The notes under the pieces: model-generated
What the model was told of the DNA's origin: nothing
Seen by the model: only the letters and a program-made list of their open reading frames with translations
Database searches by the model: none
Program-made: the position numbers and the translations under genes
In this document: piece by piece, positions 1-46,193 of the stretch
Numbering within the stretch: position 1 is the first letter of the stretch
How the letters are laid out: each line of letters opens with the position of its first letter
Assembly (NCBI GenBank): GCA_012838275.1
Contig: DUPO01000129.1
Coordinates: 1 to 46,193 of the forward strand
DNA from: Spirochaetales bacterium
GTDB taxonomy: Bacteria; Spirochaetota; Spirochaetia; Sphaerochaetales; Sphaerochaetaceae
Length of the DNA: 46,193 nt
Direction: 5' to 3'

Positions 1-1301
1 TTTATGCCGCTTCGAACTCATCGCATCCAGAGATGATCAGAGCTTTGATCGAGTATGGATTCCCTCTCGATGAGAAGGATTCCTACGGATGGCCTGCCGT
101 GCTGTACGCTCTCAGCAACAACCCCTCCGTAGAGGTTGTAAAGACTCTGTTGGAATATGGACCGCACCATGATAGAAGCGAATTCAGCGGACTGTCCCTC
201 CTGATGTATGCAGCGGCCAATACCAGCAATCCTGATATCCTTACTCTCTTGGTGAATGAGGGGCAGGACCTCTCTTTATACGACGATGACAACTGGACTG
301 CCTTAGTGCACGCCGTCAGCAGTAACGGTAATCCTGCAGTCGCTGCAAAACTGCTCACCTTGGGGGCGAAACACGATCCTGCAATGCATGAGGGGGGTGG
401 CTTGCTTCACTTTGCAGCGTCCAATACCAGCAATCCGGAAATGATAGGATTTTTGATCGAGAATGGCGAAGATCCCAACATGGTGGATGATTATGGGTGG
501 ACGCCAATGATGTATGCCGTTGCGGACAATCCCAACTATGCTGTGTACAGTGCCCTGGTGCTCGGTGGGGCAACACTTTTTGAGGATGGGTTGAGGACAC
601 CCCTTATCCTTGCTGCCCAGACAAATGCCTATTCTTCGGTTGCTCGCGGTCTTTTGCAGGATGGCTCGGATATCAATGCTGTCGATGAGGAGGGCCTTGG
701 CCCGCTCGAGTATGCCCTTATCTACAACAATGAGGATGTGGCTGACCTGCTTCTGAACTGGGGAGCCGATATTAACGCCAAGGGTGAAGGTGGCTATACA
801 CCACTGCTGCGCCTGATCGAATATACAGATTCTTCTACCGACCTGAGCTTTGCCCTAGAGAGAGGGGCTGATGCCAAGCAGCGAACCCATGAAGGGTTCA
901 CCCCTCTTATGCTGGCGGCAAAAAATCATCTTCCGGTGGAGTCTTTTGTCCAACTGGTTGAGGCAGGAGCAGACCTCAAGACTCGTGATATCCAAGGCAG
1001 AACTTCACTTATGCACGCTTTGGAGAGTGACAATTCGTACGAGGTCATTGAATATCTGATCTATGCGGGTTCCTCTTTGAATGCCCAGGACGAAAATGGT
1101 AAGGACCCTCTTACCTATGCAGCTATCTTTTCCTATGACCCGATGATCATAGACCTTCTTCTTGATGCAGGGGCCAGTGGCTGGAACTCCGACTATGATG
1201 GGTTGTCAGCATTCGACTATGCAAAGGACAATATAAACATTGCCTACACCGAACAGTACTGGAGGCTTAACGACGAGCGATTCACCGACTGGGATTGGTA
1301 G
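1..1301 (+). CDS. Ankyrin-repeat protein, 5' end outside window
   Basis: The reading frame is already open at base 3 and encodes ankyrin-type residues before the first ATG at 33, so the gene begins upstream of the window and that ATG is not a real start. The visible part is about 430 residues made of roughly twelve 33-36-residue repeats with the usual pattern (G-x-TPLxxA, then a helix pair and 'LLxxGAD'), for example GYTPLLRLIEYT and GFTPLMLAAKN. Ankyrin repeats bind proteins; no enzymatic domain is visible. Many repeats carry a variant 'AASNTSNPEMI' segment, suggesting internal duplication. Whether it is secreted or cytoplasmic cannot be told because the N-terminus is missing. It stops at TAG and faces the convergent glycerophosphodiesterase gene 129 bases away. 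Confidence 0.9.
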   Translation, partial: YAASNSSHPEMIRALIEYGFPLDEKDSYGWPAVLYALSNNPSVEVVKTLLEYGPHHDRSEFSGLSLLMYAAANTSNPDILTLLVNEGQDLSLYDDDNWTALVHAVSSNGNPAVAAKLLTLGAKHDPAMHEGGGLLHFAASNTSNPEMIGFLIENGEDPNMVDDYGWTPMMYAVADNPNYAVYSALVLGGATLFEDGLRTPLILAAQTNAYSSVARGLLQDGSDINAVDEEGLGPLEYALIYNNEDVADLLLNWGADINAKGEGGYTPLLRLIEYTDSSTDLSFALERGADAKQRTHEGFTPLMLAAKNHLPVESFVQLVEAGADLKTRDIQGRTSLMHALESDNSYEVIEYLIYAGSSLNAQDENGKDPLTYAAIFSYDPMIIDLLLDAGASGWNSDYDGLSAFDYAKDNINIAYTEQYWRLNDERFTDWDW

Positions 1302-1430
1302 AGGTGATGAGGAGGGAAGGAATCCTAGCCGGATCAAAGAGGATGGGACCAAACAAAGCAAGAGACAAAGATTTGCAGTCTCTGCCTCTTGCTGAAGATG
1401 ATTTCGAAAACTTGATCCTGTGCGGATTCC

Positions 1431-2162
1431 CTACCGGCTCCTACTCCTGATCCACTCCTTGCAGACCGAAGGGTAGTTGGTGAACACCCCGTCGCAATTC
1501 CATTCGTAGCACTGTTCAAGCTGACCCATGGAGTTTACAGTCCAGACGTTTGTCTTGATGTTGTACTTTTTGCATTCTGCAACGGATTCCTTAGTGACAT
1601 TGCTGAAGTGAGGGTGAAAGGATTCAAATCCAAACTTGTCACAGAAATATCCTGCATTGACCAGCCCTGTTTCAGGCACCAGGACACCACAAGGTATGCT
1701 TTCATCCAGGGCCTTTGCATTTGCAATGGAGAGCAGGTTGAATGAGGAGAAGAATATCTTCTTCTCCAAACCATGGCGCTTGATTATCGCAATGGTTTTC
1801 TTTTCAAGGTCATGGTAGTAGATGATGCTCGTCTTCAGCTCGATATTGGTGATCTGCTCAGTTGTTTTCACCCAAGCACAGTACTCCTCAAATGTTGGTA
1901 TGTGCTCAAACTGACTCTTATGTTTGAAATTGGCTGAAGCATTGAGTTTTTGCAGTTCTGCAAGGGTGAAGTCACATACGCGGCCAGTCCCGTCGGTGGT
2001 CCGGTCGACTGTTTCGTCATGAATGACAACAACCTCCCCATCCTTTGTAAGCTGTACATCCAGCTCGATACCATCACTGCCTGCCTCCTGGGCCTTTCTG
2101 AATGCCAGCATGGTATTTTCAGGGTATGCTCCGCTGTACCCTCTATGTGCATATACTTTCAT
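1431..2162 (-). CDS. ugpQ: Glycerophosphodiester phosphodiesterase
   Basis: 243 residues, normal length for the cytoplasmic GDPD family, which cleaves glycerophosphodiesters to glycerol-3-phosphate and an alcohol. The N-terminus carries the diagnostic HRG at residues 6-8 (AHRGYSGAYPENT) with the PEN triplet, then 'DGIELDVQLTKDGEVVVIHD', which supplies the metal-binding Glu/Asp and second catalytic His. No signal peptide is present. The start has AAGGAG nine bases upstream. It lies 26 bases after dctM on the same strand, so it is probably the last gene of the TRAP operon and may act on what that transporter imports. The family call is firm; the exact substrate is inferred. Confidence 0.93.
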   Translation of the reverse strand: MKVYAHRGYSGAYPENTMLAFRKAQEAGSDGIELDVQLTKDGEVVVIHDETVDRTTDGTGRVCDFTLAELQKLNASANFKHKSQFEHIPTFEEYCAWVKTTEQITNIELKTSIIYYHDLEKKTIAIIKRHGLEKKIFFSSFNLLSIANAKALDESIPCGVLVPETGLVNAGYFCDKFGFESFHPHFSNVTKESVAECKKYNIKTNVWTVNSMGQLEQCYEWNCDGVFTNYPSVCKEWIRSRSR

Positions 2163-2188
2163 GTGAAGAAGCTCCTTCTTGTATCTTG

Positions 2189-3484
2189 TTACGCAACCCC
2201 ATACAGCAGGTTAGGTAAGATAAGGGTGATGATAGGGATGTAGGTTATCAGGATCAGTGCAACAATCAAGGCAATGATGAAAGGAATTGCCTCTCTTACA
2301 AAGTCCTGCAACTTACAGCCGGTGATGCTGCAGCAGGTGAACATCATCGAACCGAAGGGTGGGGTGATACCACCGATCATGATGTTGACGATACAGATCA
2401 GTCCGAAGTGGATAGGGTCAACGCCGAGTTGGGTTACCACGGGAACCAGCAGCGGAGCGAGAATTATCAGAGCCGCTCCACCTTCAAGGAACATGCCCAT
2501 TACAAGGAAGAGGACGTTGATGATCGTCAGCATCACGTACTTGCTCTGGGTAAGGTTCAAGAGCAAGGAGGTCAGGTGTTGTGGGATCTGTTCCCAGTTC
2601 AGGTAGTAGCCGAAGACCGATGCGGAAACGATGATCAGTACAACTGAGCTGGTTCCCAAGATGGTCTCTTTCAAAACAGGGATGATATGTTCCTTCCCAA
2701 GCTCCTTGTAGATAAATTTGCCGACGATGATGCAGTAGAATACCGCTACAGCGCCTGCTTCCGAAGGGGTAAAGATTCCGACTCGAAGACCCATGATGAT
2801 TCCGAAGGGGAAAAGCAGAGCCCAAAGGGAGTCGAAGCCTTGCTTGAGGATCTCCTTGGGACCCGCTCTCTTTTCGCGGCTTGGCTGATAGCCACGCTTT
2901 TTGGAGATGATGGCGACGGCTACCATCAGACATATTGTCATGATAAGACCTGGGATATAGCCTGCAGCGAACATCCTTCCTACCGAAGCGCTTGCTATCA
3001 AGGCATAGATGATCAGGTTGATCCCTGGGGGTATGACCGGCGTGACAGCCGAAGAGGCTGCGGTGATGGCAGTCGAGAAAGCCTTGTCGTATCCTCGTTT
3101 CTCCATCTCAGGGACGAGCATCTTACTCTGCATCGCCGCGTCAGCGTTAGCTGATCCGGAAACGCCCCCCATGAGCATGCTCAACAGGACGTTGACCTGG
3201 GCAAGACCTCCAGCCATGTGACCGGTAAGCACATCAGCAAACAGCATGAGCTTCTGGCTGATGCCTGCGTAGTTCATGATCGATCCGGCCATAATGAAGA
3301 AAGGAATTGCCAGCAGTGGGAATGACTGCGTGCTGGTCACAAACTTCTGAAGGAGAAGGTCGACCGGAGAGCTGGTGTCTATGACTGCAAAATAGAAGAG
3401 CGAGGACCCGAACAGAGCGAATGCAATGGGGATACTCGAAAAATAGAGAATGAATACCATAATGGACGGCAAATATGACAGCAT
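2189..3484 (-). CDS. dctM: TRAP transporter large permease (DctM-like)
   Basis: 431 residues, the usual size for DctM, the 12-helix ion-coupled subunit of tripartite ATP-independent periplasmic transporters. Hydrophobic segments run the whole length. Family motifs are visible: 'FPLLAIPFFIMAGSIM' near residue 55, 'GGVSGSANADAAMQSKML' near 108, and 'IMIGGITPPFGSMMF' near 375, which fits the conserved proline/glycine-rich loop. The start follows AAGGAG and sits 3 bases after the dctQ stop, so translation is coupled. Substrate cannot be read from this subunit. Confidence 0.95.
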   Translation of the reverse strand: MLSYLPSIMVFILYFSSIPIAFALFGSSLFYFAVIDTSSPVDLLLQKFVTSTQSFPLLAIPFFIMAGSIMNYAGISQKLMLFADVLTGHMAGGLAQVNVLLSMLMGGVSGSANADAAMQSKMLVPEMEKRGYDKAFSTAITAASSAVTPVIPPGINLIIYALIASASVGRMFAAGYIPGLIMTICLMVAVAIISKKRGYQPSREKRAGPKEILKQGFDSLWALLFPFGIIMGLRVGIFTPSEAGAVAVFYCIIVGKFIYKELGKEHIIPVLKETILGTSSVVLIIVSASVFGYYLNWEQIPQHLTSLLLNLTQSKYVMLTIINVLFLVMGMFLEGGAALIILAPLLVPVVTQLGVDPIHFGLICIVNIMIGGITPPFGSMMFTCCSITGCKLQDFVREAIPFIIALIVALILITYIPIITLILPNLLYGVA

Positions 3485-3487
3485 AGG

Positions 3488-3976
3488 TTATACCTCTCCT
3501 TGTAGTTCTTTGGGAGCTTTGCAATCCCGAATGAGAAAGACGATTGAATACAGAGTCATCAGGGCGAAACCTACTAGGATGGAAGAGCTGATATATGCTG
3601 TGGAAATATTCAGCACAGGTGTAGGTTTCTTGTAGGAGAGACTCAGGTAGATGACCGCTATATAGGTAATGTACCCGTTGATGAGCAATAGGATGCTATC
3701 AACAACGATGGTAATGATTTTCTTCATGGTTGGGGGACACATGTTGACGAGCATATCCACACCTACATGTATCTGAAGTTTGTACCCGGCAGCAGCACCG
3801 AGGAATACGCTCCAAACGAAGCAGCCGGTTGCAACCTCTTCTGACCAAGTTATGCCCAAATTTAAGAAATACCTGAAAATCACGTTGACCATGACTAAGG
3901 TCGTTGTGACAATAAGGAACATGCTAGAAAAGATAAGTTCAAAATTTAGGAAAAACTTTTTAACATTTTGCTTCAT
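3488..3976 (-). CDS. dctQ: TRAP transporter small permease (DctQ-like)
   Basis: 162 residues with four predicted transmembrane helices, as expected for DctQ, the small membrane subunit of TRAP transporters that docks with the large permease. The stretch 'GITWSEEVATGCFVWSVFLG' near residues 40-60 contains the conserved W-x-E-E motif followed by a helix, diagnostic for the family. The start is preceded by a very strong ribosome site (AAAGGAGGTG) about seven bases upstream, stronger than that of neighbouring genes, which may compensate for the long hairpin lying between dctP and this gene. Confidence 0.92.
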   Translation of the reverse strand: MKQNVKKFFLNFELIFSSMFLIVTTTLVMVNVIFRYFLNLGITWSEEVATGCFVWSVFLGAAAGYKLQIHVGVDMLVNMCPPTMKKIITIVVDSILLLINGYITYIAVIYLSLSYKKPTPVLNISTAYISSSILVGFALMTLYSIVFLIRDCKAPKELQGEV

Positions 3977-4004
3977 AGACTTTCACCTCCTTTGGATATA
4001 ATAC

Positions 4005-4059
4005 AGGCCGACCTTCCTGCGCACAACCAAATTGTTTGATCGGAGCAAGCGGTCGGCCT
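4005..4059 (-). terminator. Intercistronic hairpin between dctP and dctQ
   Basis: A perfect 9-bp inverted repeat (AGGCCGACC at 4005-4013, GGTCGGCCT at 4051-4059) encloses a 37-base loop in the 100-base gap between dctP and dctQ. There is no clear U-tract after it on the transcribed strand, so it more likely protects the dctP 3' end or attenuates read-through than terminates fully. This would give more binding protein than permease, which is common for solute-binding proteins. The structure is seen; the role is inferred. Confidence 0.6.
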
Positions 4060-4076
4060 ATCTTGAACTTCGTTAC

Positions 4077-5090
4077 TTACTTCTTCATTTTTGCAAGTTC
4101 GGCCTGCAGTGTCTTGTAGATGCCAGGGGTCACACCCTTCATGTTGGCATAAACGGGCTCTGCGACAGCTACGAAAGCGGGGTAGTCAACTTCGTTGAAC
4201 TTATTTCCCTTAGCTTCGAGCATTGCCTTGGTTGCATCATAGTTGTTGGTGATTTCACTCTTCATGTGCTCAGCACCTTTAGTGAACTCTTCCTGGATGA
4301 TAGTGCGGTATTTTTCAGGAATGCTGTTGAACAGGTCATTGTTGATGTATACACCACAAGTTCCGAGGAAGTGCTTGGTGAAGGCCATGTTCTTGGCAAC
4401 TTCAGAGCTTCCGTTGGTACCGTAGGCATCCATGGTCCCTTCCAAGCCGTCAACAACACCCTGCTGGACTGCAGAGAGGGTTTCACTGAAAGCAAGGGGG
4501 GTAGCGGTTGCGCCCATTGCATTGATGGTGTCAATGAAGAGCTGGCTGCCGGGGGTACGAATCTTCATGCCCTTGAGGTCTTCTGGTCTGGTGATGACCT
4601 TATTGGTCTTGAAGTTGCGGAATCCGAAAATGTAGTCAAGAGCAAGAACCTTGATGTTGTGCTTCTCTTCCACTTCCTTGATCATTCCTTTTACCAGAGG
4701 AGTCTTGATCATGTACTCGTACGCTTCAAAGGAGTCATAGAGCATGGGCCCTACCAGTGCGTTGAAGTCGGCGACATAGTCACCAAGGTAGGAAGGGTCC
4801 TCAACGGATATGAAATTTGCACCACGGGCAACCTGTTCGACACCGTCCTTGTATACAGCGAGCTGTCCCTGAGGATAGTGCTGGATTATAATGGCGCCAT
4901 TGGTTCGGTTTTTGATATTGTCGACGACAATGTTCAAGGATTTTGTGAGTTGCTCGTTGGGAGCAAACACGTGACTCATTTTGAGAGTGAGTTTGTAGTC
5001 TTCATCACTTTTGGTTTCCTGTGTGCCTTGGGCCATGATCGGCGAAAGGACCAAAACAAGAATCATGAGAGCAAAAAGTACTTTTTTCAT
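4077..5090 (-). CDS. dctP: TRAP transporter solute-binding protein (DctP family)
   Basis: 337 residues. I place the start at 5090 (MKKVLFALM...) because GGAGG lies seven bases upstream and the product then opens with a signal peptide ending near 'SPIMAQG'; a longer in-frame ATG at 5123 lacks both. DctP proteins bind the substrate in the periplasm and deliver it to DctQM. The family motif 'LKGMKIRTPGSQLF' contains the arginine that normally contacts a substrate carboxylate, and 'FSETLSAVQQGVVDGLEG' is also typical. There is no lipobox cysteine, so it should be freely periplasmic. The substrate is unknown; a carboxylate-bearing compound is likely from the arginine. Confidence 0.94.
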   Translation of the reverse strand: MKKVLFALMILVLVLSPIMAQGTQETKSDEDYKLTLKMSHVFAPNEQLTKSLNIVVDNIKNRTNGAIIIQHYPQGQLAVYKDGVEQVARGANFISVEDPSYLGDYVADFNALVGPMLYDSFEAYEYMIKTPLVKGMIKEVEEKHNIKVLALDYIFGFRNFKTNKVITRPEDLKGMKIRTPGSQLFIDTINAMGATATPLAFSETLSAVQQGVVDGLEGTMDAYGTNGSSEVAKNMAFTKHFLGTCGVYINNDLFNSIPEKYRTIIQEEFTKGAEHMKSEITNNYDATKAMLEAKGNKFNEVDYPAFVAVAEPVYANMKGVTPGIYKTLQAELAKMKK

Positions 5091-5128
5091 TCTTTCCTCC
5101 AAATTGTTCAAACTAACAACCATGAAAT

Positions 5129-5143
5129 TTTAACACTGTTAAA
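5129..5143. promoter_or_regulatory. Perfect 15-bp palindrome, candidate LacI-type operator
   Basis: TTTAACA-C-TGTTAAA is a perfect inverted repeat with 7-base arms about a central C. It lies in the dctP leader, about 38 bases upstream of the dctP start and roughly 30-45 bases after the predicted transcription start, where a repressor would block elongation. The adjacent divergent LacI-family gene is the obvious candidate to bind it. LacI-family operators are usually 14-20-bp palindromes, often with a central CG; this one has an odd central base instead. Confidence 0.55.
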
Positions 5144-5179
5144 CAGATCATAACCATGATTATTACCTTGATTTTGTCT

Positions 5180-5208
5180 TAGTGTAAGGCACAAAATACC
5201 AATTGTCA
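5180..5208 (-). promoter_or_regulatory. Promoter of the TRAP operon
   Basis: On the minus strand TTGACA (5203-5208) is followed after exactly 17 bases by TACACT (5180-5185), giving a perfect -35 and a 4/6 match -10. Transcription should begin near 5173 and read through the palindrome at 5129-5143 into dctP. Confidence 0.65.
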
Positions 5209-5250
5209 AATTCTATCTCGATTTTATCCCTTTCTAGACGAAAATACTCC

Positions 5251-5279
5251 TTGTGTATAGATATTTCATCTTGTATACT
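5251..5279 (+). promoter_or_regulatory. Promoter of the LacI-family gene
   Basis: TTGTGT (5251-5256), a 17-base spacer, then TATACT (5274-5279). It fires away from the dctP promoter and gives a leader of about 40 bases before the regulator gene. Confidence 0.5.
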
Positions 5280-5327
5280 TTGCTTAACAACGCTTAAGTT
5301 TAATCCGTAAGAGAGAAGGGGAATGGA

Positions 5328-6401
5328 ATGGGAAAAAAGAAAGTTACACTAAAGGATATCGGTGATGCAGCTGGTATTTCATCTGCTAGTGTCTCTATGA
5401 TATTGGCTAAGAAAAGTCTTTCAAGGTTTTCTCCAGATACAGTTGATTCGGTATTTGCTTTGGCACGGGAACTGGGATATGAGAGACGCAGTGACAAGTA
5501 TAGCAAGAAGATGCTGATCATTATTTGCCCATCGGTCATAAACCCCTATTTTGCCACGCTTATCCAAGGTATGGAGCAGGAGGCGACCCATCGTGGGATA
5601 GATACCATGTTGTTTACCACCTATTGGGATACTGAGAGAGAGAGGAAAGTTTGTGAATTTGCCCGAGATCCTATGATAGCCGGAGTGGTCTTCGCAATGA
5701 TTCCCCAACAACCTGAAATGGCACGAAAGCTGAATGAGACACTCCCTGTGGTTGCAGTTGGGGACAAACAGAATGAGTCTGGCCTTGATACGGTTGATGT
5801 CAACAACTACAACGCAGGCTCCCTAGTAGGCAAGCATCTTTTGGATTTGGGGCACCGGAAAGTAGCCTATGTCTCCACTAGCCTTAACTCCGAACACAGT
5901 GCGAGGGTGCGCAGGTATGAAGGGCTCAAGGCAGAGTTCAAAAGGGCAGGCGGTTCCTGCCGTCTCTCCCTCTATACTGCAGACATACCCTCATCAACAG
6001 AGCTCAACACTGTGGACATCGAGCATAGGACCGGGTATGAACTTGCCCAGAAGTGCATGCGGGAGACTCCCGAAGTCACCGCCATCGTTGCTATCAACGA
6101 TATGGTGGGCTACGGGGTCATCGATGCCATTGGAGATGCCGGTTTCCGTATTCCTGAGGATTACAGCGTGTGTGGGTTTGATAATATCTACCCGTCTTCC
6201 TTTTATGGGGTGAGTCTTACCACAGTGGAGCATTCCATTATCCAAGTTGGCAAAAGTGCCATTCGGCTCATTTCAGACAAGATTGCAAAAAAATCATCCA
6301 TGGTTGCGGATCCCGATGCAGTCACCAGGGTGGAGTACCGATGCAAGCTCATCGCACGCAACTCCACAGGTGCTCCCGGATATCGGGAACCTTCACTGTA
6401 A
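5328..6401 (+). CDS. LacI-family transcriptional regulator
   Basis: 357 residues, slightly longer than the usual 330-345. Residues 4-50 form the LacI helix-turn-helix and hinge helix (VTLKDIGDAAGISSASVSMI... ending in ARELGYERRS). The rest is the periplasmic-binding-protein-like sensor: 'PYFATLIQGMEQEA', 'VAVGDKQNESGLDTVDVNN' and 'AIVAINDMVGYGVIDAIGDAGFRIPEDYSVCGFDN' are family landmarks. It is cytoplasmic and should repress or activate a sugar- or solute-uptake operon. The start at 5328 is preceded by AGAAGGGG. It is divergent from the TRAP operon with 237 bases between, which points to that operon as its target. The inducer is unknown. Confidence 0.93.
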   Translation: MGKKKVTLKDIGDAAGISSASVSMILAKKSLSRFSPDTVDSVFALARELGYERRSDKYSKKMLIIICPSVINPYFATLIQGMEQEATHRGIDTMLFTTYWDTERERKVCEFARDPMIAGVVFAMIPQQPEMARKLNETLPVVAVGDKQNESGLDTVDVNNYNAGSLVGKHLLDLGHRKVAYVSTSLNSEHSARVRRYEGLKAEFKRAGGSCRLSLYTADIPSSTELNTVDIEHRTGYELAQKCMRETPEVTAIVAINDMVGYGVIDAIGDAGFRIPEDYSVCGFDNIYPSSFYGVSLTTVEHSIIQVGKSAIRLISDKIAKKSSMVADPDAVTRVEYRCKLIARNSTGAPGYREPSL

Positions 6402-6414
6402 GGTTTCTGCTGAC

Positions 6415-6463
6415 AAGGTCTCCTAGAAGGATTATCATGTTCTCTAATAGTCTAGGGGGCCTT
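6415..6463 (+). terminator. Hairpin with T-tract between the regulator and MFS gene
   Basis: Arms 6415-6427 and 6451-6463 pair over 13 bp, counting two G-U pairs, around a 23-base loop, and the 3' arm runs into five T residues. It resembles an intrinsic terminator for the LacI-type gene. The same 3' arm contains AGGGGG, the only ribosome site for the MFS gene that starts at 6468, so the hairpin would also mask it. Confidence 0.5.
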
Positions 6464-6467
6464 TTTC

Positions 6468-7736
6468 ATGAAACACAAGGAAGTCGGACAGATATTCGAG
6501 AAGGATTTGCAGTACTTCAAGTTCTGCATGTATGGATTTTTGAAAAACTTGAGGTTTTTTGAACCTTTCCTATTGCTGATCCTGCTCGGCAAGGGGCTCT
6601 CCTATCTTGAGATAGGGACACTCTATGCCGCTAGGGAGATCAGCATCAACATCATGGAAATCCCTTCAGGCTTGCTGGCCGATACTGTAGGGCGTCGCCT
6701 CACCATGGTCTTCTCCCTGCTCTCCTACATTGTTTCCTTCCTTATCTTCTACGCGGTCTCCTCATATTTCTTGCTGTTCTTTGCCATGATCGCCTTTGCC
6801 TTTGGGGATGCCTTTCGTACCGGGACCCATAAGGCCATGATCTTTGACTACCTGCACTCAAAAGGGTGGGACTCCCAGCGTACCTACTACTACGGGCATA
6901 CGCGTGCATGGTCCCAATGGGGATCAGCGCTCTCAGCCCTTGTCGCCGCTGTCCTTGTCTTCTGGCAGGGGTCGTACAAGTCGGTGTTCCTGTTTACAAC
7001 CATACCTTACACCTTGAACCTCTTCCTGATCCTTTCCTATCCGAAATATCTTGACGGCCCGCATCATACCGACGAGCGCAAGGTCTCTGAGATTTTCATG
7101 ACTGTCCTCCGTTCCTTGGTGGCAAGCATCAAAGACCCCAGGCTGATGAGGACCATTGCCAATCAGTCCCTCTACAGCGGGTACTACAAGGCATGCAAGG
7201 ATTATCTGCAGCCAATACTGAAGACCCTAGCCTTGAGCCTTCCTGTGCTGCTGAGCTTCGAGGAAGAGAGCAGAACCGCCCTAATGGTCGGACTTGTCTA
7301 CGCCCTGCTCTATGGGGCTACAGCATTTGTCTCGAGTCGTTCGGGAGCGTTTGCCCGACGCTTCGGCGAGCTTGCAACGCCGTTGAACCTGACCATGCTG
7401 GTGGGTATAGCGCTAGGGCTGTTTAGCGGCCTCTTCCTCCATCTTACATGGGTCAGCCTGGCTGTTGTGCTCTATCTGGGCATCTATGTATTGGAAAACC
7501 TGAGAAAGCCCATGGGCATCACCTATGTGAGCGAGCGCATGAAGCAGGACTCGCTCGCTTCCGCCTTATCGGTGGAGTCGCAGGCAGAGTCCCTGGTCGC
7601 TGCAGGGATTGCACTGTTGCTTGGGTTGTTCTCGACCCTGTTCGGAGTGGGGATGGGGATACTTGTGGTTTCAGCACTCTGCGGTTTGCTTGCGGTGTTG
7701 GTCTGGCTACCGAAAGAGGGGCCTGGCAAGCAGTAG
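6468..7736 (+). CDS. Major facilitator superfamily permease
   Basis: 422 residues with about 12 hydrophobic segments. The loop after helix 2 has 'EIPSGLLADTVGRRLTMV', an MFS motif A variant (G-x3-D-x2-GRR), which identifies the superfamily. The N-terminus is an unusually long amphipathic stretch before the first helix. Substrate cannot be assigned; the overall pattern resembles sugar or drug efflux permeases. The ATG at 6468 is eight bases after AGGGGG, which lies inside the hairpin described above. It ends 8 bases from the convergent end of the gene at 7745. Confidence 0.85.
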   Translation: MKHKEVGQIFEKDLQYFKFCMYGFLKNLRFFEPFLLLILLGKGLSYLEIGTLYAAREISINIMEIPSGLLADTVGRRLTMVFSLLSYIVSFLIFYAVSSYFLLFFAMIAFAFGDAFRTGTHKAMIFDYLHSKGWDSQRTYYYGHTRAWSQWGSALSALVAAVLVFWQGSYKSVFLFTTIPYTLNLFLILSYPKYLDGPHHTDERKVSEIFMTVLRSLVASIKDPRLMRTIANQSLYSGYYKACKDYLQPILKTLALSLPVLLSFEEESRTALMVGLVYALLYGATAFVSSRSGAFARRFGELATPLNLTMLVGIALGLFSGLFLHLTWVSLAVVLYLGIYVLENLRKPMGITYVSERMKQDSLASALSVESQAESLVAAGIALLLGLFSTLFGVGMGILVVSALCGLLAVLVWLPKEGPGKQ

Positions 7737-7744
7737 GATTTGTC

Positions 7745-8215
7745 TCACTCCTCTGCTTCAGGCACCTCGAGAATCTCTATCAGATCCAATGGCTCCAGCC
7801 TGAAGGGGGAGCCTTTGCCTTCATAGAAGCCATGGTCTGCAATGAAGTGGATGTGCAGGTCGGTATAGACCACTTGGCGCCCCAGTGTCTTGTTCACCAC
7901 CGTCGTGTTTATCTTCCCGTACATGCCCGGGCCTCCAAAGGGGGAGGGCAGCAACCCTCGTACAGATTCGACCTTGACTTCGAAGTGTTCATCCAAAGTG
8001 ATGAACTCTCCCAAGCCTGCAAGTCCACACTCTTTGAAATGGATCATCTTCGCTGCAATATCCTCATGAGTCCTGTTGTGCTTGCGCACTATTGTGTTGT
8101 CACTTGCAATGATATCTATCAGCTTGCGCTTGTCGTCACCAAGAAACCCGTCTAGGGCTATGATTCCCGGTTGCATTTGCTGTTGTATCCTATCAAATTC
8201 TGGGGTCTGTTTCAT
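7745..8215 (-). CDS. Conserved hypothetical protein at end of nqr operon
   Basis: 156 residues, no signal peptide or membrane segment, and I do not recognise the family. It has an N-terminal helix region (PGIIALDGFLGDDKRKLIDIIAS), a central stretch with many charged residues and single cysteine, and a glycine-rich segment 'SPFGGPGMYGKINTTVV' followed by 'DLHIHFIADHGFYEGKGSPF' with three histidines that could bind metal. It starts after AAGGAG, 18 bases behind nqrF on the same strand, so it is co-transcribed with the redox pump and is probably soluble and cytoplasmic. A role in assembly or regulation of the pump is a guess from position only. Confidence 0.75.
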   Translation of the reverse strand: MKQTPEFDRIQQQMQPGIIALDGFLGDDKRKLIDIIASDNTIVRKHNRTHEDIAAKMIHFKECGLAGLGEFITLDEHFEVKVESVRGLLPSPFGGPGMYGKINTTVVNKTLGRQVVYTDLHIHFIADHGFYEGKGSPFRLEPLDLIEILEVPEAEE

Positions 8216-8233
8216 ACATGCTCCTTACGCTCA

Positions 8234-9340
8234 TCAGAATTTGTCGTAGAAGATATTCTCTTCGGGGACTTTCAGTTCATGAAGAACTTTAATACAGGCA
8301 TCGATCATGCCAGGGCTTCCACAGAGGTAGGCTTCGCTTGATGGTGCTTCCTCGACCATCCTGCGTACCACGTCTGTTATGAGGCCAACCTCTCCCTCCC
8401 AGTTATCCTCCTCCAAGGGTTCGCTCAGAGCCGGGACAAACTTGAAGTTGGGCATTTTTTCCTCCAGCTCGCGCATCTTGTCCAAAAGGAAGAGGTCCCG
8501 TTTGGAGCGTGCTCCAAAGAAGTATGTCGCCTTGCGTTGGATGCCTCTCTGCTCCATATCCAGCAGTATGCTCTTGATGGGGGCCATCCCCGATCCTCCT
8601 GCTATGAAGATGATGTTGTTCTCCGTCTCTCTGAGGAAGAAGTCCCCATAGGGGCCGTTAATGGTTACAGGGTCCCCTTCTTTGAGCACCTCATGGACAT
8701 ACGTCGTACAGATGCCGTTGGGAACCAGTCGGATCTCCAGCTCCACATGGGTGCTGTCTCCGGGGGGGGAAGCCATCGAGTAGGCCCGGTAGACACTTTC
8801 GTCCAAATCTCCATATTCCGGGACTTCAAACTGAATGTACTGTCCTGCCTTGGTTGTTATGGATGGAGGGTCCTTCAACAACAGCCTCACTTCCTTGATG
8901 TCATGGGTGAGGTCTTTTATGCTTTCAACCACAGTAGAGTACTCCTTGACGTAAAAGAGTTCCTCTGGAATGACAATGGCCATGTCGGTCTTCGCCTTGA
9001 CCTGACAGGAGAGCCTGATATTCTGTTTTTTCTCTTCTTCTGAAATCCAAGGGAGCTCTGTAGGCAGATACTCTCCAGCTCCCTCTATGACCTGCACCTT
9101 GCACAACCCGCATGAGCCTCGCCCGCCACAGGCAGAGGGGATGAAGACACCCTCCTGGTTGAGAGCCCTGAGAAGGGATTGGCCCCCCTCCACTTCAAAC
9201 TCCTTCGTTTTGTCGTTGACAGATATCTTTACTATTCCATAGTTGCCTATTGTCGCATCAGCGATAACCATGAGTATGGCTAGGAATACAGATATGAGAC
9301 TTATGATGCCGATGCTTACCAGTAGTGATGTTATCATCAT
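8234..9340 (-). CDS. nqrF: Na+-translocating NADH:quinone reductase subunit F
   Basis: 368 residues, somewhat shorter than the usual ~408. NqrF is the NADH-oxidising entry subunit on the cytoplasmic face. Residues 5-27 form the single membrane anchor. A [2Fe-2S] ferredoxin domain follows, with ligands Cys71, Cys77, Cys80 and Cys112 (CGGRGSCGLC). The FAD site 'RAYSMASPP' and the NAD-binding 'FIAGGSGMAPI' complete a ferredoxin-reductase module. The start is preceded by AAGGAG. Sequence and order mark this as NqrF rather than any Rnf subunit. It lies 7 bases after nqrE. Confidence 0.95.
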   Translation of the reverse strand: MMITSLLVSIGIISLISVFLAILMVIADATIGNYGIVKISVNDKTKEFEVEGGQSLLRALNQEGVFIPSACGGRGSCGLCKVQVIEGAGEYLPTELPWISEEEKKQNIRLSCQVKAKTDMAIVIPEELFYVKEYSTVVESIKDLTHDIKEVRLLLKDPPSITTKAGQYIQFEVPEYGDLDESVYRAYSMASPPGDSTHVELEIRLVPNGICTTYVHEVLKEGDPVTINGPYGDFFLRETENNIIFIAGGSGMAPIKSILLDMEQRGIQRKATYFFGARSKRDLFLLDKMRELEEKMPNFKFVPALSEPLEEDNWEGEVGLITDVVRRMVEEAPSSEAYLCGSPGMIDACIKVLHELKVPEENIFYDKF

Positions 9341-9347
9341 GGGCTCC

Positions 9348-9941
9348 TTAGGATAGGGCTATCATGCCAGAGAAACCCATGAAGGCCATGGCCATGAATC
9401 CAGCAATAATCAGAGTTATTCCAGGCCCTTCGAGTCCTGGGGGAATTTTGGCGGTTCTAAGCTTCTGTCGGATGCCTGCCATTGCAATGATGGCGATGAA
9501 CCAACCGATGCCGCTTCCCAGTCCGAAGAGGAAGGAGGTGAAGAAAGAGTACTCACGGATGACCATGAAAAGGCTGACTCCAAGAATTGCGCAGTTTACC
9601 GTAATGAGGGGCAGGAAGATTCCCAAGGATTGGTAAAGAGGTTCGCTATAGCGTTCGATGGTCATTTCAGTCAGCTGCACAAAGGCGGCTATGACAATGA
9701 TGAAGACAATGAACCGTAGGTATTCCAACCCGAAAGGTATGAGCAGGTGCTGGTAGACAAGCCAGTTAAGGGGAGTGGTGGTGGCCATCACAAAGATGAC
9801 CGCCACACCCAAGCCCGTTGAGGTCTTGAGTTCCTTGGAGACCGAGAGGAAAGAGCACATGCCAAGATAGTTGGTAAGCAGGATGTTCCCAGTGAAGATC
9901 GAAGCAAAGAATATTGCGAGGGGTGTTATTGATCCGTTCAT
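9348..9941 (-). CDS. nqrE: Nqr/Rnf membrane subunit NqrE (RnfA)
   Basis: 197 residues with six predicted transmembrane helices, the normal size for NqrE/RnfA. These subunits form, with NqrD/RnfE, an inverted-topology pair that holds an iron-sulfur centre in the membrane. 'ILLTNYLGMCSFLSVSKEL' near residue 20 has the conserved cysteine, and 'INCAILGVSLF'-like 'VNCAILGVSLF' near 115 has the second. GGAGG lies close before the start. It overlaps nqrD by 4 bases. Confidence 0.94.
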   Translation of the reverse strand: MNGSITPLAIFFASIFTGNILLTNYLGMCSFLSVSKELKTSTGLGVAVIFVMATTTPLNWLVYQHLLIPFGLEYLRFIVFIIVIAAFVQLTEMTIERYSEPLYQSLGIFLPLITVNCAILGVSLFMVIREYSFFTSFLFGLGSGIGWFIAIIAMAGIRQKLRTAKIPPGLEGPGITLIIAGFMAMAFMGFSGMIALS

Positions 9942-10546
9942 GCTTTTTCCTCCTTCATGATGGTTTCTCGAATGACCCAGATGAAAATCGCCAAGACGAA
10001 AAATCCTCCGGGAGGCATTATCATGATGGACCAGTTAGTCCACCACGATCCCAAGATCTGGTATCCCCAGAGGCTGCCTGTCCCCAGCAACTCCCTGAAG
10101 AATGCGATTGCCAACAGCACATATGCATATCCAAGTCCGGATGCCAAGCCGTCGACAAGTGAGAGGAACGGTTTGTTCTGGAGTGCAAAAGCCTCAATTC
10201 TTCCCATGATGATACAGTTGGTTATGATCAGGCCGACATAAGGTCCGAGCTGTTTCCACATCTCAGGGTAGAAAGCCTTCAGCACTATATCGACAATGAT
10301 GACGAATGTGGCGATGACCATGGTTTCGACCATCATACGGATGCGTGAAGGGATATGGTTGCGTAAAAGTGATATGGTCCAACTCGACAGGGCTGTGGTG
10401 AACATAACACCCAAGACCATTACCATGGTGTTCTGCAGTTTGTTTGTTACCGCAAGGGTGGAACAGATACCCAAGATCTGGACAAAGACGGGATTGTTTT
10501 TGCCCAAAGGCTCTAGAAAGGTTTTACGTAATTTGCTCTTGGCCAT
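9938..10546 (-). CDS. nqrD: Nqr/Rnf membrane subunit NqrD (RnfE)
   Basis: 202 residues, six predicted helices. NqrD/RnfE partners NqrE/RnfA in the ion-pumping core. The motifs 'NPVFVQILGICSTLAVTNKL' near residue 20 and 'IITNCIIMGRIEAFA' near 108 carry the two conserved cysteines. 'GTGSLWGYQILGSWW' and 'PPGGFFVLAIFIWVIR' at the C-terminus are also characteristic. It starts 1 base after nqrC ends, so translation is coupled. Confidence 0.94.
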   Translation of the reverse strand: MAKSKLRKTFLEPLGKNNPVFVQILGICSTLAVTNKLQNTMVMVLGVMFTTALSSWTISLLRNHIPSRIRMMVETMVIATFVIIVDIVLKAFYPEMWKQLGPYVGLIITNCIIMGRIEAFALQNKPFLSLVDGLASGLGYAYVLLAIAFFRELLGTGSLWGYQILGSWWTNWSIMIMPPGGFFVLAIFIWVIRETIMKEEKA

Positions 10547-10547
10547 G

Positions 10548-11147
10548 TTACTCTCCTCTGATAATGCGCTTGGCGTCGGTTGAAGCTCGGTTGGTCAGGT
10601 TCCTGAAATACTCTGAGGTGCGGGTTGCCCCTGTTATGGCATCGACCTCATTGGGGGCATCGGCGGTACCCTCATTCACCAAGGTGAACGGTGATTTTTT
10701 CCCTTGGAACTGTTGGGTGAACCAAGGTTCCTCGATACGTCCCCCCAAACCGGGTGTTTCGTTCTGGCTGACTATGGCGAGCCCGGAAAAAGTCGTGAGA
10801 TCTTCCTCGAGCCCTACCATGATGGCAATGGTTCCCCAAAGGCCGGGACCTTGCATGGGAAGGATATAACGCTTTCCTTCAGCGGTCTCTGCGGTGTAGT
10901 AGGTGCCGCCATCCTCCACCTGAACCTTTTCCTTGTAAGTTTTTTCTATGCCTTCTGTGGTGGGGGTGTATTCCAATCCGCCGGCGTCGAGAATGGCCCT
11001 TCGGGTAAAGGAGAGTTCATTCGCTGTTGCCCTCTCTTGGGTGCTGAGGAAGAGCCCGGAAGTGATAAGGATGCAGATCACCGTCACCAGGAACATGAAT
11101 AGAAGGGGGTAGATGCGTTTCTTATAGAAGGTCGCTTGTTTTATCAT
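10548..11147 (-). CDS. nqrC: Nqr/Rnf FMN-binding subunit NqrC (RnfG)
   Basis: 199 residues, closer to RnfG (about 200) than to typical NqrC (about 255). One membrane helix (residues 13-33) is followed by an extracytoplasmic FMN-binding domain. The covalent flavin motif is present: D-A-I-T-G-A-T at residues 169-175, where Thr175 should carry FMN through a phosphoester bond. The flavin transferase ApbE needed for this is not in the window. It overlaps nqrB by 4 bases. Confidence 0.92.
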   Translation of the reverse strand: MIKQATFYKKRIYPLLFMFLVTVICILITSGLFLSTQERATANELSFTRRAILDAGGLEYTPTTEGIEKTYKEKVQVEDGGTYYTAETAEGKRYILPMQGPGLWGTIAIMVGLEEDLTTFSGLAIVSQNETPGLGGRIEEPWFTQQFQGKKSPFTLVNEGTADAPNEVDAITGATRTSEYFRNLTNRASTDAKRIIRGE

Positions 11148-12121
11148 GCCACACCCGCCTTTGCCGCTGCCTTGAGTTTTTTCTTGGCTTTGGCGTTCTT
11201 GAGCAACGTATCAAGCAGGGGAGCAAACATGTTGGCCAAGAGTATGGCGAACGTGATTCCCTCTACCCATGTCGAGAAGGTCCGGATAAGGACGGTGAGG
11301 ATGCCGAACATCGCTCCGTATATCCAACGGCCAGCATCAGTCGACTGGGATGCGGAGACCGGGTCGGTGATCATGAAGAACGCTGCAAAGAGGAAGCCTC
11401 CTCCCAAGAGGGCAGCGAGCGGGGTGGCGACAGCCTGAAGGCCGCTTTCTGTTGCAATCTGCAATCCCGTAGCCCAGAAGAGCGTCTGTAGGAGCAGGAA
11501 TGATCCTATAGAAGATACGACTATTTTCCAGTTGGCAGCTTTCTTGTAGATGATGAACAAGCCGCCGAGAAGGATGAGGATGGCACTGGTCTCACCGAAC
11601 GAACCGCTGGTAAACCCGAAAAGCATATCCAGAAGCGGAACATCCTTGGTCAAGAGCGGAGTGGCTGCCGATACGCTATCCGCTTGGGTAAGCCATGTCC
11701 CGAAGCCGGCTGGGAACCAGTTGATGCTCGTGGCGTTGCCGATGAACCTTGTGGTCATCGGGACTCCGAAGCTGATATAGATGAAGGCTCGCGCTGTTAT
11801 GGCAGGGTTGAAGATGTTCCGTCCGAATCCTCCGAATATCATCTTTCCGAAAATGATACCGAAGGCGATTCCCAAAGCAGCTATCCATAAGGGTATGGTA
11901 GGCGGCAGGGAGAGGGCAAAAAGGGTGCACGATACGAACAGGGATTCGGTAATCTTGAACCCATACCGTTTGGACATGAACCATTCGCATAACAGCCCTG
12001 TCACTCCTACCACTACAAATACAGCGATGAAGCGCCAGCCAAAGAAATAAATGGCTGCAAGGCATAGCGGAGCAAGAGAGTATAGGACATTACGCATTGC
12101 TTGTTGTTTTTGGATTTTCAC
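11144..12121 (-). CDS. nqrB: Nqr/Rnf FMN-binding membrane subunit NqrB (RnfD)
   Basis: 325 residues, the length of RnfD rather than of classical NqrB (about 410), which has an N-terminal extension. It has about ten hydrophobic segments and the flavinylation motif D-S-V-S-A-A-T at residues 148-154, with Thr154 as the expected FMN attachment site and alanine where glycine is more common. The start is GTG at 12121: GGGGAAG lies four bases before it, while the ATG eight codons later has no ribosome site. It is the first gene of the operon; nqrA, which normally precedes nqrB, is absent. Confidence 0.92.
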   Translation of the reverse strand: MKIQKQQAMRNVLYSLAPLCLAAIYFFGWRFIAVFVVVGVTGLLCEWFMSKRYGFKITESLFVSCTLFALSLPPTIPLWIAALGIAFGIIFGKMIFGGFGRNIFNPAITARAFIYISFGVPMTTRFIGNATSINWFPAGFGTWLTQADSVSAATPLLTKDVPLLDMLFGFTSGSFGETSAILILLGGLFIIYKKAANWKIVVSSIGSFLLLQTLFWATGLQIATESGLQAVATPLAALLGGGFLFAAFFMITDPVSASQSTDAGRWIYGAMFGILTVLIRTFSTWVEGITFAILLANMFAPLLDTLLKNAKAKKKLKAAAKAGVA

Positions 12122-12144
12122 TGTTCTTCCCCTTTGTTCCCATC

Positions 12145-12173
12145 AGTATAAAGCATGATTAGGTGAATGTAAA
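12145..12173 (-). promoter_or_regulatory. Promoter of the nqr operon
   Basis: On the minus strand TTTACA (12168-12173), 17 bases, then TATACT (12145-12150). Both hexamers match the consensus well and the predicted leader is about 17 bases, leaving room only for the GGGGAAG ribosome site. This also shows that nqrB, not a distant nqrA, begins the transcript. Confidence 0.65.
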
Positions 12174-12191
12174 AAAAAGATTGTCTGAAAA

Positions 12192-12227
12192 GTATCTGAA
12201 ATGGCATGGCGTGGCAGTTTCAGATAC
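12192..12227 (-). terminator. Hairpin after the aldo/keto reductase gene
   Basis: GTATCTGAAA (12192-12201) and TTTCAGATAC (12218-12227) form a perfect 10-bp stem around a 16-base loop. On the minus strand it is followed by TTTT and, nine bases on, by eight T residues. It most likely ends the aldo/keto reductase transcript before the nqr promoter. A third copy of the TCTGAAA heptamer sits just outside the stem at 12184-12190. Confidence 0.55.
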
Positions 12228-12240
12228 ACCCATCCCTTTC

Positions 12241-13233
12241 TCATGTATTGTATCGTGAGGCATTTTCCTCACTCCTGTCTGTTGCCGGTGGAGGTAAGGG
12301 GCTGATGCCATCGATCTCTTCCTTGAGACGAGCGTCGACCTTTACCTCAAGGGAGGCAAGTGAGTCGCGCAGCTGATTCACATCAGCCGCCCCGATGATG
12401 GGAGCGGTTATCGCTGGGTTGGAAGCTACCCAGGCAACGGCCAGGCTGACAGGTGATACGCCCCTCTGTTTTGCGAGCTGGGTAAAGTCCGTTGCCAGTT
12501 TTTTGTAGAACTCACCGCCATAGCGCAGTTGGTACCGCTTGTTTTCAACAAGACGCCCAAAAGGTTTTGAGCCTTCGACATAACGGCCTGTCAGCAGTCC
12601 CCCACCCAGAGGGCTGTAGCTGATGACCCCTAGGTTCTCTTCTTTTGCAAGGGGAAGCAGTTCCACCTCCGCCTGCCGTTTTGCAATATTGTACATGGGT
12701 TGGATACAGTGCAGTGAGGTGAGGTTGTGCACACCCCCCAATCCAAGCATTTTGGCGATTTGCCAAGCGGCGTAGTTGCTGACCCCTACAGAGAGGACCT
12801 TTCCTTGGGAGACAAAGTCATCAAGTGTCCTCAAGACCTCCTCCATGGGAGTGAAAGGATCATAGCGATGGATGAAATAGAGGTCGACATAGTCGGTCTG
12901 CAATCTTTTGAGACTGTCATGTAAGGATTGTACAAGATGCTTACGTCCACATCCGCTGCCATTGGCAGCTGTGGACATCGGCGAGCCCCCCTTGGTTGTG
13001 ATGACCACATCGTGGCGCTCATCACGTATGAATTCACCCAAGTACTCCTCGGCAACACCCTTTTGGTAGACGTTGGCACAGTCGAAGAAGTTTATCCCCC
13101 TCTCACGACATGCCCGGTACATCTCCTTTGATGTGGTCTTATCGGCCCTGCCTCCAAAGGACATGGTTCCAAAACAGAGTTCAGAGACTTGTATTCCTGA
13201 CCTGCCTAAAGGTTTGTATTTTATATCTTTCAT
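12241..13233 (-). CDS. Aldo/keto reductase
   Basis: 330 residues, normal for NADPH-dependent aldo/keto reductases of the potassium-channel-beta-like/YghZ-type group. The catalytic tetrad is visible in order: Asp in 'INFFDCANVY', Tyr in the same segment, Lys in 'VVITTKGG', and His in 'LYFIHRYD'. 'VGVSNYAAWQI' and 'VISYSPLGGGLLTGRY' are typical TIM-barrel strands of this family. AGGGAGG precedes the ATG. It is probably a single-gene unit in front of the nqr operon. The natural substrate is unknown. Confidence 0.93.
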   Translation of the reverse strand: MKDIKYKPLGRSGIQVSELCFGTMSFGGRADKTTSKEMYRACRERGINFFDCANVYQKGVAEEYLGEFIRDERHDVVITTKGGSPMSTAANGSGCGRKHLVQSLHDSLKRLQTDYVDLYFIHRYDPFTPMEEVLRTLDDFVSQGKVLSVGVSNYAAWQIAKMLGLGGVHNLTSLHCIQPMYNIAKRQAEVELLPLAKEENLGVISYSPLGGGLLTGRYVEGSKPFGRLVENKRYQLRYGGEFYKKLATDFTQLAKQRGVSPVSLAVAWVASNPAITAPIIGAADVNQLRDSLASLEVKVDARLKEEIDGISPLPPPATDRSEENASRYNT

Positions 13234-13269
13234 GGATTTCCTCCCTTACCAATGATAGTTCTTCTAATA

Positions 13270-13289
13270 CTCTATCATATATCATAGAG
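13270..13289. promoter_or_regulatory. 20-bp near-palindrome upstream of aldo/keto reductase
   Basis: CTCTAT-C-ATATAT-C-ATAGAG is symmetric apart from the two C positions. It lies 37 bases upstream of the aldo/keto reductase start, where a repressor or activator could act. No regulator gene is next to it. The surrounding 13234-13594 gap of 361 bases otherwise holds only the folE promoter region; 13290-13510 shows nothing I can support. Confidence 0.4.
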
Positions 13290-13515
13290 AAAAGATGGAC
13301 TGATTTTTAAACAATGCAAGGAAAATGTCACAAGAACGGATCTGCATTGGAAACTGATGGCTTTGGCATGCACCTCACGGTTCGACTTATGGGTGCTGGA
13401 TGTTCAGGAGGAAACGCTGGGTGGACGGCCTCCTCGATGTTGGTTTCTCTATCACTTCGGCAGCCAAGTAGAATCTTGTCAAAAAAGAGAATCGCTTAAT
13501 TGAGCCCGGTATCTA

Positions 13516-13544
13516 TTGACAGCATAGGGGAAGCTTATTATACA
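13516..13544 (+). promoter_or_regulatory. Promoter of the folate operon
   Basis: TTGACA (13516-13521), a 17-base spacer and TATACA (13539-13544). This is one of the best consensus promoters in the window. The predicted start near 13551 gives a leader of about 45 bases. Confidence 0.7.
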
Positions 13545-13557
13545 TGAACATATACAT

Positions 13558-13569
13558 ATATGCGCATAT
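13558..13569. promoter_or_regulatory. Palindrome in the folE leader
   Basis: ATATGCGCATAT is a perfect 12-bp palindrome located just after the predicted transcription start, within an AT-rich run of CATAT/ACATAT units from 13548 to 13580. Its position suits a repressor site. No dedicated regulator is linked, so this is only suggestive. Confidence 0.35.
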
Positions 13570-13594
13570 GTACATATTATATGGGGAGGAAGCC

Positions 13595-14371
13595 ATGCTT
13601 GAAAAAGATACCACGAACACAGTAGAGCTCATCAGCCAAGGGATTGGACAGACAAAGGGCAGCGGTTCAATTCAAGCCTCTTCCCTTGCCAGGGGAGCCT
13701 CTTCGAAAGAGATCCGAAGTGACGATGACGATCCGGATGTCTTCTCATACAACAGGGAGATGAAACTTAAAGATCGAAATATTTCAGAGCAACAGTTTGC
13801 TAAATTTGAGGGGTATGCTGCAGAGATATTCACTGCCTTCGGCCTGGATTTGAATACCTCCGGTACAGAGGATACCCCCAAACGGTTCATCAGGGCGCTA
13901 TTTGATAGTACAGACGGCTATGATGGCGATCCCAAGCTGGTGAAAGCTTTTGATACGGAGTGCCATGACGAGGCGGGGTGCGCGCTGAGTCAGATAATTC
14001 AAGGACCTATCCCTTTTCATGCCCTGTGCGAACACCATGTCCTTCCATTTTACGGCAGAGTGTATATAGGGTACATCGCCGACAAGAATATTATTGGGAT
14101 CTCCAAACTTACCCGACTAGTGCGGCTGTTCTCCAGACGGTTCGCTGTGCAGGAGAGAATCGGTCAGGAGATTGCAGACCTGTTGGATGCGATGATCCAC
14201 CCTGATGGAATTGCCATCTATATTGAAGCGCATCATCTCTGTATGGAGATGCGGGGCGTTCGAGAGATAACACCGATGACAAGGACCACTGTTTGGAGGG
14301 GCAAATACAGCGAAGATCCGACACTGCGATCGGAGTTCTTTGCTTCCTGCGGGTTACAGCGCCATGACTAG
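13595..14371 (+). CDS. folE: GTP cyclohydrolase I
   Basis: 258 residues starting at MLEKDT, chosen because GGGAGGAAG lies just before it; an upstream in-frame ATG at 13544 overlaps the promoter. FolE converts GTP to dihydroneopterin triphosphate, first step of folate synthesis. Zinc and active-site residues are present: 'FHALCEHHVLPFYGRVYIGY' gives Cys and His ligands and 'AHHLCMEMRGV' the second Cys. The first ~65 residues are a poorly conserved extension rich in charged residues, longer than in E. coli (222 residues overall). It is the first gene of the operon and its 3' end overlaps folM. Confidence 0.96.
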   Translation: MLEKDTTNTVELISQGIGQTKGSGSIQASSLARGASSKEIRSDDDDPDVFSYNREMKLKDRNISEQQFAKFEGYAAEIFTAFGLDLNTSGTEDTPKRFIRALFDSTDGYDGDPKLVKAFDTECHDEAGCALSQIIQGPIPFHALCEHHVLPFYGRVYIGYIADKNIIGISKLTRLVRLFSRRFAVQERIGQEIADLLDAMIHPDGIAIYIEAHHLCMEMRGVREITPMTRTTVWRGKYSEDPTLRSEFFASCGLQRHD

Positions 14372-15086
14372 GGACAGATACGTCCTGATCACCGGCGGGG
14401 CTCTGCGGATAGGTCGCTCGATTGCTCTCGCTGTTGCTCGTGCGGGATTCGATGTCGCACTCCATTACTGGAAGTCCGAAACAGAGTCGGAGACACTCTG
14501 TCGAGAGATTCGAGCGCTTGGAAGGAAAACCCTTCTCTTGCAAGCTGATCTCACTCAAGCTGAGGAGCTCAAGTCACTGGTTCCCCGTATCCTAAAACGG
14601 GGCATGCTGGTGGGCCTCATCAACAACGCCTCGGTTTTTGAAAAGCTGGACTGGAAAAGCACTGGTCTGGAGGATTGGAACCGACACCTGATGATAAATC
14701 TTACCGCTCCGTTCCTGCTCAGCCAGGCCTTTGCCCAGGCACTGCCTCCTGGTGAGGAGGGACGGATAATAAACTTGCTGGACTGGCGGATATCACGGGC
14801 TGATGCAGGGCATCTGCCATACAGCATCAGCAAGTCTGCACTGGCATCATTGACAGGTGCCCTGGCGGCGGCGTTAGCTCCGCAGATCACCGTGAACGGT
14901 TTGGCGCTTGGAGCAGTCCTTCCGCCGACCGATGGAACGGTGGATGGGCATATCTTGGATAAGGTGCCCGCGGGACGCTGGGCAAGTTTGGAGGAAGTCG
15001 ACCAGACGGTACTGTTCCTGCTAACGGGACCGGCCTATATAACTGGTGAAATCCTCTATATCGATGGCGGCCGGCACCTGCTCTAG
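14364..15086 (+). CDS. folM: FolM-like pteridine/dihydromonapterin reductase (SDR)
   Basis: 240 residues. A short-chain dehydrogenase with the NADP-binding 'LITGGALRIGRSIALAVA' at residues 7-24; the GG-x-x-R-I-G form, with Arg, is typical of pteridine reductases and FolM. 'NNASVFEK' and the catalytic 'YSISKSAL' (Tyr-x3-Lys) follow, and the C-terminus ends with 'GEILYIDGG'. FolM reduces dihydromonapterin and has weak dihydrofolate reductase activity. I take ATG 14364, which overlaps the folE stop; a TTG at 14340 with GGAG before it is an alternative. Position between folE and folB supports a folate role. Confidence 0.85.
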   Translation: MTRDRYVLITGGALRIGRSIALAVARAGFDVALHYWKSETESETLCREIRALGRKTLLLQADLTQAEELKSLVPRILKRGMLVGLINNASVFEKLDWKSTGLEDWNRHLMINLTAPFLLSQAFAQALPPGEEGRIINLLDWRISRADAGHLPYSISKSALASLTGALAAALAPQITVNGLALGAVLPPTDGTVDGHILDKVPAGRWASLEEVDQTVLFLLTGPAYITGEILYIDGGRHLL

Positions 15087-15098
15087 AAGGGAGGGAAA

Positions 15099-15461
15099 AT
15101 GGATCAGATCTTCATTAAGAACCTACTTGGTCGTGGAATTATTGGTATCAATGATTGGGAGCGGAACACCCTGCAAGAGATATCTATCGATGTCACCCTG
15201 TTTGCCGACCTGCATGCTGCCGGCCTGAGTGATGATATCCATGACAGCGTGAATTACCGGACAATTGCTAAAAGGCTGTTGCACCATGTCGAGACAGCCA
15301 AGCGTTATACGGTGGAAGCCTTGGCTACGGACCTTGCAAGGATCTGCCTTGAGGATCTGGGGGTAGATAAGGTCCGCATCAAGCTTGAAAAGCCGGGGGC
15401 TGTACGATTTTCAAGTTCCGTGGGTGTTGAGATCGAGCGCTTTAGGGAGGATTTGACATGA
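15099..15461 (+). CDS. folB: Dihydroneopterin aldolase
   Basis: 120 residues, normal for FolB, which splits dihydroneopterin into 6-hydroxymethyl-dihydropterin and glycolaldehyde. 'GIIGINDWERNTLQEISIDVTL' near residue 13 matches the family's G-x-x-x-x-E-R motif, with the conserved Glu. 'DSVNYRTIAKRL' carries the active-site Tyr, and 'VRIKLEKPGAVRF' the conserved Lys near the C-terminus. GGGAGGG precedes the start, 12 bases after folM. Confidence 0.94.
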   Translation: MDQIFIKNLLGRGIIGINDWERNTLQEISIDVTLFADLHAAGLSDDIHDSVNYRTIAKRLLHHVETAKRYTVEALATDLARICLEDLGVDKVRIKLEKPGAVRFSSSVGVEIERFREDLT

Positions 15462-15958
15462 GCCGGCCTCCATACCTCATCTGCTTGCTCCTAGGCTCGA
15501 ACATTGAAGCGGAGAGCAACCTCCCTCGAGCCGTCAACCTGCTGCAAGAAGAGTTGACCGTTCTGCAAACATCCTCAGTCTGGGAATCCCGGGCCATAGG
15601 ATCTGACGGACCCAACTTTCTTAATGCCGCTCTGTTGGCTCTGAGCCCTTTGGATGCTGAGGGCCTCAAGGAGAATCTGATCCGACCCTTGGAGGCTCGT
15701 ATGGGAAGGGTGCGTACAGAGGACAAGAATGCCCCCCGCACTATAGATATTGACCTCATACTTTTTGATGGAGAGGTATTGGATTCCCAATTGTGGCAAT
15801 TCGCCCATCTCGCCGTTCCCGTGTCGGAACTCCTATCCGACTACAGCTCGGGTTCAGGAGAGTCTCTCAAGGATATGGTCCCGACCTTGCTCTCTACTGC
15901 TGCCATCTGGATAAGGGAAGATATTTCAGACTATCCCTTTGCTACCGTAATGCAATAA
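15458..15958 (+). CDS. folK: 2-amino-4-hydroxy-6-hydroxymethyldihydropteridine pyrophosphokinase
   Basis: 166 residues. FolK transfers pyrophosphate from ATP to 6-hydroxymethyl-dihydropterin. 'CLLLGSNIEAESNLPRAV' at the N-terminus, 'GPNFLNAALLAL' in the middle and the catalytic 'APRTIDIDLILFDG' (two magnesium-binding Asp) are diagnostic. The start ATG overlaps the folB stop in an ATGA. The next enzyme, dihydropteroate synthase (folP), is not in this operon. Confidence 0.95.
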   Translation: MSRPPYLICLLLGSNIEAESNLPRAVNLLQEELTVLQTSSVWESRAIGSDGPNFLNAALLALSPLDAEGLKENLIRPLEARMGRVRTEDKNAPRTIDIDLILFDGEVLDSQLWQFAHLAVPVSELLSDYSSGSGESLKDMVPTLLSTAAIWIREDISDYPFATVMQ

Positions 15959-15966
15959 GGAGATGA

Positions 15967-16446
15967 ATGATGAAAGACATGCATAATAGTACAAACCGTA
16001 TCAAGTATGGCGAGATTGCCCCGGAAGGGATTGCAATCCTGGGCGACCTGGAGAAGTACATCAAGGGTTCAGGCTTGGAACCGAAACTTCTGGAACTGGT
16101 CAAATTACGGGCTTCCCAGATAAATGGTTGTGCATTCTGTATTGATATGCACACAAAGGATGCCCGGAGTCAGGGGGAGAGCGAACAGCGCCTCTATGGC
16201 TTGAGCGCCTGGAGAGAGACCCCTTTCTACAGTGAGCGTGAACGGGCGGCGCTCGCATGGACCGAATCTGTGACCAGGATCGGTGAGCACTGGGTTTTGG
16301 AAGGGGACATGGAGTGTTTTTCAAAGAGGGAGCTGGTGGACCTGACCTTGGCCGTAATCGCCATCAACTCATGGAATCGCCTGGCTATCAGTTTTCATAC
16401 CCCTCCCGGCTCTTATCTGCCCGACCACCCGGTCACCAAAGGGTGA
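15967..16446 (+). CDS. AhpD-like carboxymuconolactone decarboxylase-family protein
   Basis: 159 residues. The AhpD/CMD signature is clear near residues 39-60: 'LELVKLRASQINGCAFCIDMH', giving the Glu, the redox-active C-x-x-C pair and the following His. AhpD-type proteins are alkylhydroperoxidases or disulfide reductants for peroxiredoxins. It follows folK by 8 bases with AAGGAG before it, so it is likely in the same transcript. The flavoprotein gene 93 bases downstream may be its electron donor; this is inference. ATG at 15970 is an equally possible start. Confidence 0.88.
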   Translation: MMKDMHNSTNRIKYGEIAPEGIAILGDLEKYIKGSGLEPKLLELVKLRASQINGCAFCIDMHTKDARSQGESEQRLYGLSAWRETPFYSERERAALAWTESVTRIGEHWVLEGDMECFSKRELVDLTLAVIAINSWNRLAISFHTPPGSYLPDHPVTKG

Positions 16447-16539
16447 GCCGCAATTCTGGCAATAGGAGTTGGTTTTACTAGAGAGGGTAATGATCAGCAC
16501 GTTGTGGTATTAGGCTAAACCAATAAAAAGGAGCTGGCA

Positions 16540-17712
16540 ATGAAACACTATAAGTATTTGATAATAGGTGGAGGCATGGCTGGGGATGCAGCCGTCCGTG
16601 GTATTCGTGAGCTGGACAAGACAGGGTCTGTTGGCATGATAAGTTTGGAGACGGACCCTCCTTATGTCAGGCCGAATCTTTCCAAGGGCTTGTGGAAAGG
16701 AAAATCAATGGAGAAGGTCTGGTGCAATACGGAGGACCTTGGCGCAGAGTTGATCCTGGGATGCAATGTTGTCAGTCTCAATGCCCGAAACAAGACAGTC
16801 CATGATGAAAAAGGAAATGGATATACGTATGACTCCTTGCTACTTGCGACAGGAGGATCTCCTATCAATCTGCCTTTTGGCAACGATAGGATCATATATT
16901 ACCGCAATCTGCAGGATTATAAACGTCTGAAGGCGATGAGTGAGAGAGGAGAGTCGTTTCTTGTCATTGGCGGAGGCTTCATCGGCTCTGAGATCGCTGC
17001 GGCTTTGACGATGGACGGCAAGAAAGTCACCATGGTTTTTCCTGAAGCTGACATTGGGGCAAAAGTTTACCCTGAGGACCTCTCCCATCACATCAGCGAG
17101 TACTATCGGCAACAGGGTGTGGATGTCGTATCCAATGATACCGTAGCCAGTCTGGGACAAAACAGGGATCGGTTCTCTGTCCATACGAAGGCTGGCAGGA
17201 TGTTTGAGGTGGACGGTGTTGTCGCAGGGATCGGGATTCGTCCGAATATCGCTCTGGCACAGCAAGCCGGATTGAAGGTGGATAACGGCATTGTTGTCGA
17301 TGAACATTTAGAGACTTCAGAAGCGGGTATCTATGCCTCCGGTGATGTCGCCAACTTCTATCATGCAACCCTTAAAAAACATGTGCGCTTGGAACATGAG
17401 GACAATGCTGTCCGAATGGGCAAGCTGGCTGGTCGCAACATGGCAGGTGCGAATGAATCCTACACCGATGTGCCTATGTTCTATTCCGACCTCTTTGATT
17501 TAGGGTATGAGGCGGTGGGAGAGCTAAGCAGTAAGATGGAAACCGTAGCTGACTGGAAGGAAGCGTACAAGAAAGGTGTGATCTACTACCTGGAGGACAA
17601 ACGGGTGCGTGGAGTCCTGTTGTGGAACGTGTGGGACACTGTCCCCGCTGCAACTGACTTGCTTGCCCAGCCAGGGCCCTTTACAGCCAAGGATCTTATC
17701 GGAAGGTTGTAG
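16540..17712 (+). CDS. FAD/NAD(P)H-dependent oxidoreductase (ferredoxin-reductase/AIF-like)
   Basis: 390 residues with two dinucleotide-binding folds: FAD motif 'YLIIGGGMAGDAAVRGI' at residues 6-22 and NAD(P)H motif 'FLVIGGGFIGSEIAAAL' near 141-157. 'GIYASGDVANF' is the second FAD contact. The C-terminal 'MFYSDLFDLGYEAVGEL' resembles BphA4/rhodocoxin-reductase and apoptosis-inducing-factor-like enzymes, which reduce ferredoxins. No CxxxxC disulfide is visible, so it is not a thioredoxin-reductase type. AAAAAGGAG precedes the start. It lies 93 bases behind the AhpD-like gene; the gap holds an imperfect TTGGTTTTA/TAAACCAA inverted repeat. Confidence 0.9.
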   Translation: MKHYKYLIIGGGMAGDAAVRGIRELDKTGSVGMISLETDPPYVRPNLSKGLWKGKSMEKVWCNTEDLGAELILGCNVVSLNARNKTVHDEKGNGYTYDSLLLATGGSPINLPFGNDRIIYYRNLQDYKRLKAMSERGESFLVIGGGFIGSEIAAALTMDGKKVTMVFPEADIGAKVYPEDLSHHISEYYRQQGVDVVSNDTVASLGQNRDRFSVHTKAGRMFEVDGVVAGIGIRPNIALAQQAGLKVDNGIVVDEHLETSEAGIYASGDVANFYHATLKKHVRLEHEDNAVRMGKLAGRNMAGANESYTDVPMFYSDLFDLGYEAVGELSSKMETVADWKEAYKKGVIYYLEDKRVRGVLLWNVWDTVPAATDLLAQPGPFTAKDLIGRL

Positions 17713-18203
17713 CGCAGGAACAAACCGACTCCCGTATGCAAGTACTGGGAGGAGGTGTTTGCCTTGAGTATCGGAGCCAGATGCAGACTGGGAAGCTTTG
17801 CTATGGTAAGTAATGTCCAAGTAATGATTCCCGATATACGTTTCATCTGGATTCCCTCCCTTACGGGCTTGGTAGAGCAAGTGTCTCAACTCTTGTATGG
17901 GGAGCTTCCAGGCAGGGATCCATCTGCTTGGCTACAATAAATATTGTGTAAATTACTGATCTCTTATCAATAATTCTCATTCTTACAAGATGGGCAGGAA
18001 TAGATAGGGTCAAAGTGCGACGATGATGCAGGAATATTTGATTCCGACCTTTAATGTGTATCGAACCTGACTTTTGGGTGTACTATTGTTCGAACGGAGG
18101 CCTTTTTCACTACGTTGCGTCTGAAGACTGGGGCTTATGGGCGTCGGTTTGTTGGACTTGGAAATGGGAAGCGTTAAAAAAATACTGTATTTGGAGAACT
18201 GTC
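17713..18203. other. 491-base stretch without a supported gene
   Basis: Nothing convincing is encoded here. A 61-codon frame at 17755-17940 begins with GTG after GGGAGG but its product is not recognisable. The middle (17936-17990) is AT-rich. The frame of the downstream lipoprotein is open back to 18054, but the residues before 18204 are rich in Trp and Cys and look non-coding. Confidence 0.5.
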
Positions 18204-19628
18204 ATGAAAATGTCTAAGATTGTATTGCTCGGCTTGCTTGTCGTCCTGTTAGCCGGATGTGCGGGTATGCGGGCTGAAGAGCCCGTCTTACCAGAAGAGA
18301 CGGAGGTTATCGATTTTACTGGCTACTGGGAAGGTGAGCTGGCAGTGAGCCCGACAAGTTCCCTTGTCATAGGGTTCACCATAACCGGGTCGGGTCAAAC
18401 TCTCTATGAAGCCCTGTTGCAGATACCTACGCAAGGAGTCAGGGATTTTGCAGTGTCCTCGGTACAAGTGGAGCAGAAGCTCCTGTCCATAGGGATTGAA
18501 CAGTTACAGGCATCCTTTGACGGGACCTATGATCCTGAGACGGGGCAGATAGTGGGAACCTTTGACCAGATGGGTCAGAGCCTACCCCTTGTGCTCCGTT
18601 TGAGCGATCAGAAGGATAATTCCCGGATCCAGGATCCGCAAAAGCCGTACCCGTACATATCTGAAGATATCGCCTTCACCCAATCACCCGAAGGCTTTCA
18701 TCTTGCCGGGACCATAACAAGGCCGATAGGTGAGGGGCCGTTCCCTGCCGTGGTCCTGGTCAGTGGTTCCGGATCGCAAAACCGTGATGAGGAACTGATG
18801 GGTCATAGGCCTTTCCTCGTATTGGCCGATGCCCTTACCCGATCAGGGGTCGTTGTCTTGAGATATGATGACCGTGGGTTTGCCGAGTCCCAAGGTGATG
18901 CAAGCGCTTCCACCACCTTGGATTTTGCAGATGATGCGGAATCGGCGGTAAGGTATCTTTTGACCTTGCCCTTTGTGGATAGTGACAACGTCGGAATAAT
19001 CGGACACAGCGAAGGTGGCATTATCGGCCCAATTGTCGCCCAAAGGAATAGCGATGTGGATTTCCTGGTCCTTATGGCCGGGACTGGAGTCGACGGCATG
19101 ACGGTTCTTGAGGATCAGAGTGCGGCAATCCTCAGGTCCCAACAAGTCCCCGAACCCGTTATTGCTCAAGTAGGAAGCACCAATCAGGCTATATACAATA
19201 CTGTCCTGGATGAGAGTTTGACCCTTGATGAGCGTAAGGAGGCCATCATTGGGATGTTATTGCCCTTAGGCATGACTGCAAGCCAGGCTGAGGCCCAGCT
19301 GACGGCACTGTTTTCCCCTTGGTACATGACATTCCTTACTCTTGATCCCTCAGTCTACCTGCAGGATCTGGATATACCTGTGCTGGTGCTAAACGGAACA
19401 AAGGATACGCAGGTATCGGCCTCTCTCAATGTGCCTGCGATCGAAAAGGCATTGCGTGCAGGTGGCAATACACGCTACACGACGAAGGTATATGAAAACT
19501 TGAACCATTTGTTCCAACCGGCAACAACCGGTTCCCCCGAAGAGTATGCGAGCATTGAGATAACTATTGATCCTGAGGTGTTGGAAGATATCTCATCCTG
19601 GGTAGTCAGGGACAGGCTTGAGCTTTGA
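18204..19628 (+). CDS. Lipoprotein alpha/beta hydrolase (S33-like)
   Basis: 474 residues. The start at 18204 has TTGGAGA six bases before it and yields a lipoprotein signal: hydrophobic residues then LLAGC with Cys19 as the lipid anchor. Residues 40-150 form a beta-rich domain often found before such hydrolases (YWEGELAV...). The alpha/beta hydrolase follows, with 'VVLVSGSGSQNRDEE', nucleophile Ser269 in GHSEGG, acid Asp401 in 'LNGTKDTQV' and His435 in 'NLNHLF', a full catalytic triad. It should act in the periplasm or at the outer membrane on ester or peptide substrates. A hairpin terminator follows. Confidence 0.9.
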   Translation: MKMSKIVLLGLLVVLLAGCAGMRAEEPVLPEETEVIDFTGYWEGELAVSPTSSLVIGFTITGSGQTLYEALLQIPTQGVRDFAVSSVQVEQKLLSIGIEQLQASFDGTYDPETGQIVGTFDQMGQSLPLVLRLSDQKDNSRIQDPQKPYPYISEDIAFTQSPEGFHLAGTITRPIGEGPFPAVVLVSGSGSQNRDEELMGHRPFLVLADALTRSGVVVLRYDDRGFAESQGDASASTTLDFADDAESAVRYLLTLPFVDSDNVGIIGHSEGGIIGPIVAQRNSDVDFLVLMAGTGVDGMTVLEDQSAAILRSQQVPEPVIAQVGSTNQAIYNTVLDESLTLDERKEAIIGMLLPLGMTASQAEAQLTALFSPWYMTFLTLDPSVYLQDLDIPVLVLNGTKDTQVSASLNVPAIEKALRAGGNTRYTTKVYENLNHLFQPATTGSPEEYASIEITIDPEVLEDISSWVVRDRLEL

Positions 19629-19630
19629 GG

Positions 19631-19709
19631 AACCAAATCCAAATCTGGTGGTCGCCGATCGTCCCTATGGCGGTGGGCGACTGCCATAGGGGGGGGAGTT
19701 TGGTTTTAG
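19631..19709 (+). terminator. Nested hairpin terminator after the lipoprotein hydrolase
   Basis: A perfect inner stem CCCTATGGC/GCCATAGGG (19663-19671, 19683-19691; loop 11) is enclosed by an outer AACCAAA/TTTGGTT pair (19631-19637, 19699-19705) that ends in TTTT. It starts 3 bases after the stop codon. The remaining 19710-19994 shows no gene or signal I can support. Confidence 0.65.
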
Positions 19710-19994
19710 ATATGTTCGAATAGATGCGCGTTTGAGCTCCATACATATCCAACCGGCCCAATACCTAAAATATTTACTGCAGCTATGGTCTTTAGAGCTG
19801 TTTTTGAGAGGTAATAGAGCCGATCACCCATACCCTTGGTTGGTGGCTCCAGTGCTTTCTGCAAATGTAGTGTTATGCCGATAGGATCATAACGAACCCT
19901 CCGGCAATGGAGAGGAGTTCGATTATAACCCTTTGCATATCCTATGCTTTTGAGGAGCAGGCAGGGAAAAGTGAGTAAATCAAGAAACCATGCA

Positions 19995-20585
19995 TCATTT
20001 TGAGTAAAGCTCGATCACTGCAGATTCCGTGACGTCATAATCAATATCACTTCTCAACGGCAGGGAAATGACCTTAGCCTCAAATTTTTCCTCATCAAAC
20101 TGGAGCCAGTTTGGTATTTTCCTGTTCTGGGAGAGCTTGCGTAGGAGGAGGGCTTGTTTGGCCTTGTCAGTGACAGTGATTACATCACCGACTTTCAACG
20201 TTACAGAAGGGATGTCGACCTTTCTTCCATTCAGGACAAGATGACCATGATTGATCCTTTGGCGGCTTTCCTTGCGTGTGGAAGAGAGTCCCAAACGGAA
20301 GACTACGTTATCAAAACGCAGTTCAAGAAGTCTGATCAGGTTCTCACCTGTATTTCCACTTGCCCTTTCAGCCCGATCGTAGATCAGTTTGAATTGCTTT
20401 TCCAGCACTCCATAAATAAAGCGGAGTTTTTGCTTTTCTATAAGTTGTCGCGCATATTCGCTTTGCTTGCGGCGACGTGTGGGTTTTGCCCTTCGAATAC
20501 TTGGTTTCGTGTTATATCCAAGTACCAAGGGATTTATTCCGAGATAATTACATCGTTTGAGGACAGGGGCTCTTGATATTGCCAT
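19995..20585 (-). CDS. rpsD: 30S ribosomal protein S4
   Basis: 196 residues. S4 binds 16S rRNA early in 30S assembly. The N-terminal zinc-binding cysteines are missing (only Cys12 is seen), so this is the zinc-independent C-minus form. 'QRINHGHLVLNGRKVDIPSVTLKVGDVI' near residues 109-136 is the S4 RNA-binding domain and 'ENLIRLLELRFDNVVFRLG' is equally diagnostic. The gene stands alone, away from the alpha operon where rpsD often lies, and its sequence is richer in A+T than its neighbours. It could be the only copy or a second paralog. AGGTGG precedes the ATG by nine bases. Confidence 0.95.
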   Translation of the reverse strand: MAISRAPVLKRCNYLGINPLVLGYNTKPSIRRAKPTRRRKQSEYARQLIEKQKLRFIYGVLEKQFKLIYDRAERASGNTGENLIRLLELRFDNVVFRLGLSSTRKESRQRINHGHLVLNGRKVDIPSVTLKVGDVITVTDKAKQALLLRKLSQNRKIPNWLQFDEEKFEAKVISLPLRSDIDYDVTESAVIELYSK

Positions 20586-20906
20586 AGTGTTGTACCACCT
20601 ATTTATATTTATATATTAGCCAAAGCTAACACTTAGACAGTAATACCAAATATGATTGGTAATTGCAATATACCGAGGTGTGTAAAAAAGTGAATAATTG
20701 CTGAGTATTGCAAAAATGAAAACCAAAAGTGAATTCTTGGGATCCAGAGGGTGGCATAGGGCTTTAGCGCCACGTATCCGTGGCTGCTGATTTGGCAAAT
20801 GCGAGTTTTTAGAATATTACAAAACACAATCCGTCGGCATCTTGCCGAATGCTAATTTTATTTGTACCCTTGATATATGTAGTATGAATAATAAGGAAGG
20901 TAAAAT
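20586..20906. other. Divergent intergenic region rpsD/tpx
   Basis: 321 bases, AT-rich. It must hold the promoters of rpsD (leftward) and tpx (rightward), though neither shows an unambiguous pair of hexamers. Two short hairpins are visible: GCCACG-TATC-CGTGGC around 20769-20784 and TCGGCA-TCT-TGCCGA around 20837-20851. The tpx ribosome site AAGGAAGG lies just before 20907. Confidence 0.45.
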
Positions 20907-21395
20907 ATGAAAGTGACTTTTGGCGGGAATCCCGTAGAACTGGTTGGAAAGAAAATTAAATTGGGCGATACGATCGATAACTTTACTGCTGTAAAAAACG
21001 ATCTCAGTCCTTTTAACCTAAGTGAAGTAAAAGGCAGGAAGCTGATTCTTGCCGTCCCGTCTCTGGATACCTCTGTCTGTGATGCTGAAGTAAGGCGCTT
21101 CAACCAAGAAGCCACCAAATTCAAGGATGTCACGGTCATTGTCGTATCTATGGACCTCCCGTTTGCCCAGGCGCGTTGGTGCGGAGCTGCTGGAGTTGAG
21201 AATGTCATCACAGTCAGTGATTACAAGGATCGTGAATTTGCTCATGCCTTTGGGGCATATTTACCAAACGTCGGCCTTATCGCCCGTTCGGTTTTCTTGT
21301 TGGATAAAAATAACAAACTGACCTATATGGAATATGTTCCTGAGGTGACAGACCATCCTAACTATGAAGCGGCACTAAAGGCTGTGCAAGCTTAA
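20907..21395 (+). CDS. tpx: Thiol peroxidase (atypical 2-Cys peroxiredoxin)
   Basis: 162 residues, typical for Tpx, which reduces hydroperoxides with thioredoxin. The peroxidatic Cys58 lies in 'PSLDTSVCDAEVRRFN' with the conserved Thr55, and the resolving Cys92 in 'QARWCGAAGVENV'. The N-terminal 'VTFGGNPVELVG' is typical. A strong terminator follows 20 bases after the stop, so it is probably monocistronic. Confidence 0.97.
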   Translation: MKVTFGGNPVELVGKKIKLGDTIDNFTAVKNDLSPFNLSEVKGRKLILAVPSLDTSVCDAEVRRFNQEATKFKDVTVIVVSMDLPFAQARWCGAAGVENVITVSDYKDREFAHAFGAYLPNVGLIARSVFLLDKNNKLTYMEYVPEVTDHPNYEAALKAVQA

Positions 21396-21415
21396 CAGAG
21401 CAAACATTTCATTCT

Positions 21416-21452
21416 TTCCCGGATTGCATGACCTGCAGTCCGGGAATTTTTT
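21416..21452 (+). terminator. Intrinsic terminator of tpx
   Basis: TTCCCGGA...TCCGGGAA with inner TGCA/TGCA pairing gives a 13-bp stem, 5-base loop, followed by six T residues. A textbook intrinsic terminator. Confidence 0.9.
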
Positions 21453-21463
21453 GTCCAAGAATC

Positions 21464-21495
21464 CAAAAAAAGACAATCGTATTACCGATTGTCTT
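21464..21495 (-). terminator. Intrinsic terminator of the tRNA-Leu gene
   Basis: On the minus strand AAGACAATCG and CGATTGTCTT (21470-21495) form a perfect 10-bp stem with a 6-base loop, followed by seven T residues. It begins 5 bases after the tRNA 3' end. Confidence 0.85.
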
Positions 21496-21499
21496 AAAG

Positions 21500-21583
21500 T
21501 GCCCAGAAAAAGACTCGAACTTTCACGACCTTGCGGCCACTAGGACCTGAACCTAGCGCGTCTACCAGTTCCGCCACCTGGGC
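21500..21583 (-). tRNA. tRNA-Leu (anticodon CAG)
   Basis: 84 bases fold as a class II tRNA. The acceptor stem pairs GCCCAGG with TCTGGGC, the anticodon stem-loop is CTAGG-TTCAGGT-CCTAG giving anticodon CAG, a long variable arm follows, and the T-loop TTCGAGT is present. The 3' CCA is not encoded; discriminator base is A. Confidence 0.95.
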
Positions 21584-21628
21584 GCAGTGCAAACTATAAA
21601 GTATTATTGGATTGAGTGTCAACAGAGT

Positions 21629-21900
21629 TTATTGGGTAATAAGTACTGTAGCCTGGGCAATGACAGCACCGCCGCTACCTACTTCGTTGAGCATCCCCTC
21701 AGCAGTCTTTGCCTTGACGGAGACCTGTTCAATAGTTAGGTTCATGAGTTTTGCCAGGTTTTCGATGGAGTGGGGCGGTAGTTCTTGCTGTATTACCTGC
21801 CTGAGGAGCTGTTGGCTGTCGGCATCCTTATAGGCTGGATGGGTGTCGGGGAAGTGGAAGCCGATGTCCCCTTTTGCCAATGCACCCAGGATGGCTGACT
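21629..21900 (-). pseudogene. Broken second ispF, C-terminal part
   Basis: The minus strand encodes about 88 residues from '[17 protein letters not shown]' to '[12 protein letters not shown]', closely matching the intact IspF at 24605-25075. The first ~46 residues, with the metal ligands, are missing here, and 22 internal residues (from DTTIILQ to IRKNL in the intact copy) are deleted in frame between two short 'NL' repeats. Homology breaks off near 21900, where a proline-iminopeptidase fragment begins on the other strand. This cannot be a working enzyme. Confidence 0.9.
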
Positions 21901-21904
21901 GTAT

Positions 21905-22298
21905 TGCCTGCCAGCGGTATGCCGATGAAGTGCTTGCACCCCAGATGGAGAGGGCAATCCTAAAAAGGATCAAGGAACTGGAGGCTGAGGGAAAGTATGA
22001 CACTGAAGAGTACGACTCCCTGTTGGTCCCCTACTATGAGCGTCATGTGTTCAGACAGCCAATGGAGTCATGGCCTGAGTGTGTTGTCAACCGGTCGAAG
22101 GAGCTCCCCTCAATTGGGATTCCAACACTCACTATTGGTGCAGAGTATTACATTATGGATCCTGCATATATGGATTGGATGGCGACACAGTTCCCCAATG
22201 GCTCCTATCTCTACTGTCCCGATGCCGGACATATGGCTATGTGGGATGACCCTGAAGGGTATCACAAGGGACTGGCTGATTTCATAAACAAGGTTTGA
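21905..22298 (+). pseudogene. Proline iminopeptidase-family hydrolase, C-terminal fragment
   Basis: About 130 residues from '[18 protein letters not shown]' to 'FINKV' resemble the C-terminal half of proline iminopeptidase-type alpha/beta hydrolases. The last strand and the catalytic His in 'YCPDAGHMAMWDDPE' are present, but the nucleophile domain is gone. The frame is open to the left only by reading antisense through the ispF remnant, and there is no ribosome site. It is therefore a relic. An imperfect hairpin (ACTGCCCCG/CGGGACAGT) follows the stop. Confidence 0.8.
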
Positions 22299-22350
22299 AA
22301 GATACTGCCCCGTTACTATGCGGGACAGTCCTATAAGCTTTAGAAGCCGG

Positions 22351-22408
22351 CTTCTCTCTTGTCATGGGGAATATGAACTCCTCCAATGATACGGTTTCTG
22401 TTTGGTAC
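22351..22408 (-). pseudogene. Broken second ispF, displaced N-terminal piece
   Basis: These 58 bases resemble the start of the intact ispF (24981-25040), including the part coding 'GGVHIPHDK' and the shared TCTGTTTGGTAC. It has the same orientation as the C-terminal piece, from which it is separated by the ~400-base iminopeptidase fragment. It ends abruptly at 22408, where a different repeat begins. Confidence 0.75.
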
Positions 22409-22503
22409 TATACCCTATATCCACTCCTGCTCCTCTGCCAAGCTTCAAAAGTATCAGGAGGATGGTCGGAGGATGGTCACAGGTTTTCCTTGCCCAAGAG
22501 ACC
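22406..22503. repeat. Direct repeat, copy 1
   Basis: Matches 24231-24348 with moderate divergence: both contain ACC-CTATATCC, CTTCAAAAG-ATCAGGA and TGGTCACAGGTTTT. This copy lacks a 27-base internal block present in copy 2 and carries an 11-base tandem duplication (GGAGGATGGTC). The two copies are in the same orientation and flank the FAD oxidoreductase at 22631-24076. Confidence 0.8.
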
Positions 22504-22592
22504 TGTTACTTTTCTCTTGGATGAGCCTTTTTGTTCATGGTGAACAGAGTGTCAGCATAGCTGGAGGGGAAGACGTTGTTGGCAGCATTTTA

Positions 22593-22621
22593 TTGTAGAT
22601 TACCTTAGGCTGTGATACATT
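22593..22621 (+). promoter_or_regulatory. Promoter of the GlpA-like gene
   Basis: TTGTAG (22593-22598), 17 bases, TACATT (22616-22621). The ATG follows only nine bases after the -10 and no Shine-Dalgarno is present, so the transcript should be nearly or fully leaderless. Confidence 0.5.
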
Positions 22622-22630
22622 CAATCTACT

Positions 22631-24076
22631 ATGAAAAACCACTATTCAGTTATTATTATTGGTGCCGGTATACTAGGCAGTGCACTAGCATATCAGCTTT
22701 CTCACTATGAGAAGTCGATTCTTGTTCTGGAAAAGGCAGAAGATGTTTCCTGCGGAGCAACTAAGGCGAACAGTGGCATTATCCACGGCGGGTATACCGC
22801 AAAGCATACTACCCTTAAAGGCTTATACTCCATACGGGGCAACAGGATGTACCACTCCCTTTCTGAAAAACTTGGATTTCCCTTTCAGAGGATTGGATCA
22901 CTTGTACTTGGGTTTAATGAACGTGATGATACAGAGATTCACTATCTTTTGGAAAATGGAAAAGCCAATGGAGTTACTGGGCTTAAAATTCTTACCTCCC
23001 AGCAGGTAAGGAATAAAGAACCTTTGGTCAATGAACAAGTAACAGGAGCTCTTTACTGTGATGAAACTGGAATAGCAAGCCCCTATGAGGCTGCTATTGC
23101 CTTTGCTGAAACTGCCGCTTCTCATGGAGTTACTATAGAATGCAACAGTGAAGTTATAGGTATCGAAAAAGAAGGGGACTGCCTGAAAGTGTCCACAGTG
23201 AATGCAGTATATTACACTCAGGCTGTGGTGAATGCGGCAGGTCTTTACAGTGATGCTGTAGCAGCGATGATTGGTGAGAAAACTTTTACCATTCTCCCCA
23301 AAAGGGGTGAATACCTCGTGCTCAAAAGGGGAGCCGGTACCGATTTTACTACCGTTATCTTCCAGACGCCTACAGAAAAAGGTAAAGGGGTGCTCATTTC
23401 CCCCACAACCTGGAACAACCTGCTTATCGGTCCCAATGCTCAAGAGACTCAAGACAGAGAAGATGTGGGAAATAGTTTTGAAGTGCTGAAATCGATGTAT
23501 GAACAGGCGAAGCTAAGTGTTCCTAGTCTGAATCTTTCTTCTGTTATCAGATATTTTACAGGAATCAGAGCAACCTCTGATAGCAAGGATTTTATCATAG
23601 GCAGAACACAGACACCCGGATTTTATCAGGCGGCAGGGATTGATTCCCCAGGGTTTACCAGTGCCCCGGCAATTGCAGAAGATATCTGCACCATGCTCAT
23701 AGAAGATGGAATTATTTCTGGGAACAAGAGGATCCCAGACTTCAAGAGAAATCCGATACTGCTGCCAAGCGATCTACAGCCTTTTTCACAGATACAAGAA
23801 GATATCACTCTCGCTGAAGGGAATCCTGAACGGATTGTGTGCAGGTGCGAACAGGTGCGTGAAAAGACAATTGAAGATGCTTTATCCCGTTCCATAGCAA
23901 TTAATTCAATTGATGCTGTGAAACGAAGAGCAAGGGCGGGCATGGGGGCGTGCCAAGGGAAATTCTGCCGCCCTAGAGTGCAGCAATATATTCAAAAAGA
24001 ACTTAAAACAGGTGAAAAAGTGCTTATGCCAAAGCAGAAAGATGAACAACTTCTTGCTAAATTGAGAAAACTGTAA
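22631..24076 (+). CDS. GlpA/LhgO-like FAD-dependent oxidoreductase with BFD-type Fe-S domain
   Basis: 481 residues. FAD-binding 'VIIIGAGILGSALAYQLSHY' at residues 7-26, then a DAO-fold with 'TKANSGIIHGGY' and 'FTGIRATSDSKDFIIG', as in anaerobic glycerol-3-phosphate dehydrogenase GlpA and relatives. The C-terminal ~80 residues form a BFD-like [2Fe-2S] domain: 'IVCRCEQV' and 'GMGACQGKFCRP' supply four cysteines. In many anaerobes this gene sits with a second FAD protein and a small DUF1667 gene; both partners are absent here. It is richer in A+T than its neighbours, has no ribosome site, and is flanked by direct repeats, all suggesting acquisition. The substrate is a 2-hydroxyacid or glycerol phosphate at best guess. 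Confidence 0.87.
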   Translation: MKNHYSVIIIGAGILGSALAYQLSHYEKSILVLEKAEDVSCGATKANSGIIHGGYTAKHTTLKGLYSIRGNRMYHSLSEKLGFPFQRIGSLVLGFNERDDTEIHYLLENGKANGVTGLKILTSQQVRNKEPLVNEQVTGALYCDETGIASPYEAAIAFAETAASHGVTIECNSEVIGIEKEGDCLKVSTVNAVYYTQAVVNAAGLYSDAVAAMIGEKTFTILPKRGEYLVLKRGAGTDFTTVIFQTPTEKGKGVLISPTTWNNLLIGPNAQETQDREDVGNSFEVLKSMYEQAKLSVPSLNLSSVIRYFTGIRATSDSKDFIIGRTQTPGFYQAAGIDSPGFTSAPAIAEDICTMLIEDGIISGNKRIPDFKRNPILLPSDLQPFSQIQEDITLAEGNPERIVCRCEQVREKTIEDALSRSIAINSIDAVKRRARAGMGACQGKFCRPRVQQYIQKELKTGEKVLMPKQKDEQLLAKLRKL

Positions 24077-24083
24077 CAACAGT

Positions 24084-24203
24084 AGTGAATACGTGCATAT
24101 GCACCATGTATAGAGGATCTGGGACCATTAGAGTCTTCGCACCGCAGGAAAAATAAGAATCAAACTCTGATTTGCCTTCTTCGGTTGGGATTGCTACGGT
24201 TTC
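24084..24203 (-). pseudogene. Possible decayed NifX/dinitrogenase-cofactor-type fragment
   Basis: A 40-codon frame without its own start reads 'VAIPTEEGKSEFDSYFSCG' then 'AKTLMVPDPL'. This resembles the N-terminus of NifX/NifB-type dinitrogenase iron-molybdenum cofactor proteins (K-I-A-I-P-T-E-x-G ... F-G-x-A). The match is short and the gene is incomplete on both sides, so this is tentative. Confidence 0.25.
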
Positions 24204-24230
24204 TTAACGATCATGTATAGGATTGTCTGA

Positions 24231-24348
24231 TACTCTACCCTATATCCTGCCCTGCTTCTCTACCAAGCTATCAAGGGCAACTACCTGGGTGACAGTAGCT
24301 TCAAAAGCATCAGGAAGATGGTCACAGGTTTTCTTTGCCCAAGAGACC
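24231..24348. repeat. Direct repeat, copy 2
   Basis: Longer version of the repeat at 22406-22503. On the minus strand it reads 'VSWAKKTCDHLPDAFEATV' then 'TQVVALDSLVEKQGRI', which looks like genuine protein sequence, so the repeat is probably a piece of a former gene. It lies between the FAD oxidoreductase and ispF. Confidence 0.75.
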
Positions 24349-24600
24349 AACCGATGATCTTGAGCTTGGAGATACTACTTGTATCGCTCCCTTTTCATCA
24401 GTTCTTGTTTGGCCAACTCTCATTGCATGGATACCACTATACCCTGTAGGAAAGAGTGCACCATGCCAAGTAGATTCTTGTTGCATTGCATAGCCTAGGC
24501 TGTTCATGCGTCCAAGGGCTTGTCCTTGAAGAGGTGCTACCTCAGCAAGGGGTTGGAGAAGAGCTTCTTTTCGCGAGGATACCTGTGGCGTGATTGGGCA
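24231..24600 (-). pseudogene. Decayed gene of unknown family downstream of ispF
   Basis: The minus strand carries a protein-like frame just after the ispF stop, containing 'QGQALGRMNSLGYAMQQEST' and 'HGALFPTGYSGIHAMRVGQT'. It runs into a stop near 24322 but continues in another frame with 'SWAKKTCDHLPDAFEATV'. A frameshift in a once-functional gene explains this. I cannot name the family. Together with the fragment at 24084-24203 it fills the 528-base gap between the FAD oxidoreductase and ispF. Confidence 0.5.
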
Positions 24601-24604
24601 TGGC

Positions 24605-25075
24605 CTATACAGTAAGTAAGACCGTTGCCTGGGCTATGATGGCATCCCCGCTTCCCACCTCGTTGAGCATCCCTTCGGCGGTCTTTGCCTTTACGGAAAC
24701 TTGTTCGATCGTGAGGTTCATGAGGTTTGCCAGATTTTTTCGTATCGCATCAATATGCTCACGTAGTTTAGGCCTTTGGAGAATGATGGTGGTATCGAGG
24801 TTTTTGATGGAGTAGGGGGGTAGTTCTTGCTGTATTACCTGCTTGAGGAGCTGTTGGCTGTCAGCATTTTTATAGGAGGGGTCAGTATCAGGAAAATGGG
24901 AACCGATGTCCCCTTTGGCTAAAGCCCCCAGGATCGCATCGATGATGGCATGGACAAGCACATCCCCATCGCTGTGGCCCTCCTCTCCTTTGTCATGGGG
25001 GATATGGACCCCTCCGAGGACCAGAGGTCTGTTTGGTACCAGAGCATGGATGTCCCAGCCACTGCCTATCCTCAT
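24605..25075 (-). CDS. ispF: 2-C-methyl-D-erythritol 2,4-cyclodiphosphate synthase
   Basis: 156 residues, full length. IspF cyclises CDP-ME 2-phosphate in the MEP isoprenoid pathway. Metal ligands Asp8, His10 and His42 are present in 'GWDIHAL' and 'GDVLVHAIIDAILGAL'; 'DIGSHFPDTDP' and '[11 protein letters not shown]' are family motifs. The start overlaps the ispD stop by 4 bases. A broken paralog lies at 21629-22408. Confidence 0.97.
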   Translation of the reverse strand: MRIGSGWDIHALVPNRPLVLGGVHIPHDKGEEGHSDGDVLVHAIIDAILGALAKGDIGSHFPDTDPSYKNADSQQLLKQVIQQELPPYSIKNLDTTIILQRPKLREHIDAIRKNLANLMNLTIEQVSVKAKTAEGMLNEVGSGDAIIAQATVLLTV

Positions 25076-25881
25076 GTGTTTGCCTGCTCCCGTTTCACCT
25101 GGCTCATCGCCTGTTCAAGTGCTATCGCAGCTTGTGCTTTCCTTTTTCCCTCTTCAAGGGCTTTCAGGTAGTTCTCGATCTGCTCTTCTGCATTGGGAAT
25201 ATCTTCCAGGAAGGTTATCTTGCGGTTACCTCTCTCTCCTTCACAGATGCCTACGCTCATTCCGAAGTCGGAAAACACCTGGGTGTCGTCCACATACCCT
25301 TTGTCGTTTGCTTTGGCACTCTGGTGTGCTGTGAGGATTTCGGGAAAATGAAATATCTGGGGAGTCTGGACCGCCACAGTCTCAGACCGTTCGATGTGAG
25401 TCTGTATTACCCCATTCCTGTCTATGCCCTTCAAGGCGTCGGTAGGGCTTAGGGCGGGAACCGCCCCTCCAAAGACTGTAGCTGTCGCCAGGGTGCGAAT
25501 GATCAGATCCGCAGTGACGAAACAGCGCGCACCATCATGGATTGCAACATATTCGATGGGAAGAGACATGGTTCCAAGCATTTTCAATGCGTTGTACACA
25601 GACTCCTGCCTGTTCTTGCCACCCTCCACTAGGATGACCGGAATGAGATTCTGGTCGAATATTTCTTCTAGCGCAACGGCACACTGGTCAGCCATTCCCT
25701 TGGGATGGGTGACTATGATAGCTCTCAAGTTGGGAACCTGTAAAAAAGGCTCTACCGCTCGGTAGAGCACTGTATGCTCATCTATGCTGAGATACTCTTT
25801 CTTGACCCCATGGCGTTGCTTGTTGAACCTGTCACTGCTGCCAGCAGCAGTGACTATGACTGCGTGTTCTGGAAAAGCCAT
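25072..25881 (-). CDS. ispD: 2-C-methyl-D-erythritol 4-phosphate cytidylyltransferase
   Basis: 269 residues. IspD couples CTP to MEP. The CTP-binding N-terminus reads 'VIVTAAGSSDRFN', a variant of A-A-G-x-G-x-R in which Ser replaces the second Gly. 'VEGGKNRQESVYNAL', 'VAIHDGARCFV' and 'VQTPQIFHF' are all diagnostic. The C-terminal ~35 residues are a charged helix beyond the usual end of the family. GGAGAAG precedes the start, which lies at the carD stop codon. Confidence 0.95.
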   Translation of the reverse strand: MAFPEHAVIVTAAGSSDRFNKQRHGVKKEYLSIDEHTVLYRAVEPFLQVPNLRAIIVTHPKGMADQCAVALEEIFDQNLIPVILVEGGKNRQESVYNALKMLGTMSLPIEYVAIHDGARCFVTADLIIRTLATATVFGGAVPALSPTDALKGIDRNGVIQTHIERSETVAVQTPQIFHFPEILTAHQSAKANDKGYVDDTQVFSDFGMSVGICEGERGNRKITFLEDIPNAEEQIENYLKALEEGKRKAQAAIALEQAMSQVKREQANT

Positions 25882-25882
25882 G

Positions 25883-26386
25883 CTACTTCTCCAAGCGGGA
25901 GAAGACTAGCATCTCTATTTCTTTCTTGTCCTTGTCCAAGGAGTAGGCTGTCTCGTCAATGAGAAGCCTCAATGCATTGTCATAAAGCTTGCGCTCCTGG
26001 ACCGGAAGCTCTTTTATCTTGCTTCGGTGGTAGAGAGCTTGAACGACCTTGGCAATGGATGCGATGGATCCCTGCCTGAGCAGGTCGACATTCATCTGGT
26101 AGCGGACCTTCCAATCGACTGGCATAGGCTCGTACTTGCTTGAAATGGTCTCGATGGCAGCTTCTGCTTCCTCTTTGGGAACTATTGCTCTGATACCCAT
26201 CTCGTCTGACTTGTCTACTGGAATCATGACAGTCATGTCGGAGATGTCCAGATAGATGACATAGTAGAGGGTCTCTGTCCCCCTGAACATGCGCTCTTCA
26301 ACGCGTTCGATGACGCCTACCCCTTGTAACGGATAAACGACGTGATCTCCAACTGAAAACTGAACAATATCCTGCAATGAACTCAT
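25883..26386 (-). CDS. carD: CarD-family transcription regulator
   Basis: 167 residues from MSSLQDI. CarD proteins bind the RNA polymerase beta subunit and stabilise open promoter complexes. The N-terminal RID domain is clear: 'FSVGDHVVYPLQGVGVIERV' at residues 9-28; the C-terminal helical part resembles the DNA-binding half. The frame is open further upstream, but those codons cover the promoter. There is no Shine-Dalgarno: TATAAT ends six bases before the ATG, so the mRNA is predicted leaderless. First gene of carD-ispD-ispF. Confidence 0.93.
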   Translation of the reverse strand: MSSLQDIVQFSVGDHVVYPLQGVGVIERVEERMFRGTETLYYVIYLDISDMTVMIPVDKSDEMGIRAIVPKEEAEAAIETISSKYEPMPVDWKVRYQMNVDLLRQGSIASIAKVVQALYHRSKIKELPVQERKLYDNALRLLIDETAYSLDKDKKEIEMLVFSRLEK

Positions 26387-26392
26387 AGTGTC

Positions 26393-26421
26393 ATTATATC
26401 CTATTTTCGCACTTAGAACAA
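26393..26421 (-). promoter_or_regulatory. Leaderless promoter of carD-ispD-ispF
   Basis: TTGTTC (26416-26421), 17 bases, TATAAT (26393-26398), then six bases to the ATG at 26386. The -10 is a perfect consensus. Transcription should start at or within a base or two of the start codon. Confidence 0.7.
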
Positions 26422-26454
26422 GCAAGCGAGGATTTATTGAAACTAGGAGACCGA

Positions 26455-26484
26455 TAGGCAAAAACACCGACAATAGAGTATAGT
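26455..26484 (+). promoter_or_regulatory. Leaderless promoter of malQ
   Basis: TATAGT at 26479-26484 lies seven bases before the malQ ATG; a weak TAGGCA -35 sits 18 bases upstream. No ribosome site is present between. Confidence 0.5.
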
Positions 26485-26491
26485 TACAACT

Positions 26492-28018
26492 ATGGAACAC
26501 CTTCAAAGAAGATGCGGTGTGCTGCTGCACCCGACATCACTGCCTTCGGCATATGGAATAGGGAGCTTTGGCGATGAGGCCTTTGCCTTCGTCGACCTGC
26601 TTAAGAGCGCCAAAGTAACGCTTTGGCAGATTCTTCCGCTCGGCCCGACCGGATATGGGGACTCCCCCTACGCAGCCCGTTCGACTTTTGCTGGAAATGA
26701 ACTGCTCATCGACCTGAAAGTACTGGCCTATGACGGCTACCTCGATTTGGAAGATATACTCAACACAGTCGAGTTCCCCCTCGATCGCATAGACTATGGG
26801 AAGGTCAGGGAGTTTAAGGAACCTCTTCTGGTAAAGGCAGCTGATGCATTCCTTGCCGATACAGAGCTGGCAATTGTGAAACAGTATGCGCTTTTCTGCA
26901 AAGAGAACAGCTGGTGGCTTGATGACTATGCCCTCTACCAGGTGTTGTGCAAAGTGTACAACGATTCTCGCTGGCACACCATCTGGCCCGAGCCCCTTCG
27001 TCTTCGCGACGAGGAGGCCTTGGCAGAGGCACGGGTGAAATATGCGGTGGATATCGAGCGGTACAAAGCCTTGCAGTACCTGTTCTTTGAGCAGTACGCA
27101 AAGCTCAAGGCGTATGCTAACAAGAACCGGGTATCCATCATCGGGGACATCCCGATCTTTGTTGCGCCGGACAGCGTCGATGCATGGGCAAACCGTCATC
27201 TTTTCAAGATGGACGCGCAAGGTAGGCAGACCGCTTCCAGCGGGGTTCCCCCCGATGCATTCTCTGACGAAGGCCAACACTGGGGCAATCCTGTCTACAA
27301 CTGGAAAGAGCATGAGAAGGATGGCTTTTCCTGGTGGATCAAACGAATAGAGAAGACCCTTGAGGTATGTGACATTATCAGGGTCGACCACTTCAGAGGC
27401 TTTGCTGCATATTGGGAGATTCCCAAGGGGGAAAAGACTGCGATCAACGGCAAATGGGTTCCTTCTCCAGGGAAAAAGTTGTTTTCCGCATTGAAGGAAG
27501 CCCTCGGTGATGCGATACCCCTTATCGCTGAGGACTTGGGAGTCATAACACCTGATGTAGAAGAGCTTCGTGACTCGAATAACCTGCCGGGAATGAAAAT
27601 CCTGCAGTTTGCCTTTGGCTTGAGGGGTGATGTATTGGATGCCACCAATGCATACCTTCCCCACAACTGCCAGTACAACAGTGTCATCTACACGGGAACT
27701 CATGACAACAACACCACCAGAGGTTGGTATGATGCCTTGGATCCCGGTACTAAGGACAAGGTACGCCGTTACCTTGAAGCCCCTGATGACCAGATAGTTT
27801 GGCAGATGATACGCATCATGCTTCTGTCGGCTTCCAAGGATGCCATCTTGCCAATGCAGGACCTGCTCGGTCTCGGTGCCGAGGCACGTATGAACGTGCC
27901 TTCGACCGTTGGCATGAGCAACTGGAGCTGGCGCATGAAAAATCTCAATGAGATAGAAGAGTGGAGAATCGACCGCTTGCGTGGCATGATCGAAATATAT
28001 GGTAGGGAAGGGCTCTAG
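26492..28018 (+). CDS. malQ: 4-alpha-glucanotransferase (amylomaltase)
   Basis: 508 residues, the length of bacterial GH77 amylomaltases, which transfer alpha-1,4-glucan segments between maltodextrins. 'GVLLHPTSLPSAYGIGSFG' at the N-terminus, 'IGDIPIFVAPDSVD', the nucleophile Asp in 'DIIRVDHFRGFAAYW', acid/base Glu in 'LIAEDLG' and 'YTGTHDNNTTRGW' are all family signatures. It has no Shine-Dalgarno; TATAGT is seven bases before the ATG. It overlaps the convergent lplA by 4 bases. Confidence 0.97.
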   Translation: MEHLQRRCGVLLHPTSLPSAYGIGSFGDEAFAFVDLLKSAKVTLWQILPLGPTGYGDSPYAARSTFAGNELLIDLKVLAYDGYLDLEDILNTVEFPLDRIDYGKVREFKEPLLVKAADAFLADTELAIVKQYALFCKENSWWLDDYALYQVLCKVYNDSRWHTIWPEPLRLRDEEALAEARVKYAVDIERYKALQYLFFEQYAKLKAYANKNRVSIIGDIPIFVAPDSVDAWANRHLFKMDAQGRQTASSGVPPDAFSDEGQHWGNPVYNWKEHEKDGFSWWIKRIEKTLEVCDIIRVDHFRGFAAYWEIPKGEKTAINGKWVPSPGKKLFSALKEALGDAIPLIAEDLGVITPDVEELRDSNNLPGMKILQFAFGLRGDVLDATNAYLPHNCQYNSVIYTGTHDNNTTRGWYDALDPGTKDKVRRYLEAPDDQIVWQMIRIMLLSASKDAILPMQDLLGLGAEARMNVPSTVGMSNWSWRMKNLNEIEEWRIDRLRGMIEIYGREGL

Positions 28019-28980
28019 ATCTGCTCTATGAGGTATGTGAGCAACTCCAGCACATCCTCATCCCTGCACTTGTCAGATGCCTTTAGGAGGGCTGTCTTCG
28101 CATAGGAGAGGCCCTCCAGGTTATTTGTTATCCTCTCAGGCAGAGAGGTGTCCAACGCATCGGTAAACAGCCGGACTTTAGTGATCTTCGTCTTGTGGAC
28201 ATCTATATGAAGGGAGCACTCCCCCCAACTGAAGCGGTGATGTACGAAGTGGGTGAATTGGGGTGTTTTCTCCAAGATCAGGTTCCTGTCTCCAAATAGA
28301 CGGTAGTCGGCCTTTGCTTCGGCAAACTTCTTGAAATCGATCATAGTCACATCAGTCGGGCCGTACTTGTCGCAGAACGCCTCAATCAGGGCGTCTTCGA
28401 CCTCTTTGGTGGTTATGTCAGGTTTTACCTCACTGAGGTTACCCACCCTCGATGCGACGGATTTGACAGCTTTGGATGCGAGCTTGGTCGAACTCGGGGT
28501 AAGGTAGTTGGCCATGACCGAGAGATCGCTGGTGATGAGCAGCGTCCCATGGTGACAAAATTTTGTCGCGGTGGACTGAAATGCGTTGCCTGATATTTTT
28601 TTCCCTTGGGAGAGGATGTCATTGCGCCCGGAAAGCTCGGCCTCAATTCCGAGTTTCTTGAGACCTGCAAGGACCAGCGCAAAGTTCTCCTCCCTGGTTG
28701 AAGAGTCTTTTTTCCCTATCAGGGTAAAGCAGAGGTTTCCCTTGTCATGGTAGACCGCACCCCCTCCGCTATTCCTGCGTACAAGCTGCACGCCCTCTGC
28801 ATCCATACGTTCGAGGTTGCATTCGCTGTAGGGGTTTTGAAAACGCCCCACAACAATGCAAGGGTCATTTACCCACAAATACAGTATGTGTTCCAGATCT
28901 TGCTTGATCAGATACGCTTCCCCTGCCAGGTTGGCAGCGCAGTCGTGAGATGTGGCAACATATATGGCTCGTCTGTTCAT
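28015..28980 (-). CDS. lplA: Lipoate-protein ligase
   Basis: 321 residues. LplA activates lipoate with ATP and attaches it to lipoyl domains of 2-oxoacid dehydrogenases or GcvH. The lipoate-binding loop 'VRRNSGGGAVYHDKGNLCF' is clear near residue 67, along with 'GRNDILSQGKKISGNAF', which holds the catalytic Lys. A C-terminal accessory domain follows, as in E. coli LplA. No Shine-Dalgarno is seen; TAGAGT lies six bases before the ATG, so it may also be leaderless. Confidence 0.93.
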   Translation of the reverse strand: MNRRAIYVATSHDCAANLAGEAYLIKQDLEHILYLWVNDPCIVVGRFQNPYSECNLERMDAEGVQLVRRNSGGGAVYHDKGNLCFTLIGKKDSSTREENFALVLAGLKKLGIEAELSGRNDILSQGKKISGNAFQSTATKFCHHGTLLITSDLSVMANYLTPSSTKLASKAVKSVASRVGNLSEVKPDITTKEVEDALIEAFCDKYGPTDVTMIDFKKFAEAKADYRLFGDRNLILEKTPQFTHFVHHRFSWGECSLHIDVHKTKITKVRLFTDALDTSLPERITNNLEGLSYAKTALLKASDKCRDEDVLELLTYLIEQI

Positions 28981-29014
28981 GTGTCCACTCTATCTTTTTT
29001 CTGGAGCATCATGC

Positions 29015-29020
29015 TATAGT
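29015..29020 (+). promoter_or_regulatory. -10 element of a leaderless rsmE promoter
   Basis: TATAGT lies seven bases before the rsmE ATG, the same spacing as at malQ. No Shine-Dalgarno is present and no good -35 hexamer can be seen. Confidence 0.45.
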
Positions 29021-29027
29021 TTTGACC

Positions 29028-29744
29028 ATGAATATCATCCTTTTTACCCATTTGGATGCGGAAAACAGCCTTCCTCTCTCTGATTACCGCGCCTTGCACA
29101 TACAAAAAATCCTGAAACTAGGCGTCGGGGGACAATTCTCTGCCGGAGAGATCAATGGCAAAAAAGGGCAGGCTACCATCCTTTCCATGGATTTCGAAGA
29201 GCTTCATTTCAGTTTTACTGCCAGAGAAAACTCCCCTCCACTCCACCCTGTAACCCTGCTGGTCGCGCAAGTGCGCCCCATCTGCATGAGACGAATCCTG
29301 AGGGAGGCGGTAAGCCTGGGGGTAGGAAGGATCATACTGACAGGTACTGAGACCAGTGAAAAATCCTACGCCGATGCCAAGTTGTACAAAAGCGGTGAGT
29401 ACCGATCGGTGCTTCTTGACGGGGCGATGCAGAGTGGGGAGACCAGAGTCAGCGAGGTGCTGTTCGCCTCTTCTGTCAGGCAAGCCATTTCCATGACCGA
29501 AGATGCCCTTAGCCGGATCGTTCTTGACAATGTGATGGATGCTAAGCCCCTTGCATCCTTTGTCCTTCCACCCGCCCCTGTCGCGTTGGCAGTTGGTGGG
29601 GAGCGGGGCTTCACCGACAGGGAAAGGTCCCTGTTCCTTGAATCCGGCTTCAAAGCCGCCTCGCTGGGACAGCGGATACTCAGGACAGAGACAGCATGCT
29701 CCGCTGGTCTTGGCGTATTGCTGGGAAGGATGCTGTTACTTTAG
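29028..29744 (+). CDS. rsmE: 16S rRNA (uracil-1498-N3)-methyltransferase
   Basis: 238 residues starting at MNIILFT. RsmE methylates U1498 using S-adenosylmethionine. It has the N-terminal PUA-like part (HIQKILKLGVGGQF) and the SPOUT knot: 'CMRRILREAVSLGVGRIILTGTETSEKSY' is the conserved region and 'LAVGGERGFTDRE' plus 'LGQRILRTETA' are the knot and SAM-binding loops. Upstream in-frame codons overlap the promoter, so ATG 29028 is preferred. Confidence 0.93.
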   Translation: MNIILFTHLDAENSLPLSDYRALHIQKILKLGVGGQFSAGEINGKKGQATILSMDFEELHFSFTARENSPPLHPVTLLVAQVRPICMRRILREAVSLGVGRIILTGTETSEKSYADAKLYKSGEYRSVLLDGAMQSGETRVSEVLFASSVRQAISMTEDALSRIVLDNVMDAKPLASFVLPPAPVALAVGGERGFTDRERSLFLESGFKAASLGQRILRTETACSAGLGVLLGRMLLL

Positions 29745-29856
29745 TGATGGTTGCTTTTAGCTGCCGTTGTTAGCATAATGGAGAAAATATACACGTGAAG
29801 CAAAAAAATACCTATGAATATCTGCTGTTCTGGGTGAATCATATGAGGAGTTGACC

Positions 29857-30678
29857 ATGGCCCATTGTATCGTACCTGCTGCTGAAGAGATTCTGGACAA
29901 GGAGTTTCCTGTCCTCGATCACGGGTTTGTCCGTCTTGTAGACTATCTGGGTAGCGATGAACGCATCGTGCAAAGTGCTCGTGTCTCCTATGGCAGCGGG
30001 ACGAAGACCTACCGCCAGGACAGGGGCCTCATAACGTACCTGCTACGCAACGACCACACCTCTCCCTTTGAACAGGTCAACTTTACCTTCCATCTCCGCA
30101 TGCCGATCTTTGTCGCCCGACAGTGGATCCGCCACAGGACAGGACGCGTCAATGAGATCAGCGGAAGATACAGCGTCATGTCAGACGACTGCTACCGTCC
30201 CTCTCCTGAGCACATAAACTACCAGAGTGAAGATAACAAGCAGGGCAGAAAGGCTGAAGCAGTGGAACCGGCTGTCGCCCAAGAGGTGCTTGACTTGCTT
30301 GCTGAAGATCAGAAGAGAAGCTATGAGAACTACCAGAAACTGCTTGATATGGGGATTGCCAGGGAGCTGGCCAGAATCGATCTCCCCCTAAGCCTTTATA
30401 CCGAGTGGTATTGGCAGATGGACCTGCACAATCTCTTCCATTTCTTGCAGTTGCGCCTGGATGAGCACGCCCAGTATGAGATTAGAGTTTATGCCCAGAC
30501 CATCCTTGAGATGATTCGTAAGGTATGCCCTATTGCCACCGAGGCGTTTGAGGAGCATAAGAGGGGAGCAAAGACCTTCAGTGCAAATGAACTCGTCGCC
30601 CTTAAGGCAGTGCTTCAGGGCGAGGAAAATCCTCTGAAAGGAAGAGCCAGAGAGCTCTTCGAGAGTAAACTCAGCTAG
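29857..30678 (+). CDS. thyX: Flavin-dependent thymidylate synthase
   Basis: 273 residues. ThyX makes dTMP from dUMP using methylene-tetrahydrofolate, FAD and NADPH, and releases tetrahydrofolate rather than dihydrofolate. The ThyX motif RHRTGRVNEISGRYS occupies residues 92-106. GAGGAG lies six bases before the ATG at 29857; the TTG two codons earlier is too close to it. The stop overlaps the convergent acyltransferase-like gene by 8 bases. Confidence 0.96.
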   Translation: MAHCIVPAAEEILDKEFPVLDHGFVRLVDYLGSDERIVQSARVSYGSGTKTYRQDRGLITYLLRNDHTSPFEQVNFTFHLRMPIFVARQWIRHRTGRVNEISGRYSVMSDDCYRPSPEHINYQSEDNKQGRKAEAVEPAVAQEVLDLLAEDQKRSYENYQKLLDMGIARELARIDLPLSLYTEWYWQMDLHNLFHFLQLRLDEHAQYEIRVYAQTILEMIRKVCPIATEAFEEHKRGAKTFSANELVALKAVLQGEENPLKGRARELFESKLS

Positions 30679-31576
30679 CCTTTCTTGCTGCCTTCAGTTT
30701 CTGCCGGTACTCCTTCTTCGAAAGCGGAGGAGGGGGCAGTATGGGTTTGACCGTCAAAAGCTGAGGATTGTTTAACAGGTCCTGCAATAATTTGATGGAC
30801 TTGGTGAAATAGAAGCCGTCGGTGATCCTTTCGTCGACGGTAAAGCCAACCTCCATGGTGTCCGTATAGGTCTTACTATCCCCAATACTCCTTCGGACCC
30901 TTTTCATTACTCCCATGGTAACAAACAAACTGGTTGTTCCCCACTCAAAAAGATGGTGGTGGGGGCTTCCTCCGCCAAGGCCTATACTGCCCATGTTACT
31001 GATGAATAGGGTAGTGTGAAGGCCATCGGCATCACTGAGAGCCTTCGGAGCCTTCCCGTGGCGGTCAAGCATTCTAATGAAGCTGGCTATCATCCTGATC
31101 AAAGGTTTTGGGAATTTCAGGAAGAAAAGGATTGCCCGGTCAGTGACTGTCTCATTTGAAGGTTTGCGTTGCTCTATGATCGCATCATCGATGAGCTTGG
31201 ACATCTGCTCCAAGGTCATCTCTTCCGAGAAGTATACAGGCATGCTATGTTCGGTCGCATCGTCGGTATAGTCCTCCTTCACAAAGAAATTTACAGAGAG
31301 ATCATTACGTTTCCAATACTGGTAGTTAGCTATGAACCTGTTCAGTTCGGGCCTGAGGGATATCGTCCGCATCATTGCGGCAATGAACAGTTCGAATATC
31401 CTGTAGCCCGACCCATCCGAGCGCTTGTTTTCTTTGATGAAAGCTACTGCGTTGGTAAGGTCCAGTACCATATTCTGATACACAAGCGAATCACACCTTT
31501 CAGGCATGATGTATGGGAACATCTGTTTGTAGGTCGGCACTTCATATACCTTGACCGCATCGTTGCGTCTGCTCAT
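30671..31576 (-). CDS. E2/CAT-fold acyltransferase-like protein, tandem copy 1
   Basis: 301 residues from MSRRND, with GCAGGAG before the start. It resembles the catalytic domain of 2-oxoacid dehydrogenase E2 and chloramphenicol acetyltransferases without lipoyl or E3-binding domains. 'FISNMGSIGLGGGSPHHHLFEWG' matches the E2 core strand. At the usual D-H-R-x-x-D-G active site it has DERITDG (residues 248-254), so Glu249 replaces the catalytic His, while the downstream Asp is kept. The C-terminus is a proline run followed by a basic tail (KKEYRQKLKAARK). Function is unknown. Very similar to the next upstream gene. Confidence 0.85.
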   Translation of the reverse strand: MSRRNDAVKVYEVPTYKQMFPYIMPERCDSLVYQNMVLDLTNAVAFIKENKRSDGSGYRIFELFIAAMMRTISLRPELNRFIANYQYWKRNDLSVNFFVKEDYTDDATEHSMPVYFSEEMTLEQMSKLIDDAIIEQRKPSNETVTDRAILFFLKFPKPLIRMIASFIRMLDRHGKAPKALSDADGLHTTLFISNMGSIGLGGGSPHHHLFEWGTTSLFVTMGVMKRVRRSIGDSKTYTDTMEVGFTVDERITDGFYFTKSIKLLQDLLNNPQLLTVKPILPPPPLSKKEYRQKLKAARKAS

Positions 31577-31606
31577 GGTGAAATAACTCCTGCAGTGATT
31601 TTTGTC

Positions 31607-31636
31607 AGTATATCCTGCTAAAATGTAGGATAACAA
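31607..31636 (-). promoter_or_regulatory. Promoter of acyltransferase-like copy 1
   Basis: TTGTTA (31631-31636), 18 bases, TATACT (31607-31612). Ahead of its own ribosome site, so this copy is not dependent on the upstream one. Confidence 0.55.
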
Positions 31637-31765
31637 GAAAAACTGCAAACATATCTCATGTTCGGTTTGTGAGCAGCGGAGGCTCAACACGGCTGAGGAG
31701 GTTGAGGGATTGGTATTATGCTAAGGGAGGCAGGAAGCCTGTGATTCGGCTTTGAAGATCCGCCC

Positions 31766-32677
31766 CTAGACCCGACTTGCCTTCTTTGTCGCCTTTACCT
31801 TCTGCCGGTACTCCTTCTTCGTAAGCGGAGGAGGGGGTGGGGTGACCTTGAGTGTCAGAAGGTGAGGATCGTTCAACAGGTCCTGAAGCAATTTGATGGA
31901 TTTCGTGAAATAGAAGCCGTCGGTAATCCTTTCGTCGACGGTAAAGCCAACCTCCATGGTGTCGGTATGAGTCTTTACCCCATCGACGACCTTATGGACC
32001 CTTCTCAGTATTCCCATCGTAGCGAACAGGCTTGTGGTTCCCCACTCATAGATGTGGTGGTGAGGGCTTCCTCCTCCAAGGCCGATGCTGCCCATGTTGC
32101 TTATGAATATGGTGGTGTGCAGCCCGTCGGCATCCCGGAGAGCCTTCGGAGCTTTTCCATGGCGGTCAAGGAAGCCTGCAAACCCTACTATCATCTTGAT
32201 GAAGGTCTTGGGGAACTTCATGAAGAAAAGGATCGCCTTGTCGGTGAAATTTTCATTCGCAGGCTCTCGCTGCGCTATGATCGCATCGTTGATGATCTTC
32301 GACATCTCCTCCAAGGTCATATCTTCTGAGAAGTAAAGGGGCATGCTGTGCTCAGGTGCATCGTCGGTATAGTCCTCTTTTACGATAAAGTTGACCGACA
32401 GTTCATTGCGTTGCCAATACTGGTAGTTTGCGACGAACCTGTTAAGCTCGGGCCTTAGGGTTATGGTTCTCATCAGGGCGGCTATGAACAGTTCGAATAT
32501 CCTGTAGTTGGAGCCGTCAGCCCGTTTGTTCTTTTTGATGAAATCCACAGTATTGGTCAGGTCCAGCACCATATTCTGAAATACAAGCGAATCACATCTT
32601 TTGGGCATGATGTAAGGGAATATCTGCTTGTAGGTCGGCACTTCATATACCTTGACCGCATCGTTACGTCTGCTCAT
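31766..32677 (-). CDS. E2/CAT-fold acyltransferase-like protein, tandem copy 2
   Basis: 303 residues, collinear with and roughly 80% identical to the gene at 30671-31576, with the same DERITDG replacement of the catalytic His, the same His-rich 'GGGSPHHHIYEWG' loop and proline-rich tail. Differences cluster in the central part (MIVGFAGFLD for MIASFIRMLD) and around residues 225-238. A GCAGGAG ribosome site lies 11 bases before the ATG. The 189-base gap between copies holds the promoter of copy 1 and no other feature. Confidence 0.85.
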   Translation of the reverse strand: MSRRNDAVKVYEVPTYKQIFPYIMPKRCDSLVFQNMVLDLTNTVDFIKKNKRADGSNYRIFELFIAALMRTITLRPELNRFVANYQYWQRNELSVNFIVKEDYTDDAPEHSMPLYFSEDMTLEEMSKIINDAIIAQREPANENFTDKAILFFMKFPKTFIKMIVGFAGFLDRHGKAPKALRDADGLHTTIFISNMGSIGLGGGSPHHHIYEWGTTSLFATMGILRRVHKVVDGVKTHTDTMEVGFTVDERITDGFYFTKSIKLLQDLLNDPHLLTLKVTPPPPPLTKKEYRQKVKATKKASRV

Positions 32678-32710
32678 AGTCTTTTATGCTCCTGCAGTGA
32701 GATGACCTGT

Positions 32711-32740
32711 AGTGTACCCTACCCAAATGGCAGAAAACAA
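32711..32740 (-). promoter_or_regulatory. Promoter of acyltransferase-like copy 2
   Basis: TTGTTT (32735-32740), 18 bases, TACACT (32711-32716). Same spacing and near-identical layout as the promoter of copy 1, so the duplication included the control region. Confidence 0.5.
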
Positions 32741-32774
32741 GAGAGATTTAGTATCTAATCCGATTCTATTTCCA

Positions 32775-34025
32775 TTACAAGTGCTTTCTTCTGTCTAAAA
32801 ATTCAACTTTGCTCTGGTACGCCTTTTTCATAGCCGCCTCAAAGCTCCTGTCATCGGGATAGCTGTAGCCGAAAGTGGGTTCCCACAGGGAGGGATCTTC
32901 CATGCAGAGATAGAAAAAAGGTCCCTCATGCTTCCACTCCTTGGGGAAGCAGGAGTAGGCATGGGCGAACATCTTCTGCTTGGTGGGTAGGGGGTAGGAG
33001 TATTTTCCGGCAGCTGCGGTAAGCTCCATGTCGAGGATGCGACTCTCGCGTATCTGGCTTCTGAGTGTGCGCAAAACAGTCTTGGTAAAGGTCAGGGTGC
33101 CTATGGAGAACATCACCACTTCCTCCGCCTTGAAGGTGGTTGTCACCTCTTCTATCACTGAGCTGTACTCATCCTGCCACCCTTCGAAGTAGACCATGGG
33201 GTGGAGGTGAAAACCTACAGGGATGCCTTTGTCTGCCGCCTGTCTGGCTGCAGTGAGCCTCTGGCTGAGGGTAGCACTCAGGTGCTCCTCCTTCTCTATG
33301 ATGGTAGGGGCGTTCAGTGACCAGGTAGCCACTATGTTTGGGGGCAGGTCCATTGCAAGCCAGTCAGTGCGGTGGCTCTTGGTCTTGAGCTCTATGATGG
33401 TCTTGGGATAACGTCGTGCCAATGTTGCCAGAGCATCGAGGGTCCCGTAGTCATTCCCCCATAGGAGAGAGTCGCTGCTCTGCCCGGTTCCAATATGCCA
33501 GGTATCATCGTCGAGCTTTATGGCTTGCAGACGTTCCTGGAGGTTTCCCACCACCTGTATCTCGCTTTTGTTGTAGAAGGACTGGATCGAGCAGTAGGAG
33601 CATCCGAAAGCACACTGCTCTACGGCGTCGAGCGTCTTGAGGTTGCAGCATCGGGTCTTCTCACCTTCTACAGGACAGGGGCATCGCCCCATGATCTTCT
33701 CGGTGTGCCTGATGACGCTCTGGTATTTGTCGGGAAGCCGTTCGCTTGGAAAGAAATCCGTATAGACAGTGGGGCTTTTTCTCTCCTCATTGACTCGCTT
33801 GAGCAAGTTCGAGACAAGGGTTTTTGTTCTTTTTCTTCCTTGGAGATTGCTGGTTGCCGCCTCATCGAACCAGCGTTCAAGCGGGCCCATCTTCCACTGC
33901 AGGATGTCGGAAGCGGTTTCGACGATCTGTCGCTGTTCCTGGAAACTGAAGGAGTACTCAGCATGTAAGGCCTTCAGGTATGTTTGTGCGCTGTGGGGCA
34001 AGGTGTCAAAAAGAGGGTGTTCCAT
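32775..34025 (-). CDS. Spore photoproduct lyase-like radical SAM protein
   Basis: 416 residues from MEHPLFD. The radical SAM cluster is C-A-F-G-C-S-Y-C with Cys138, Cys142 and Cys145, the three-residue spacing found in SplB-type photoproduct lyases and radical SAM proteins. 'WHIGTGQSSDSLLWGND' and 'TIIELKTKSHRTDWLA' resemble SplB. Four more cysteines (115, 117, 126, 127) just before the cluster could bind a second metal. In SplB the reaction repairs UV thymine dimers of spores; this organism probably does not sporulate, so the substrate may differ. Divergent from uvrC. No Shine-Dalgarno; TACAAT is seven bases before the ATG. Confidence 0.85.
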   Translation of the reverse strand: MEHPLFDTLPHSAQTYLKALHAEYSFSFQEQRQIVETASDILQWKMGPLERWFDEAATSNLQGRKRTKTLVSNLLKRVNEERKSPTVYTDFFPSERLPDKYQSVIRHTEKIMGRCPCPVEGEKTRCCNLKTLDAVEQCAFGCSYCSIQSFYNKSEIQVVGNLQERLQAIKLDDDTWHIGTGQSSDSLLWGNDYGTLDALATLARRYPKTIIELKTKSHRTDWLAMDLPPNIVATWSLNAPTIIEKEEHLSATLSQRLTAARQAADKGIPVGFHLHPMVYFEGWQDEYSSVIEEVTTTFKAEEVVMFSIGTLTFTKTVLRTLRSQIRESRILDMELTAAAGKYSYPLPTKQKMFAHAYSCFPKEWKHEGPFFYLCMEDPSLWEPTFGYSYPDDRSFEAAMKKAYQSKVEFLDRRKHL

Positions 34026-34087
34026 ATCGGGTATTGTACTGGTTCCCGATTGCCTAAACAAGTTCCAATGATTATCCTAGTAGTATA
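34026..34087. promoter_or_regulatory. Overlapping divergent leaderless promoters with inverted repeat
   Basis: For uvrC: TTGCCT (34050-34055), 17 bases, TATCCT (34073-34078), ATG nine bases on. For the photoproduct-lyase-like gene: TTGTTT (34056-34061 on the minus strand), 17 bases, TACAAT (34033-34038), ATG seven bases on. The two -35 hexamers abut. An inverted repeat ATCGGG-N13-CCCGAT (34026-34031, 34045-34050) overlaps the leftward -10 and the rightward -35. Confidence 0.6.
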
Positions 34088-35932
34088 ATGAGTGATGAGA
34101 AAAAGCCCTATGGCACTCTGTCCGAGATAGAGAGCTTTGGCAGCATCGTAGCAGAAAACCTCTCCCCCAGCGAACAGGCTAGGGAGCTTCCCCATGCCAG
34201 CGGCGTCTATCTGATGAAGGATAAGAGCGGAGCCATTATCTATGTGGGCAAGGCCAAGGATCTCAAGAAGCGGGTAGTCAACTACTTCCAGGCAAATCGC
34301 AGTGCGAAGACAGCCGCCTTGGTAAAGAAGATAGCCCAGATAGAGTATATCATCACCGGCAACGAGTTTGAGGCTTTGGTGCTGGAAAACAACCTCATCA
34401 AGAAATACTCACCGCACTACAACATCTCCCTTAAGGATGGGAAGAGCTACCAGATGATTCGTATCACCAACGAACCGTTTCCCAAGGTTTTCAAGACCCG
34501 CCGGATCATCGATGACGGCTCGAGATACTTCGGCCCTTTCCCCGATGGGGGAAAGCTCGATCTGTATCTTAGCCTGATAGAGAAGCTCTTCCCCCTTCGC
34601 AGGTGCGGAATCCCCTTACGAAAGCGCGACAAGCCCTGCCTGTACTATCATATAGGTCTGTGTAGCGGTCCTTGCGCAGGTCTGGTCTCAGAGGAGGAGT
34701 ACGCCCGCTCAGTCGATGCTGTGGTCGACTTGCTGGAAGGGAAGACCGACGCCCTGATCAAGAGGCTCAGAGCCGAGATGGCAACGGCGAGCAAGCAGCT
34801 CAACTTTGAAGAGGCTGCCATCAAGCGGGACCAGATAGATGCCATCATCACTACCAGCAGCGAACAGCAGGTACAGGACTTTGCCCAGGAGAGCCGTGAT
34901 TACGCTGCCATTGAGATGAGAGGGCCCCTGTGCACCATCTCCCTGATGCAGATGCGCGACGGCAGGCTCATAGGGCGCGCTCTCTATCGTGCGGAAACCT
35001 TGGGTGAGGAGACCGACACCTTGCTCAATTTCCTCGTGCAGTACTATGCCGACGGCATGAAACTGCCGCAGTTTCTCTACGTCTCCCATGAGATAGATAT
35101 TAATCTGATACGACAATATTTCGCAGAACTGCTTGGAGGACGCCTCGAGGTGAGCCTTCCGCTGGAAGGCAAGCACTACAGGATCTTAAGAATGGCCAGG
35201 GAGAATGCCTCCAGGGATGTCGAGAAACGCCTGAAGAGCAAGGATAACAGCCAAGCCCTGGTAGAGCTCGCCCGGGTGTTGAACCTGCCTGCCCCTCCCT
35301 CGCTTATCGAGGGATTCGATATCGCCCAGCTATCAGGAAAGTATACGGTGGCATCCCTGATCTCCTTCCGTGAGGGGAATCCCGACAAGCCCAATTACCG
35401 ACGATACAACATCAAGAGTTTGCAAGGCAGGGTTGATGACTACGAATCGATGCGTGAGGCGGCGGCCAGACGATACACCAAGATTCTCAATGAGAAGCTG
35501 GAGCGCCCGGATCTTCTGATCATCGATGGGGGTAAGGGCCAGGTACATGCCGTTCGTGAGGTTCTTGATGATCTAGGGATGTTTGACATCCCCATCATAG
35601 GCATTGCAGAGAAGCTGGAAGCGATCATATTCGACGACGAACGCCCGCCTCTCCTGTTGCCGGAATACAGCGAAGCGCTGCGCCTGGTCATTGCTGTACG
35701 CGATGAGTGCCACCGGTTCGCTACCAGTGCCAACCAGGCGGCCAGGAGCCGGGAGGCTTCATTCCAGCTGTTGCAATCGGTAGAGGGGATTGGTAAAAAA
35801 AGAAGCATGGACCTTATGAAGACCTTCGGAAGTCTGGATGTCATGCTCAACAAAAAGCCCGAGGAGCTTGCAAAGGAGGGGGGTATCCCCCTGCCTGTTG
35901 CCCAGCGACTGCTGAAGCAGCTCAATCTCTAG
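34088..35932 (+). CDS. uvrC: UvrABC excinuclease subunit C
   Basis: 614 residues, full length. UvrC makes both incisions in nucleotide excision repair. Domains in order: GIY-YIG nuclease (GVYLMKDKSGAIIYVGKA, residues 40-57), UVR coiled-coil region for UvrB binding ('LNFEEAAIKRDQI' near 238), RNase H-like endonuclease ('IEGFDIAQLSGKYTVASLI' and 'LLIIDGGKGQVHAV') and C-terminal helix-hairpin-helix ('LQSVEGIGKKRSMDLMKTF'). ATG 34088 is the only start upstream of the first domain. There is no Shine-Dalgarno. Confidence 0.97.
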   Translation: MSDEKKPYGTLSEIESFGSIVAENLSPSEQARELPHASGVYLMKDKSGAIIYVGKAKDLKKRVVNYFQANRSAKTAALVKKIAQIEYIITGNEFEALVLENNLIKKYSPHYNISLKDGKSYQMIRITNEPFPKVFKTRRIIDDGSRYFGPFPDGGKLDLYLSLIEKLFPLRRCGIPLRKRDKPCLYYHIGLCSGPCAGLVSEEEYARSVDAVVDLLEGKTDALIKRLRAEMATASKQLNFEEAAIKRDQIDAIITTSSEQQVQDFAQESRDYAAIEMRGPLCTISLMQMRDGRLIGRALYRAETLGEETDTLLNFLVQYYADGMKLPQFLYVSHEIDINLIRQYFAELLGGRLEVSLPLEGKHYRILRMARENASRDVEKRLKSKDNSQALVELARVLNLPAPPSLIEGFDIAQLSGKYTVASLISFREGNPDKPNYRRYNIKSLQGRVDDYESMREAAARRYTKILNEKLERPDLLIIDGGKGQVHAVREVLDDLGMFDIPIIGIAEKLEAIIFDDERPPLLLPEYSEALRLVIAVRDECHRFATSANQAARSREASFQLLQSVEGIGKKRSMDLMKTFGSLDVMLNKKPEELAKEGGIPLPVAQRLLKQLNL

Positions 35933-36960
35933 AGCGTAGCAAAGCCTACACTGGAGAGGGGCCTTCCCTTACAGGATATGATCCGGTAGAGCAACCTTTC
36001 CAATACGACAGGCAGCATCTCTGAGCCGGCTTCCTTAGTAGCCAAGTCAGCCTCAGCCAAAGCGGTGATGATCGCCCTGCACTCACCTACGGAGTAGGTC
36101 TCCCTGCCCTGATGGTAGACACCCTTGTCCCGGGGACTGCGCACCGCTACGCTTTTACCCAGCACCTTTGCCCCGGAGAAGGCTTCATACTCATCCGCTC
36201 CTCCCTCCATCTGTTCCTGGATAGAGAGCAATCGCCTGAACTGCCAAAGAAGGCCCGACACCAGCAGGATGCCGCTTGAGCTGTCGCCGCTACCCAGGAT
36301 CGCATGCAAGGAGGCGATGCTCATCTTGAGGTCGCCTTTAGCTATGTAGGGGAAGAGGGTGAAGGCATCCTCCTGCCTGCTGTGGTGGATGTAGGTTTGT
36401 ATGTCATCTTCAGTTATCGGCCTTCCCTCATCCCCCGTTTTCCAAAAGAGGGTGAGCTGGCTGGATATGGTGCGCAGCTCCTGGGTGTTGTTCTCGACCA
36501 TTGAGAGCAGGAGGTCTATCGCATCAGCGGTGATGGTAAGTCCATATTTCTTGAAAAAGTCCCGTACCCATCCGAACTTCTGGTTATCGAAAAGTTCATA
36601 GAAAATCTTGGTGTTCTCTTTGGGGACCGCCTTCAGCAGTTTTGCAGAAAGGCGGGTTTCACTGGAGATGATAACTAAAGTCGCAGTATCGCTGGGGTTT
36701 GCGATATAGGTTGCCAAAGCGTCTACCATGGAGGCATTGAGCCCCTCTGCCTGGCTGAGGATCACCAGGCGGTGCTCAGCAAAGAGGGAGTTGTTGTTCA
36801 GCGCTACAAAAATCTCCCCTTTCTCGGTTTCAAAAGGGTAGAAGCGGTGCATCTCAAGGTCACTGCCGCTCTCTTTCCTCAGCGCATCCCGAATCTGTTT
36901 GAGTGACTGCTCTTTTTCCCCGGTCTCAGGACCGAGCAGAAGGTGCACAGGAGCTATCAT
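35929..36960 (-). CDS. holA: DNA polymerase III delta subunit
   Basis: 343 residues, the normal length. HolA is the clamp-loader wrench that opens the beta sliding clamp. 'HLLLGPETGEKEQSLKQI' near the N-terminus is the degenerate nucleotide-binding region, 'NSLFAEHRLVILSQAEGLN' is the characteristic beta-clamp-interacting segment, and the C-terminal 'KYGLTITADAIDLLLSMVENN' and following helices match the family. AAGGAA precedes the start, which overlaps the lexA stop. It also overlaps the convergent uvrC end by 4 bases. Confidence 0.9.
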   Translation of the reverse strand: MIAPVHLLLGPETGEKEQSLKQIRDALRKESGSDLEMHRFYPFETEKGEIFVALNNNSLFAEHRLVILSQAEGLNASMVDALATYIANPSDTATLVIISSETRLSAKLLKAVPKENTKIFYELFDNQKFGWVRDFFKKYGLTITADAIDLLLSMVENNTQELRTISSQLTLFWKTGDEGRPITEDDIQTYIHHSRQEDAFTLFPYIAKGDLKMSIASLHAILGSGDSSSGILLVSGLLWQFRRLLSIQEQMEGGADEYEAFSGAKVLGKSVAVRSPRDKGVYHQGRETYSVGECRAIITALAEADLATKEAGSEMLPVVLERLLYRIISCKGRPLSSVGFATL

Positions 36961-37577
36961 GCGTAGTTCCTTATCAAAAGATGCAGCTTGCCGTGGATTC
37001 TGCAGGAGCGGGTGATGATGGAGCCAAAGGCCGGGTTCGCAGGACGCAGTTCGATATTTCCATTGGAGGGGTAGTAGCCCTTCAAGGTAATGGCCGGCTC
37101 CTCCTCTCCGACGGAGGCTGCTATGATGTCACCTGTATTTGCTGTCTCACATTTTTTCAAGATAGCGATATCGCCGTCGAAAATGCCCGCCTCTATCATG
37201 CTTTCGCCTCGGATTTTGAGTGCGAAGTAGGTATTGTGGACATTGTTGACCATGGAGATGGGAAGATTCAGCAGGTAGTCGGTATTCTCTTCACTCATAA
37301 GGGGCACCCCTGCGGCGATGCTGCCGAGCACAGGAATGCTGATCATCTCCTCACGGGGTATGTACTCCTCTCCGATGATCTCGATGGACCGGGAGATACC
37401 ATCGGTTGTCCTTATGACCTTTTTTGTCTCAAGGGCCTTGATGTGGTCATGAGCCGCCTTTACTGAAAACTTGAAGTTCTCGGCAACATCTCGAACTGAA
37501 GGGGCGTAGTTGTTCTTCCTGATAAACTGGCTGATAAAGAGGGCCACATCCTTCTGCCTTTGGGTCAATTCACGCAT
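36957..37577 (-). CDS. lexA: LexA repressor
   Basis: 206 residues. LexA represses SOS genes and cleaves itself when RecA is activated. N-terminal winged helix 'TQRQKDVALFISQFIRKN' and 'SVRDVAENFKFS'. Cleavage site Ala89-Gly90 in 'GSIAAGVPL'; catalytic Ser126 in 'RGESM' and Lys166 in 'ITLKGYY'. GAGGAG precedes the ATG. It is third in the hprK-ptsH-lexA-holA operon. No known SOS box could be identified upstream. Confidence 0.96.
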   Translation of the reverse strand: MRELTQRQKDVALFISQFIRKNNYAPSVRDVAENFKFSVKAAHDHIKALETKKVIRTTDGISRSIEIIGEEYIPREEMISIPVLGSIAAGVPLMSEENTDYLLNLPISMVNNVHNTYFALKIRGESMIEAGIFDGDIAILKKCETANTGDIIAASVGEEEPAITLKGYYPSNGNIELRPANPAFGSIITRSCRIHGKLHLLIRNYA

Positions 37578-37580
37578 CTC

Positions 37581-37844
37581 TTACTCCTCGAATCGATTCT
37601 GAAACAGGGCCTCGATGGCATCGGCCATCTCTTCTTCTTCCGGACCTTCACATATCATGGTAAGGGTGCTCTGGTAGGTAGCTCCCAAGGTGATGATACC
37701 CATGATGGATTTTCCGTTGATCTTCATGGTGCCCTTCTCCAGATATAGCTCGCTGTTGAACTTGTTTGCGACTTTCACGATGTTCGCTGCAGGGCGTGCA
37801 TGGATGCCTGCCCTGTTGCTTACCTTAACCTCTCGTGTAACCAT
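37581..37844 (-). CDS. ptsH: Phosphocarrier protein HPr
   Basis: 87 residues. His15 in 'AGIHARPAA' is the phosphate-carrying site for the PTS and Ser46 in 'GKSIMGI' is the regulatory site for HPr kinase. The start overlaps the hprK stop in TGATG, with GAGGAG inside the end of hprK. Enzyme I is not in the window. Confidence 0.97.
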   Translation of the reverse strand: MVTREVKVSNRAGIHARPAANIVKVANKFNSELYLEKGTMKINGKSIMGIITLGATYQSTLTMICEGPEEEEMADAIEALFQNRFEE

Positions 37845-38827
37845 CAGTGCGTCTCCTCATTGATGTTGTACATATTTCTTGCAGATTCGCTCTCCAGCCA
37901 TTTGAGTACGCTCTGATCGAACTCTTTAGCGGAATAGTATCCCAGCTTCTTTAGCCGCTCATTTCTTGCGGCGGTCTCTATGATCACAGGGATATTGCGT
38001 CCGGGTTTGACAGGGATAAGGACCATCGGGATGGCGATTCCAAGGAAGTGGTCATGCAAGGATCCCTCTCCGACACGGTCATAATTCTTCTTTGCATCCC
38101 AAGGTTCGAGCTTGACAGAGAGCTGGACCTGCTTACGGTCACGGATAGCCCCGACTCCGAAAAGGTTTGCCAGGTTGAGGATGCCGAGGCCCCGTATTTC
38201 CATATGGTGTGCAAGCAGAGGGTTCTCTCCCATGCCGATGATGAAGTTGTCGCTGATGTTTCTCAGCCTCACCGTATCGTCACTGATGAGGCGGTGACCG
38301 CGCTCGATGAGTTCCAGGGCGGTCTCGCTTTTTCCGACTCCGCTCTCTCCTGTGATGAGCACTCCGATGCCATAGACCTCGACCAGTACCCCGTGGATGG
38401 TCTGAGTGGGAGCGAAGACCTCGTCGAGGGTCTGGTAGAGCCTGCGGGAAAAGTCTGAGGAGAGGAGGCTGGTCTTAAGGATTGCTGTTCCGGTCTCCTC
38501 TGCAAGGGCCGTGAATCGGGGGCTGGGATCAGCACCATCGCAGAATACGCAGCAGGGAATGTCGTATTTGAAGAGCTTCTCGATGCTTGCAAGGTTGTGT
38601 TCGGCTTCAAGCTTTTGCAGGTATGCCTGCTCACCACGGCCAAAGACCTGGATACTGTTGTTGCTGAACTCCTCAAAGAATCCGCTGAGGGGAAGACCCG
38701 GACGGCTTATCTTGCTGGTGGTGATCTTCCTTGAGAGTCCTGTCCTACCGGCAATGCATACCAGGCTGAGGTGGTTGTGTTCCTTCAGATCGAGGTCAAG
38801 AAGGTCAAGAATCGTAAATTCCGACAT
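37844..38827 (-). CDS. hprK: HPr kinase/phosphorylase
   Basis: 327 residues. HprK phosphorylates HPr at Ser46 and also reverses this, controlling carbon catabolite regulation. Walker A 'GESGVGKSETAL' at residues 160-171 and 'IEIRGLGILN'-type 'MEIRGLGILNLANLFG' later are diagnostic; the C-terminal 'IPVKPGRNIPVIIETAARN' is the HprK signature loop. I chose ATG 38827 because it is six bases after AAGGAG; the ATG just before it is an alternative. Confidence 0.96.
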   Translation of the reverse strand: MSEFTILDLLDLDLKEHNHLSLVCIAGRTGLSRKITTSKISRPGLPLSGFFEEFSNNSIQVFGRGEQAYLQKLEAEHNLASIEKLFKYDIPCCVFCDGADPSPRFTALAEETGTAILKTSLLSSDFSRRLYQTLDEVFAPTQTIHGVLVEVYGIGVLITGESGVGKSETALELIERGHRLISDDTVRLRNISDNFIIGMGENPLLAHHMEIRGLGILNLANLFGVGAIRDRKQVQLSVKLEPWDAKKNYDRVGEGSLHDHFLGIAIPMVLIPVKPGRNIPVIIETAARNERLKKLGYYSAKEFDQSVLKWLESESARNMYNINEETH

Positions 38828-38867
38828 CATAATCTCCTTGGGGGAGAGAAGCTCCCTATCAGATTTT

Positions 38868-38896
38868 ACTATACAGTTGTTACTTTTGTTCTGCAA
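38868..38896 (-). promoter_or_regulatory. Promoter of the hprK-ptsH-lexA-holA operon
   Basis: TTGCAG (38891-38896), 17 bases, TATAGT (38868-38873). The leader of about 35 bases has an ordinary AAGGAG ribosome site. Confidence 0.6.
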
Positions 38897-39005
38897 CCCC
38901 TGATTTGCCCCTGTCTTAGGATATTTAACCGCAATATTCGTATGTACAACAAGAGGATGTCTTTCAAAACGGGTTCTGATGTGGCTTAAAGGGAATATTT
39001 GTCCA

Positions 39006-39034
39006 TTGACGTATTGCTTGTGAAGCCTTATCTT
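39006..39034 (+). promoter_or_regulatory. Promoter of raiA
   Basis: TTGACG (39006-39011), 17 bases, TATCTT (39029-39034). The 5' leader is about 24 bases and contains AAAGGAGGG. Confidence 0.6.
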
Positions 39035-39064
39035 TGAGATAGGACCTTAGTCAAAGGAGGGCTT

Positions 39065-39361
39065 ATGAATTTGACAGTCAGAGGCATCCGTTACAATCCT
39101 AGTGACGAGACCAGAGCTTTTTTGGACAAGAAGCTGCAGAAGTTGCAGTTTGCCGAGGATTACCTTCATGACCTGGATATCGTCATTACCAGGGAGACCG
39201 AAGGGCAGGGCTTTCACTTGGATGCAAAGATTCACTTTTCCTGGGGCACGTTAAAGATGGTCAGTTATGACTGCTACGAATTGTATGAAGGCATTGAGAT
39301 GCTGGTGGATAAGATCGAAGCGGTAGCCAGAAAGGAAAAGGGTAAGATAAAGGAGCATTAA
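39065..39361 (+). CDS. raiA: Ribosome-associated inhibitor / hibernation factor (RaiA/HPF)
   Basis: 98 residues, the short form without a C-terminal dimerisation domain. RaiA/HPF binds the 30S decoding centre in stationary phase. 'LTVRGIRYNPSDETRAFLDKKLQKLQ' and 'YEGIEMLVDKIEAVARKEKGK' are typical of the beta-alpha fold. AAAGGAGGG precedes the start. It faces rpoN, and a hairpin terminator separates them. Confidence 0.92.
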   Translation: MNLTVRGIRYNPSDETRAFLDKKLQKLQFAEDYLHDLDIVITRETEGQGFHLDAKIHFSWGTLKMVSYDCYELYEGIEMLVDKIEAVARKEKGKIKEH

Positions 39362-39385
39362 TCTCATTGGATATGTAATAATTTT

Positions 39386-39409
39386 GAAGGGACGCGAAAG
39401 CGTCCCTTC
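39386..39409. terminator. Hairpin between raiA and rpoN
   Basis: GAAGGGACGC-GAAA-GCGTCCCTTC: perfect 10-bp stem with a stable GAAA tetraloop. Read rightward it is followed only by CTTTG; read leftward by AAAATT. It probably terminates raiA and, less efficiently, rpoN. Confidence 0.7.
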
Positions 39410-39413
39410 TTTG

Positions 39414-40796
39414 TCAGTTGGTTCCCCTGATGAATGACGGGTCGATATTCAGTTCATTGCGGTACTTGGCTACTGTCCTCCTGGCTACGGAGATGCCCCG
39501 TTCCTTGAGCAGGTCGGAGAGCTTTTGATCTGAAAGGGCCTTCTTGCCCTGATGCTCCTCCAGTATCTGCTGGAGGATCTCCTTGGCCGCATGCTTGGAG
39601 ACCTGTTCGCCTTCATCACCTACTGCACTGCTGAACAGCCTCTTGATCGGGATGATGCCCCAGTCGGTATCGATCCATTTTGCAGTGGATATGCGGCTTA
39701 CCGTTGTTTCGTGGACCCCGATCTGGTCGGCTACGCTTTTTTGCGTGAGGGGACGGATGAATTGAGGTCCGGAAAGGAAGAACTCCTTCTGTTTTTCCGC
39801 TAAGACCTGGCCCACCTTGTAGAGGGTCTGGTTTCGGAGCCGCACCTGGAACATCAGCGAGTTTGCCCGCTTGAGCTGGTCCTGGATGTAGAGCTGTGTC
39901 TCCTTAGGCATCTCCTTCTCCATCGAGAAGGCTTCAAAATCGCTGTTGATCTTAAGGTCGGGCAGGGAGGAACTGTTCATACGCAACAACAGTTCTCCAT
40001 CGACCTTGCGGATGGATATGTCCGGAATGACATAGAGCTCCGGACCGCTTGCAAACCCTTGGCCCGGGTAGGGGGTGAGGGTCTTGAGGAAGCTGTAGAG
40101 TTCCTCAAGCTCCTCCATCTCTATGTTGAGGTTCTTTGCAACCTGAGCCTGCTTGTTCGCTCGCATCAGCTCCAGGTTGTCATTTACCAGGAGGGAAAAA
40201 CTTGCCAGTTCATCACCCTCCATCCCCTTGATCCGGGCTTGGAGCATGAGCGACTCCCTCCAGTCCCTGACTCCGATCCCTGGAGGGTCGAAGCGGTGGA
40301 GTCTCTGCAACATCGGGTAGAGCAGGTGCTTCTGTTCCTTTTTCAGAAGATCGAGCGGCTCCTGGACATGAAAACCGTTCGCATCGAGGTTCGTGATGAG
40401 AAGCATCCCCACCTCATACTCCTGTTCACTCAAGGCTTCACAGCCAAGTTGGCTCAGAAGGTGCTCTTGCAAAGTCTCTTCAGCTCTCAGGGCATTTTCC
40501 ATGAAGTTCTGACGGCGGTCGGAAGCCTCGGTATCGTAACCGCTTCGGTCGCTGCCATAGCTGGAAGAGTCCGAATAGGAGTCGCTGATCCTCTCAGTAT
40601 CCTTGGTTTTTTCAGCAAAGACCTCAAAGGATGCCTCCCTGCCGGAGGGTATCTCCAAGGCGGGGTTGGTCTCAATTTCCGCTTTGATCTTCTGTTGGAG
40701 CTCCGCAAGGGGAAGAGCCATCAGTTCAAAGGATTGCAGAAGCTGGGGGCTGAGTTTGAGTTGTTGTTTTTGTGAAAGTGAGAGTGACAGGCCCAT
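39414..40796 (-). CDS. rpoN: RNA polymerase sigma-54 factor
   Basis: 460 residues, normal for RpoN. N-terminal activator-interaction region I is Gln/Leu-rich ('LSQKQQLKLSPQLLQSFEL'), the core-binding domain follows, then 'VHETTVSRISTAKW' and the RpoN box 'ARRTVAKYRNEL' near the C-terminus that contacts the -24 element. GGGGAAG before the start lies inside the end of lptB, so the two are translationally coupled. No sigma-54 activator or obvious -24/-12 promoter is in the window. Confidence 0.97.
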   Translation of the reverse strand: MGLSLSLSQKQQLKLSPQLLQSFELMALPLAELQQKIKAEIETNPALEIPSGREASFEVFAEKTKDTERISDSYSDSSSYGSDRSGYDTEASDRRQNFMENALRAEETLQEHLLSQLGCEALSEQEYEVGMLLITNLDANGFHVQEPLDLLKKEQKHLLYPMLQRLHRFDPPGIGVRDWRESLMLQARIKGMEGDELASFSLLVNDNLELMRANKQAQVAKNLNIEMEELEELYSFLKTLTPYPGQGFASGPELYVIPDISIRKVDGELLLRMNSSSLPDLKINSDFEAFSMEKEMPKETQLYIQDQLKRANSLMFQVRLRNQTLYKVGQVLAEKQKEFFLSGPQFIRPLTQKSVADQIGVHETTVSRISTAKWIDTDWGIIPIKRLFSSAVGDEGEQVSKHAAKEILQQILEEHQGKKALSDQKLSDLLKERGISVARRTVAKYRNELNIDPSFIRGTN

Positions 40797-41533
40797 CAGT
40801 CTTCCCCCTCAAAATCTTCACCAAAATAAATCTCCCTGGCTATGCGGTTGGATAGCAGCTCCCTCTTTCCCCCTGAAACGAGAATCGAGCCTTCGTTGAT
40901 GATGTAGGATGAGGAGGTTATCGAGAGGGTGTCACGTACATTGTGGTCGGTGAGCAGGATGCCTATGCCCTTGCTGCTCAGGCTCTTGATAAGCTGCTTT
41001 ATCTCATAGACCGCCTTTGGGTCTATCCCAGCAAAGGGTTCGTCAAGCAGGAGGAATCGGGGACTGCAGCCCAATGCCCGGGCTATCTCCGTACGACGCC
41101 GCTCGCCACCGCTTAAGGTGTACCCCTTCTGCTTTCTCAATGCACTGATGCCGAACTCCTGTAGCAGCTCCTCGACGAGTTGCTCCTGTTCTAGCCTGCT
41201 GAGATCGCCTCTGGTCTGGACCACGAGGCGGATGTTGTCCTCCACACTCAGTTTCCTGAAGATGGAAGGCTCTTGCGGAAGATAGGAGAGCCCTCGTTTG
41301 GAACGGACGTACATCGGCAAGGCTGTGATGTCCTCACCGTCCAACAGGATGGTGCCACGCTTGGGTTTGAGGAATCCTACGATCATGTAGAACGTAGTGG
41401 TCTTTCCGGCTCCGTTGGGACCCAACAGGCCGATGATCTCTCCGGCCTGCATGGAGAAGGAGATATCCTTGACCACTTCCTTCTTCCCATAGGCCTTTGC
41501 CAGGTTCTTGACCTCCAGTACGCTTCTACCCAT
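40796..41533 (-). CDS. lptB: LPS export ABC transporter ATPase
   Basis: 245 residues. LptB is the cytoplasmic ATPase of the Lpt machine that extracts lipopolysaccharide from the inner membrane. Walker A 'GLLGPNGAGKTTTFYMI' (residues 34-50), signature 'LSGGERRRTEIARAL' and Walker B 'FLLLDEPFAGIDP' are all intact. AAGGGGA precedes the start. It overlaps lptA by 8 bases. Whether this organism has classical LPS cannot be decided from here. Confidence 0.95.
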   Translation of the reverse strand: MGRSVLEVKNLAKAYGKKEVVKDISFSMQAGEIIGLLGPNGAGKTTTFYMIVGFLKPKRGTILLDGEDITALPMYVRSKRGLSYLPQEPSIFRKLSVEDNIRLVVQTRGDLSRLEQEQLVEELLQEFGISALRKQKGYTLSGGERRRTEIARALGCSPRFLLLDEPFAGIDPKAVYEIKQLIKSLSSKGIGILLTDHNVRDTLSITSSSYIINEGSILVSGGKRELLSNRIAREIYFGEDFEGED

Positions 41534-42149
41534 GGATTGTCCCCTTGATGGACCCTTCCATCCTGATCTCTTCGGTCTTCAGGTCTACGGTTATGGTCTG
41601 GGCTTCATAGGTATCGGGTTTCCAGACTATGCTTGCCCTGCCTTTCAGGTCCAGCATCTCCTTGTCCCGGTCAAAGGTCATATAGTCACTGCGGCAGACC
41701 ATCGGCCCGTCATCAGTATGCTTGAGAAGTCTTGCCTGGACCTGCAGCAGGACAATGCCGTCCTTCAGGAAGAACTCCATGCGTGCTGCAGAGGCTGTGA
41801 CTTGGTTGTTCGTATCTTCAAGCTCCACCCAGCTATCGATTAGCAAGGTCTCTTTTTCCCTGTCGTACAGCAGGGAACTGGTCACCAGGGATATGCCTCG
41901 CTCTTCATCCTGAAGAAAGACATCCCCTTCACAGCGGACGTAACGGAAATCCTCACCGTAGAGCTCGATGGTGTTGGAGCGCAATAGAATTGAGCCTGCC
42001 TGCACCTCTGCGCTGTTTTCAAGCAAGACGGTCTTAGAGCCCTGTTGCATGTTCATTCGGGTCGATCCACCCTGGAAGGAGATATCCTCTGCAATGAGGG
42101 GGAGGGTGAAAAGGGCAATAAGGGTGGTTAGGATAAGGTGCTTTCTCAC
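41526..42149 (-). CDS. lptA: LptA/OstA-like periplasmic protein
   Basis: 207 residues. Signal peptide at residues 1-20, then the OstA/LptA beta-jellyroll with repeating strands ('QGSTRMNMQQGSKTVLLEN', 'IELYGEDFRYVRCEGDVFLQD'). LptA bridges the periplasm in LPS transport. The start is GTG at 42149, overlapping the lptC stop in GTGA; no ATG upstream is possible. Between lptC and lptB, as expected for the cluster. Confidence 0.85.
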   Translation of the reverse strand: MRKHLILTTLIALFTLPLIAEDISFQGGSTRMNMQQGSKTVLLENSAEVQAGSILLRSNTIELYGEDFRYVRCEGDVFLQDEERGISLVTSSLLYDREKETLLIDSWVELEDTNNQVTASAARMEFFLKDGIVLLQVQARLLKHTDDGPMVCRSDYMTFDRDKEMLDLKGRASIVWKPDTYEAQTITVDLKTEEIRMEGSIKGTIHG

Positions 42150-42688
42150 TTGAGCAACACCCCCTCTGCCTTGCTGGAAAATTCAAAGGTGCTGGTTTTC
42201 AGATTGCCCTTGAAGCCTCTGCCCTCCAGTCGCTGCCCCCCGTCGAAAAGGATGCTTACGGGACTGTCCTCGGTGCTTTGGAGAATCTGCTCATCATTGA
42301 GCCAGAGCAGCTGTTGGGCCTCGATGGTGAAGTCCTCTGTTTTCTGGGTGACAAGGATGTTGCCAAAAAGTTGGGCATCATAGGTTTCGGTGTTGACAGT
42401 GGCTGAGTCGGCCAATCCTGAAAGCAGGGCACCTCCCTCTTCATCAAGTTGAAAGAACTGGAGGCTTGTGAGCTTTGCACGGTTGGTCTTTTCGAATATT
42501 TGGATTTCATCGGCAATTATCGTCAGTTTCGATTCTCCGCTCCTGCCGAGTACATAGGTAGCTTCTGTCAGGCTGATATCAGGAAAATCAACGGCTTTCG
42601 AGGACAAGGGCACCTGGCTCTCCATTGTGCAGGACGAGAGCAGGAAGATGAGTGATGCAAGAATCATGCCAAGAAAGCCTCTTCTCAT
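42146..42688 (-). CDS. lptC: LptC-like lipoprotein
   Basis: 180 residues from MRRGFLG. It opens with a lipoprotein signal ending in LLSSC, so unlike E. coli LptC it would be lipid-anchored. The rest repeats beta strands of the LptC/OstA type ('DAQLFGNILVTQKTEDFTI', 'LEGRGFKGNLKTSTFEFSSKA'). Position before lptA-lptB supports the assignment. The frame is open upstream but those codons cover a strong promoter; TATACT ends seven bases before this ATG and there is no Shine-Dalgarno. Confidence 0.82.
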   Translation of the reverse strand: MRRGFLGMILASLIFLLSSCTMESQVPLSSKAVDFPDISLTEATYVLGRSGESKLTIIADEIQIFEKTNRAKLTSLQFFQLDEEGGALLSGLADSATVNTETYDAQLFGNILVTQKTEDFTIEAQQLLWLNDEQILQSTEDSPVSILFDGGQRLEGRGFKGNLKTSTFEFSSKAEGVLLK

Positions 42689-42695
42689 ATCTGTG

Positions 42696-42724
42696 AGTAT
42701 ACCTGTCCTTGTCTCTTTGGGCAA
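42696..42724 (-). promoter_or_regulatory. Leaderless promoter of lptC-lptA-lptB-rpoN
   Basis: TTGCCC (42719-42724), 17 bases, TATACT (42696-42701), then seven bases to ATG 42688. It lies in the 47-base gap behind the RseC-like gene and gives the lpt-rpoN genes their own transcript. Confidence 0.65.
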
Positions 42725-42735
42725 TCGCAAAACAA

Positions 42736-43146
42736 TCATAGTTCCTCGGCAATAATCCTGAGTATCGGAGGTATGAACCGTTTCTTGTGCACCTTGAAGA
42801 AAGCCCACACTACAAGGAACCCTACGAGGATCCCTCCCAAACCAACAAACATGCCCGCCCCTTCACCCAGACCGGCAAGCTTTGCAAGATAGTAGGCGAT
42901 AGGGAAGAGTAGGAGTGGGAATATAAGGGTGAAGAGGGTGCTGAAGATGGTGGATGAGCTCTTGAGGAAAAGCTCCACGACCATCCCCTCCTTCAAGGGA
43001 AGGTTGTGGGGGTTTGATGCCTCAAAAATCTTTCCTTTGGTGTTGCAGAAGGTTTCACCTTTGCAGCCATTGCAGGCGGAGGACTCACAGGAGACCTCTA
43101 TGCTCTTATCGCTAAATATCTGTTTTATGGTTACTTTTTCATACAT
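42736..43146 (-). CDS. RseC/MucC-like membrane protein
   Basis: 136 residues. The N-terminal ~60 residues carry 'ESSACNGCKGETFC' with three Cys spaced as C-x2-C-x5-C, plus one more upstream, as in RseC/MucC proteins that help reduce the SoxR iron-sulfur centre. Two transmembrane helices follow (about residues 68-90 and 97-118). The start lies 1 base after the ymdB stop. Its activity is untested in such organisms, and no sigma-E or SoxR gene is nearby. Confidence 0.85.
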   Translation of the reverse strand: MYEKVTIKQIFSDKSIEVSCESSACNGCKGETFCNTKGKIFEASNPHNLPLKEGMVVELFLKSSSTIFSTLFTLIFPLLLFPIAYYLAKLAGLGEGAGMFVGLGGILVGFLVVWAFFKVHKKRFIPPILRIIAEEL

Positions 43147-43147
43147 G

Positions 43148-43951
43148 TTACGCTTCCTGCTTCTGTACGACAGGTACCTTTACGGGCTGGATGTCGCTGG
43201 CCTTGCCGTCATCGGCAATGTCAACGATAACCCCCACCAGTGCAAGGTCATCCCAACACTCATTTGAACGGACCGGTACCTGACTTATCTGTTTCATGAT
43301 TTCCGTCTCTGGATCAAATCCACCGACACTGGTCTGGCTGCCACACCTGCCGTTGTCTGTGATGTATGCGGTGCCCTTTTTCAGTACCCGCGCATCGGAG
43401 GTCTGCACTTTGTTGTGAGTGCCGATGACAGCTGCTACCTGACCGTCAAGCATGAAGCCCATGGTGAGCTCCTCAGCTGTAGTCGAGGCATGGAACTGCA
43501 CCAATGGGATATAGCCGTCTTCCTTTGCCCTTTCTACGAGCATCTGGGCGAGGGTAAAGGGATTCGAAAGGTGGGTGCGGGGGAAGTTTGCATTCCCCAA
43601 CAGGTTGATGACACAGACCTTGGTATCCTTGACTACGAGATGTCGCACCCCTCTGCCTGGATTTTGCTGGGGGTAGTTCGCCGGTCTGAGGATGCTGGGG
43701 TTTTTTGCTATGAACTCCACCATATCCATCTTGTAGTAGATCTTCTCGCCGCCGGTCAGGACGTCGATCCCAAGTTTCAGCAGTTGCATGGAGTGGGCGC
43801 GTCCGAGGCCGAAGCCCCCTGTCGCCCCCTCTCCGTTCGCAATGACAAGGTCTATCTGTTTTTCTTCGCGAAGGTTTTTCAACGCGCTTTTTACGGTTTG
43901 GATTCCAGGTTTCCCTACAATCTCGCCTAAAAAGAGTACTCGTATGCTCAT
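43148..43951 (-). CDS. ymdB: YmdB-type metallophosphoesterase
   Basis: 267 residues. The family is a calcineurin-like metallophosphoesterase, active as a cyclic-nucleotide or 2',3'-phosphodiesterase in other bacteria. 'VLFLGEIVGKPGIQTVKSAL' at the N-terminus replaces the canonical D-x-H with G-E, a YmdB trait; 'LVIANGEGATGGFGL', 'HASTTAEELTMGFMLDG' and 'VIGTHNKVQTSDARVL' supply the metal ligands. No Shine-Dalgarno; TACTCT lies six bases before the ATG. Confidence 0.9.
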   Translation of the reverse strand: MSIRVLFLGEIVGKPGIQTVKSALKNLREEKQIDLVIANGEGATGGFGLGRAHSMQLLKLGIDVLTGGEKIYYKMDMVEFIAKNPSILRPANYPQQNPGRGVRHLVVKDTKVCVINLLGNANFPRTHLSNPFTLAQMLVERAKEDGYIPLVQFHASTTAEELTMGFMLDGQVAAVIGTHNKVQTSDARVLKKGTAYITDNGRCGSQTSVGGFDPETEIMKQISQVPVRSNECWDDLALVGVIVDIADDGKASDIQPVKVPVVQKQEA

Positions 43952-43957
43952 GTCTCT

Positions 43958-43987
43958 AGAGTAACGATTTTTTCCATCCTATGGCAA
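43958..43987 (-). promoter_or_regulatory. Leaderless promoter of ymdB
   Basis: TTGCCA (43982-43987), 18 bases, TACTCT (43958-43963), ATG six bases on. Confidence 0.55.
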
Positions 43988-44032
43988 GGCTTGGCATGCT
44001 ACAATTGGCAGATAGTAGGGGAGGAGTGTGCT

Positions 44033-46189
44033 ATGAAATGGTTTCAGATGATTCTTAAACGGGTAATACAGAGAAGGATGCAAGAGCTGCACTCCCCCAA
44101 TCCTCCCATTGTCGATACTAAAGCGATGCAGCTCAAACTCACTGATTCCGAGGAGCGGTCGTTGGCTAAACGTCTGGTGGATGAGTTGCATGAGGATGAA
44201 AAACTCTCTTTATTGGCAGGAATCGACGAGTTTTGCATCCCAGGGGTTGAAAGGGTGGGGCTGAAGCCTGTCTGGACAAGCGATGCCAGTATGGGCCTCA
44301 GGGGGTGGAGAGCCCCTGTAACGGATTTCCCTGCCATGGTTGCGATGAGTGCGACCTTCAACAAAACCCTGATCGCTGAGGTGGGACGTACGTTGGGTAG
44401 GGAATGCCGCGCTCTTGGAGTCGGAGTCCTGCTGGGCCCCGGAGTCAACATTGCAAGGGTTCCTGTCTGCGGACGCAACTTTGAGTATTGCGGTGAGGAT
44501 CCCTATCTTGCAGGTGAGATAGCAGCAGCATATATCAAGGGTGTCCAGTCCGAACAGGTCATCGCGATGGTAAAGCACTATGCCTGCAATAACAGTGAGT
44601 ATGATCGGCACAAGAGCAACTCCGTAGTCGATGAACGCACCCTTCGGGAGATATATCTGCCGGCCTTCAAGCGCTCGGTTGAAGCTGGAGTGCTTGCTGT
44701 CATGACCAGTTACAACCAGATCAACGGCACCTACGGCAGTGAACATCCCTATCTTCTGGATGGGATCCTTCGCAATGAGTGGGGCTTCGATGGATTGGTC
44801 GCCTCTGACTGGGACTCCCTATATTCCACCCGCCAGGCCCTCAGGGATGGGGTCGACCTTGAGATGCCTGCTGCAAAGTGGTTTGCCCCCGATAAGGTAA
44901 GAGATGCCCTTGATGACGGATCAGTCTCCTGGGAGAGCATAGATGCAAAACTCCTCCACCTTTTTACCGCGTATGAGAGGGCAGGGCTTTTTCACAGGCC
45001 CCTGGCCGACCCTTCCATCGAGGTTGGATGCCAAGAGCACCGCGAGACAGCTCTGGCTGTAGCGAGGGAGGGGGTTGTCCTGCTTAAGAATGAGGGATCC
45101 TTGCTCCCTTTGCAGAAGCGTTCGGGGATGGTCATATGCGTCGGAGGGGCCAATGCCTTCAAGATCGCATCGGGTGGAGGATCCTCCCATATCACCCCTC
45201 TTGCAAAGGGGGACAGCTTTGCCGATGCAATGCTTAGGGAGGAGGGCATTGAAGTGGTGTTGCTCCCCTCCTCATGGCAGAGGAAGAGATACTACCGCGA
45301 CAAGGTCGCCTCCTCTGATGCCGTCATACTGGTAACAGGATTTGACCATATCCTTGAAAGTGAAGCGTACGACAAGAGCTGGTCACTTCCCAAGGGGGAG
45401 GTCTCTGAGATAGAGAGTGTGAGCAAGCTGAACAAGAGGTGCATCCTGGTGGTGCAAAGCGGAGGGGCCGTGCATTTGAGCCCTTTCATTGATGCCATCC
45501 CTTCGGCGTTGTTTGCGTTTTTCTTAGGCAGCAGCACAGCACAAACCCTTGCAGACCTAATTTTCGGCAGGGTAAACCCTTCGGGCAGGCTCCCCTTTAC
45601 CATAGCCCGGGAACTCTCTGACTACCACTCGATGAAGAACTATCCCAAAGCTTTCGCAACCACTTCTGTGAAGAGAGTGCAGGGGGGCCAAGGCGATCCG
45701 CGCAAGCGGTATGTCTGGGATCTTGAGTATCGTGAGGCCCTGATGGTGGGCTACAGACAGTTCGATACCGATCGGCAGGAGGTGCTCTACCCGTTCGGTC
45801 ATGGGCTCTCTTATACTGAGTTTGTCTTCTCAGACCTCAAGGTGGGGCAGACAGCTCAGGGTACCGTGTCGGTCTCCTGTTTCCTGGAAAACTCGGGGGA
45901 GATGGAAGGTATGGCTGTCGTACAGCTCTATGTGCATGAGCTTGAGCCGGCATACTTCGGTCCCGACCAGGAATTGAAGGCCTTCACCAAAGTGACGCTT
46001 GCGCCAAAAGAAAAAACAAGCGTTGTGTTTGAACTTACAGAGGATGCGTTTAGCCATTATCAGACGGAGGTGTGGAGATTCGTCAGCGGTGAGGGACCGT
46101 TTGAGATCAGGGTAGGGGTGAGCAGTCGTGATATTCGCCTTCGCGGTTTTGTAGGTCCTTTCATAAAACATGATGAGAAAGAGAGATAA
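44033..46189 (+). CDS. GH3 beta-glucosidase
   Basis: 718 residues. Family 3 glycosidase with the (beta/alpha)8 domain, the second alpha/beta domain and a fibronectin III-like C-terminus. Nucleophile Asp259 in 'DGLVASDWDS'; substrate-binding 'GPGVNIARVPVCGRNFEYCGEDP' and 'KHYACNNSEYDRH' are conserved. 'YPFGHGLSYTEFVFS' begins the FnIII-like part. No signal peptide, so it is cytoplasmic and should split imported beta-glucosides. Start at MKWFQ, six bases after GGGGAGGAG. The longer frame starting at 43991 overlaps the promoter. The gene ends just inside the window. Confidence 0.95.
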   Translation: MKWFQMILKRVIQRRMQELHSPNPPIVDTKAMQLKLTDSEERSLAKRLVDELHEDEKLSLLAGIDEFCIPGVERVGLKPVWTSDASMGLRGWRAPVTDFPAMVAMSATFNKTLIAEVGRTLGRECRALGVGVLLGPGVNIARVPVCGRNFEYCGEDPYLAGEIAAAYIKGVQSEQVIAMVKHYACNNSEYDRHKSNSVVDERTLREIYLPAFKRSVEAGVLAVMTSYNQINGTYGSEHPYLLDGILRNEWGFDGLVASDWDSLYSTRQALRDGVDLEMPAAKWFAPDKVRDALDDGSVSWESIDAKLLHLFTAYERAGLFHRPLADPSIEVGCQEHRETALAVAREGVVLLKNEGSLLPLQKRSGMVICVGGANAFKIASGGGSSHITPLAKGDSFADAMLREEGIEVVLLPSSWQRKRYYRDKVASSDAVILVTGFDHILESEAYDKSWSLPKGEVSEIESVSKLNKRCILVVQSGGAVHLSPFIDAIPSALFAFFLGSSTAQTLADLIFGRVNPSGRLPFTIARELSDYHSMKNYPKAFATTSVKRVQGGQGDPRKRYVWDLEYREALMVGYRQFDTDRQEVLYPFGHGLSYTEFVFSDLKVGQTAQGTVSVSCFLENSGEMEGMAVVQLYVHELEPAYFGPDQELKAFTKVTLAPKEKTSVVFELTEDAFSHYQTEVWRFVSGEGPFEIRVGVSSRDIRLRGFVGPFIKHDEKER

Positions 46190-46193
46190 TAAA

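Follow-up and report, generated by a model that had tools for sequence, protein, structure and literature searches.

The segment at about 21636-24590 of the window, by which we mean the whole 46,193-nucleotide stretch of DNA analysed here and whose host we take to be a Sphaerochaeta-type spirochaete, is best read as a decayed insertion within the junction between ispF and tRNA-Leu(CAG), that is, as an ordinary kind of genomic scar. It is a graveyard of broken genes, holding two direct repeats, three fragments of a second ispF, the tail of a proline iminopeptidase gene and the start of a Fic-family gene, bordered by tRNA-Leu(CAG) on the left and by an intact ispF-ispD-carD block on the right, with a FAD oxidoreductase gene lying between the repeats. 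We think it moderately probable that foreign DNA joined the chromosome at ispF and left this gene duplicated, the oxidoreductase gene alone staying intact, by an integration route that we infer from the arrangement of the pieces.

Searches were made in 60 genomes, namely the window's own genome (G000, a draft assembly of 2.36 Mb in 229 contigs with 4% contamination) and 59 relatives, 25 of which are the other genomes of the genus. The coordinates of the features are collected in Table 1.

Table 1. Features of the decayed segment and of its borders, in window coordinates.
Feature	Position	Strand	Evidence or remark
tRNA-Leu (CAG), left border of the graveyard	21499..21583	(-)	
TTGACA ... TATAGT motif, probable tRNA promoter, between the ispF remnant and tRNA-Leu	21593..21622	(-)	
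ispF remnant, 3' part	21636..21762	(-)	80% to the intact copy
ispF remnant, middle part	21756..21895	(-)	84% to the intact copy; between it and the 3' part 59 nt of ispF are missing
Proline iminopeptidase, decayed C-terminal part, cut into the ispF remnant	21890..22298	(+)	
ispF remnant, 5' part, fused to repeat A	22346..22408	(-)	75% to intact ispF, 82% to G016/G021 ispF
Repeat A, 3' part of a DUF4037/Pol-beta nucleotidyltransferase gene, decayed and with an 11-bp tandem duplication	22399..22568	(-)	Repeat alignment, protein and translated matches
Leader/promoter stretch conserved with G007	22588..22630	(+)	35/43 bases; the 100 bases further upstream 23/100, ungapped
Intact FAD oxidoreductase (DAO and BFD-like [2Fe-2S] domains), GlpA/GlpO-like, stand-alone subfamily, probably horizontally acquired	22631..24076	(+)	
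Repeat B, a second 3' part of such a nucleotidyltransferase gene, likewise decayed	24224..24359	(-)	Repeat alignment, DNA and translated matches
Fic-family gene, decayed 5' part (DUF4172 and Fic)	24351..24589	(-)	Best DNA match among the 59 relatives is G026
Intact ispF	24605..25075	(-)	
Intact ispD	25072..25881	(-)	
carD-like gene	25883..26530	(-)	The syntenic block shared with relatives starts here

Direct repeats in the same orientation on both sides of the oxidoreductase gene had been described in an earlier note made from the sequence, and self-comparison of the window bears them out, with the copies refined to 22399-22503 (A) and 24224-24348 (B). Their alignment has three gap-free blocks, of 46 nt (83% identity), 32 nt (88%) and 36 nt (94%), and from the spacings of these blocks (1825, 1856 and 1845) it follows that 31 bases of copy B are missing from copy A, and not 27 as had been stated, while the 11-base tandem duplication of copy A had been described correctly. 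Since copy A shares its first 10 bp (22399-22408) with the adjoining ispF fragment, the repeat proper begins near 22409. A search of the whole 2.36 Mb assembly found two copies in all, the second at E = 4e-10; the other 13 of its 15 matches at E <= 10 are 14-24 bp long (E 0.1-4.5).

Both copies match the 3' part of one gene family, and for this reason they are the remains of a protein gene, namely two decayed ends of a nucleotidyltransferase gene, and not recombination signals. In a translated BLAST search of the fragments, from which nine loci of the window's own contig had been left out beforehand, copy A matches the nucleotidyltransferase gene of G016 in frame over 33 aa at 58% identity and copy B over 27 aa at 59%, and similar translated matches were obtained with the nucleotidyltransferase genes of other members of the genus. 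At the DNA level the repeat has three matches in the 59 relatives: two (G020 and G025) fall inside the nucleotidyltransferase gene at another locus and the third (G030, 27 bp) inside an unrelated ORF of 400 aa. The G020 gene encodes 262 residues with DUF4037 over the cut-off and a Pol-beta (Polbeta) match below it. The gene was matched in 17 of the 25 other genomes of the genus (in G015 partially, at a contig end), and in relatives it is open and located elsewhere, while in G000 the sole match to the nucleotidyltransferase protein is the remnant at 22467-22568, with one stop inside.

Transposon ends were rejected as an identity for the repeats, given that the assembly holds just two copies and that both match the nucleotidyltransferase gene; nor do the repeats frame a composite transposon or an IS-flanked unit, as they are not insertion sequences but pieces of that DUF4037 gene. 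The repeats are neither the ends of a mobile element nor an array. These results also bear on the origin that had been proposed for the oxidoreductase gene, namely entry by homologous recombination between pre-existing repeats, or survival from a collapsed tandem array. The repeats do directly flank the gene in the same orientation, and an insertion accompanied by duplication of the nucleotidyltransferase end is conceivable for the inner pair. However, the repeat derives from a protein gene sited elsewhere in relatives. An empty site carrying one repeat copy had been suggested as a check on the proposal; the ispF/tRNA-Leu site is uninterrupted in relatives, but none of the four ispF loci compared (G021, G016, G006 and G009) holds a copy of the repeat. 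With only two copies in the assembly standing against the collapse of an array as well, the proposal was left without support, and we regard it as improbable.

As regards the other fragments, the iminopeptidase piece has DNA matches in 13 of the 59 relatives and no second DNA match within its own genome. The stretch 24077-24223 gave no match in the translated search, and no integrase or transposase is present among the ORFs and fragments identified in 21490-24604 (tRNA, ispF, iminopeptidase, nucleotidyltransferase, GlpA and Fic).

The uninterrupted state of the junction can be seen in the relatives, where tRNA-Leu lies directly after ispF in six of the seven ispF loci scanned, for instance at a distance of 45 bp in G016. 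Because the two genes are neighbours there, the roughly 3 kb that separate the same flanks in the window are read as an insertion, with inserted and decayed DNA lying between them. The TTGACA...TATAGT motif is shared by the remnant copy of the window and the six relatives that have the tRNA beside ispF. At the G021 locus (L087 5025-6949) no tRNA-Leu was found on the contig, and a DDE transposase is located about 0.7 kb beyond ispF.

The insert lies beside a tRNA that serves as an integration site in relatives, and on its 5' side. In G016 and G017, two of the six relatives, a tyrosine integrase gene follows on the far side of this tRNA-Leu, at a distance of 34 bp in the former (L085 11678-13042) and of about 450 bp in the latter (L096 10648-12002); in the other four relatives with the tRNA, the nearest ORFs tested beyond it are not integrases. 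The ORFs that follow the G016 integrase resemble, in our reading, a restriction-modification island. With regard to att repeats, for which exact copies only were searched, the 12-20 nt 3' ends of the tRNA each occur once in the window, and a tRNA att site was rejected, a second exact copy of the tRNA 3' end being absent from the window.

Synteny with G016 ends left of the tRNA. The tpx gene located there (thiol peroxidase, window 20907-21392) encodes a protein with 88% aa identity to that of G026, a member of another genus, the value for ispF in the same pair being 60%, and tpx is probably another acquired gene next to the tRNA. This end of synteny, together with the draft state and the contamination of the assembly, could also be taken to mean that the contig is an artefact joining two organisms or strains. 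Such a join is very improbable, as the longest exact matches (24 bp between the ispF copies and 17 bp between the repeats) are not long enough for an assembler to be misled into a collapse, the pieces show decay and are interleaved, and tRNA-Leu and the 3' end of ispF are joined in the same way as in the relatives.

The two ispF copies, which lie in direct orientation and flank new DNA as in a merodiploid, were compared over 330 alignable columns, the alignment taking in 23 of the 46 relatives with an ispF match. The remnant differs from the intact gene at 12, 6 and 46 sites of codon positions 1, 2 and 3, and the intact gene from its G016 orthologue at 20, 3 and 49, so that the third-position excess between remnant and intact copy is marked (p = 3e-10) and the profile does not differ from that of the intact gene and G016 (p = 0.71). 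Since such an excess is far from what neutral decay would give, the copies diverged mostly as functional genes, the decay of the remnant being comparatively recent. Per 330 columns the remnant differs at 64 from the intact copy, at 78 from G016 and at 82 from G021. In the ispF tree the remnant and the intact copy are each other's sisters with weak support (ultrafast bootstrap 78), next to G016/G021, and no donor is named; site counts in a quartet with G016 and G006 favour no pairing clearly, with 9 for remnant with intact copy, 8 for remnant with G016 and 13 for intact copy with G016.

These figures can also be explained by a tandem duplication within the lineage, comprising ispF and the end of the nucleotidyltransferase gene, after which both ispF copies stayed functional for a long time and the one on the tRNA side died, the oxidoreductase gene being a later and separate acquisition. 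That the nearest sequence to the remnant is the intact ispF of the same genome, that the tree, with weak support, puts the two together, and that both flanks are resident (the tRNA on the left, ispD-carD on the right) all agree with a duplication. Against it, the third-position divergence between the copies (46/109) nearly reaches that between the intact gene and G016 (49/109), their total divergence exceeds that between two species, G016 and G021 (41/330), and each of the 46 relatives with an ispF match has a single one. A duplication of this kind is in our opinion unlikely, though it is the chief competitor of the joining at ispF; taken by itself, the second ispF fits an import from an unsampled sister lineage and a long-lived in-lineage duplicate alike.

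The oxidoreductase ORF is open and 481 aa long. Its best NCBIfam model is NF033460 (type 2 glycerol-3-phosphate oxidase), at 298.4 bits and hence below the cut-off of 460 bits, the score against the GlpA model TIGR03377 is likewise below its cut-off (115.5 vs 552.8 bits), and the best PDB match is 4x9m, L-alpha-glycerophosphate oxidase. The protein resembles the GlpA/GlpO family in its DAO domain and in its best NCBIfam and PDB matches, and differs from it in staying below the NF033460 cut-off and in the added BFD-like [2Fe-2S] domain.

A base composition unlike that of the neighbouring genes and a foreign origin had both been suggested for this gene; the first is confirmed and the second is supported. 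Compared with a background of 140 ORFs of >= 250 aa from the same assembly (244,763 sampled bases), the gene has a GC content of 44.0% and a GC3 of 38.5%, the latter under that of all 140 ORFs (mean 58.6%, sd 5.4); its codon-usage score is just the 17th lowest of 140, which is not extreme, so the difference is mainly one of base composition. Acquisition from another lineage is well supported by sequence comparison, on account of this GC3, the phyletic pattern, the gene tree and the fourfold-site similarity to G007. Among the 25 other genomes of the genus, a close homologue was found in G007 only (80% over 360 residues on its contig), five genomes hold a homologue at 30-31%, and there is no other match at E <= 1e-30 in the genus. 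In one scan of the contigs of named genomes, only that of G007 reached 80%, the other five loci giving 22-49% over part of the protein. In the tree, which took 28 of the 38 non-self matches, the oxidoreductase groups with G007 and then with G047 (support 92) and G056 (86), both from other families, and stands apart from the homologues of its own family (f1). Agreement of the gene's phylogeny with the species tree, which the earlier note had named as evidence that would speak against it, was examined, and the gene tree conflicts with the taxonomy.

At fourfold sites the oxidoreductase gene is identical to that of G007 at 79/148 (53%), and the pooled value of 11 vertical genes is significantly lower, 382/1065 or 36% (p = 4e-5). 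Before pooling, two rows of G007 in which just 18-19 residues align were left out, and the GlpA row covers 360/481 residues, where the G007 contig ends; compared with carD alone the difference is not significant (p = 0.31). The differences to G007 number 42, 41 and 132 at codon positions 1, 2 and 3, and these counts show overall purifying selection. In the tree, the branch of the window's protein is about five times longer than that of G007, which may reflect relaxed selection or adaptation.

Two further sources of the gene were considered and rejected, a viral one as no relative was found among viral contigs in one pattern scan, and a plasmid one as none of the 25 PLSDB records at E <= 1e-40 reaches 60% identity, with 45% for the best-ranked. 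In G007 the start of rnfD and the GlpA gene are on one 5.7 kb contig (L088 1-5743), and in the window rnfD (11144-12121) and GlpA are separated by about 10 kb that contain other genes than in G007; the proximity may be chance or a trace of an old neighbourhood.

It had also been pointed out that the gene lacks its usual operon partners and a ribosome-binding site. The first observation is correct, neither Pyr_redox nor DUF1667 being adjacent to the window's oxidoreductase gene, but its use as a sign of recombination or of a collapsed array does not hold. Pyr_redox is the downstream ORF in seven of the nine homologous loci scanned (nine of ten ORFs, with G057 left out) and not in G047 and G056, and DUF1667, present in 23 of the 60 genomes, is found in none of G000, G007, G047 and G056. 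As G047 and G056, whose genes come closest after that of G007, are also without partners, their lack marks no truncated transfer, and the stand-alone state, without Pyr_redox and DUF1667, is common to the subfamily to which the window's protein belongs. Scanning of further flanking ORFs revealed a DeoR-type regulator and a TauE-type protein in G047, a proton-antiporter-type protein, a hydrolase and a cupin in G056, and a Crp-type regulator and a ferredoxin-type protein upstream of the G007 gene.

The second observation was confirmed as well, no Shine-Dalgarno sequence being visible before the ATG. The stretch conserved with G007 immediately upstream of the gene contains a candidate TTGTAG-17-TACATT promoter, from which transcription could possibly start within a few bases of the ATG and yield a near-leaderless mRNA. 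A scan for consensus promoters found four where 3.3 were expected, and the G007-conserved stretch is not listed among them as a promoter.

The joining of foreign DNA at ispF may be pictured as follows. DNA from other spirochaetes, which either brought a second ispF along or recombined with the resident copy, would have joined the chromosome at ispF by a crossover, with the outcome of two ispF copies in direct orientation and new DNA between them. The copy beside ispD-carD would have stayed intact, while the copy on the tRNA side would have decayed through deletions and the insertion of the iminopeptidase fragment, its 3' flank with the tRNA promoter being kept. Within the insert, the nucleotidyltransferase gene would have been left as two decayed 3' pieces, beside the Fic remnant, and the stand-alone GlpA/GlpO-like oxidoreductase gene between these pieces is the only one still intact, equipped with its own short conserved leader. 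What the comparisons show directly is which genes the fragments come from, that ispF is present twice with divergence mainly at third positions, that the site is uninterrupted in relatives and that GlpA bears foreign signals; the crossover, the sequence in which these events took place and the doubling of the nucleotidyltransferase end are what we infer here. Among the points that count against this reading, the order ispF-nucleotidyltransferase-GlpA-nucleotidyltransferase-Fic-ispF is not made by one simple crossover, and a long-active duplication within the lineage would give the same ispF pattern.

Features of known systems can be recognised in the segment. As in tRNA-adjacent genomic islands, variable DNA is located beside a tRNA, foreign genes are mixed with pseudogenes, and integrases are present beyond the same tRNA-Leu in G016 and G017; unlike in such islands, the insert of the window, flanked by two ispF copies, is 5' of the tRNA, and neither an integrase nor an exact att repeat was found. 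For transformation in Streptococcus pneumoniae, PMC3784515 describes merodiploids arising via recombination with incoming DNA, including tandem duplications of about 100 to 900 kb, self-transformation being among the routes. The segment is like those merodiploids in having a direct gene duplication with one copy intact, one inactive and other DNA between them, and unlike them in that its copies are about 80% identical and only a few kb apart, and in that the route to them is reconstructed from their arrangement. Nothing on this locus itself was found in the literature searched.

In conclusion, conspicuous direct repeats around a foreign gene can be the remains of a broken protein gene and not machinery of transfer, and counts of differences by codon position distinguish the divergence of a working duplicate from the decay of a copy at its site. 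The ispF/tRNA-Leu(CAG) junction is marked by these comparisons as a place of recurring insertions in spirochaete genomes. Tentatively, and with somewhat more doubt than conviction, we suggest that the segment is a fossil left by a crossover between species inside the housekeeping gene ispF, which set copies already about 20% diverged in tandem; the foreign oxidoreductase gene in the middle would have been retained, and the copy lacking ispD would have been lost apart from the end next to the tRNA-Leu promoter. If this is true, the segment would offer a case of homeologous merodiploidy, resolved by decay, that can be dated.
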